42,382 bases of DNA, taken from positions 1 through 42,382 of the forward strand of contig JACOSX010000158.1 in NCBI GenBank assembly GCA_016178625.1, in the 5' to 3' direction. The translations under genes and the position numbers were made by a program. The notes beneath the pieces were generated by a model. It searched no databases, was not told the origin of the DNA, and worked only from the letters and a program-made list of their open reading frames with translations. The DNA comes from Ignavibacteria bacterium. GTDB lineage: Bacteria > Bacteroidota > Ignavibacteria > UBA10030 > SZUA-254. Shown here in pieces: positions 1 to 42,382 of this stretch. Position 1 is the stretch's first letter; each line of letters opens with the position of its first letter.

Positions 1-353
1 TTATGTCCCTGCCAGCCTCCTCTCTGAATAGAAGACTTGACTTCGATGCCTTTTTCACCTTTCAGAATAAGATTGGAAGAATAGAAGCCCTTAGGTAACA
101 AATCTGGATAGCCACCCACCTTAAGATTCGCAACGAGAGAGTGGGACGCCCTGGCAATATTCTTTACGAGAAATTCGGATAGTATTCCTGAGAGTGAATT
201 TCCAAGCAGCAACTCTTCGAGCGGTCGGAAGCCGCTCGTCGTTAGAAAATTGTTAACGCCATTGAATAGCCGATATGTCTCAGAGACAGCCGTTGTCACC
301 TCGTTGACTTTGACATTGATATACTTTGGATCAAGCTGAGTTGGTCGTTCCAT
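1..353 (-). CDS. PD-(D/E)XK nuclease-like protein, 3' end cut by window
   Basis: An open frame runs on the minus strand from an ATG at 353 to the window edge, about 117 codons with no stop. The N-terminal half looks helical. The visible end holds a PD dipeptide (in GGYPDLLP), 19 residues, then EVK (in GIEVKSS), followed by a Gly/Trp-rich stretch (QRGGWQGH). The PD-X19-E-X-K arrangement is the core signature of the PD-(D/E)XK nuclease fold, which many type II restriction enzymes use, so a restriction-type endonuclease is the best guess. The assignment rests on this motif only. The gene starts about 95 bp after an attC-like palindrome (449-570), and no methyltransferase is visible because the gene leaves the window. 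Confidence 0.6.
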   Translation of the reverse strand, partial: MERPTQLDPKYINVKVNEVTTAVSETYRLFNGVNNFLTTSGFRPLEELLLGNSLSGILSEFLVKNIARASHSLVANLKVGGYPDLLPKGFYSSNLILKGEKGIEVKSSIQRGGWQGH

Positions 354-448
354 ATTGTCCTATGTGTGGTTTGTGATTCTGGTCGCATAGTTCAGACTCC
401 AAGTTACGATTACACCACGTGTGAATCAAATCCGCGTGCCGCCATTTT

Positions 449-570
449 CACATAACGTCTGGCGGCAACACGCAGCGGTTTTTCACACTCGGATAGACTA
501 ATCCTCTGTGTGCAAAACCGCTGAGCTTCATAGTCTTAACCGAGCGCGTCGTGTTGCCGTCTGTTATGCA
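449..570 (-). repeat. attC-like imperfect palindrome (candidate cassette recombination site)
   Basis: A nested inverted repeat of about 120 bp. The outer arms are CATAAC (450-455) and GTTATG. The next arms are CGGCAACACG and CGTGTTGCCG, a perfect 10-bp stem. Inner arms are CAGCGGTTTT (473-482) and AAAACCGCTG (514-523). The spacers between outer and second arms are unequal (six versus three bases), as in the asymmetric stems of integron attC sites. On the minus strand the conserved AAC and GTT triplets sit where the R'' and R' boxes should be, although the 7-mers (GCATAAC, GTTATGT) differ at one position from the RYYYAAC/GTTRRRY consensus. It lies between two minus-strand genes in the expected orientation. 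It could instead be a terminator or REP-like element. Confidence 0.5.
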
Positions 571-583
571 CCGCGCAGCATTA

Positions 584-1282
584 CTACGGGATCGTTTGTA
601 CTACGTTACCATTCGCATCCAGAAAACTAATTCTGGCGTTGCCGAGCGAATCGACCATGAGACGAAGGCGAGGCTTTCCTCGACGATCTGACAAATCAAC
701 CAGCGCCGCCTTGTTCGGGTCACGACCGACAAAAATACGTCGCGCCGCTAACTGGTCCGGTGGAACCTTTGCAAACAGCACACGGCTTAACGAGTCTCTG
801 GCTGGCCCTTCTGCCATCGTGTCCAGAATGCCATATACCGCAAGTGCCTCTGGACCCAGCATATCGGGGCGATCGGCGATTGTCAGTCCATGCCTACGTT
901 TGCCATTCTCCTCATCGTACTGGAGCGCTACGATCTGGTCGTCGTTGTATTGATCCATCGTAAGTGCGGCAGCCGCTGAAACATGTTCACCTTTTTTCTG
1001 TCCAGCGTAGACGAGGCCCCCAGCCTCGGTCCCTTCCTGATTCACAAACAATAGGCCAGCCAACTCGGAGCGCCGAGGGGGAAAGCTGCCTGCCAAGAGA
1101 ACCCGAACCTTCCCATCCTTGTCAACGACATTGATTTTTTCCACTGTGAGCTCTTTGAGTTGCATGCTCTCGCCCGATTGTTTGAATCCTGCGAGCAACA
1201 ACACAGCAATGAGTACAGTCGTTGCTGCGGCGTAATACTTTAAGAATCGAATTTGCCCTTGCATCGTTTGCAGATTATTCAT
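584..1282 (-). CDS. Conserved hypothetical protein with one N-terminal membrane anchor
   Basis: 232 residues. The ATG at 1282 is chosen because GGGGAG lies about seven bases upstream; the open frame extends 34 codons further without a better start. Residues about 13-32 are a hydrophobic helix (signal anchor), followed by a soluble domain that begins KELTVEKINVVDKDGKVRV. Repeated 'VxDxxGKxRxxL' strands recur near the C-terminus (LVDLSDRRGKPRLRLMV and ARISFLDANGN), suggesting a beta-rich repeat fold. I recall similar 'INVV..DG..R' hypotheticals in several phyla, without a known function. The gene lies alone between two attC-like palindromes and would be a typical single-gene cassette of about 0.8 kb. 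Confidence 0.75.
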   Translation of the reverse strand: MNNLQTMQGQIRFLKYYAAATTVLIAVLLLAGFKQSGESMQLKELTVEKINVVDKDGKVRVLLAGSFPPRRSELAGLLFVNQEGTEAGGLVYAGQKKGEHVSAAAALTMDQYNDDQIVALQYDEENGKRRHGLTIADRPDMLGPEALAVYGILDTMAEGPARDSLSRVLFAKVPPDQLAARRIFVGRDPNKAALVDLSDRRGKPRLRLMVDSLGNARISFLDANGNVVQTIP

Positions 1283-1361
1283 TGAACACTCCCCTTGGAA
1301 TAAGTGTGAATTTGGATTTGTTGTATCAAATACCAGCCAGCACGTTGCTTTGCTGCGCGGC

Positions 1362-1402
1362 GCATAACGTTGCGCGGGTTTCACCCTCCCAACGTTATAT
1401 GC
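1362..1402 (-). repeat. Second attC-like palindrome
   Basis: The arms ATAACGTTG (1364-1372) and CAACGTTAT (1390-1398) form a perfect 9-bp stem. After three unpaired bases on each side, GGGT and ACCC pair around a 3-base loop. The outer bases continue as GCATAAC on one side and GTTATATGC on the other. As in the element at 449-570, AAC and GTT triplets mark the ends and it separates two minus-strand genes. The flanking TGCTGCGCGG just outside it is inverted at 571-580, so the gene between the two elements has near-perfect 18-bp inverted ends. At about 41 bp it is short for an attC, and a terminator hairpin is the main alternative. Confidence 0.4.
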
Positions 1403-1414
1403 AGTTGCCCGTTA

Positions 1415-2572
1415 CTAGCGGCTCTCGACCACCGCTGGGAGAATGTACTGCGGGACATAAACTCGCTGTGAGACGAAAAGAGCCGGATCGTTATAATTAC
1501 CACCGTAAAAGGCCAATACTAAGTCGAGTTCTGGAATACCCATCACCATCTGACCGCCATTTCCGCCGGCGAAAAAAGCGCGAACGGTTCGTCCATTATA
1601 AGGATATTCAATCACCCACCAAAGATAACCGTACTTAAGTTTGCGAAGTTCGTATAAAGGCGAAGTGGCACGATGCGACCATTCTGACGTCAAGACTCTG
1701 CGTCCGTTCCAAGTGCCGCCATTGATGTGCAACTGACCGAGTTTCATGAAATCGCGTGGCAGGAATCGTACGCCGCCACCCATATAAACATCGCCCGTCG
1801 GTGTGAGAGGCATGAAGTACCGCTTGATTTGTAGCGGCTCGGCGATAAGGGTCTGCATCAGTTCCAGCAGAGACCGCCCGGAGGTATGTTTGAGAACGCC
1901 GCCTGCCAAATTAGGTTGGACACTGCAATAGACCGCCTTCTCACCCGGCTCGCGGATCATTTTCAATGCCATAGTGTATTTATAATAATCTGGCTCTCCG
2001 CTCTCATCGACCATATAGTCTTCCCTACCTGATGAGTTGGGGTCGCTATCATCACAGTCCAGTCCCGAAGACATGGTCAATAAGTGTTCAAGCGTAAGAG
2101 CTCGTTTGCGTGGCTCCAGATCAGGAGGAAACGTGCCACCATTCATCACCTGATAAACCGGGCTAGAGACTTTGAGTGGCACTCCCGCATTGATTGCTGC
2201 GCCTATCAACGTTGCTGTTAAACTTTTTGCTGCAGAGCGAGTGTCGTGCGGCTTCTCGCGGTTTTCGCCGTGAAAATACTCTTCCAAAACCAGCTTTCCA
2301 TGGCGTGCAATCAACACGCCGTGAATCTCGGGAGTACTTATAGAGTCTATAGGAGTATTGATGATCACCCGAATAAATTTTTCGATGCTATCGCGAGAGA
2401 TTCCCACATCTTCGAGCGAAGAGGTAGACCAGCCATCGTCGAATGCTGGTGGAGGCGCGTAAACATAGGGTACTGAAGGTCGGCCGCGCGGGTAAAAGTC
2501 ACTCACCTCATTAGGCGTCACGCGTCTGAAATCGAAAGTTCCGCCGCGGTTCGGAAAATAGATTGCCATCAT
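1415..2572 (-). CDS. Serine hydrolase (class C beta-lactamase/PBP-like), catalytic domain; probable 3' part of a split gene
   Basis: 385 residues with a penicillin-binding-protein/beta-lactamase fold. S113-A-A-K116 is the SxxK nucleophile motif, and Y215-C-S is in the position of the YxN/YxS motif. The family covers esterases, D-peptidases and class C beta-lactamases; the substrate cannot be told. The protein starts abruptly, with no signal peptide and within a conserved region (AIYFPNRGGTFDFRR). Reading the same frame upstream of the ATG gives EGKYDAERE before MMAIYFPN, which continues the domain. The preceding gene (2592-3194) supplies the signal anchor and N-terminal domain in another frame, so the two were probably one gene. 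The Shine-Dalgarno-like GGGAG is almost adjacent to the ATG, a poor spacing. Confidence 0.75.
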   Translation of the reverse strand: MMAIYFPNRGGTFDFRRVTPNEVSDFYPRGRPSVPYVYAPPPAFDDGWSTSSLEDVGISRDSIEKFIRVIINTPIDSISTPEIHGVLIARHGKLVLEEYFHGENREKPHDTRSAAKSLTATLIGAAINAGVPLKVSSPVYQVMNGGTFPPDLEPRKRALTLEHLLTMSSGLDCDDSDPNSSGREDYMVDESGEPDYYKYTMALKMIREPGEKAVYCSVQPNLAGGVLKHTSGRSLLELMQTLIAEPLQIKRYFMPLTPTGDVYMGGGVRFLPRDFMKLGQLHINGGTWNGRRVLTSEWSHRATSPLYELRKLKYGYLWWVIEYPYNGRTVRAFFAGGNGGQMVMGIPELDLVLAFYGGNYNDPALFVSQRVYVPQYILPAVVESR

Positions 2573-2591
2573 CTCCCGCTCAGCGTCATAC

Positions 2592-3194
2592 TTACCTTCG
2601 GTATTGCCCGAAACCGATGTTGCGTTCAGGGTTTTTCAGAAACGCACCGACTGAACCGTCGTCCCTTGCTCTGACCATCAGATATAATGTGAAAGTGTCA
2701 TCGTACGGTAACACATTTCCCCGCCATACGTCGTTTCCATATTTTGTAAGTACAACCGGGGAAGCATAATTAGTAGGCTGGATCCAGTGTCCGACAATTT
2801 TCGTCCGACGCGCCTCAAACTTTCCTTTGAAAGAATTCTCACTGTCCGGCAACTCGAAAGTAATTGCATCCCCATCCAACTTTGCCTGTACAATCTTCCC
2901 CGCGATCTCAGCCCACCACCCGCTGCTGCTCTCTTTGATGAGCAAAATCCCGCGAATATCTGGACCGAAGCGACGTTTTGCCTCCCACAGCCCGACAAGT
3001 TCGCGCGCTGAGTTTGGCATAAGTGCATCGACACGAAGGGTGGTAAATCTACTCGATGACTCAAAGCGACCATCCTCATTCTGTGCTAATGAATAGACTA
3101 ATGAAGCGATCGCAGCAAACAAAATCCCTAGAAAAAGAAACGTTTTTATTCCTCTGGTGAAAGCAGAAAGCAATAGCGCGTAAGAGAAGTTCAT
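2592..3194 (-). CDS. N-terminal domain of the split serine hydrolase (possible pseudogene part)
   Basis: 200 residues. Residues about 15-37 are hydrophobic (TFLFLGILFAAIASLVY), a signal anchor. The remainder (ELVGLWEAKRRFGPDIRGIL, FKGKFEARRTKIVGHWIQP, VGAFLKNPERNIGF) matches what I recall as the domain preceding the SxxK hydrolase domain in a family of secreted serine hydrolases. The frame ends TAA shortly after NPERNIGF, where relatives as I remember them continue for about 40 residues into the 'YDAER..LAIYFPGRGGTFDFRR' segment found in the next gene. The simplest reading is an internal deletion with frame change. Whether the two polypeptides still work together is unknown. Confidence 0.6.
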   Translation of the reverse strand: MNFSYALLLSAFTRGIKTFLFLGILFAAIASLVYSLAQNEDGRFESSSRFTTLRVDALMPNSARELVGLWEAKRRFGPDIRGILLIKESSSGWWAEIAGKIVQAKLDGDAITFELPDSENSFKGKFEARRTKIVGHWIQPTNYASPVVLTKYGNDVWRGNVLPYDDTFTLYLMVRARDDGSVGAFLKNPERNIGFGQYRR

Positions 3195-3370
3195 GTGAAT
3201 ATCCTCGAAAGATGGCTGTTGAGATTATCTACATTAGACTGACGCGGTGACCAAAATGTTTACATAGGGTCCAAGGTAGATGTCAACGGGGAATTGCATA
3301 TAACTATGTAATAACGAATTTCGTCTTTGCATACCAAATTGAGTGGAGAGACGACCACCATTGTACGCTT

Positions 3371-4591
3371 CTACTTCTCCCCATGTTTCCGCGCTTTATA
3401 TTCCACCTCGGGCTTAATCAACTCTGTGTACGGTCCATCCCAGCTTTTCAAGAAGATCGTTCGGAGGATTCCTGCTATCCTTGAGTTCTTCACAACCAAG
3501 CCAAGGTTGCGAGTATTATAAAAGTAACTCTTCTCCCAATTGCTCGTGCCGAGCCAGCACATTGCGCTATCGATGACAAGGTATTTGCAGTGCTCGACTC
3601 TTGCGAAGGGGATGTAACCACCAGACCATTCTGGTATCTCGCTGAATTTGATTTCGACGTTTGGAATGAGCGCCAGGCTCTTGAGATGTTCGATCGTCGG
3701 ATGTTCCTTCGACCAATCGGAGACGATCATCTTCACGTTTACTCCCCTCACTGCAGCTCGCCGCAGCGCGTTATCAAGCACGCCGTAAAAACTTTTGTCT
3801 CGCCCGACCGGCGAGTATGTAAGAACCTGGCAGAACACATCGCTCTTCGCGCCGTCGATAAGATAGATGATATTCTTCTCATCCCAAAGGACAGTATCGG
3901 GTATCAGTCCCCGCGGGCTACAGGTTGGAGAAAAAATGAGCGTGTCATTGTTCGGTTCGATCACTCGGAACGGTGTGCGATAGCGAATGCTTTCCAATGC
4001 ACTATCGATGAGCTTCGGATCATTCTTCTCGGCAAGCTGCCAATCCAGATCGAAGAGATCCCGGCAGGGAACCGCCGCGTCGGCATTCTTGAAGCGGATG
4101 CCGAGCTCGTGGATATGTTTCAGCGCGCGCCAATCGAAGTTCTGACTCCCGATGAACACCTGCTCTGTATCTACGATGAAGTATTTTGCATGTTGCACGC
4201 CGCCCGCTAACTTCCCGAAGTCGATGACGCGGGTCGAAATATTCTTCTGCTTGCCGAGCAAGTCGATCGTTTCCGGATAGGTCTTGTACATTCGGGCATC
4301 GGTGATAACTCGGACTTTAACTCCGCGCTCAGCCGCTTTCATGATGGCTTTGATGATGTCGTCGAGTGGCTCGCTCGCTTGATTGGAGATGTAGAACTCT
4401 TCTATATCAAGTGTCCTCTTTGCCTCGTTAATCATGTCAAGCCATACGTCATGCGTGTTACGAATATCCGGATTGTCCAGCGTCGTTTCTATGGGGATAC
4501 TCTCAACGATTTCGAAATCAGGATATCCAGCGATTTGACCAAAGGATAAGCTTGTACTTGCGCAGAAGAGGATAAATAAAAGTTTTTTCAT
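3371..4591 (-). CDS. Secreted phospholipase D family protein, PLD3/PLD4-like
   Basis: 406 residues with an N-terminal signal peptide (MKKLLFILFCASTSLSFG). Two HxKx4D motifs give the two halves of one PLD active site: H134-A-K136...D141 and H334-C-K336...D341, each followed by a GSxN/GTSN turn (IGSQNFDWRAL and LGTSNWEKSYF). The IFLKSWDGPYTE segment after the second motif closely resembles the 'IFLRDWDSPY' segment I recall in animal PLD3/PLD4, and 'NFDWRALKHIHELGI' resembles their first motif. PLD3/PLD4 are known as 5' exonucleases of single-stranded nucleic acid. A phosphodiesterase acting outside the cytoplasm on nucleic acid or lipid is inferred; the substrate is not decidable here. It is transcribed in the same direction as the neighbouring propeller lipoprotein, 40 bp apart. 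Confidence 0.85.
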   Translation of the reverse strand: MKKLLFILFCASTSLSFGQIAGYPDFEIVESIPIETTLDNPDIRNTHDVWLDMINEAKRTLDIEEFYISNQASEPLDDIIKAIMKAAERGVKVRVITDARMYKTYPETIDLLGKQKNISTRVIDFGKLAGGVQHAKYFIVDTEQVFIGSQNFDWRALKHIHELGIRFKNADAAVPCRDLFDLDWQLAEKNDPKLIDSALESIRYRTPFRVIEPNNDTLIFSPTCSPRGLIPDTVLWDEKNIIYLIDGAKSDVFCQVLTYSPVGRDKSFYGVLDNALRRAAVRGVNVKMIVSDWSKEHPTIEHLKSLALIPNVEIKFSEIPEWSGGYIPFARVEHCKYLVIDSAMCWLGTSNWEKSYFYNTRNLGLVVKNSRIAGILRTIFLKSWDGPYTELIKPEVEYKARKHGEK

Positions 4592-4631
4592 GGAAGATCA
4601 ATTCGCAAATGTCTTGGAGGGAAATGTTCGA

Positions 4632-5639
4632 TTAGTGCAACCTGAGCGTTGTATACTTGCTTCTATAGACACCGTCTTCTGTCCCAGCAAATAAGAATCC
4701 ACCGGAGTTGAATTTCAGTGTATAGATTCGTTGAGCAGTGAAACCGGAATCAAGCTTTGTCCAATTGTGAGCCAGATCGGTCGAGACGAATGGTCCTCTG
4801 GCCGTTCCGGCAAAAACTATTCCGTGTGAATTGACTGCTATTGCAGTCACGCCCACGTTTCGCAGCCTGTAACTCGATGGTTGCCACGTTGTTCCGTGAT
4901 CTGTTGAGCGGAAGATACCGGAGTGAGCTGTACCGGCGAGAAGGTCTTTATTAGGCAAGATCGCAAGGTCATTCACTGTCGGCTCCTGTAGTCCAACATT
5001 GATTTGCTCTATGGTGTTCGTGGTTTCCGTGAAGCGGAAAACGCCCGCATTGGATGTTCCGATAAAGAGGGTGTTTGATGTATCCTCGATGCAGACCGTG
5101 ATGCTGGCCCTGATGGAACGTGTGCGCATCCACGTCTCACCACTATCCGACGATTCATAGAATTGACCCTGAACAGAACCGGCAATAAGTTTTCCCGTTT
5201 GACCGAGAATCAGAACTGCAATGGATGAATCCGAAAGTCCATTATTCACCGTATGCCAGGTGTTTCCTTCGTCTGTGGAACGGACGACGCCTGCACCATC
5301 ACTGGCGACAAGAGTGTTCTTGATCTCCTTGACCACGATGGATTTCACGGAACCCCTCATGCGTACGAGTGGATTCCCGGACCAGTCTGCTCCGTAAACT
5401 TCGCCGGAGCTTGTTCCAGCATATACATAGCCAAGGAGGGAATTCGTGCCGAGAGAATAGATTGACGTTTGTCGCAGTCCTTCTATCTGCACCCACTCAA
5501 AGTGTGGTGCAAACGCTTCCGACTGCATTTCAGGGAGTGGTGATGGAGGTGGATTGATAATCTCTCTGCAAGCGGAAGAAAAAAAACTACAACTGACACA
5601 GAAAATCAGAAGAAATAATACGTGATGCAAATCTCGCAT
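4632..5639 (-). CDS. Putative lipoprotein with BNR/Asp-box beta-propeller repeats
   Basis: 335 residues. The N-terminus is a lipoprotein-type signal (LFLLIFCVSCSFFSSAC, Cys about position 24, with an earlier candidate Cys at about 17). The mature part holds repeated Asp-box (SxDxGxTW) turns: STDEGNTW, SSDSGETW, STDHGTTW and a degenerate STDLAHNW, plus interleaved 'LFAGTxxGVxRS' strands. This is the pattern of sialidase/VPS10-like beta-propellers. No catalytic sialidase residues are evident, so a binding or structural role is more likely. It lies 40 bp upstream of the PLD-family gene on the same strand and the two may be co-transcribed. Confidence 0.8.
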   Translation of the reverse strand: MRDLHHVLFLLIFCVSCSFFSSACREIINPPPSPLPEMQSEAFAPHFEWVQIEGLRQTSIYSLGTNSLLGYVYAGTSSGEVYGADWSGNPLVRMRGSVKSIVVKEIKNTLVASDGAGVVRSTDEGNTWHTVNNGLSDSSIAVLILGQTGKLIAGSVQGQFYESSDSGETWMRTRSIRASITVCIEDTSNTLFIGTSNAGVFRFTETTNTIEQINVGLQEPTVNDLAILPNKDLLAGTAHSGIFRSTDHGTTWQPSSYRLRNVGVTAIAVNSHGIVFAGTARGPFVSTDLAHNWTKLDSGFTAQRIYTLKFNSGGFLFAGTEDGVYRSKYTTLRLH

Positions 5640-5891
5640 AGGTATTCGATCCTGTTGCCACTGGTGTATTGCATCGTTGCGTTTCAGAAAAGATAGAAAT
5701 TCTTTTTCCTGAATTCAAGTCGGTAGTTTGGAAATAGACGGCAGAACAGGTACATTACTTATGATCTGTCAGATGAATGGACGTTCCCCAGAGCATACCT
5801 CCCTCGAAGTATCTCCATTCTCCTCACCGATCTTGTGCGAATCTACTCGAAGATTCTACCGATGTCTGTCTGAAACACAATGGAGCTAAAC

Positions 5892-6317
5892 ATGGAAACG
5901 TCATATAACGAAACAGATCTTTCAGGCATGTTCTTGCCAGTAGGGGATATGCTGCAAGTGAGAAAGATCAGCATGATCGCAAACGGAACTATTGTCGGCG
6001 AGCAGCCTCTCACAGAAGAGGATTGGATCTTTCCTCTCCATTTTCCTGATGACCCCATCTTTCCCGGGAGTTTGATGATTGAAGGCGCGGGTCAGTTGAT
6101 TGCAATTTGGGGCTGGCATCAGGGTCTGCGCGGCAAGCCAAGATTGGTGAAGGTTTCTGCTGAATTCAAGAGTCCTGTCACTGCAGCCGATAAACTCATT
6201 ACCTACACAGGCACCATGACGAAGAGACAAAACATCTGCATCGGCAGCGTTGAAATTTCTGTTGGTGATCGCCCCATCGGTACGGTTACCGGCTCACTGA
6301 TTGTTCTTCAAGGGTAA
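5892..6317 (+). CDS. FabA/FabZ-family hotdog protein (3-hydroxyacyl-[ACP] dehydratase-like)
   Basis: 141 residues. The ATG at 5892 is preferred over an in-frame ATG at 5880 because GGAG (5882-5885) sits six bases before it. The motif PLH50FPDDPIFPGSLMIE64GAGQ matches the FabA/FabZ active-site region, with the catalytic His and the acidic partner Glu on the central helix. FabZ enzymes dehydrate 3-hydroxyacyl-ACP in fatty acid synthesis. Here the gene stands alone as the only plus-strand gene among minus-strand neighbours, with no fab cluster, so it may instead serve a lipid or polyketide side pathway. Length and fold fit the family; the acyl substrate is inferred only. Confidence 0.8.
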   Translation: METSYNETDLSGMFLPVGDMLQVRKISMIANGTIVGEQPLTEEDWIFPLHFPDDPIFPGSLMIEGAGQLIAIWGWHQGLRGKPRLVKVSAEFKSPVTAADKLITYTGTMTKRQNICIGSVEISVGDRPIGTVTGSLIVLQG

Positions 6318-6326
6318 CGAGCTGCT

Positions 6327-6344
6327 TGATGGTTCTCACCATCA
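6327..6344. terminator. Short hairpin between convergent genes
   Basis: TGATGGT and ACCATCA form a 7-bp stem around TCTC, exactly between the convergent ends of the hotdog gene (stop about 6317) and the large propeller gene (stop at 6347). The position suits a bidirectional terminator, but no clear T-run follows on either strand, so support is weak. Confidence 0.3.
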
Positions 6345-6346
6345 GC

Positions 6347-8863
6347 TTACCTGACGAGTACCATCTTTCTCGATTGCACGGATTCGGGAGTTCGTAACGT
6401 GTAGATGTACACACCGCTTGCGAGATCTGCAGCATTCCATTCGATTGATTTCCGCCCCGCAGTCTCATTCGCATCGACGAGTGTAGAAATTTTATTCCCC
6501 AAGACATCGTACACCGTCAGAGTTACTTTAGATGCTTTTGAAAGTTCGTATCGAATCGTTGTCGTCGGGTTGAACGGATTCGGATAATTTTGAAAAAGTT
6601 CGAACCGTTCAGGCACCGATGCAGATGGTCCGACCTCGACACCTGTTACAGGAGAGAGGAGCTTTCTTTGGTACACACCGTTCCCATGAGTCGCGGCTCT
6701 CAGCATGCGGTTCGACGGAGAGATAACGAGGTCAGCGATGAGTACGGCTTCAGGAAGTCCATCATCATACGGTGTCCACGTCGCTCCGGTGTTTGTTGAA
6801 ACATAGACTCCGATATCGTTCCCGAGATACACGATATCCGAATTGAGGGGATCGACAACGACTGCCGTCGTATGAACATCGGGAAGAGTTCCAGTGATAT
6901 CCGACCAATGAATTCCCGCATCGATCGATTTGAAGAGATGACCGGCACCGTAACCGCCGAAGGCGACGTACACGGTTTGCGAATTGTGTGGATCAACCGC
7001 GATGTCCATAGGATAGCGGTTGGGAAGCGTGTCGGTAATATCTTGCCAATTACTTCCGCCGGTTGTTGTCCGGAAAATGTGTGCTCGATTGAACAGCGGC
7101 ACGGTGCCGATGTACACAGTGTCGGAATGTGTTGGAGAGATTGCCATCGAAAGAGCTGGGTTACCATCAAGAGCATTGCCATTGTTCGTTTTGTTCCATG
7201 TCGATCCAGCGTCGGTTGTTTTGAAGATGGCGTCCTTGCCAACGTAGGCAACCAGGTGCTCGGATGTGCAATGGACAACAGGTGAATTCCAACATCCGAA
7301 GCCCGATAGTCCCGTAATGGACCATCGCCCTCCGCGATCGGTGGTTCTGCCAACACCGCCGCCCTCGCGACCGACGGCATACATGAAATTATCATTCGAT
7401 TGGTCAATGGCTGTCCATCCTACCTCATCAATTCCGCCGCCTACCCATGACGTTGTACCTTGATACCTGAATCCAAAATGATCCTGAACATGTCCAAGCG
7501 CAAGGAGAGAGTCTGTTGCAGAATTCGAGAACCCGTTATAAAATTGCGTTGTCTGCAAGCCGTACCCTACGTCAAAATAGCTATCGCCGAAATCTTCGGA
7601 CCGCCAAACACCGCCATCATCAACAACATACAGAATGTCGGGATGTGATGGGTCGTGTGCGTAGTTATGATGATCAGACCAGGATCCGCTCGCGCCAAAG
7701 AAACTTGCACCCCCATCCGTCGACTTCTGAATACCGACTCCGCCACGAACAATGTTGTTGTAGTCCAATGGATGCACTGCGACGAAGTGCGAATACCATC
7801 CTTGCACTCCGGAGATTGACGTGCTGTTAACGAGGCTCCAGCTAAATCCGAAATCAGTCGTTCGATAAAGTCCGCCAACGCCGGTCGTGCTGTCGGCGAT
7901 GCTTGCATAGACGGTGCTTGGGTTCGAAGCGTACGGTTCGAGGAGCGTTTTCCCGGAATACTCTGGCAATCCGTTGAGAAGTTGGAACCAATCTGATCCT
8001 GCATTCAATGTTCCGTAGAGCCCCACACCGGGACTGCTGAAATTTCCGCATGAAGCGATCATGAGCGTCGTGTCCGCAGAATTAATGACGAGGTCTTCCC
8101 CCATGACTACGGGAAGAACAAGCGTCCATGACGTGCCTGCATCGTATGATCGGTAAATCCCCTCAGTTGTTGCAGCATAGATTGTGCTACGGTTCAAGGG
8201 ATTGATTCTGATTGCTTGAACACCGCGCTCCTGGTTCATTGACCAGTCCAGACTCTTTGTCCATGTGGATCCACCATTTGTTGTCTTCAAAATTCCGAGG
8301 CCGTAACTCCCGCGTGTTGTACGAATGGCAAGTCCGCCAAACGTTCCCTGATATCTGTACACTTCACCCGTCCCGATGTAGATCGTGTTAGTATCACTCG
8401 AATCGATTGCGATTGCAGCGACACCAAGAACAGGATACCCGGTCGGGATGCGCTGCCAGTCTCCAGCCAGCCCTCCAGTATATGACCGCCATAATCCTCC
8501 ACTTGCCGACCCGGCATACACGGTGTTGCCGTTTCGTGGATTCACGGCGACGCTGATCATTCTGCCGACAACATTCAGAGGACCCATCGTTTCCCATGCA
8601 GATGTAGACTGAACTGATAGTTCTCGATCTCTTTTCTGTTCTTGCATATGTCGGTAGGCTTTGAAGTACTTATCTCTCGGGATGTCATTGGCAGGATACG
8701 CGCGTGAGCGGGTCCAAAAATCCAGCGCTTGCATTGCACCCGAGTATGATTTCCCCTTTTCCATATCCAGCGTTAAATAACTAAATGGTGATGAATGAAT
8801 AATGATCCCACAGCTTATGTAAAAGGCAAAGACAGCAAGGAGAAACTGTAATAGAGGTTTCAT
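6347..8863 (-). CDS. Large secreted VPS10/BNR beta-propeller protein with T9SS type A sorting domain
   Basis: 838 residues from the ATG at 8863, which starts a good signal peptide (MKPLLQFLLAVFAFYISC); the frame is open 24 codons further but those are not signal-like. The body is many sortilin/BNR-type propeller repeats (KTTNGGSTW, KSTDGGASF, RTTDRGGRW, KTTDAGSTW, KSIDAGIHW, VSTNTGATW) separated by 'DPxNSxTVYxGT' strands. The last about 85 residues form a T9SS type A domain (FQNYPNPFNPTTTI ... GVYIYTL ... KMVLVR), which directs export and surface attachment or release. No enzyme motif is visible. The region upstream is A/T-rich with no obvious Shine-Dalgarno sequence. Confidence 0.9.
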   Translation of the reverse strand: MKPLLQFLLAVFAFYISCGIIIHSSPFSYLTLDMEKGKSYSGAMQALDFWTRSRAYPANDIPRDKYFKAYRHMQEQKRDRELSVQSTSAWETMGPLNVVGRMISVAVNPRNGNTVYAGSASGGLWRSYTGGLAGDWQRIPTGYPVLGVAAIAIDSSDTNTIYIGTGEVYRYQGTFGGLAIRTTRGSYGLGILKTTNGGSTWTKSLDWSMNQERGVQAIRINPLNRSTIYAATTEGIYRSYDAGTSWTLVLPVVMGEDLVINSADTTLMIASCGNFSSPGVGLYGTLNAGSDWFQLLNGLPEYSGKTLLEPYASNPSTVYASIADSTTGVGGLYRTTDFGFSWSLVNSTSISGVQGWYSHFVAVHPLDYNNIVRGGVGIQKSTDGGASFFGASGSWSDHHNYAHDPSHPDILYVVDDGGVWRSEDFGDSYFDVGYGLQTTQFYNGFSNSATDSLLALGHVQDHFGFRYQGTTSWVGGGIDEVGWTAIDQSNDNFMYAVGREGGGVGRTTDRGGRWSITGLSGFGCWNSPVVHCTSEHLVAYVGKDAIFKTTDAGSTWNKTNNGNALDGNPALSMAISPTHSDTVYIGTVPLFNRAHIFRTTTGGSNWQDITDTLPNRYPMDIAVDPHNSQTVYVAFGGYGAGHLFKSIDAGIHWSDITGTLPDVHTTAVVVDPLNSDIVYLGNDIGVYVSTNTGATWTPYDDGLPEAVLIADLVISPSNRMLRAATHGNGVYQRKLLSPVTGVEVGPSASVPERFELFQNYPNPFNPTTTIRYELSKASKVTLTVYDVLGNKISTLVDANETAGRKSIEWNAADLASGVYIYTLRTPESVQSRKMVLVR

Positions 8864-9008
8864 TTCGTAATCAATTGTAATATTGTAATAATGAAGAGTA
8901 TGGTGACGACTCAATACAATAAATATAAATCTCAAATCCGAAATCCGGAACCCGTGGTGATCACCAGCCCGACCGCCGTCAGGGAGGAATGGACAGGGAG
9001 TCGAATCA

Positions 9009-9089
9009 TCATTTTTCTTTCCGCTCGGGTTCTCGCTTTTCCAAAAACGCTTTCACTCCTTCATCTTGGACATAACTGGTACGAAGCAT
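9009..9089 (-). pseudogene. Remnant of a crotonase C-terminus
   Basis: A 26-codon frame reads MLRTSYVQ then DEGVKAFLEKREPERKEK and stop. The DEGVKAFLEKR block matches the C-terminal end of enoyl-CoA hydratase family proteins, including the two in this window (KEGMKAFTEKRKAEWKGK at 9965 and HEGVQAFVEKRE near 12800). Nothing of the rest of the fold is present, and a stop lies a few codons upstream of the Met. It is most simply a leftover from a duplicated or deleted crotonase gene, with the HTH gene now occupying the space upstream. Too short to be called functional. Confidence 0.55.
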
Positions 9090-9101
9090 GGGGGCAAGTA
9101 T

Positions 9102-9422
9102 TTACATTTGTCGCTGAAATTTCCTGAGTCCATGGCGGCTCGCGTAATGGTTTACCGCACTTTCTGTGCGATTGAGCGTTTGTGCAATCTCTTTGATCTT
9201 CATCGTATGGTAATGCTTCTTAAGAAATTTCTCTTCGCGTTGTGTCCACAATCGAATGCTTTTTAATCCCCACCTGTTGATGCGTGTGCGGATGGATGTT
9301 TCGGGACGTCCCATGCGTTGTGCAATCTTCGTCGCAGAAACACCGTTTTCGTACAACTGCTTTATTAGTGCACGTTCTTCTTGTAAGTACGGTGGTATTT
9401 TTTCTTTCGTCAGCTCGAGCAT
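9102..9422 (-). CDS. Myb/HTH-repeat protein, 3' part of a gene with a frame break
   Basis: 106 residues containing two HTH-type repeats: residues about 10-53 (EERALIKQLYENGVSATKIA...INRWGL) and 58-100 (WTQREEKFLKKHYHTMKIKE...ASRHGL). Both end in the 'R....GL' pattern, and the second has the leading Trp of Myb/SANT-like repeats. The same frame is open upstream of this ATG and reads ARSIARSLRRSIHSIHARAS, which completes a repeat begun in the other frame of the gene at 9410-9757. The ATG at 9422 is therefore probably not the real start. A DNA-binding role is inferred; the target is unknown. Confidence 0.6.
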   Translation of the reverse strand: MLELTKEKIPPYLQEERALIKQLYENGVSATKIAQRMGRPETSIRTRINRWGLKSIRLWTQREEKFLKKHYHTMKIKEIAQTLNRTESAVNHYASRHGLRKFQRQM

Positions 9423-9757
9423 ACTTGCCCGTGCGTGGATGGAATGAATCGAGCGTCGTAGGGAGCGAGCAATCGATCGTGCTGTTTTTTTTCAAAGTTT
9501 CTCTTAATGTATCGATCTTCATACGGTGACCAGTAGCGATGCACTTCAATGCACAGGCCAAGAAGGCGAGCTTTCCCCGCGACACCGGTTCGGGTACGTT
9601 GAATATGTTCGGCAACAAATTTTCTTCCCCTTTTTACGTAGTGTTTCTTCAGGAATGTTATTTCTTCTTTGGTCCATGTCCGTAGTGAGCGAGATGTATT
9701 TTCTCGTGCCGAAGTTAATTGTTGTAGTGAGCCATCTTCATTATTCGTTGTATTCAT
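9410..9757 (-). CDS. Myb/HTH-repeat protein, 5' part of a gene with a frame break at an A8 run
   Basis: 115 residues in the annotated frame. After a polar start, W28 opens a first repeat (WTKEEITFLKKHYVKRGRKF ... KARLLGL) and W76 opens a second (WSPYEDRYIKRNFEKK). At codons 89-91 the coding strand has GAA AAA AAA C, an eight-A run at 9485-9492. Downstream of it this frame loses resemblance to the repeat (HDRLLAPYDARF) and ends at a stop. Adding one base, or a -1 shift on A-AAA-AAA, leads into the frame of 9102-9422 and gives a 218-residue protein with four repeats. The cause could be mutation, sequencing error or programmed slippage. Confidence 0.6.
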   Translation of the reverse strand: MNTTNNEDGSLQQLTSARENTSRSLRTWTKEEITFLKKHYVKRGRKFVAEHIQRTRTGVAGKARLLGLCIEVHRYWSPYEDRYIKRNFEKKQHDRLLAPYDARFIPSTHGQVCSS

Positions 9758-9849
9758 CGATATATTCCTCTAATGAAATCTCCGGAAAGAATACCTAAGT
9801 AAAAAGCAATCTGACAATAAAAAATTGAGACTACTAAATTATTCTTTAG

Positions 9850-9941
9850 GTTGTCATGTTGATCGACCTACGGTCTCGTAGAGAGGCGAAACATCTCAAT
9901 TTACGAAGAATAAGACCCTTCACTTCGTTCAGGGTGACAAC
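9850..9941. repeat. 92-bp dispersed repeat (small palindromic/MITE-like element)
   Basis: The element is bounded by 7-bp inverted ends, GTTGTCA (9850-9856) and TGACAAC (9935-9941). It contains the phrases GCGAAACATCTC and CCCTTCACTTCGTTCAGGG. I recall near-identical 'GTCATGTTGA...GAAACATCTC...CAGGGTGACAA' elements scattered between genes in Ignavibacteria and related Bacteroidota. It sits between the HTH gene and the crotonase gene. No coding capacity. Only one copy is in this window, so its repeat nature rests on recognition. Confidence 0.6.
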
Positions 9942-9964
9942 ATGATGGGTTTTTCACATGCCTC

Positions 9965-10738
9965 TTACTTGCCTTTCCATTCTGCTTTCCGTTTTTCAGT
10001 GAATGCCTTCATGCCTTCTTTCTGATCATCGGAAGCAAAGAGGAGATAGAAGTTCCTTCGCTCGAATTCCAATCCACCCTCGATCGTCGTATCGAACGCC
10101 TTGAGTACTGCTTCCTTGGCAAGTCGCACAGCCACAGGAGGCTTCGAAGCGATCTCTTTTGCCAAGGCTTTGGCTTCTTCAAGAAAATACTCAATCGGCA
10201 CGACTTTATTCACGAGACCCCAGCGCACGGCTTCTTCTGCTGAAATCATTTTACCGGTGAGGACCATTTCCATCGCCTTGTATTTACCGACAGCGCGTGT
10301 GAGTCGCTGTGTTCCGCCCGCACCGGGCATGACGCCGATGTTAATTTCCGGCTGGCCAAATTTTGCTGTCTCTGAGGCGATGATGATGTCGCAGGTCATC
10401 GCGAGTTCACAACCGCCGCCGAGGGTGAACCCACTTACTGCTGCAATGAGCGGTTTCTTGATCTTGCGTATGCGATCCCACCGAGCGAACTGGTCACGAA
10501 TCAACATGTCTATCGCAGTCGCGTCCGCCATCTCTTTGATGTCGGCGCCCGCAGCAAAGGCTTTTTCGTTGCCTGTGAGAATGATTGCGCGGACCTCATC
10601 ATCCTTATCGAGTATTTCAAGCGCATCTACGAGTTCTTCCATCAGTTTTATGTTAAGGGCATTCAGAACATCAGGCCGGTTAAATTGAACTATAGCATAA
10701 CCATCTTGCTTCGTCACGAGGATGTTTGCGTATGGCAT
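9965..10738 (-). CDS. Enoyl-CoA hydratase (crotonase family)
   Basis: 257 residues, the usual length of a short-chain enoyl-CoA hydratase, which adds water to trans-2-enoyl-CoA in beta-oxidation. The oxyanion-hole segment is AFAAGADIKEM. The two catalytic glutamates of the hydratase are both present: in GGGCELAMTCD and in GQPEINIGVMPGAGGTQR. The C-terminus (GMKAFTEKRKAEWKGK) is typical. It lies about 50 bp downstream of the pentaheme cytochrome gene on the same strand and may be part of that transcription unit. Confident on family; the chain-length preference is unknown. Confidence 0.93.
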   Translation of the reverse strand: MPYANILVTKQDGYAIVQFNRPDVLNALNIKLMEELVDALEILDKDDEVRAIILTGNEKAFAAGADIKEMADATAIDMLIRDQFARWDRIRKIKKPLIAAVSGFTLGGGCELAMTCDIIIASETAKFGQPEINIGVMPGAGGTQRLTRAVGKYKAMEMVLTGKMISAEEAVRWGLVNKVVPIEYFLEEAKALAKEIASKPPVAVRLAKEAVLKAFDTTIEGGLEFERRNFYLLFASDDQKEGMKAFTEKRKAEWKGK

Positions 10739-10787
10739 GTCTAGATGAATGATAATGGTTGATTCACGTTTTCACTCTGTCAAGGAG

Positions 10788-12686
10788 TTAGCGGATAAGA
10801 AGCATCTTCTTCGTCTGATGAATATTTCTCGCTTGTATTGCATACAGATAAACTCCACTCGGGAGGTTGCTTGCATCAAATGATACTTCATAATGACCTG
10901 TTTGTTTCACGCTATTGACGAGGGTGTGAACTTCCTTCCCGACGAGATCGAAAATTTTCAGAGAAACGAACCCAACTCCTTGGACGTCATATGGTATCGT
11001 TGTCGTTGGGTTAAATGGGTTTGGGTAATTCTGAGACAGAATAACTTCGCGGGGAACCATGTTAGTGAACCGATCGTTATCGACCGACATTGGGTTGTTT
11101 ACCGGAACAGTGAGGCTGTTCATTGTAACAGGCTCAGATTTTCCTCTTGTGTCCCATGAATTGTAGAGCCCGGCACCCCATGAGTTCCAATCGTACGAGT
11201 TCCCCACATTCTGATCCCGCAGAAATTGTGCATACTCTTTGCTGATCGTTTGATAGAAGAGTGTTGCAGTTACCTGAACGGTTGAGACAGGGAGGGTGTA
11301 AGTCGTTTCATCCCAGTACTGGCTGTCAGCGTACGTGACACCTACAGGGTTTGCCAGACGTTGTTGGAATCCGGAATTCGTAAAGCCTCGTGGTGGAATT
11401 CGGTTGTCGAACAGAATGGTGTCGTTTAGAATGAAGTGAAGTGATGGACCAGCCGGTAGGCTATAGAGCCTGGCGATTGAATCTGTCATTCCATGGATCG
11501 CTTCATACACTTTGATCTGAGAGTCGTGACGAAGAACCGCTGAATCAGCATCGTACGTTCCGGATTGAAACACTGTGTCTCCAAAACTGTTTCGACCGAT
11601 TATAGCGATCCACATTCTCCGACCGTCGGGATAGCCGGTTGGAAGTTTATGTCCTGTGCGATTGGTGATGCGAACGCGCGCAATGACGCTATCACCTGAT
11701 CGATTGGCAGTGATCTCAAGGTCGGCTGCACGTTGAAGCGTAGCAATGGTTCGCTGCTTCCCGGCTGCAACTGAAGCGCTATCGACATCGGGCCAGAAGT
11801 CCTGGAGGATGTCAGGAACAAACGTGTTGCCGCCAGTGAGGTCGTGTTGAGCGAGATGAGTCCGAAGTGGCGCGGAAGTATAGATGCATGCATATCCCGT
11901 TGTTGACTTCATATGACAGGATTGACAAGTCCCCGAATCACCTTGCGTCGCATACCAGCTCATTAGCCATTCGCTGTAGGTTCGTTCGAGTGCACCATAT
12001 TCGTGTGGGGCTTGGTGAATTCGATCTTGTGCGTAGAAGGGATTGCTTACATCATGGCATATACCGCACATTTTGCCCGTCGACTGAAATTGTTCATATC
12101 GTGTTTGGTGTGGAGCGAGAACGCTATCGTATGGTCCCCGCTTAGGTGAAGCATATCGTTGAATAGCGTGCATGCCGTTGCCATAGCCCGGCACCAGATA
12201 ATTTGAAACCATTGCGATGGATGTATCGGGATTCAAGGGATCGCCGCTGCGATGACAGTAATCGCACTGCACGCCGTCGAAATCGGTCCCTTGAAGTGCC
12301 TGACCGGAGAAATCCTCAGAGTGTCCGGCGAGCCATCCCGTGGGGGAGTGGCAACGGATGCAATACTCACCCGATGTAGGGTGATATTTGTTTGCAACCG
12401 CCAGTGCTGCGTAGAAGATCGGATCGCGAGCCGAATGCGCCATCATGCTTCCTGCCCAATCTTTGAAGATGCCCACGGGGCGCTCGACAGAATTAGAATA
12501 GTGGCACTGCTTACAGACGCGCACATCATCGGCAGCTTCGACTGTGCCGACTTGGGTTCCCGGGAGGAAGACGAGAATGATTTTTTCTCGATTAATCCCG
12601 CCGATGCCTAGGATACAGACTACGAATGCCGCAATACCGAGTTTGAGCGAATGGGCTTTAATAGAACGGGCAAGGTTGTTTTTCAT
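10788..12686 (-). CDS. Secreted pentaheme c-type cytochrome with T9SS type A sorting domain
   Basis: About 632 residues from the ATG at 12686. Five CxxCH heme-binding motifs are visible: CKQCH, CIRCH, CDYCH, CGICH and CQSCH, all in the N-terminal half. A hydrophobic signal segment (LKLGIAAFVVCILGIGGI) precedes them. A beta-rich middle leads to a C-terminal T9SS sorting domain (SQNYPNPFNPTTTIPYDV ... GVYLYAI ... KKMLLIR). An exported or surface electron carrier is inferred. The start is uncertain: an in-frame GTG at 12728 overlaps the stop of the upstream crotonase (GTGA), and another ATG is at 12713. The electron partner is unknown. Confidence 0.88.
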   Translation of the reverse strand: MKNNLARSIKAHSLKLGIAAFVVCILGIGGINREKIILVFLPGTQVGTVEAADDVRVCKQCHYSNSVERPVGIFKDWAGSMMAHSARDPIFYAALAVANKYHPTSGEYCIRCHSPTGWLAGHSEDFSGQALQGTDFDGVQCDYCHRSGDPLNPDTSIAMVSNYLVPGYGNGMHAIQRYASPKRGPYDSVLAPHQTRYEQFQSTGKMCGICHDVSNPFYAQDRIHQAPHEYGALERTYSEWLMSWYATQGDSGTCQSCHMKSTTGYACIYTSAPLRTHLAQHDLTGGNTFVPDILQDFWPDVDSASVAAGKQRTIATLQRAADLEITANRSGDSVIARVRITNRTGHKLPTGYPDGRRMWIAIIGRNSFGDTVFQSGTYDADSAVLRHDSQIKVYEAIHGMTDSIARLYSLPAGPSLHFILNDTILFDNRIPPRGFTNSGFQQRLANPVGVTYADSQYWDETTYTLPVSTVQVTATLFYQTISKEYAQFLRDQNVGNSYDWNSWGAGLYNSWDTRGKSEPVTMNSLTVPVNNPMSVDNDRFTNMVPREVILSQNYPNPFNPTTTIPYDVQGVGFVSLKIFDLVGKEVHTLVNSVKQTGHYEVSFDASNLPSGVYLYAIQARNIHQTKKMLLIR

Positions 12687-12724
12687 ATCCTGAGTGGAAG
12701 GAAAATCATGCATTGACCATCTTT

Positions 12725-13609
12725 TCACTTCGACCGACGTTGACGCTTCGAGGGCGAACCAGCCCTGCCCGAAGTCTGATCACGTCGAAGCTTCTGATAG
12801 TCAATTTCGCGCTTCTCCACAAATGCTTGTACTCCTTCGTGGACTTCAGCAGAGTCCGTGTGGACAGTGAGCCAATCTTTGGCGTGACCAATAGTTAAAC
12901 CCCATGAAAGGTCTCGCCAGAAATTAAGTTGCTGTTTCGCGTAACGGGTGCACTCCGGGAGTTTGTCAATAAGCTTATCAGCCATCTCATTCACGGCTTG
13001 GTCGAGTTTCTTTCTGGGAACAACTCGATTGATCAAACCCCACTCGAGCGCTTGGTTTGCAGGGATGCTCTCACAGAGAAGGAGAATCTCACGCGCTCGG
13101 CGATCACCAACGATGAGCGGAAGCCATTGCGTTGCTCCTGCAGCAGGTACGCTTCCTCGGGCAACGCCGACGTGCTTGATAAACGTGTCCTCCGCAGCGA
13201 TAGCAAGATCGCAGGACATTTGCAACTCGTTCCCGCCGCCAACCGCCATTCCGTTGATTCGTGCAATCGTTGGTTTACCAATATTGCGGAGCCGTTCGAA
13301 GGTCTGAATAAACACTCCCATCCATTTATAGAAATCAGAAGGATGATCGCGGAAGTCTTCGTTCCACTCCTTCATGTCGGCGCCTGTGCAAAATGCCTTT
13401 GTTCCAGCTCCTGTGAGAATAATAACAGCCACTTCATCGTCCCAGCTTGCGTCGTTCAGCGCAATGTCTAGTTCGCGGAGCGTATTGAAGTTCAAAGCAT
13501 TATGAACCTCGGGTCGATTTATGGTGATTGTTGCACGCCAGTTTCCCTTATGATAGCGGATGCTTTTGAACTTAAAGGAAGACGCGCTTTTCGCGGAATA
13601 TTTGGTCAT
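12725..13609 (-). CDS. Crotonase-family protein lacking the second catalytic Glu
   Basis: 294 residues. CTGADMKEW is the oxyanion-hole region and GGGNELQMSCDLAIA carries the first catalytic Glu. The segment aligned with 'GQPE...PGAGGTQRL' reads KHVGVARGSVPAAGATQWL, so the second hydratase Glu is replaced by Gly. That argues against a plain enoyl-CoA hydratase and for another crotonase activity (isomerase, hydrolase or dienoyl-CoA chemistry). The C-terminal tail (about 20 residues, RRDQTSGRAGSPSKRQRRSK) is basic and unusual. The start ATG overlaps the stop of the EthD-like gene (ATGA), and its own stop overlaps a GTG of the cytochrome frame, indicating translational coupling. Confidence 0.85.
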   Translation of the reverse strand: MTKYSAKSASSFKFKSIRYHKGNWRATITINRPEVHNALNFNTLRELDIALNDASWDDEVAVIILTGAGTKAFCTGADMKEWNEDFRDHPSDFYKWMGVFIQTFERLRNIGKPTIARINGMAVGGGNELQMSCDLAIAAEDTFIKHVGVARGSVPAAGATQWLPLIVGDRRAREILLLCESIPANQALEWGLINRVVPRKKLDQAVNEMADKLIDKLPECTRYAKQQLNFWRDLSWGLTIGHAKDWLTVHTDSAEVHEGVQAFVEKREIDYQKLRRDQTSGRAGSPSKRQRRSK

Positions 13610-13908
13610 CCTTCAACCTCGCCGAAGAAGAGAGTGACGACGTCTGCAGCGAAACTCATCAAGTCTCTTGCTGCTGCTTTCCCTTCCGGAGATGCATTTC
13701 CTGCATTCATCATTTCCATTGAATCATAATACATCTCTGCCATGAGATGATATTTCGACTCTCCAATTGGTGCCCCGGTGATTTTTGTGATCTCAATGCG
13801 ACGAAGCCCTGGTGTTTTCTTGATAAGGGGAATGTGGATATCGTAATAGTGTTTATCGAACAATTCAGGGTCGGCAGGCTTGCGGTAGAGTGCGGTCAAT
13901 TTGATCAT
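13606..13908 (-). CDS. EthD-family dimeric alpha/beta-barrel protein
   Basis: 100 residues from the ATG at 13908 (MIKLTALYRKP, the usual opening of this family). The body includes DPELFDKHYYDIHIPLIKKTPG, with the Y-x-x-x-H-x-P pattern of EthD/stress-responsive dimeric alpha-beta barrels, and the family's later 'YHLMAEMYYDS' strand. Members occur near catabolic genes and many have no proven reaction. It heads the set that continues with the crotonase, with a four-base stop/start overlap, so a role in acyl or aromatic compound breakdown is plausible but inferred. Confidence 0.85.
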   Translation of the reverse strand: MIKLTALYRKPADPELFDKHYYDIHIPLIKKTPGLRRIEITKITGAPIGESKYHLMAEMYYDSMEMMNAGNASPEGKAAARDLMSFAADVVTLFFGEVEG

Positions 13909-13963
13909 GGTCAATGTCAATTAGTAGGTGATTGATGACTTGATTCAATATACCGAGCATGGC

Positions 13964-13999
13964 TTAAAGAATCAAGATACATTAAAGAATCGAGATACC
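13964..13999. repeat. Two-copy 18-bp tandem repeat in a divergent intergenic region
   Basis: TTAAAGAATCAAGATACA is followed at once by TTAAAGAATCGAGATACC, 16 of 18 positions identical. It lies between the divergent EthD-like gene and the Cys-rich secreted protein gene, where promoters for both should be. A regulator-binding site is possible; two copies alone are weak evidence. Confidence 0.4.
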
Positions 14000-14091
14000 T
14001 AGGTATGCTTGATAATGAACGAACAATTTTGTACTTTTTGTTCGATTCGAGAGCTAATCTCGGCCTCTTAAAATCAACCTTTGAAGATGCT

Positions 14092-14520
14092 ATGTCAGTC
14101 AAATTTCTGCTCGCCATTGTATTAGTCCTCGGAATTTGGATGGGGTCCAATGCAGCCGCTCAACAAACGAGGAGTACAAGAAAAGTCTCGTATAAAGACC
14201 TCAGCGCTCTTTCCCAAAAGCCGGGATCAGGTGTAACACGGTATATCAAAATAAAGGCGGCCGATATTCCCAGTAAGATCGTCGATGGCAAGAGGACCAT
14301 TTCCTATCTCGATATCCAAGCGTTTGCGAAACAGTCCGGGCAAATTTCTCCTGACAGATCCCAATGCAGCGGCACGAAGACAATCTGTTGTCCTTGTGAT
14401 AATGACATTCTATGTGTTGTCGAAATCCCCGACAATTGTACTACTACCTGCTCTGCTAATGTAATCGTAATTAGTTGTCCTACCTGCCCGAGTTATAACG
14501 TCAGTTGTGGGATACAGTAG
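14092..14520 (+). CDS. Small secreted Cys-rich protein of unknown function
   Basis: 142 residues from the ATG at 14092, which opens a clear signal peptide (MSVKFLLAIVLVLGIWMG ... AAAQQ); the open frame starts further upstream without a signal. The middle is polar, with the repeated theme 'KVSYKDLSAL' and 'TISYLDIQAF'. The last about 50 residues hold ten cysteines (CSGTKTICCPCDND, ILC, DNC, TTTC, ISCPTC, VSC), suggesting disulfides or a metal site after export. I do not recognise the family. The next gene is a membrane-anchored thioredoxin-like protein, which may act on these cysteines. A T-run hairpin follows the stop. Confidence 0.75.
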   Translation: MSVKFLLAIVLVLGIWMGSNAAAQQTRSTRKVSYKDLSALSQKPGSGVTRYIKIKAADIPSKIVDGKRTISYLDIQAFAKQSGQISPDRSQCSGTKTICCPCDNDILCVVEIPDNCTTTCSANVIVISCPTCPSYNVSCGIQ

Positions 14521-14577
14521 ACAACGGCTGATATTATACCTCAACTTTAACTAGATCCGCCTCCCGAGTAGAAAGCT

Positions 14578-14606
14578 GCTGCCAACGGGGGGCGGCTTCG
14601 TTTTTT
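14578..14606 (+). terminator. Probable intrinsic terminator
   Basis: GCTGCC (14578-14583) pairs with GGCGGC (14591-14596) with one T-G pair, around a seven-base loop, followed by TTCG and six T. It lies about 60 bp after the stop of the Cys-rich protein gene and would separate it from the TlpA-like gene. Confidence 0.5.
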
Positions 14607-14789
14607 CTTTGGCTATCATTACGGTACACTATGCGCACTTCAGTTAAAGCGGCTTTTGACGAATTAATCGGTCGGATTGAATTAAACCCGTCGGTGAATG
14701 GTTGGTTCCAAATCTTTGGAACAAGATTATCCCCCCCCAAAAAAAGGCTTACTTTTTCATGAAGAGGCAGCCATAGGCACGCGAAATTG

Positions 14790-15371
14790 ATGTTACCCTC
14801 AAAAAAGTTCGGTCTCGGTTTACTAGTTGGAATACTACTGACTGGATCACTTTCGGTGATTTACTTTCACTTATCTAAACAAGGATCCAAACGTGGATTC
14901 TCTGCCCAAGTGAATCGGATCATGGATCCGCCCAATATCCCACCTGATACCTCGAGCGTTATATATGAGGATTTGTGGGATTGGCACTTGATCCAAGTCG
15001 GAGGAGACCATTCCAAACTCTCCGACTTTAAGGGTAAGGTCCTTTTTTTGCATCTCTGGGCAACATGGTGTCCGCCGTGTGTTGGCGAGTTGCCGGAAAT
15101 CCAACAGTTGTATGACTCTCTCCGAGGAGAGAACATTGCATTCCTAATGATCTCCAATGAAAGCGAAGAAAGAATCAAGCCGTTTTTACGTGAACATCTT
15201 TATACGTTCCCGGTGTACCACACCGCCGAAGATATCCCTGATGCCTTTTCAGTTGTCGGTATCCCCAGTACATTCATTCTCGATCGGATGGGAACGATAC
15301 GAGTCAAACAAACAGGGGCTGCTCTTTGGAGCCAACCGAAGACGATGCATTTTCTTCGAAGATTGATGTAA
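14790..15371 (+). CDS. Membrane-anchored TlpA/ResA-like thioredoxin
   Basis: 193 residues from the ATG at 14790 (a TTG precedes it). Residues about 8-28 are a hydrophobic anchor (GLGLLVGILLTGSLSVIYF). The thioredoxin domain starts near 'LSDFKGKVLFLHLWATWCPPCVGELPEI', with the redox motif WCPPC, and includes the cis-Pro loop (VVGIPSTFILD). TlpA/ResA proteins reduce or isomerise disulfides outside the cytoplasm, often for cytochrome c maturation. The adjacent Cys-rich secreted protein and the pentaheme cytochrome of this window are possible clients, by inference. The gene precedes the DUF2723 gene on the same strand. Confidence 0.9.
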   Translation: MLPSKKFGLGLLVGILLTGSLSVIYFHLSKQGSKRGFSAQVNRIMDPPNIPPDTSSVIYEDLWDWHLIQVGGDHSKLSDFKGKVLFLHLWATWCPPCVGELPEIQQLYDSLRGENIAFLMISNESEERIKPFLREHLYTFPVYHTAEDIPDAFSVVGIPSTFILDRMGTIRVKQTGAALWSQPKTMHFLRRLM

Positions 15372-15467
15372 AGATTGATGTGGATATTCCCACCTTTAAG
15401 AGTTTATCCAAGTTTTTGGTAACTTCCCAACTCTAAAATAATAATCGAAAATTAAACTTAGGTTGGA

Positions 15468-17384
15468 ATGTTGGAAAGACTTACATGGCGTAAACTTGAG
15501 TACGTGATCGGATTATGCTTGGCTCTTGCCGCGTTGTTCGTCTACATTCTCACTCTTTGTCCTACCGTCAGTTTTATCGACAGTGGTGAACTGGCAACTG
15601 TTGCCTACACGTTGGGGATCGCACATCCTACTGGGTACCCACTTTTTTCATTGGTTGGTTGGGTTTTTGCACATCTTCCCTTAGGATTCAGGGTGATTTA
15701 CCAACTCAATCTGATGGCTGCATTCTTTTGTTCCGCTGGTGTTTTTGTTTTCTTCCGATTTCTCGTTTTTCTTCTGAGTCAAGTTCTTAAAAGGGAAAGT
15801 AAGAACCTGGTCGATAACTCAATGAATATTTCTTTGAACGGCTTTCTCCAAATTTTTATTCCTGCTATCTTCGGCACACTGGTGCTCGCTTTTTCCGAAA
15901 CATATTGGTCCCAGGCAGTTTCTATAGAAGTCTATCCACTCCACATCTTTTTGCTCACAACGATTTTGTTTCTGTTCACCAGGGCGATCACGATAACTTC
16001 GAATCACGGAGATCAGAAATTGGGGCAAAACGAAGAGAGAAGATATTGGTTAAGCTTTGCGTTCGTCCTTGGGCTTTCCTTCACAAACCACATGACGACG
16101 ATCTTACTTGCGCCTGGATTTCTGTACTTATTCTTTACTACTTTTGGATTTAACGCCAGAGCGTGGAGACAATTACAGGGACTTGTTCTACCGTTCATAC
16201 TCGGACTCTCAGTGTATTTTTATCTACCACTTCGTGCATCCACCCACCCACTTTTGAACTGGGGAAACCCAGTAGACTTTGAACATTTCATGTGGCACTT
16301 TAGCGGCAAAGTGTATCGGGTCTGGATTTTTTCTTCCACCGAGAGTGCGGCAAAACAGATGAAATACTTCTTCGATACACTGCCGGATGAGTTCGCATAT
16401 TTCCCGTTGCTTGTCTGTCTTCCTGGACTATGGAGCTTATGGAAGAATCATAGAAAGGTTTTCATGTTCACCTTGCTTCTTTTTCTTGGTTGTCTTCTTT
16501 ATTCAATTAACTATGATATTCATGACATCGATTCATATTTTTTGCTCGCGTATATCACTGTCGCGATATGGTCTGCAATAGGATTAAGATATTTAGTCAG
16601 CGTTATAGAGAATCAAACGGTGGTCCGTGGTTTCGCGATTGCATCTCTTGCATCCATTCTCTTCTTAGTGGGTTACAATTTTAAGCAGGTGGATGAAAGC
16701 AAGAATTATTTAGTCGAAGAATATACCCGGGACATGTTCAAATCTATCGCGCCGAATGGAATCATCATCTCATATCAGTGGGACTACTTTGTTTCGGCTG
16801 CCTACTACTTTCAACTCGTTGAACACCATCGCCCCGATGTGATTGTTATTGACAAAGAATTACTTCGGCGCTCATGGTATTATCAACAATTGCAGACTCG
16901 GTACCCCTGGCTGATTGCTCAATCGAAAAAAGAGCTCGACGCATTTTTAACTGATCTTGGGAAGTTTGAACGGAACCTTCCATACAATCCAAATCTGATT
17001 GAATACCATTATAACAATCTGATCCACAGTATTATTGAGAAAAATATTTCCTCACGTCCTGTTTATGTCACCCAAGAATTAGAAGCTCAATACACGGTTG
17101 GCTACAGTAGGTTGCCTTCAGGACTTGCCTTCCGCTTATATTCGGATTCACTAATGCATGAGATACCGAAACCCAACTTCAGTTTTCATCCTCCCCCTCA
17201 GAAAAATACCTACACAGATGGAATCAAAGCACTATACGCGCAAGCGTACACGAATAATGCAATCTATGCAAATCTCTTGGGCAAGAATGGTGATGCGTTC
17301 ACGTATGTTAGTGTGGCACTGGAGATCGAGCCTGACCTCAGGGAAGCTATTTACTTAAAGGATAAGCTAACGCATTTGAAGTAG
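15468..17384 (+). CDS. DUF2723 multi-pass membrane protein (GT-C glycosyltransferase-like)
   Basis: 638 residues with about ten or more hydrophobic helices in the first 430. The opening loop reads CPTVSFIDSGELATVAYTLG then IAHPTGYPLF, the hallmark of DUF2723, with the Asp-Ser-Gly-Glu acidic motif expected for the lipid-sugar-using GT-C fold. The C-terminal about 200 residues are soluble, and the last 50 (ALYAQAYTNNAIYANLLG ... ALEIEPDLREAIYLK) look like a TPR. Related proteins in Bacteroidota are thought to transfer sugars to exported proteins or lipids; the acceptor here is unknown. The ATG at 15468 has a weak upstream ribosome site (AGG, 15461). Confidence 0.88.
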   Translation: MLERLTWRKLEYVIGLCLALAALFVYILTLCPTVSFIDSGELATVAYTLGIAHPTGYPLFSLVGWVFAHLPLGFRVIYQLNLMAAFFCSAGVFVFFRFLVFLLSQVLKRESKNLVDNSMNISLNGFLQIFIPAIFGTLVLAFSETYWSQAVSIEVYPLHIFLLTTILFLFTRAITITSNHGDQKLGQNEERRYWLSFAFVLGLSFTNHMTTILLAPGFLYLFFTTFGFNARAWRQLQGLVLPFILGLSVYFYLPLRASTHPLLNWGNPVDFEHFMWHFSGKVYRVWIFSSTESAAKQMKYFFDTLPDEFAYFPLLVCLPGLWSLWKNHRKVFMFTLLLFLGCLLYSINYDIHDIDSYFLLAYITVAIWSAIGLRYLVSVIENQTVVRGFAIASLASILFLVGYNFKQVDESKNYLVEEYTRDMFKSIAPNGIIISYQWDYFVSAAYYFQLVEHHRPDVIVIDKELLRRSWYYQQLQTRYPWLIAQSKKELDAFLTDLGKFERNLPYNPNLIEYHYNNLIHSIIEKNISSRPVYVTQELEAQYTVGYSRLPSGLAFRLYSDSLMHEIPKPNFSFHPPPQKNTYTDGIKALYAQAYTNNAIYANLLGKNGDAFTYVSVALEIEPDLREAIYLKDKLTHLK

Positions 17385-17429
17385 CATCGGATGCGATTCA
17401 TGAGATACCACCATAGGCACAATAATTGT

Positions 17430-17457
17430 TTGACTTTTTGCCAAAAAATGTTATATT
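17430..17457 (+). promoter_or_regulatory. Sigma70-type promoter for the tRNA-rpmG-secE transcript
   Basis: TTGACT (17430-17435), a 16-bp spacer, then TATATT (17452-17457). It is the best promoter upstream of the tRNA cluster and lies about 45 bp after the DUF2723 stop. A terminator-like hairpin follows about 60 bp downstream, before the first tRNA. Confidence 0.55.
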
Positions 17458-17515
17458 ACTAAGCTTGAAAAAATAAAAACCTACCTCACAATGATAGAAT
17501 CAGTCCGTATTTTAG

Positions 17516-17556
17516 AAAAAACCCTCATTCTAATGAAATTTAAAAGGGTTTTTTTT
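17516..17556 (+). terminator. Hairpin with T8 tract upstream of the tRNA cluster (terminator or attenuator)
   Basis: AAAAAACCCT (17516-17525) pairs perfectly with AGGGTTTTTT (17545-17554), followed by further T. It works as an intrinsic terminator on paper. Because it lies after the promoter at 17430 and before tRNA-Thr, it either attenuates that transcript or ends read-through from the DUF2723 gene with a further promoter between 17560 and 17600 (TATCAT at 17592 is a weak candidate). Confidence 0.6.
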
Positions 17557-17605
17557 ATGAGGGGGGCTCGTCTTTCTAAATTTTGAGGCGGGTATCATGT
17601 GACTT

Positions 17606-17680
17606 GCCGATGTAGCTCAACGGTAGAGCAGCTGATTTGTAATCAGCTGGTTGGAGGTTCAAATCCTCTCATCGGCTCCA
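17606..17680 (+). tRNA. tRNA-Thr (anticodon TGT)
   Basis: Acceptor arms GCCGATG and CATCGGC close, with T then encoded CCA. The anticodon stem GCTGA/TCAGC encloses TTTGTAA, giving TGT for Thr. The T-arm GGTTCAAATCC is normal. First of the block Thr-Tyr-Gly-Thr that commonly precedes tuf or secE in bacteria. Confidence 0.95.
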
Positions 17681-17821
17681 GCTGCGATACGAGAAACCAC
17701 TGATCAAATGAACATTATCCGGGATCTATTTGCGGCAGGAGATAACCCCGCGTGCAAAGTGTGGATCTTTGCTGAGAATGTAAAATAGTGACTGAACCAA
17801 GTGACGAGCTCAGCAAGTTGC

Positions 17822-17904
17822 GGGCAGGTAGCGAAGTGGTCAAACGCAACAGACTGTAAATCTGTCGGCTCCGGCCTTCGGAGGTTCAAATCCTTCCCTG
17901 CCCA
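17822..17904 (+). tRNA. tRNA-Tyr (anticodon GTA)
   Basis: Acceptor arms GGGCAGG/CCTGCCC, a loop CTGTAAA giving GTA, and a long variable arm (GTCGGCTCCGGCCTTCGGA) as expected for bacterial tRNA-Tyr. No CCA is encoded after the discriminator A, unlike the preceding tRNA-Thr. Confidence 0.95.
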
Positions 17905-17992
17905 CTGAGAAAGCATGTGAGAGCGACACTCGGTGCAGATGAGGAGAGGGTAGTTGGTTGTTGAAGAAAGAGCGAAGGTCAGCAGGAGATTT

Positions 17993-18068
17993 GCGGGAGT
18001 AACTCAGTTGGTAGAGTCACAGCCTTCCAAGCTGTTGGTCGCGGGTTCGAGTCCCGTCTCCCGCTCCA
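17993..18068 (+). tRNA. tRNA-Gly (anticodon TCC)
   Basis: Acceptor arms GCGGGAG/CTCCCGC, loop CTTCCAA giving TCC (Gly), T-arm GGGTTCGAGTCCC, and CCA encoded after the discriminator T. Confidence 0.95.
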
Positions 18069-18074
18069 CAACAC

Positions 18075-18147
18075 GCTTGCGTAGCTCAGCTGGTAGAGCA
18101 CATCCTTGGTAAGGATGAGGTCATCGGTTCAATCCCGATCGCAAGCT
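18075..18147 (+). tRNA. tRNA-Thr (anticodon GGT)
   Basis: Acceptor arms GCTTGCG/CGCAAGC, anticodon stem CATCC/GGATG around TTGGTAA giving GGT (Thr). No CCA encoded. In many genomes tuf follows this tRNA; here rpmG follows directly after 36 bp. Confidence 0.95.
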
Positions 18148-18183
18148 CGCAAGGGTGATAGAAATGATATCAAGGAGTCTTAG

Positions 18184-18333
18184 ATGCGTGACATCATAAC
18201 ATTGGAATGTACAGACTGTAAACGTCGCAACTATACTACGACTAAGAATAAGAAGAAGCAATCGGGTAGGGTCGAGTATAAGAAGTTCTGCCAGTGGTGT
18301 AACAAACACACTCAGCACAAGGAAACTAAGTAA
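18184..18333 (+). CDS. rpmG: 50S ribosomal protein bL33
   Basis: 49 residues, beginning [20 protein letters not shown] and ending THTQHKETK-like ([10 protein letters not shown]). The two Cys pairs CTDC and CQWC form the zinc ribbon of the C+ form of L33. The protein sits near the E site of the large subunit. AAGGAG (18172-18177) precedes the ATG at 18184 with good spacing. It lies between tRNA-Thr and tRNA-Trp, the usual position of rpmG between tuf and secE; only tuf is missing from the usual order. Confidence 0.95.
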
Positions 18334-18342
18334 TCGATACCT

Positions 18343-18416
18343 ACGTCAGTAGCTCAATTGGCTAGAGCAGCGGTCTCCAAAACCGCAGGTTGGGGGTTCA
18401 AGTCCCTCCTGACGTG
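18343..18416 (+). tRNA. tRNA-Trp (anticodon CCA)
   Basis: Acceptor arms ACGTCAG/CTGACGT with discriminator G, anticodon stem GCGGT/ACCGC around CTCCAAA giving CCA (Trp). No CCA tail encoded. It lies between rpmG and secE, its conserved location. Confidence 0.95.
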
Positions 18417-18451
18417 CTCGGTTTGAAGACCAGAGATTTCAAGGAAGAATC

Positions 18452-18634
18452 ATGAAAGAAAAAATAGTTGCATTTGTCACCGACGCGGTCAAAGAAATGA
18501 AGAAAGTCACATGGCCTCGTCCTGATGAGCTTCGGGAATCAACGATCATCGTTTTGGTGGTCTGTGGAGTTATAGCAGGATTTGTCTTCGGCGTGGACTG
18601 GGTCGTGAGCAATGTGTTGAAAGCAATCCTCTGA
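18452..18634 (+). CDS. secE: Preprotein translocase subunit SecE
   Basis: 60 residues, the short one-helix form of SecE. The amphipathic segment VKEMKKVTWPRPDELRESTI precedes a transmembrane helix (IIVLVVCGVIAGFVFGVDWV). 'K-K-V-x-W-P' is the family's conserved turn. SecE clamps SecY in the plasma membrane translocon. AAGGAAG lies upstream of the ATG, and nusG follows 10 bp after the stop, the standard pair. Confidence 0.95.
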   Translation: MKEKIVAFVTDAVKEMKKVTWPRPDELRESTIIVLVVCGVIAGFVFGVDWVVSNVLKAIL

Positions 18635-18644
18635 ATAAAGGAAC

Positions 18645-19199
18645 ATGCGCGTGAAAGATCAATCCACACAAAAACGATGGTACGCCATCCGCACATACTC
18701 GGGTCATGAAAATAAGGTGAAGGCTCATCTTGAGAATGAAGCGAAGCTTGCTCGACTTGATGATCGGATTACCGGGGTCATGGTGCCTTCGGAGAAAATT
18801 TTCGAGGTGAAGGAAGGGAAAAAGAAAAGTAAGACAAAAACGTTTTTCCCCGGTTATATCCTCGTCGAAGCGGTACTCGATAAGGAGACGAAGCACTTGA
18901 TTCTCAATGCACCCTCCGTGATCAGTTTTGTCGGACCTCGCGGCGAGCCCGTTCCTCTTCAGATGGATGAAGTTCGTCGGCTCATCGGGAGAATGGAAGA
19001 ACGTAAAGATGTTGAGGTGATGGAAGTGCCTTTTCATGTTGGTGAAGCAGTGAAGGTGATCGATGGTCCGTTTAATAACTTCACAGGCTTCGTCCGGGAA
19101 GTGAACGAAGAAAAAATGAAACTTAAAGTCATGGTCAGCATCTTTGGCCGCAAGACTCCCGTGGAGCTTGACTTTAATCAAGTAGAACTGGAAAAGTAA
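18645..19199 (+). CDS. nusG: Transcription termination/antitermination factor NusG
   Basis: 184 residues. The NGN domain opens with [20 protein letters not shown] and carries [10 protein letters not shown]. The KOW domain is at about 130-184 ([19 protein letters not shown] ... [18 protein letters not shown]). NusG binds the RNA polymerase clamp and links it to Rho or the ribosome. It lies in the canonical secE-nusG-rplK order. Confidence 0.97.
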
Positions 19200-19218
19200 T
19201 TTTCATAGGTAAATCATC

Positions 19219-19641
19219 ATGAAAAAAGTTACAGGTTTTATCAAACTACAAATACCGGCAGGTCAGGCGAATCCTGCACCGCCGATCGGGCCCGCCCTTG
19301 GTCAGAAGGGTGTGAACATCATGGAGTTTTGTAAGCAGTTCAATGCAAAAACCCAAGACAAGCAAGGGCTGATCATTCCCGTAGTGATCACGGTCTTCTC
19401 AGATAAATCCTTCACATTCATCACGAAAACGCCACCTGCCTCAGTTCTTCTTACAAAGGCTGCGAAAGTCGAAAAAGGTTCTGGTGAACCAAATCGAAAC
19501 AAGGTGGGTAAAGTTACTAAGAAGCAGATTCGTGAGATCGCCGAGATGAAAATGCCTGATCTTAATGCAAATGATGTTGATGCTGCGATGGCGATGATTG
19601 CCGGAACCGCACGCAGCATGGGAATCACTGTCGAAGATTAA
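19219..19641 (+). CDS. rplK: 50S ribosomal protein uL11
   Basis: 140 residues. It opens [20 protein letters not shown] (residues about 6-25), the N-terminal proline-rich switch region contacting the GTPase-associated rRNA, and ends with the rRNA-binding C-terminal domain ([13 protein letters not shown]). Starts 20 bp after nusG with AGG upstream. Paired with rplA as usual; L1 protein commonly represses this pair. Confidence 0.97.
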
Positions 19642-19704
19642 ATGTCAACCGTGGAAGTCAAGCCTATCGCTTGACGCTCGTACCACCATCAAAGGAAACA
19701 CTCA

Positions 19705-20397
19705 ATGAAACGAAGTAAGCGTTACAAAGCTGCAACAACGAAGGTCGAACAAAAGAGATTGTACACGGTTGAAGAAGCAGTCGCTCGCGTAAAAGACATG
19801 GCGACGGCAAAATTCAATGAGGCCGTCGATATTGCAGTTCGGCTTGGTGTCGATCCCAAAAAAGCAGATCAGGCAGTTCGCGGAACTGTTGCACTTCCAC
19901 ACGGCATCGGAAAAGAGGTGCGAGTCCTCGTTCTCGCAAAACCTCCGAAAGATGAAGAAGCAAAAACAGCCGGTGCAGATTTCGCCGGTTTCCAGGACTA
20001 CATCCAAAAGATTCAACAGGGATGGGCAGATATCGATGTCATCATTGCGACACCGGATTCAATGGGTGAAGTTGGTAAGCTTGGAAAAGTTCTTGGTCCC
20101 CGAGGGTTGATGCCTAATCCAAAAAGTGGAACCGTTACAGCCGATGTGGCAAAGGCGGTGAAAGAAGTAAAGGCAGGGAAAATTGAATTTCGCGTCGATA
20201 AAGCTGGAATTCTTCACGCCACCGTTGGTAAAGCAAATTTTGAACAGCAAAAGTTGATTGAGAACGTTCAAGCCTTCTTGAACACTGTCGCCCGGTTGAA
20301 ACCATCGTCTGCCAAGGGACAGTACATCAAGAGTATTGCTATCTCAAGTACGATGGGACCTGGTGTCCACGTCGATAAGAATGTTGTTGTCCATTAA
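19705..20397 (+). CDS. rplA: 50S ribosomal protein uL1
   Basis: 230 residues, normal length. The family block [20 protein letters not shown] followed by [15 protein letters not shown] is intact, and [17 protein letters not shown] gives the rRNA-binding face. L1 forms the mobile stalk at the E site. RBS AAAGGA lies before the ATG. It follows rplK after 63 bp. Confidence 0.97.
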
Positions 20398-20498
20398 TTG
20401 TAGGAAATTACGCACTCAACAAGCATCAAATGTCTTCTGCCTCATCGATATGACGGCGAGGGCTTCTCAGAGGACAAAGATTACACCATGAGGATATC
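20398..20498 (+). promoter_or_regulatory. Leader region before rplJ, candidate L10 autoregulatory site
   Basis: About 100 untranslated bases separate rplA and rplJ. In many bacteria this leader RNA binds the L10-L12 complex and shuts off rplJL. The stretch has segments able to pair (GAGGGCTTCTC and GAGGACA region), but I cannot confirm the known fold by eye, so this call rests mainly on position. Confidence 0.3.
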
Positions 20499-21020
20499 AT
20501 GAAACGATCTGAAAAAGAACAGATCATTGCAGAGGTGAAAGAGAAGATCGAGCAGGCGAAAAGCATGTACTTCGCGGATTTCACAGGCATTACGGTCGAA
20601 CAGGTTACGGAGCTACGACGCGAGTTCCGGAAGTCCAATGTCGATTATCGTGTCGTGAAAAATACGCTTGTACGCAAGGCTCTCGAGAACGTCGCTGGAT
20701 ACGATAAGATTCTTGACAAGCTCGTCGGTCATACGGGAATCGCATTTGGGTATGACGATCCGGTCGCTCCGGCGAAGATCATCAAAAAATTTCGCGAGAA
20801 GCACGAAACGTTGAAGGTAAAAGTATGTGTTCTTGAAAAGCAGGTCTTCGATGGAAGCCAGCTTGATCAGATCGCAAAGCTCCCTTCACGTTTGGAGATG
20901 ATCGCTGGAATACTGGGCAGCATTCAAGCACCCATTTCCGGTGTAGTCGGCGCTGTCGGAGCGGTGATGCGCGATCTCGTCAACGTCATCGATGCAATTG
21001 AAAAGAAGAAGGCAGCGTAA
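20499..21020 (+). CDS. rplJ: 50S ribosomal protein uL10
   Basis: 173 residues. 'MYFADFTGITVEQVTELRRE' and 'VVKNTLVRKALE' are the conserved rRNA-binding parts, and the C-terminal helix (VVGAVGAVMRDLVNVIDAIE) carries the L7/L12 dimers. RBS GAGG lies before the ATG. It precedes rplL by about 50 bp, as usual. Confidence 0.97.
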   Translation: MKRSEKEQIIAEVKEKIEQAKSMYFADFTGITVEQVTELRREFRKSNVDYRVVKNTLVRKALENVAGYDKILDKLVGHTGIAFGYDDPVAPAKIIKKFREKHETLKVKVCVLEKQVFDGSQLDQIAKLPSRLEMIAGILGSIQAPISGVVGAVGAVMRDLVNVIDAIEKKKAA

Positions 21021-21072
21021 GTCAAACCACGTTGCTCATACCTTAACAAATTAGAAAAAGGAGAATCATTCA

Positions 21073-21456
21073 ATGTCAACAGTTCAAGAAATAGTCGAAA
21101 AGATTGAGAAGCTCACCTTGCTTGAAGCCTCAGAGTTAAAGAAGGCGCTCGAAGAGAAATTCGGTGTGACGGCTGCAGCGCCCATGATGATGGCTGGTGC
21201 CATGCCGTCGGCAGGCGGAGCCGCTGCGGCAGCTGTTGAGGTGCAGACAGAATTCACCGTTGTGCTGAAGAGCGCCGGTGCACAGAAGATCAATGTTATC
21301 AAGGTTGTTCGCGCAGCTACAGGTCTTGGGTTAAAAGAAGCGAAAGATCTCGTCGATGGCGCACCAAAGAGTGTGAAGGAAGCATTGAGCAAGGATGACG
21401 CAGAGAAGTTGAAGAAAGAACTCGAAGAAGCAGGCGCGCAAGTAGAGCTCAAATAA
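21073..21456 (+). CDS. rplL: 50S ribosomal protein bL12 (L7/L12)
   Basis: 127 residues. N-terminal dimerisation helices ([20 protein letters not shown]), an Ala/Gly/Met-rich hinge (about 35-55), then the factor-binding C-terminal domain ([20 protein letters not shown]). AAAAGGAG precedes the ATG. A strong hairpin with T-rich tail follows about 110 bp downstream. Confidence 0.97.
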
Positions 21457-21562
21457 GTGAACGTGCGTTCTACGTGGAGCGGTTGTTGGTAATTTTCACA
21501 AAACTTTTTTCTTCACTCAGTGTTCAAAGGTGATGTGATTTTTTTTTGAACCATACATAGCA

Positions 21563-21607
21563 CCGATAACCAACCACACTGTTGGTTATCGGTTTCTATT
21601 TTTGTCG
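21563..21607 (+). terminator. Strong hairpin between rplL and rpoB (partial terminator/attenuator)
   Basis: CCGATAACCAAC (21563-21574) and GTTGGTTATCGG (21581-21592) form a perfect 12-bp stem with a 6-base loop, followed by TTTCTATTTTTG. In E. coli an attenuator in the same interval lets rplJL be expressed above rpoBC; the same role is inferred here. No clear new promoter is seen between it and rpoB. Confidence 0.8.
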
Positions 21608-21675
21608 TATGGATGACACGTCCCTCATGAATTCATGGAACATGTGAGTTAGTCAATATTCTAAAGGTAATTGAT

Positions 21676-24600
21676 TTGAAAACTCAAACAAATTATTCCA
21701 ACGGAAGAATCTCCTTCGCGAGAATTCCTCAAATTGTTGAATATCCTGATTTGCTCAACGTCCAACTGGAATCGTGGGAAAGTTTCCTACAGGCGTTGGT
21801 CCCTCCGGAAAAGCGTCACAGCAAAGGTTTACAGCAAATTTTCAAAATGAATTTTCCGGTCACGGATGCCCGGGAAAATTATATTCTCGAGTTTGTGGAA
21901 TACTACGTTGAGAAACCAAAATATTCGGTGATTGAATGTCAGGAACGCGGGTTAACGTACGCGGTACCGCTCAAAGCCAAGCTTCGCTTATCCTCGAAGA
22001 GCGACGATGGCAAGACCTATGTCGATACCTTGGAACAAGAAGTGTATCTCGGTAATCTTCCCGTAATGACGCATCGGGGAACATTCATTATCAACGGCGC
22101 GGAACGTGTTGTGGTGAGTCAGCTTCATCGGTCGCCGGGCGTGTTCTTCGACGAGTCAGTTCATCCGAATGGGATGTCGATCTATTCGGCTCGTATCATT
22201 CCCTTCCGCGGATCATGGGTCGAGTTCACGACCGATATCAGCAATGTTATGTACGTATACATTGATCGAAAGAAAAAATTTCCAGTCACAACGTTGTTGC
22301 GGGCGCTGGGCTATTCTTCCGACGATGAAATTCTTCAGTTATTCAATCTCGTTGAAGAAGTTGATCCTCAAAAGGTCAGTTTGAAGGATTATCTCGGACG
22401 GATCGTCTGCAGCGATGTTGTCGACAAAAAGACGGGCGAGATATTCATCAGCAAAGATTCCCAGTTTAACGAAGATTTGCTGAAGAAGGTGAAGAAATCT
22501 GAAATAAAGAAGATCCGTTTCCTGAAGCACGAAGGGATCGGCGAGAGTTCCGTTATTGCCAACACGATTCAGAAAGATATTGCCCGCTCGAATGAAGAAG
22601 CCCTGAATGCAATCTATCAACAGTTACGCTCTGGTGAAGCTCCGGATCTTGAAACAGCAAAAAATTTGTTGGAGCGCCTCTTCTTTAACGAGAGGAGATA
22701 TGATCTTGGTGACGTCGGTCGGTATCGTATGAATGCCAAACTCGGGGTGAGCGTCCCGGTCACGACCACGACGCTGACGAAAGACGACATCATTGCCATC
22801 ATCAATTATCTCATCGACCTGCAGCAAGGGAAGAAGACCGTTGACGATATCGATCACCTTGGTAATCGCCGAGTACGCACTGTAGGCGAGCAGATCGGTC
22901 AGCAATTCAATATCGGTCTTGCCAGGATGTCTCGCACGATCCGTGAACGGTTGAGTTTGCGCGATCAAGAGAAGATCACTCCTCAGGAACTGGTCAACGC
23001 TCGAACCATTACAAGCGTGATCAACGCATTTTTTGGAACAAACCAATTGTCGCAGTTTATGGACCAAACAAACCCGCTTGCCGAGATCACTCACAAGCGA
23101 CGTATGTCTGCTCTCGGCCCGGGTGGATTGACGCGCGAGCGAGCGGGCTTTGAAGTGCGCGACGTTCACTACACACATTATGGCCGATTGTGTCCTATCG
23201 AAACGCCGGAAGGTCCGAACATCGGGTTGATCTCCTCGCTGTGCATTCACGCGCACGTGAATGAATTTGGTTTCATCGAAACCCCGTACCGGAAAGTGAA
23301 GAACGGTCGGGCAACAGATGAAATTGAATACATGACAGCGGAAAAGGAAGATGTTCATACCATAGCGCAAACGAACAATGCAATTGACGACAAAGGAAAA
23401 TTCCTGACAGAACGCGTCAAGGCACGGTTGCAGAGCGACTATCCGATGGCGAAGCCCGAAGAGATTCAGTATCTCGATGTGGCGCCGAACCAGATTGTGA
23501 GCGCGGCAGCGGCGCTGATTCCGTTCCTGGAGCATGACGATGCGAATCGCGCACTTATGGGTTCGAACATGCAACGTCAGGCTGTGCCATTGCTGCGTCC
23601 GGAAACCCCGATCGTCGGTACTGGCTTAGAAGAGAAGATTGCTCGCGATGCCCGTACGATGATCGTTGCCGAGCGCAATGGAATTGTGGAGTATGTCGAT
23701 TCAAATTCCATCATCGTGAATTATGATATCGATGAGACAAGCATTGAAGCGATTGTAAGCTTTGAAGAGAAAAAGAGAGTCGAGTATCAGCTCATTAAGT
23801 TCTTCAGGACGAACCAGGATACTGCAATCAACCAGCGCGCGATTGTGAAGCCCGGACAGCACGTCAAGAAAGGCGAGATTCTCGCCGACGGATGCGCAAC
23901 AGACCATGGTGAGCTGGCACTCGGACGTAATGTGCTTGTCGCCTTCATGCCATGGCGTGGTTACAACTTTGAAGACGCCATTGTTGTGAACGAGCGAATG
24001 GTTGCTGAAGATATTTTTACATCGCTCCATATTGAGGAGTTCGAACTCCAGGTACGTGATACCAAGCGAGGCGAGGAGGAGTTGACCCGTGAAATTCCCA
24101 ACGTCAGCGAGGATGCCGTCAAGGATCTCGATGAGAATGGCGTAATTCGCGTCGGAGCGGAAGTTGTTGAGGGTGATATCCTCATCGGTAAGATCACCCC
24201 GAAAGGTGAAACAGAATCGACCCCTGAAGAGAAGCTACTCAAAGCGATCTTTGGTGAAAAAGCTGGAGATGTGAAGGATGCTTCCTTGAAGGCGCCACCC
24301 GGAATGAAGGGAATTGTGATTGCAACGAAGCTTTTCAGTCGGAAGAGGAAAGATGCGGAATCGAGGAAGGAAGATAAGCGTCTCGGCGAACAACTCGACC
24401 GCGCCCACAAAAAAAGCATGAAAGACAATATAGAGAAGCTGTCCAATAAGCTCTCGACATTGCTCGCCGGAGAAAAATCGATTGGCATCCGAAATACCGA
24501 TGGTGAAGTTGTCATCCGCGGTGGAACGGTGATCAAGGAGGATACGTTTGTAAATCTCACCGACATAGAGAAGCTGGATTACGAATCTGAATGGGTAGAA

Positions 24601-25452
24601 GATAAGAAGAAAAACTCTCTGATTACCAGGATCTACGTGAACTTCTTCCAAAAGCGGAACGACATCGAAGAATACTTCAAGCATGAAAAGACGAAGATCA
24701 TGCTTGGTGACGAATTACCCTCTGGCATTGTCCAGCTTGCCAAAGTTTACGTCGCCAAGAAGCGCAAGATTTCTGTTGGTGATAAGATGGCTGGTCGTCA
24801 TGGCAATAAAGGTGTTGTTGCGAAAGTTGTTCGAGCGGAGGATATGCCGTTTATGACTGATGGAACTCCTGTCGATATCGTACTGAACCCACTTGGCGTA
24901 CCATCTCGGATGAATCTCGGACAATTATTTGAGACAGCACTCGGTTGGGCAGGAAAGAAACTCGGAACGAAATACTCATCGCCTATCTTCGATGGCGCCA
25001 CATGGGAGGAAGTACAATCTGAGTTGGAAAAAGCTCTCATAGACAAAAATTCCAAGGCAGTCTTATATGACGGACGAACGGGTGAACCCTTCGATCAGGA
25101 AGTCACGGTAGGGTACATCTATATCATGAAGCTTTCTCACCTTGTTGACGACAAGATCCATGCTCGCTCAATAGGACCTTATTCGCTGATCACTCAGCAA
25201 CCACTTGGTGGCAAAGCGCAATTTGGTGGCCAGCGATTTGGAGAAATGGAAGTGTGGGCGCTCGAGGCGTACGGTGCCGCGAACATCCTTCAGGAAATTC
25301 TGACTGTCAAGAGCGACGACGTCTATGGACGTGCGAAGTTGTATGAAGCAATCGTCAAGGGCGATAACCTCCCCGAGCCGAACGTACCGGAATCGTTTAA
25401 TGTGCTCGTTCGCGAACTCATGGGATTAGGATTAGATCTTAAGATTGAATAA
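21676..25452 (+). CDS. rpoB: DNA-directed RNA polymerase subunit beta
   Basis: 1258 residues, beginning at a TTG codon (21676) placed eight bases after AAAGG; the next residues [20 protein letters not shown] fit the family start. The rifampicin pocket (residues about 454-480) reads [20 protein letters not shown] then RMSALGPGG, with the drug-contact residues in their susceptible form. Further landmarks are [48 protein letters not shown] and the C-terminal [20 protein letters not shown]. Followed by rpoC after 20 bp. Confidence 0.98.
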
Positions 25453-25472
25453 AAAGGACTGGAGAAACTCGA

Positions 25473-28400
25473 ATGGCTTTCACATCACACGAAAGTTTTA
25501 TAAAGAAAAATTTCTCGAGAATCACTATCACCCTGGCATCGTCCGATTTAATTTTATCACGATCACACGGTGAAGTGACGAAACCGGAAACGATTAATTA
25601 CCGGTCATTCCGTCCCGAGAAGGATGGATTGTTCTGTGAAAAAATCTTCGGACCCGTACGCGATTGGGAATGTCATTGTGGGAAATACAAGCGTATCCGC
25701 TACAAGGGGATCATATGCGATCGCTGCGGTGTCGAAGTCACTCAAAAAAGCGTCCGTCGTGAGAGGATGGGACATATCGCACTCGCGGTGCCAATTGTTC
25801 ACATTTGGTATTTTAGGTCTGCCCCTTCGAAGATCGGGAATATCCTGGGCCTCGGCAATAAAGATCTCGAGCGTGTTATTTATTATGAATCATATGTGGT
25901 CGTTCAGCCTGGTACCACGGGGTTGCAGAGGATGGACCTTCTTTCCGAAGAGCAATATTATGATGTGCTTGCATCCTTGCCCGAGAAGAATCAGGAATTA
26001 GATGATGCCGATGAGAAGAAATTTATTGCAAAGATCGGTGGAGATGCAGTTAAGGATTTATTGAAACGGATGGATATCGAGTCACTCGGCGCTGAACTCC
26101 GGGTTGCAGCGAAGGAAGAATCATCTGTGCAGAAAAAGCAAGAAGTGCTGAAGCGGCTGCGTGTGGTAGAAGCGTTCCGTGAACGTGAGAACGGACCGGC
26201 AAACAAACCGCATTGGATGGTGTTGGATGTCATACCGGTCATTCCGCCAGAGCTGCGACCGCTTGTCCCTCTCGAGGGGGGTCGATTTGCAACATCAGAT
26301 CTGAATGATCTCTATCGTAGAGTCATCATCCGGAACAACCGGTTGAAGAGGCTGATCGAGATCAAAGCTCCTGAGGTGATCTTGCGAAACGAAAAACGCA
26401 TGTTGCAGGAGGCAGTGGATTCTTTGTTTGATAATTCACGACGACTCAATGCGGTTCGATCTGATAACAACCGCGCACTCAAGTCGCTTTCCGATATGTT
26501 GAAAGGCAAACAAGGACGATTCAGACAGAACTTGCTTGGAAAGCGCGTCGATTATTCTGGTCGTTCGGTCATCGTGGTTGGCCCGGAGTTGAAATTGCAC
26601 CAATGCGGTCTCCCAAAAGACATGGCGGTGGAGCTCTTTAAACCCTTCATCATCCGAAAACTTATCGAACGCGGTCTTGTAAAAACCGTCAAAAGCGCAA
26701 AGAAGATGGTCGATAAGAAGGGACAAGAGGTGTGGGAAATCCTTGAGACGATCATCGATGGACATCCAGTGTTGCTCAATCGCGCCCCTACTCTTCACCG
26801 GCTTGGCATTCAAGCGTTTCAGCCTGTGCTCGTTGAAGGAAAAGCCATACGCATTCATCCGATGGTGTGTACAGCATTTAATGCCGATTTCGACGGCGAT
26901 CAAATGGCTGTTCACATTCCTCTATCATATGATGCACAGCTCGAAGCCCGTATTCTGATGCTTTCGAGCCACAACATTCTTTCGCCCTCTAATGGCGCGC
27001 CGATTGTCCATCCCACTCAGGATCAAGTTCTGGGGTGTTATTATCTGACAAAATCAAAAGCCGGAGATATTGGTGAGGGAAAGATGTTCTCATCCCCTGA
27101 CCAGGTGATCATTGCATACAATGCAGGAAAGGTCGGATTGCATGCACGCGTTAAAGTCCGGATCGAAGGCAAGATGGTTGAAACGACCACCGGTCGCGTA
27201 ATTTTTAATCAGATCGTTCCGAAAGAGCTCGGTTTCATGAACGAGCTTTTGAACAAAAAACGATTGGTTCAAATTGTGCAAACGGCGTTCCGATCGTGCG
27301 GCAATCTCCGTACAGCAGAGTTCTTGGATAACCTCAAAGAGCTTGGGTTCACTTATGCTACGAAAGGCGGACTTTCGGTCAGTGTTGGAGACGTGATTAT
27401 TCCTCGCGAGAAAGAAGATGTCATCGGGAAATCAAGCAAGGACGTCGATAATGTTCAGAACCAATACTATCGCGGCTTTATCACGAATGGGGAGCGATAC
27501 AACAAAGTGATCGATATTTGGACGCGAACAACAAATCGAGTTGCTGAACGACTGTTCGATTCGCTCCAGCACGATCGTGACGGATTTAATTCCTTGTACA
27601 TGATGGTTGATTCTGGTGCAAGAGGCTCGAAAGAACAGGTGCGTCAACTGGCGGGCATGCGTGGTCTGATGGCAAAACCACAGAAGAGCATGTCGGGTGC
27701 GACCGGTGAACTGATCGAAAACCCGATTATCGCGAACTTCCGCGAAGGGCTTTCGATCCTTGAATATTTTATCTCCACGCACGGTGCAAGAAAAGGTTTG
27801 GCTGATACGGCGCTCAAGACGGCGGATGCCGGTTATCTCACTCGGCGACTGGTCGACGTCGCGCAGGATGCCATTATCTCGGTCGATGATTGCGGAACAA
27901 TCCGAGGTGTGCTGACAGGCGCGCTGAAAGAGGGTGAGGATGTAAAGGAACCCCTCGCCGAACGTATTCTTGGCCGTGTGACTGTTCATGATGTGGTGGA
28001 TCCACTAACCAGAAAGGTAATCGTCAAGTCAGGCGAGGAGATCGATGAAGTCAAGGCATCTGCGATCGCCGAAACATCCATTGAAGCAGTTGAGATTCGT
28101 TCTGTGCTGGCGTGTGAAGCGAAGCGTGGCGTCTGCGCGAAGTGTTATGGACGGAATCTCACGACCTCCAAACTTGTCGAGCCGGGCGAGCCTGTCGGTA
28201 TTCTCGCTGCGCAGTCAATTGGTGAACCTGGTACTCAATTAACACTGAGAACATTCCATACCGGAGGCACCGCAAGTTTGATCGCGACGCAATCCCAGAT
28301 TGTTTCAAAGTTCGATGGAAAAGTCAAGTATGATGGTATAAAATACTTGAAACAATCCGACTCGGATGGTAAACTGATCGTTCTCGGCCGGAGCGGTGTG

Positions 28401-29765
28401 GTGAATATTTTTGATGGCGACAACCGCATCCTCACGAAATATGATGTTCCTTACGGTGCCACGTTGCTTATTGCTGATGGGGCAAAAGTCAAGCGCGGTG
28501 AGATTATTTATGAGTGGGATCCTTATAATGCGGTTATTATTTCAGAGCATCCGGGTGCCGTAAAATATCAAGATCTCAAAGAAAACGTCACATATCGAGA
28601 AGAACCTGACGAGCAAACTGGTCATATCCAAAAGGTTGTCATCGATTCTCGTGATCGGACACTGAGTCCAACGATCATGATTCAAAACGCAAGCGGGCAA
28701 AAGGTGGGGAACTACATCATTCCGACCAGAGCTCACATGGTTGTCAATGATGGTGAAGAAGTTCAAGCGGGCACAGTGCTTGTGAAGATTCCGCGTGACA
28801 GTGGTAAGACACGTGATATTACCGGTGGCTTGCCGCGAGTGACAGAATTGTTTGAGGCTCGAAGTCCTGCAGGTCCCGCTATCGTTTCAGAGATCGATGG
28901 TGTGGTCAAGTTCGGCCTCGGCCCACAGAAGCGTGGATCTCGAGAAATCTTTGTAAAGAGTCACGATGGATTAGATGAGCGCCGGTATCTTATCCCGATG
29001 GGAAAACATGTTCTTGTTCAGGAAAACGACGTGATACGGTCGGGTGAGCGGCTCTCGGATGGGGCGATTGATCCACACGATATTCTTCGGATCAAAGGGG
29101 TTGGTGCAGTAGAGGAATATCTTGTCAATGAGATTCAAGAAGTGTATCGGATGCAAGGCGTGAAAATCAACGACAAGCATATCGAGGTCATTGTCCGGCA
29201 AATGATGCAGAAGGTGAGGGTCATCGATCCCGGCGATACTCGCTTTCTTGAAGATGATTATGTTGACATTCAAACCGTCAATCAAGAAAATGAAACTCTC
29301 AAGGATCAAGTTGTTGTCACGAGTAAAGGAGATTCCAAACTTCGGAACGGTCAAATCCTTTCAAAGAAAAAAGTTCGTGAGGTGAATTCCGACCTACGAA
29401 AGAAGAGCAAAAAGGTTGCCGAGTCCCGAGACGCTGAGCCTGCAACAGCGGAACCGATCCTGTTAGGAATAACTCAAGCGGCGTTGTCCACGGAGAGTTT
29501 CATCTCCGCTGCATCCTTCCAGGAAACAACGAAGGTGTTGACAGACGTAGCGATCGAAGGAAAAGTAGATCATCTGCTGGGCTTAAAAGAAAACGTGATC
29601 ATGGGACATCTCATCCCCGCGGGAACTGGACTCAAGAAATTCAGAAACATTATCGTGATGCCTAAGGAAGAAATGCTGGAAATTGAGCCAGCAGTTGTTG
29701 AGCAAGTTGAGCCCGAAAAGAAAAAGGTTCGGAAAAGGGAACGCGCTACATCCTCGGAGGGATGA
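25473..29765 (+). CDS. rpoC: DNA-directed RNA polymerase subunit beta'
   Basis: 1430 residues. The N-terminal zinc ribbon is C67HCGKY...CDRCG. The catalytic magnesium loop NADFDGDQ is at about 470-477, with three Asp ligands. The trigger-loop/bridge region includes [20 protein letters not shown] and [16 protein letters not shown]. The second zinc site [13 protein letters not shown] is present. A Lys/Arg/Glu-rich tail ([18 protein letters not shown]) ends the protein. GGAG precedes the ATG. No split or intein is seen. Confidence 0.98.
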
Positions 29766-29805
29766 GAAGTGTGTGAAAAATATTAAGAACTAAGTGAGAT
29801 ACTTA

Positions 29806-29834
29806 TTGACAAATACCGAGAAAATTCATATATT
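29806..29834 (+). promoter_or_regulatory. Strong sigma70-type promoter upstream of rpsL
   Basis: TTGACA (29806-29811), a 17-bp spacer and TATATT (29829-29834) form a near-consensus promoter. It sits about 35 bp before the TTG start of rpsL and likely gives the str-S10-spc genes their own transcript in addition to read-through from rpoC. Confidence 0.75.
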
Positions 29835-29869
29835 TGTAAGCTTTGTCAAAATTCAGGAGTACCACCGAT

Positions 29870-30241
29870 TTGCCTACGATTAATCAACTTGTTCGATTTA
29901 GTAGAGAAAAAGTAACCTGGAAGAGTAAAGCTCCAGCACTTCAGAGTTCCCCGCAGAAGAGAGGGGTTTGTACCAGGGTATACACGACAACCCCCAAGAA
30001 GCCGAACTCGGCGCTTCGAAAGGTCGCTCGCGTTCGATTAACCAATAGTATAGAGGTTACAGCATATATCCCGGGTGAGGGACACAACTTACAAGAACAT
30101 TCTATTGTCCTCATTCGTGGTGGAAGAGTGAAAGATCTGCCTGGTGTCAGGTATCATATTGTCCGTGGGACACTGGATACTGCAGGTGTGACAGATCGGA
30201 AACAGGGCAGATCTAAATATGGAGCTAAGAAGCCGAAATAG
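29870..30241 (+). CDS. rpsL: 30S ribosomal protein uS12
   Basis: 123 residues starting at TTG (29870), with [12 protein letters not shown] following, the family start; an upstream in-frame ATG at 29843 would overlap the promoter region and add nine unlike residues. GGAG at 29856 is the ribosome site. The conserved loops [11 protein letters not shown] and [17 protein letters not shown] carry the lysines associated with streptomycin sensitivity. rpsG begins two bases after the stop. Confidence 0.96.
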
Positions 30242-30243
30242 TT

Positions 30244-30711
30244 ATGAGAAAGAAAACAGCTACACGAAGGATCATCACCCCTGATCCAAAGTTCAATGAT
30301 GTTTTAGTTGCCAAATTTATCAACAGTGTATTGAAACAGGGCAAGAAGCATCTGGCGCGTCGGATCGTATATGATGCGTTCGATGTTGCAGAACAGCGCG
30401 CCAAAACTCCTGGACTTGACATATTCAAGAAGGCTGTCAACAACGTGAAGCCGCTTCTGGAGATCCGCGCGAGACGAGTTGGGGGCGCGACATATCAGAT
30501 CCCAACGGAAGTGCGGTCCGATCGGAGTGTTGCCCTTGCAATTCGCTGGTTGATTGCCTATGCGAGTGAGCGAAAAGATAAGTCGATGTCGTTGAAATTA
30601 GCCTCTGAATTTTTGGCTGCGGCAAATAATGAGGGAAGTGCAGTGAAAAAGAAAGAGGATACACACAAGATGGCGGAAGCGAATAAAGCCTTTGCTCATT
30701 TTAAGTGGTAA
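30244..30711 (+). CDS. rpsG: 30S ribosomal protein uS7
   Basis: 155 residues, normal length. Landmarks are MRKKTATRRIITPDPKFNDV, KAVNNVKPLLEIRARRVGGA and the C-terminal EANKAFAHFKW. S7 starts assembly of the 30S head. The ATG lies two bases after the rpsL stop, a standard coupled pair, with fusA 47 bp downstream. Confidence 0.97.
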   Translation: MRKKTATRRIITPDPKFNDVLVAKFINSVLKQGKKHLARRIVYDAFDVAEQRAKTPGLDIFKKAVNNVKPLLEIRARRVGGATYQIPTEVRSDRSVALAIRWLIAYASERKDKSMSLKLASEFLAAANNEGSAVKKKEDTHKMAEANKAFAHFKW

Positions 30712-30758
30712 TTATCCTGTCACCTTTTTGATAAAACGGTAGATATCCGAAGATACGT

Positions 30759-32861
30759 ATGCCTAGAATATATCCTTTAGAACGAACGAGAAATATCGGC
30801 ATCATGGCTCATATTGATGCAGGTAAGACGACAACAACAGAGCGTATTCTCTTTTATACGGGTGTTCTCCATCGCATGGGTGAAGTCCACGATGGCGCGG
30901 CAACGATGGATTGGATGGAGCAAGAGAAGGAACGCGGAATTACCATCACGAGCGCGGCGACCACCTGTTTCTGGAACAATCATCGCGTTAATATTATCGA
31001 TACACCGGGTCACGTCGATTTTACAGTTGAGGTGGAGCGATCACTCAGAGTTCTCGACGGAGCTGTCGCCCTTTTTTGCGCAGTTGGTGGTGTTGAGCCG
31101 CAATCTGAAACCGTTTGGCGTCAGGCTGACAAATATGGAGTCCCGAGACTCGCGTTCGTCAATAAAATGGATCGTGTGGGTGCTGATTTCTTCAACGTGA
31201 TTGAGATGATGAAGACCCGACTCGGCGCTAATGCAGTGCCAGTCCAAATCCCTGTCGGTGAAGGTGACATGTTCACAGGGTTTATCGATCTCATCACCAT
31301 GAAAGCTCGCATCTTCCATGAAAGTAACGCCGGGATTACATGGGACGACCTTGAGATTCCTCACGATCTTCAAAAGAAGGCTCAAGAATTTCGAACGAAG
31401 ATGCTCGAAGCTGTCTCGGACGAAGATGATACCTTGCTTGAAAAGTATCTCGAAGGGAAAGAGATCCTTCCCTCTGAGATCAAAACTGTGCTTCGCAGGG
31501 CTTGTCTTAAGGTGAGTATTATTCCTGTCCTCTGCGGATCGTCTTTTAAGAACAAGGGTGTTCAAGCATTGCTAGATGGAGTTATTGATTTTCTCCCATC
31601 TCCTATAGATGTTTCGAGCGGAGAAATCACAGGTCATCATGAAAACATGAAAGATCATATCGTCCGCAAGGTAGATGACAAGGAAAAATTCACTGCCCTC
31701 GCGTTTAAGATTATGACGGATCCTTACGTCGGCAAACTAACCTTCTTCCGCGTTTACTCCGGTATCATTCATACAGGATCGTATGTCTATAATTCGACAT
31801 CCGGGAAGAAAGAGCGAATCGGGAGACTGCTCCGGATGCATGCAAATCATCGAGAAGATGTTGATGAGGCGTATACTGGAGATATTGTTGCTGTTGTAGG
31901 ATTAAAACACACGCGCACCGGTGATACTCTATGTGAAGAAAAAGATCCGATCATTCTGGAAAAGATGGACTTCCCAGAACCTGTGATCTCCGTGGCGATC
32001 GAGCCGAAGACAAAGGCAGATCAGGAAAAGATGGGGGAAGCTCTTGCTAAGTTATCAGAAGAAGATCCAACGTTCCGTGTCTCAACCAATGAAGAAACCG
32101 GCCAGACTATTATCAGTGGGATGGGGGAGCTTCATCTTGAGATTATCATCGACCGAATGAAGCGTGAATTCCGCGTCGAGGCAAATGTTGGCAAACCCCA
32201 GGTCGCGTACAAGGAGACTATCCGCAAGAAGGTCGAACAGGAAGGAAAGTTCATACGGCAATCTGGTGGTCGCGGTCAATTCGGCCATGTCTGGATTACA
32301 ATCGAGCCAAACGAAAAAGGCAAAGGATACGAATTCGAGAATGCAATCGTTGGGGGCTCAATTCCGAAGGAATATATTAATCCCGTGTCTGAAGGAATTG
32401 TGGAAGCGATGAGAAATGGTGTTCTCGCGGGTTATCCTGTGGAGGATGTGAAAGTGAAGTTGTTCGATGGGTCGTACCACGATGTCGACTCATCGGAGAT
32501 GGCGTTCAAGATTGCAGGTTCGATTGCGTTCAAGGAAGCTGCACGGAAAGCACACCCCGTTCTCCTCGAGCCGATTATGGATGTCGAAGTCGTGACACCG
32601 GAAGAGTACATGGGCGATGTCATGGGCGACTTGAGTTCGCGGCGCGGCAAGATCGAGGGTTTGAACGCTCGCAAAGATGCGCAAGTTATTAAGTGTAAGG
32701 TACCGCTTTCTGAGATGTTCGGATACTCGACCCAATTGCGCTCCATGACTCAAGGTCGCGCGATTTACACAATGCAGTTCGCTTTCTATGAAGAGGTCCC
32801 GCAAAGCATCGCAGATCAAATCGTGGAAAAAGTCAAAGGAAAAGAAGCAGTTCCAGCATAA
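30759..32861 (+). CDS. fusA: Elongation factor G
   Basis: 700 residues, a full-length translocase. GTP-binding motifs are AHIDAGKT (about 17-24), DTPGH (from 81) and NKMD (from 135). Switch I holds [11 protein letters not shown]. Domains III-V follow, with [17 protein letters not shown] in domain IV. It lies in the str operon order rpsL-rpsG-fusA-tuf. A single complete copy is in this window; a mitochondrial-type second fusA cannot be excluded elsewhere. Confidence 0.97.
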
Positions 32862-32907
32862 CAACAATGCACTCTATACCTTCTCAGCAATAAAGGAGAT
32901 CTAACAA

Positions 32908-34119
32908 ATGGCAAAAGAAAAATTCACACGCGACAAGCCGCATATCAACGTGGGAACCATTGGTCATATCGATCATGGAAAGACCACCCTCACTGCAGCC
33001 ATCACGATGGTGCTGGGGAAGAAGGGTCTGGCATCGATCCGTACGTTCGATAGTATTGATAATGCTCCTGAAGAACGAGAGCGTGGAATCACGATTGCCG
33101 TTGCTCATGTCGAGTATCAAACAGAAAAGCGACACTATGCGCACGTCGATTGCCCGGGCCATGCTGACTACATTAAGAACATGATCACTGGTGCTGCTCA
33201 GATGGACGGAGCGATTCTTGTTGTTGCCGCCAACGACGGGCCCATGCCACAGACGCGTGAACATATTCTTCTTGCTCGCCAGGTCGGTGTTCCTCGAATT
33301 GTTGTGTTCATGAATAAAGTCGATATGGTGGACGATCCGGAACTGATCGAGCTTGTTGAGATGGAAATGCGCGACCTCCTGAAGAAATATGAATTTCCTG
33401 GAGATGAAATTCCAATCATTCGCGGCAGTGCTCTGAAGGCAATGGAACGCGCATTAGCGCCCGATTCAAAGGCGGATGATCCAGCATTCAAACCGATTTT
33501 TGATCTGATGAACGCCGTTGATACGTACATTCCGCTTCCGAAGCGTGATATCGATAAGCCATTCCTGATGCCAGTAGAAGACGTGTTTTCAATTACAGGA
33601 CGCGGAACTGTTGGCACCGGACGCGTCGAGCGAGGTAAGGCAAAGGTTAGTGATGAAGTTGAAGTCATTGGACTTGGAGCGCATAAGAAGACAGTCATCA
33701 CCGGAGCAGAGATGTTCCGCAAAGAACTCGATGAAGTCCAGGCGGGCGATAATGCAGGATTGCTGTTGCGTGGTATCGAAAAGAATGAGCTCGAGCGTGG
33801 TATGGTTATCGCAAAGCCGGGATCCATTACACCGCACAAGAAATTTAATGCACAGGTCTATGTGTTGAAGAAAGAAGAAGGCGGACGTCATACTCCGTTC
33901 TTCAGCGGGTACCGCCCCCAGTTCTACTTCCGTACAACCGACGTGACGGGAGTTGCTACCCTCCCCACGGGAACTGAAATGGTTATGCCGGGCGATAATG
34001 TCGATAATATCAGTGTAGAGCTGATTGCTCCTATTGCAATGGAAGAAGGACTACGCTTCGCTATCCGCGAGGGTGGACATACGGTCGGTGCAGGTGTTGT
34101 AACGAAGATTATCGAATAA
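32908..34119 (+). CDS. tuf: Elongation factor Tu
   Basis: 403 residues. GTP-binding motifs are GHIDHGKT (19-26; Ile where Val is usual), DCPGH (from 81) and NKVD (from 136); switch I has ERERGITI. Domain II includes [18 protein letters not shown] and domain III ends [23 protein letters not shown] precedes the ATG. It is the only tuf in the window: the usual second copy upstream of tRNA-Trp is missing. Confidence 0.97.
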
Positions 34120-34148
34120 GATCACAAGTAATCTAAAGGAACGCAGAA

Positions 34149-34478
34149 GTGGCTGGACAAAAGATACGAATCAAGCTAAAGTCGTACGACCATACGCTGA
34201 TCGACAAATCCGCGGAGAAGATCATTAAGACGGTAAAATCCACGGGGGCGATCGTATCCGGTCCGATTCCATTGCCAACGAAGCGTACGCTGTATACTGT
34301 ATTGCGCTCACCGAATGTTGACAAGAAATCGCGCGAACAGTTCGAAATGCGATCCCATAAGCGCCTAATCGACATTCTCAACTCGTCGAACAAGACAGTT
34401 GATTCGTTGATGAAGCTTGAGCTTCCCGCTGGCGTCGATGTGGAGATAGGTCTAACAACTTTTTTCCAACATAGCTAG
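34149..34478 (+). CDS. rpsJ: 30S ribosomal protein uS10
   Basis: 109 residues from a GTG start (34149); AAAGGAAC lies before it. [20 protein letters not shown] is the family opening, and GPIPLPTKR and RSHKRLIDI are intact. A few extra C-terminal residues (TTFFQHS) compared with the usual 102-103. First gene of the S10 block and 29 bp after tuf. Confidence 0.96.
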
Positions 34479-34488
34479 ACTGTTATTC

Positions 34489-34510
34489 CCGGATGCCGAT
34501 CGGCACTCGG
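34489..34510. other. Palindromic hairpin between rpsJ and rplC
   Basis: CCGGATGCCGA and TCGGCACTCGG pair at ten positions plus one G-T, with one mismatch; the core TGCCGATCGGCA is a perfect 12-bp palindrome. No T-run follows, so it is not a standard terminator. It may shape translation of rplC or serve as a processing site. Confidence 0.45.
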
Positions 34511-34542
34511 CGTGATGAGGTTTATTTATTTCAGAATGTATA

Positions 34543-35172
34543 ATGACTGGTATCTTAGGCAAGAAAATAGGCATGACGAGTATCTTCGATGAGAAGGGAG
34601 AATCAATTCCCTGTACGGTAATCGAAGCGGGTCCTTGTTATGTCGCACAGATCAAGACGAAGGACAAAGACGGATACGAGGCTCTTCAGCTCGGGTTTCA
34701 GGACAAGAAAGAGCGCCTGACGAACAAACCGCTCGGTGGGCATTTCAAGAAAGCCAGCATAACGCCAAAGCGACTTGTCCGGGAGTTTAGAGGATTCGAC
34801 GTGACCAAGTTTCAGCTTGGAGCCGAGATCAAAGTCGATGCCCTGTTCTCCCAGGGGGATGTTGTTTCAGTGGCAGGACAATCGAAGGGCCGTGGCTTTC
34901 AAGGTGTCGTTAAGCGCCATCATTTTGGTGGTGGCTCTAAGACGCATGGTCAAAGTGACCGCGTCCGCGCACCAGGTTCCATCGGTTCGAGCTCCTATCC
35001 ATCGCGAGTCTTCAAAGGTATGCGTATGGCAGGTCGTATGGGAGGAGATAATGTGACGGTGAAGAACCTTCGCGTAATCCAGGTCATCCCTGAATCGAAC
35101 CTCTTGCTGATTCGCGGCTCTGTCCCCGGATATAATAACAGTTATGTTGAGATCCTCAAAGAGAAAGTATAA
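34543..35172 (+). CDS. rplC: 50S ribosomal protein uL3
   Basis: 209 residues. Opens [20 protein letters not shown]; the central extension [20 protein letters not shown] then [13 protein letters not shown] is the loop reaching the peptidyl-transferase centre. 64 bp separate it from rpsJ, holding a palindrome. No clear purine-rich ribosome site immediately upstream (CAGAATGTATA), unlike its neighbours. Confidence 0.96.
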
Positions 35173-35183
35173 GGCCTGATCGT

Positions 35184-35810
35184 ATGGAATTGGAAGTCTA
35201 CAAGAAAGATGGGTCAATCAGTGGAGACAAGATCAAGCTTGCTCCTGAGATCTTCGAGATCGAGCCGAATGATCATGCAATCTACCAGGCTGTGAGGGCA
35301 TATCTCGCAAATCAGCGCCAGGGGACGCATAAGACGAAAACGTACGGCGAGGTTAGTGGAAGCGGTAAGAAGTTGTGGAAGCAGAAACACACCGGTCGTG
35401 CGAGAATTGGTGCAGTGCGTTCCCCCTTGTGGAAAGGCGGTGGTACAATCTTCGGACCCACGCCGCGTGATTATTCGATGAATGTGCCGAAACAAGTAAA
35501 ACAATTGGCGCGCAAGTCTGCACTGAGCCACAAGGCGAAGGATGCCGCGATTAAGATCGTTGAAGACTTTTCACTCGATCAGCCCAAAACAAAATCGATG
35601 GCTGATATCTTGAAGGCGCTTGAGTTGTCTGGAAAGAAAACATTATTGTTAGTTCCGAAAGCCGATCAAGCAGTGTGGAAGTCCGGCAGAAACATCCGGG
35701 CATTTGCTGTTCTTGAAGCCTCAAAAGCATCTGCGTATCAGTTACTCGATAACCAGATGTTGTTGATTCAGAAGAGCGCCATTGAGGTTTTGGAAAAAAC
35801 ATTTCATTAA
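35184..35810 (+). CDS. rplD: 50S ribosomal protein uL4
   Basis: 208 residues. The rRNA-reaching loop KKLWKQKHTGRARIGAVRSP followed by LWKGGGTIFGPTPRDY is intact. In E. coli L4 also represses the S10 operon through the S10 leader; no matching leader is seen here because rpsJ follows tuf closely. It lies 11 bp after rplC. Confidence 0.96.
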   Translation: MELEVYKKDGSISGDKIKLAPEIFEIEPNDHAIYQAVRAYLANQRQGTHKTKTYGEVSGSGKKLWKQKHTGRARIGAVRSPLWKGGGTIFGPTPRDYSMNVPKQVKQLARKSALSHKAKDAAIKIVEDFSLDQPKTKSMADILKALELSGKKTLLLVPKADQAVWKSGRNIRAFAVLEASKASAYQLLDNQMLLIQKSAIEVLEKTFH

Positions 35811-35822
35811 GAAGACAGCTAT

Positions 35823-36113
35823 ATGCTTGGAATAATTTATCGTCCTATTGTAACGGAAAAGATTTCAAACCTTCAAGAGAAGGGTGTTTATGCGTTCGAA
35901 GTCGATTCGAAGGCAAACAAGATTGACATTGCCCGCGCCGTCGCAAAGAAGTTCAATGTCACTGTCGTCAGTGTACGCACGATGAATTTTAAGGGCAAGA
36001 CGAAGTCACAAATGACAAAGAAAGGGCGATTCGCCGGAAAGACCTCCCATTTCAAAAAGGCAGTTGTGACATTGAAAGAAGGCGATAAGATTGATCTCTT
36101 TGAGAACGTTTAA
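35823..36113 (+). CDS. rplW: 50S ribosomal protein uL23
   Basis: 96 residues: IIYRPIVTEKISNLQEKGVY, KIDIARAVAKKFNVTVVSVR and the Lys-rich loop KGKTKSQMTKKGRFAGKTS. L23 lies at the exit tunnel and docks trigger factor and SRP. Standard position after rplD. Confidence 0.96.
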   Translation: MLGIIYRPIVTEKISNLQEKGVYAFEVDSKANKIDIARAVAKKFNVTVVSVRTMNFKGKTKSQMTKKGRFAGKTSHFKKAVVTLKEGDKIDLFENV

Positions 36114-36140
36114 CGTTAGAGAAGAATAGAGAATAGGATT

Positions 36141-36968
36141 ATGGCACTTCGCATACTAAAACCGACAACGCCGGGAACGCGCTGGATGACAATTCCGACG
36201 TTTGATGAAATTACAAAATCGAAGCCTGAGAAATCGCTCATCGAGCCGTTGAGGAAAACTGGCGGACGGAATACGAACGGTCACATCACATCGCGACATC
36301 GCGGCGGCGGACACAAGCGTTTCTATCGCATCATTGATTTTAAACGTGATAAGATCGGCATTGCTGGAAAGGTCACATCAATTGAGTATGATCCCAATCG
36401 CTCCGCGCGTATTGCGTTATTGCAGTACAAGGATGGGGAGAAGCGATATATCATTGCACCGGATGGCATCAAGGTGGGGGAAGTCCTCACATCCGGACCA
36501 CAGGTAGACATTAAGGTTGGCAATGCAATGCCATTAGGTAACATTCCTGTGGGAACATTTGTGCACAATGTTGAATTGCGTCTCGGGAAGGGCGGTCAAA
36601 TTGCCCGCAGTGCCGGGTCTTCTATTCAAGTGATTGCAAAGGAAGGAAAGTACGCTCAACTCCGGATGCCCTCGGGCGAAATCCGAAATGTACAGGTCGA
36701 GTGTTATGCCACTGTTGGTGTCGTTAGCAATCTTGATCATGAGAATGTCAATCTTGGTAAAGCAGGTCGTTCGCGGTGGCTGGGGATTCGTCCACAGTCG
36801 CGTGGTGTAGTCCAAAACCCCGTCGATCACCCACATGGTGGTGGTGAAGGAAAATCGCCGCAGGGTAATCCTCACCCGGTGTCACCGTGGGGCTGGCACA
36901 CAAAGGGGAAAAAGACACGCCATCATAAGTTGAAATCTAACAAGTTTATTGTCAAGCGTCGAAAGTAA
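36141..36968 (+). CDS. rplB: 50S ribosomal protein uL2
   Basis: 275 residues. [20 protein letters not shown] near residue 55 and the C-terminal [20 protein letters not shown] carry the conserved His needed at the peptidyl-transferase centre. Length and sequence are standard. Confidence 0.97.
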
Positions 36969-37001
36969 CATCATTCTATATCTTGTAGTGAAAATTATTC
37001 T

Positions 37002-37292
37002 ATGAGTCGCTCTCTAAAAAAAGGACCTTATGTTGATGCAAAGCTTCTCCAGAAGATAGAAGCATTGAGCAAGTCCGGTCAGAAAAAAGTCATTAAGACA
37101 TGGTCCCGGTCATCAACGATCACCCCTGATTTCGTCGGTCATACGCTTGCGGTGCATAATGGCAACAAGTTTATTCCGGTTTACATCCATGAAGGGATGG
37201 TGGGACACAAGCTCGGAGAATTTGCTCCTACACGAATTTTTCGGACGCATCCCGGACTGAAGAGCGAGACTACAACGACGACTGAAGGATAA
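37002..37292 (+). CDS. rpsS: 30S ribosomal protein uS19
   Basis: 96 residues: [20 protein letters not shown], the central [20 protein letters not shown] and [15 protein letters not shown]. It binds 16S rRNA in the head with S13. It precedes rplV by four bases. Confidence 0.96.
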
Positions 37293-37296
37293 CGAT

Positions 37297-37713
37297 ATGT
37301 TGGAAGCACGAGCAGTGAATCGCTACATCAATTCATCACCGAGGAAAATGCGCCTGGTGATAGACTTGATTCGTGGAAAATCAGTGCCTGAAGCACTCGG
37401 CATACTCCACTTCTCGCCTAAACATGCATCGAGAGTTGCCGAAAAGGTTCTCAGGTCGGCGGTATCCAATTTACAGAACAAAGATGAAGCGGGTCGCACT
37501 GAGACTGATACCCTCTATATCAAGGAAGTATTTGTGGATGGCGGTCCCGGTATGAAACGAATGATGCCGGCTCCAATGGGTCGTGCTTATCGAATTGTAA
37601 AGCGTTCCAACCATTTGACAATCGTGGTGGCACAACGCGTCGAGAAGGTGAAAAAAGTTCAGGCAGTGAAGCCAAAAGAAAAACACACTACTAAGAAACC
37701 AACTCAAGAATAG
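37297..37713 (+). CDS. rplV: 50S ribosomal protein uL22 with basic C-terminal tail
   Basis: 138 residues. The core ends near residue 112 with [13 protein letters not shown]. About 25 extra residues follow ([20 protein letters not shown]), rich in Lys and Thr, beyond the roughly 110 of most bacteria. The tunnel-lining hairpin [19 protein letters not shown] is intact. The rpsC ribosome site overlaps its stop codon (TAGGAG). Confidence 0.95.
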
Positions 37714-37721
37714 GAGTCTTT

Positions 37722-38360
37722 TTGGGACAAAAAGTACATCCAATTGGTTTTCGTTTAGGGGTCTTACGTTCGTGGGACTCCAATTGGTATGACGAAAAAG
37801 ATTTCGCAGGTAAACTTCAAGAAGACCTGAAGATTCGCAACTACATCCAGAGCCGGTTGAAGAAAGCGGGGATCTCCCGAATACTCATCGACCGAACACC
37901 CAAGCGGGCTGTGATCACGATCCATACCTCTCGTCCGGGAATCGTCATCGGAAGAAGTGGCAAAGAGATTACCCAGCTGGAAGAGGAACTGAAGCAGATT
38001 ACGAACAAGGAAGTGAAGATTCTGATTCATGAAATCAAACGTCCGGAGCTTGATGCCTACCTGCTTGCTGAGAACATTGCAGGTCAGCTCGAAGGAAGAA
38101 TGTCATTTCGTCGAGCCATGAAAATGGGAATTACCTCCGCAATGCGGATGGGCGCCGAGGGTGTTCGGGTCATGTGTGGCGGGCGGTTGGGCGGAGCAGA
38201 AATTGCACGATCTGAGCAATACAAAGAAGGGCGCATCCCCTTGCATACCCTCCGCGCCGATATTGATTACGCTCAGGCAACCTCTCAAACAATTTACGGT
38301 GCAATTGGCGTGAAGGTGTGGATATGCAGAGGTGAAGTGCTTGAGCGTCCAACAAAATAA
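37722..38360 (+). CDS. rpsC: 30S ribosomal protein uS3
   Basis: 212 residues from a TTG start (37722), [20 protein letters not shown] following as in all S3. The KH domain GRSGKEI is at about 70, and the C-terminal [20 protein letters not shown] is conserved. The Shine-Dalgarno sequence GGAG sits within and after the rplV stop, coupling the two genes. Confidence 0.96.
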
Positions 38361-38383
38361 TTTCTTGATGAATGAATTAATCT

Positions 38384-38806
38384 ATGCTTCTACCAAAGCG
38401 AGTTAAATATAGAAAAGCTCAACGGGGTCGCATGAAAGGCAAAGCGACTCGAGGTGCATCGGTATCATTTGGGGATTTCGGTTTGAAAGCCCTCGAACCC
38501 GGATGGATCACACAGCGCCAGATTGAGGCAGCACGAGTTGCGTTAACAAGATTAATGAAGCGCGAAGGAAAAGTGTGGATTCGAATATTCCCTGACAAGC
38601 CTGTAACGAAAAAACCGGCAGAGACTCGTATGGGAAGTGGAAAAGGTGTACCGGAATTTTGGGTTGCCGTCGTGAAACCAGGAACGATTATGTTCGAACT
38701 TGGGGGCATCAACAAGACGGTGGCTGCAGAAGCAATGAACCTCGCAGCACACAAGTTACCAATTAAGACGAGAATGGTAACGCGTCCAACGTACGAAGCA
38801 GCTTAA
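38384..38806 (+). CDS. rplP: 50S ribosomal protein uL16
   Basis: 140 residues: [20 protein letters not shown] and [20 protein letters not shown] with [14 protein letters not shown] following. It lies near the A-site tRNA elbow. Standard order rpsC-rplP-rpmC. Confidence 0.97.
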
Positions 38807-38823
38807 GGGAAGGGGATATCAGT

Positions 38824-39054
38824 ATGAAGATATTTGAGATTCGAGAATTACCCGACGAAGAATTGCGCAAGCGGATTAAGGACGAGGAAGAAAATCTCGT
38901 CCATCTGAAATTTCAGAAGGCAACGAGCCAGCTTGAGAGCCCCATCAAAGTACGATTAGCACGACGCGATATCGCCAGAATGAGAACCGTGCTCCGCGAG
39001 CGCGAAATGAAACAATCCAAGATTCAGGCAACCGCCCCAGTGGCGTCAACGTAA
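38824..39054 (+). CDS. rpmC: 50S ribosomal protein uL29
   Basis: 76 residues. Two helices: IFEIRELPDEELRKRIKDEE and ENLVHLKFQKATSQLESPIK, then VRLARRDIARMRTVLREREM. A short Ala/Thr tail follows. It lies at the exit tunnel beside L23. Confidence 0.95.
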   Translation: MKIFEIRELPDEELRKRIKDEEENLVHLKFQKATSQLESPIKVRLARRDIARMRTVLREREMKQSKIQATAPVAST

Positions 39055-39075
39055 GCAGAGGAATCATTATCTATC

Positions 39076-39336
39076 ATGGCTGAACGAACATCACAACGCA
39101 AAATAAGACTCGGAAGAGTCGTAAGTAATAAGATGCAGAAAAGTATTGTCGTCGCGATCGAACGCCGTGTTGCTCATCCGATCTATAAAAAGTACTTTAC
39201 GCGAACAACGAAACTGATGGCGCATGATGAAAAGCAAGAAGCTAGTCTCGGAGATGTTGTGAAGATAGCAGAAACGCGTCCTTTGAGTCAGAACAAGCGA
39301 TGGCGCTTGGTGGAAATTGTAGAAAAAGCAAAATAA
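39076..39336 (+). CDS. rpsQ: 30S ribosomal protein uS17
   Basis: 86 residues: [20 protein letters not shown], the central [19 protein letters not shown] and the ending [21 protein letters not shown]-fold primary binder of 16S rRNA. Standard order. Confidence 0.96.
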
Positions 39337-39352
39337 CCCAGAAGAACATGGT

Positions 39353-39721
39353 ATGATCCAGGAAGAAACAAATCTCGTTGTCGCGGATAACTCAGGGGCG
39401 AAAAAGGTTCGATGTATTCGCGTGCTGGGTGGTCATGACAGGCGCTACGCAAGCGTCGGTGATGTTATCGTGGTCTCCGTGAAGAGTGCAATTCCCGGCG
39501 CGGGCGTGAAGAAGGGTGAAGTCTCCCGAGCGGTCATCGTGCGAACAAGGAAAGAAACACGCCGCAAAGACGGATCGTTTATCCGCTTCGATGAGAATGC
39601 CGCAGTGCTGCTCAATGCTCAAGGTGAACCTCGTGGCACGCGTATTTTCGGGCCTGTTGCACGCGAATTACGCGACAAGAATTATATGAAAATTATCTCA
39701 CTCGCACCAGAGGTGCTGTAA
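39353..39721 (+). CDS. rplN: 50S ribosomal protein uL14
   Basis: 122 residues, the exact family length. [20 protein letters not shown], then [20 protein letters not shown] and [12 protein letters not shown] at the end. It forms part of the bridge to 16S rRNA. Confidence 0.97.
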
Positions 39722-39738
39722 GGAAAAATGGATCGAGT

Positions 39739-40062
39739 ATGAAAATTCATAAGAACGATAATGTTATGGTGATCGCCGGAAACGCTCGCGGGAAATCCGG
39801 TAAAGTGCTGAAAATGTTCCGAGAAGAACGTCGCATCATCATTGAAGGTGTGAATATCATTAAACGCCATGCGCGTCCATCGCAAAAGAATCCGCAAGGG
39901 GGGATTGTACAGAAAGAAGCCCCTATCAGTGCGGCAAACGCGATGGTGATTTGCCCGAAATGCAGTAAGCCATCTCGCGTTGGTCGTAAGGCTGTAACGG
40001 ATTCTGCAACTGGCAAGAAGCACATGATGCGGGTGTGCCGAAACTGCGAAGAAATGTTTTAA
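39739..40062 (+). CDS. rplX: 50S ribosomal protein uL24, zinc-binding form
   Basis: 107 residues. The KOW motif KNDNVMVIAGNARGKSGKVL starts the protein; KRHARPSQKNPQGGIVQKEA is conserved. C-terminal CPKC and CRNC pairs make a zinc ribbon, as in many but not all L24. L24 initiates 50S assembly. Confidence 0.96.
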   Translation: MKIHKNDNVMVIAGNARGKSGKVLKMFREERRIIIEGVNIIKRHARPSQKNPQGGIVQKEAPISAANAMVICPKCSKPSRVGRKAVTDSATGKKHMMRVCRNCEEMF

Positions 40063-40077
40063 GCGAAAGAAGATTTC

Positions 40078-40716
40078 ATGGCAAAAGAGAAACAACAAAA
40101 GGCTGTCAAGGAAGCTCCGAAAGCACCAGAGTCACATGAGCAGGAAAAAGGTGTTGCACCTCGGCTTGTGGAACTGTTTAGGAAGGGTGTCATACAAAAC
40201 ATGATGACTCAGTTTCACTATTCGAACGTTATGCAGGTGCCGAAGCTGGAAAAGATTGCGATCAATGTCGGTGTCGGTCAAGCAACGCAGGATGCCAAAC
40301 TGCTTGATGGAGTTGTGAAAGACCTCGAGATCATCGTGGGCCAGAAACCAGTCACGACAAAGGCGAAGAAGGCAATCTCGAATTTCAAATTGCGAGAGGG
40401 ATTGCCTATTGGGGTTCGCGTCACGCTTCGGGAACGTCGAATGTATGAGTTTATGGATCGCTTTATCAATGTCGCGGTTCCTCGCATCCGCGATTTCCGC
40501 GGATTCTCGGACAAATCGTTTGACGGTCGTGGCAACTACACGATCGGTATTAAAGAACATATCATCTTCCCTGAGATCGATGTCGACAAGGTCACGAAGG
40601 TTTTTGGGATGGATGTCACCTTTGTCACGACCGCGAAAACCGATCAGGAAGCGTACGCGCTTCTAAAGGAATTTGGCATGCCGTTCGTGAAGCGTGAAGC
40701 AATCGAACAGAAATAA
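40078..40716 (+). CDS. rplE: 50S ribosomal protein uL5 with charged N-terminal extension
   Basis: 212 residues, about 33 more than the usual 179. The extra N-terminus ([20 protein letters not shown]) is Lys/Glu/Ala-rich and precedes the normal start of the fold ([20 protein letters not shown]). Core motifs [20 protein letters not shown] and [20 protein letters not shown] are intact. The first ATG has a ribosome site (GAAAGAAG); no better start lies at the usual position. L5 contacts 5S rRNA and P-site tRNA. Confidence 0.95.
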
Positions 40717-40751
40717 CTGATATCATTAAGAATGATCACAGGAGACATGAC

Positions 40752-40937
40752 GTGGCACGTTTAGCAATGGTTGTGAAAGCGAAGAAGACACCGAAGTATG
40801 CTGTTCGCAAGCATAACCGATGCGGAATTTGTGGCAGGCCGCGCGCCTACCTTCGGAAGTTCGGTATTTGCCGCATCTGTTTTCGAAAGATGACTCTTGA
40901 AGGGAAAATTCCTGGCGTCACCAAAGCGAGCTGGTAA
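40752..40937 (+). CDS. rpsN: 30S ribosomal protein uS14, zinc type Z
   Basis: 61 residues from a GTG start (40752) after AGGAG. The short C+ form: [20 protein letters not shown] carries the CxxC-x12-CxxC zinc ligands. A C- paralogue, if any, is not in this window. Confidence 0.96.
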
Positions 40938-40953
40938 AGAAAACAATAAGATT

Positions 40954-41349
40954 ATGAATACAACAGACCCCATAGCAGATTATTTAACCCGTGTTCGGAA
41001 CGCAATTCGTGCGCGGCACAAACGCGTCGATATTCCGGCATCACGCATGAAGCGCGCTTTGACAGAAATTCTAATCGATCAAAAATTCGTTACAAGTTAC
41101 ACGGAAGTCAAGGACTTGAAGCAGGGTATCCTGCGCCTGACGCTCAAATACACCGATGGCGTGAGTGCGATCAGTGGATTGAAGCGCGTCAGTACACCCG
41201 GACTACGAGTCTATGTTCCCGCCGATCAATTGCCGCGCATTCTTAATGGTTTAGGTATTGCTGTCATATCCACGTCCAAAGGTATGATGACGAATAAAGA
41301 CGCGCGCCTGCAAAAAATTGGTGGCGAAGTGCTTTGTCATATATGGTAA
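40954..41349 (+). CDS. rpsH: 30S ribosomal protein uS8
   Basis: 131 residues. The ATG at 40954 is chosen because MNTTDPIADYLTRVRNAIRA is the family start; the open frame extends into rpsN without cause. C-terminal STSKGMMTNKDARLQKIGGE and LCHIW are conserved. S8 represses the spc operon in E. coli. Confidence 0.96.
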   Translation: MNTTDPIADYLTRVRNAIRARHKRVDIPASRMKRALTEILIDQKFVTSYTEVKDLKQGILRLTLKYTDGVSAISGLKRVSTPGLRVYVPADQLPRILNGLGIAVISTSKGMMTNKDARLQKIGGEVLCHIW

Positions 41350-41375
41350 TCATTTGAGAGCGAAAGAGAACGACC

Positions 41376-41933
41376 ATGTCTCGTATAGGTAGAAAACCGA
41401 TTCCCTCGATCAAGGGAGTCAAGGTTGAAAAGAAAGATGGGACGCTAAAAGTGAGTGGACCAAAAGGTGAGCTCACTGCACGTATTCCTGCTTCGATCGG
41501 TATTGATCTGAAGGAAAATGAAATTCTCTTGACGCGCTCTTCGGATCTCAAGTCGCAGAAAGCACTTCATGGAACCTGGCGCGCACTTGTACATAACATG
41601 CTCAAGGGTGTCTCGGAAGGATTTCAGAAACGTCTGGAGATCGTTGGTGTCGGATACAAAGCAGAACTCAAAGGAAAAAAAGTGCAGCTTGCACTTGGGT
41701 ACTCACATCCCATTCTGTTCGAGCCACCCGCAGGTATCAAGGTGGAGATCCCAGCACCAACGAATATTGTGATATCGGGGATCGACAAGCAGCTTGTTGG
41801 GCAGGTAGCGGCGAAGCTTCGTTCGTTCCGTCCGCCGGAACCCTACAAGGGCAAGGGTGTGAAGTACGAAGGCGAATATATCCGTCGGAAAGCTGGCAAG
41901 GCTGCTGCAACAGCAGGAGCAAAGGCAGGTTAA
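41376..41933 (+). CDS. rplF: 50S ribosomal protein uL6
   Basis: 185 residues. [20 protein letters not shown], then the rRNA-binding [20 protein letters not shown] and [21 protein letters not shown] short Ala/Gly tail follows. rplR starts two bases after its stop. Confidence 0.97.
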
Positions 41934-41934
41934 T

Positions 41935-42303
41935 ATGATTAAGAAATCGAGAATTGAACAACGGTTAAGGATTAAAGGCCGTGTGCAGAAAAAAATTCGC
42001 GGCACGGCAGAGCGACCTCGCTTAACAATCTACCGCAGCCTTCATCATGTGTATGCACAGGTTGTGGATGACACGCAATCCAAGACACTTGTTGCAGCCT
42101 CATCGAATTCACCGGACTTGCGCGATGAGCTGAAGGGTGTGAAAGGGATGATCGGGGTCGCGAAGCGCGTCGGGATGCTCGTGGCGAAGAAGGCAATCGA
42201 AAAAAATGTGAAGCAGGTTGTGTTCGATCGGAATGGGTATTTGTACCACGGCATCGTGAAGTCGATGGCAGATGGTGCGCGTGAGGCCGGACTGAAATTC
42301 TGA
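41935..42303 (+). CDS. rplR: 50S ribosomal protein uL18
   Basis: 122 residues: [20 protein letters not shown] and [15 protein letters not shown], then [20 protein letters not shown]. It binds 5S rRNA with L5. Normally rpsE follows at once; here about 35 bp later a tRNA-Gln begins. Confidence 0.96.
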
Positions 42304-42338
42304 AACAGCGTTCGACCTTGGCTGTACCATCATTCCAT

Positions 42339-42382
42339 TGCCGGGTCGTCTAATGGCAGGACAGCGGCCTTTGGAGCCGTCA
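42339..42382 (+). tRNA. tRNA-Gln (anticodon TTG), 3' end cut by window
   Basis: The 5' half reads TGCCGGG, TC, then the D-arm GTCTAATGGCAGGAC typical of tRNA-Gln, and the anticodon arm GCGGC/GCCGT around CTTTGGA, giving TTG. The sequence ends inside the variable region, so the acceptor pairing cannot be checked. Confidence 0.85.

Follow-up and report, generated by a model that had tools for sequence, protein, structure and literature searches.

Integron-like gene cassettes behind a host gene in an Ignavibacteria genome, and a patchless tyrosine recombinase associated with such arrays in related genomes

The window analyzed here is a stretch of 42,382 nucleotides, positions 1 to 42,382 of contig C140 in an Ignavibacteria genome of 3.36 Mb that is distributed over 177 contigs. 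One end of the window holds a row of single genes in the same direction, separated by palindromes and adjoined by a chromosomal PLD gene. Listed toward the contig start, the features are as follows:

3371-4591, minus strand: chromosomal PLD gene, adjoining the array head
3305-3333, minus strand: attI-like half-site at the array head, TATGCAAAGACGAAATTCGTTATTACATA followed by GTTA (right-half match; single occurrence of the regular expression in the window)
1394-3304, minus strand: cassette B, private inverted ends 3304-3285 and 1413-1394 (16/18 complementary)
1415-3194, minus strand: cassette B gene, beta-lactamase-family serine hydrolase (PF00144; from ORFs and Pfam)
1364-1398, minus strand: short separator of cassettes B and A, TAAC-GTTGGGAGGGTGAAACCCGCGCAAC-GTTA (fold z-score and recurring core)
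563-1368, minus strand: cassette A, private inverted ends 1368-1351 and 580-563 (17/18 complementary)
584-1282, minus strand: cassette A gene, hypothetical protein of 232 amino acids (ORF; no Pfam family)
453-566, minus strand: recombination-site-like element between cassettes A and C (covariance-model match and covariation)
1-457, minus strand: start of cassette C (GTTATGTGAAAATGG...), with an ORF running from 353 to 1 and cut by the contig start (from sequence)

The array would thus begin with the attI-like half-site, followed by cassette B, the short site, cassette A, the full site and cassette C. The cassette B gene is covered by two minus-strand ORFs (3194-2592 and 2572-1415) that, on our reading of the sequence, probably represent a single gene with a frameshift at 2572-2640, near an A-run, due to either pseudogenization or an assembly error.

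The ends of each complete unit are complementary to one another: GTTATGCGCCGCGCAGCA (1368) and GTTATGCACCGCGCAGCA (563) match at 17 of 18 positions in unit A, and GTTATATGCAATTCCCCG (3304) and GTTATATGCAGTTGCCCG (1394) at 16 of 18 in unit B. The near-perfect inverted ends that the preliminary description had noticed around the middle gene are therefore real, as is the third boundary it had suspected near 3300. Its proposal of cassette boundaries around single co-directional genes is supported. When all GTT[AG]..[TC]AAC ends located 250-3500 bp apart were compared for 18-nt complementarity, only units A and B reached at least 15/18 in the 42-kb window; shuffled windows yielded 0.6 rows (0.3 distinct pairs) at this level and none at 16 or more. 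Unit B, unlike unit A, contains an A/G (A.C) mismatch at position 11.

The same organization is apparent in relatives. The 80 units delimited by consecutive sites have a median length of 801 bp; 72 of them carry their longest ORF on the strand of the site and 4 on the opposite one. Private ends with at least 14/21 matches were found in 67 % of 78 units, compared to 0.5 % when the ends were swapped between units. Across the 52 best units, each of positions 1-10 and 12-16 is matched 45-52 times, whereas position 11 has an A in the start but a G in the complemented end (an A.C mismatch) in 47. A typical cassette possesses private inverted ends of 17 bp with this mismatch. The sampled cargo includes a methyltransferase, a C-5 cytosine methylase, a DUF4268 protein and a weak match to NERD. 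A homolog of gene A with 38 % identity is also located in a cassette in G008, a relative assembled into 10 contigs, whose array, with nine listed sites, is made up of minus-strand units that have ends and separators of the window kind. Another homolog, in G006, is not visibly contained in a cassette, and a scan of named genomes with protein A produced no matches. Some units are very short or lack an ORF (approximately 110-250 bp between sites; L095 9630-10147, L100 197-849 and L103 3041-3486).

The palindromes between the genes are present where the preliminary description had placed them (449-570 and 1362-1402), and the strand folds better than shuffled sequences in both regions (z -4.7/-6.5 for 445-575; z -3.5/-2.4 for 1355-1408). 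Covariance model R3, whose training set comprised 8 sites from a different genus and excluded the window, has a single match in the window, 443-576 on the minus strand (65.2 bits, E 9.8e-16). Alignment of this left site with eight G008 sites delineates a common architecture, namely an R box (TAAC/GTTA), spacers of 2 and 5 nt, an L helix of 11 bp and an inner hairpin. The L helix varies in sequence from site to site, yet 98 % of its positions are paired (83 % for the R helix), and the alignment contains 58 double changes compared to 18.7+-3.3 in shuffles. As in attC sites, R and L boxes pair and enclose a variable stem; in this class of sites, however, the L helix is unbulged, without an extrahelical L-box base. 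The separator of cassettes B and A is much shorter than the left site, with a mini-hairpin of 25 nt (1369-1393) between the R boxes, and on this separator the covariance model yielded 13 bits and no match beyond the R boxes. The hairpin core GAGGGTGAAACCCGCG recurs in the same genome on contigs C12, C14 and C129 (none for the reversed control pattern), and the copies on C12 and C129 lie at cassette ends that were found independently. Across the Ignavibacteria-type order, model R1 detected 390 sites, which are distributed over 52 of the 98 genomes and include 9 in the genome studied here (10 at E<=1); sites of this class span 97-240 bp and share one orientation along each array.

Classical integrons also occur in the order: IntI scores above the cut-off in 22 of the 98 genomes, one of them in the same family. 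In the attC sites of these IntI arrays, one base of the L box (GGCGCTCAAGCTG/CAGCTTAGCGCC) is bulged, and the commonest form of their attI is CTAATCATAG followed by TTA. A classical attC model trained on the IntI arrays of the order finds more than 20 sites in IntI loci and none at E<=1 among the window sites, its only hit in other arrays being a weak cross-match in L095 (24.8 bits); conversely, R1 detects at E<=1 none of the classical attC sites used for that model. The earlier suspicion of a divergent attC-like class is supported. The first cassettes of IntI arrays show extended inverted ends as well (14-17/18), and extended private ends are thus common to both systems. In one locus with a genuine IntI (L041, G038:C52, 9890-11399), a classical attC follows directly downstream in the same direction, the usual layout being divergent.

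The preliminary description had suggested that, if its cassette reading holds, a chromosomal integron lies next to the window. The patch is the defining feature of integron integrases (PMC2426708, PMC9668308); according to PMC8138268, this insertion is essential even though its conservation within the integron-like subgroup is incomplete. The genome studied here contains no IntI above the TIGR02249 cut-off. The best match to this model is a tyrosine recombinase encoded at the terminus of contig C64, a type that scores 234 bits against a cut-off of 265. The catalytic set RKHRH..Y is complete in the alignment of C64-type proteins (R140, K165, H232, R235, H258 and Y267 are invariant), and approximately 45 residues between YNLGTS and GWLFPG, which correspond to the IntI patch (I2 helix), are missing. 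The identification of the C64 protein as an IntI was rejected on this ground. The C64-type recombinase passes the cut-off of the XerA-like family NF040815 (222.3 and 230 vs 220), which is named "site-specific tyrosine recombinase/integron integrase", and such genes may therefore be annotated ambiguously. In a quick tree, which was built without XerA and thus leaves the rooting open, IntI forms one clade and the Ignavibacteria-type proteins nearly one group (with the long-branch exception of L159), both apart from the XerC/XerD-like proteins of the genome itself.

The notion that the C64 protein is merely an IS-associated integrase was dropped after this recombinase was found at array heads. 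Among 20 array regions that were fetched by their sites alone, regardless of recombinase, 6 encode a close homolog, always at the head and co-directional with the array. Conversely, 13 of the 14 recombinase loci with at least 650 bp of downstream sequence contain sites downstream (the exception is L151), and 8 further loci break within approximately 305 bp of the gene, as C64 does. At the level of genomes, at least 3 sites are present in 25 of the 31 genomes that encode the recombinase and in 10 of the 67 that do not (98 genomes; OR 24, p 4e-10; p 6e-6 when stratified by family), the latter ten lacking the recombinase at E<=1e-60. In contrast, the number of sites is not associated with IntI across the 98 genomes (p 0.23). 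The lack of an IntI above the cut-off in this genome and the link of the site class to the patchless recombinase speak against a classical chromosomal integron. A scan of named genomes detected the recombinase in MAGs assigned to Ignavibacteria, Ignavibacteriales, Chlorobi and Bacteroidota.

In most of the recombinase loci, the first cassette starts 35-76 bp past the recombinase stop codon, at a palindrome of the type AATAACAACGACATATGTCGTTGTTACAnATA followed by GTTA (exceptions are L150, L156 and L165 in distance, and L150, L157 and L162 in sequence). The right half of this platform recurs in the window as CGTTATTACATA followed by GTTA, and the right half CGTNNTTACA-N-GTTA is common to the window and to the post-recombinase site of most related arrays. 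The window sequence, GACGAAATTCGTTATTACATA joined to GTTATATGC, sits exactly where unit B starts, and this is the only window occurrence of CGTnnTTACA-N(1-5)-GTTR; the resemblance of the window to the attI-like platform consists of one half-site. No recombinase adjoins this array; the half-site lies next to the chromosomal PLD gene, which occupies the position of the recombinase. The PLD gene is present in 13 of 15 genomes of the family and the DNA downstream of it differs in all 7 relatives inspected, which indicates that the array is an insertion behind a host gene. In the relative G010, a second copy of the last 28 PLD codons is located approximately 530 bp downstream of the gene (G010:C39:5647-5730).

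Outside the order, 17 loci, mostly from Patescibacteria, encode patchless recombinases with 37-42 % identity, and all 33 R1 matches in these loci are on the strand opposite the recombinase gene. Arrays of attC-like sites that diverge from a patchless recombinase are seen in L219, L223, L215, L178, L188 and other Patescibacteria loci. The sites in the 17 loci covary strongly (177 vs 54 double changes, a figure inflated by the fitting of the alignment to the structure), and none of 7 such genomes encodes an IntI above the cut-off. Related patchless recombinases are also encoded in L182 (Altiarchaeales), L170 (Pseudobacteroides cellulosolvens) and L209 (Nanoarchaeota); the fetched flanks of these three loci contain no R1 sites, and the loci may harbor cassettes with a different class of site.

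Taken together, these observations make it likely that positions 1-3333 represent the head of an integron-like array of a kind that is moved by the patchless recombinase in relatives and that, in this genome, was founded in trans or orphaned. Recombination of the cassettes is inferred. The patchless recombinase would cleave a single strand of the folded site, at G^TT, cassettes would be excised as circles in which the start and the end of the same unit pair over approximately 17 bp, and the circles would be inserted at the attI-like site. The window array may have been founded in trans or may have outlived its recombinase, given that the PLD gene holds the recombinase position and that the sole recombinase of this type in the genome lies at the broken end of C64.

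The cassettes share several features with IntI/attC integrons and with CALIN as defined in IntegronFinder (PMC9024848), including cassettes that each hold one gene and all point the same way, folded sites that comprise R and L helices with an asymmetric spacer, an insertion platform at the head, and a tyrosine recombinase of the same superfamily branch. Unlike in IntI integrons, the recombinase lacks the IntI patch and, in Ignavibacteria-type genomes, is co-directional with the array; the L helix has no extrahelical base, the cassette ends carry the A.C mismatch at position 11, and the attI-like palindrome does not resemble the IntI attI of the order. An unlikely alternative is that the window contains a classical CALIN whose divergent attC sites are moved in trans by an ordinary IntI, the patchless recombinase being a neighbor with another role. 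The attC-like R box, spacer and L helix, the occurrence of IntI in the order and even in the same family, the extended ends of the first cassettes in IntI arrays and the weak L095 cross-match would all fit such a CALIN. However, the number of sites tracks the patchless recombinase and not IntI, the classical model misses the window sites and R1 the attC sites beside IntI, and the genome itself encodes no IntI above the cut-off.

The remaining explanations seem much less plausible. There is only a slim chance that the array consists of Xer/dif-type modules, comparable to plasmid pdif, on which host Xer recombinases act at inverted 28-bp sites: the recombinase does pass the XerA-like NF040815, but the sites are 97-240 bp long with covarying L and inner helices and a single orientation along the array, and the recombinase at array heads is a dedicated one, distinct from the XerC/XerD-like proteins of the genome. 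We consider it just as improbable that the units are mobilized by an HUH-type transposase or another hairpin-recognizing element, with the recombinase as a passenger. Single-strand transposition would likewise be compatible with hairpin ends and private inverted ends, but the position and direction of the recombinase, the conserved attI-like site at array heads and the common GTT..AAC boundaries, which are of the tyrosine-recombinase cassette type, argue otherwise. Least credible of all is that unrelated genes are separated here by ordinary terminators of transcription or by REP-like palindromes, the former already named in the preliminary description as the refuting option. Palindromes between same-direction genes would be expected of these too, but the complementarity joins unit ends 800-1900 bp apart and includes a fixed mismatch, the structure comprises several covarying helices, and a recombinase is linked to the sites; we rejected this explanation on the private ends, which all but disappear upon swapping.

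Returning to the integron-like array, the closest described proteins appear to be the simple tyrosine recombinases of the XerA-like, "Cand" and patch-variable "integron-like" subgroups, which, in passages of PMC8138268, likewise consist of a core-binding and a catalytic domain only. The "Cand" subgroup in those passages includes members from candidate phyla, as is the case here, and the C64 protein passes NF040815; the authors call this subgroup Xer-related, and the same passages describe no cassette arrays for it. The integration of CTX-phi by XerCD (PMC4792948) is similar in that the substrate of the patchless recombinase is a folded single strand without extrahelical bases; unlike here, it joins a phage site and a host recombinase, with no cassette array. 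The open-access literature (subscription papers and preprints lie outside this scope) yielded no account of patchless cassette arrays or of integrons in Patescibacteria. Because the arrays of relatives follow a recombinase without the supposedly essential domain, they look like a widespread and apparently undescribed relative of integrons. Much more tentatively, the Ignavibacteria-type and Patescibacteria arrays might constitute a second, widespread and IntI-independent capture system, with a patchless sister of IntI and hairpins unbulged in the L box, that preserves the ancestral stage of IntI integrons.

Escudero et al. (2016; PMC4792948) posed a chicken-and-egg question, namely how the I2 domain could have been selected ahead of attC sites, or attC sites ahead of the domain. 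A natural system in which attC-like cassettes have unbulged L boxes and the recombinase no I2 domain would open this question to laboratory tests. In that case, moreover, attC-like site clusters that lack IntI, notably those of candidate phyla and archaea, may be substrates of another recombinase rather than dead remnants.
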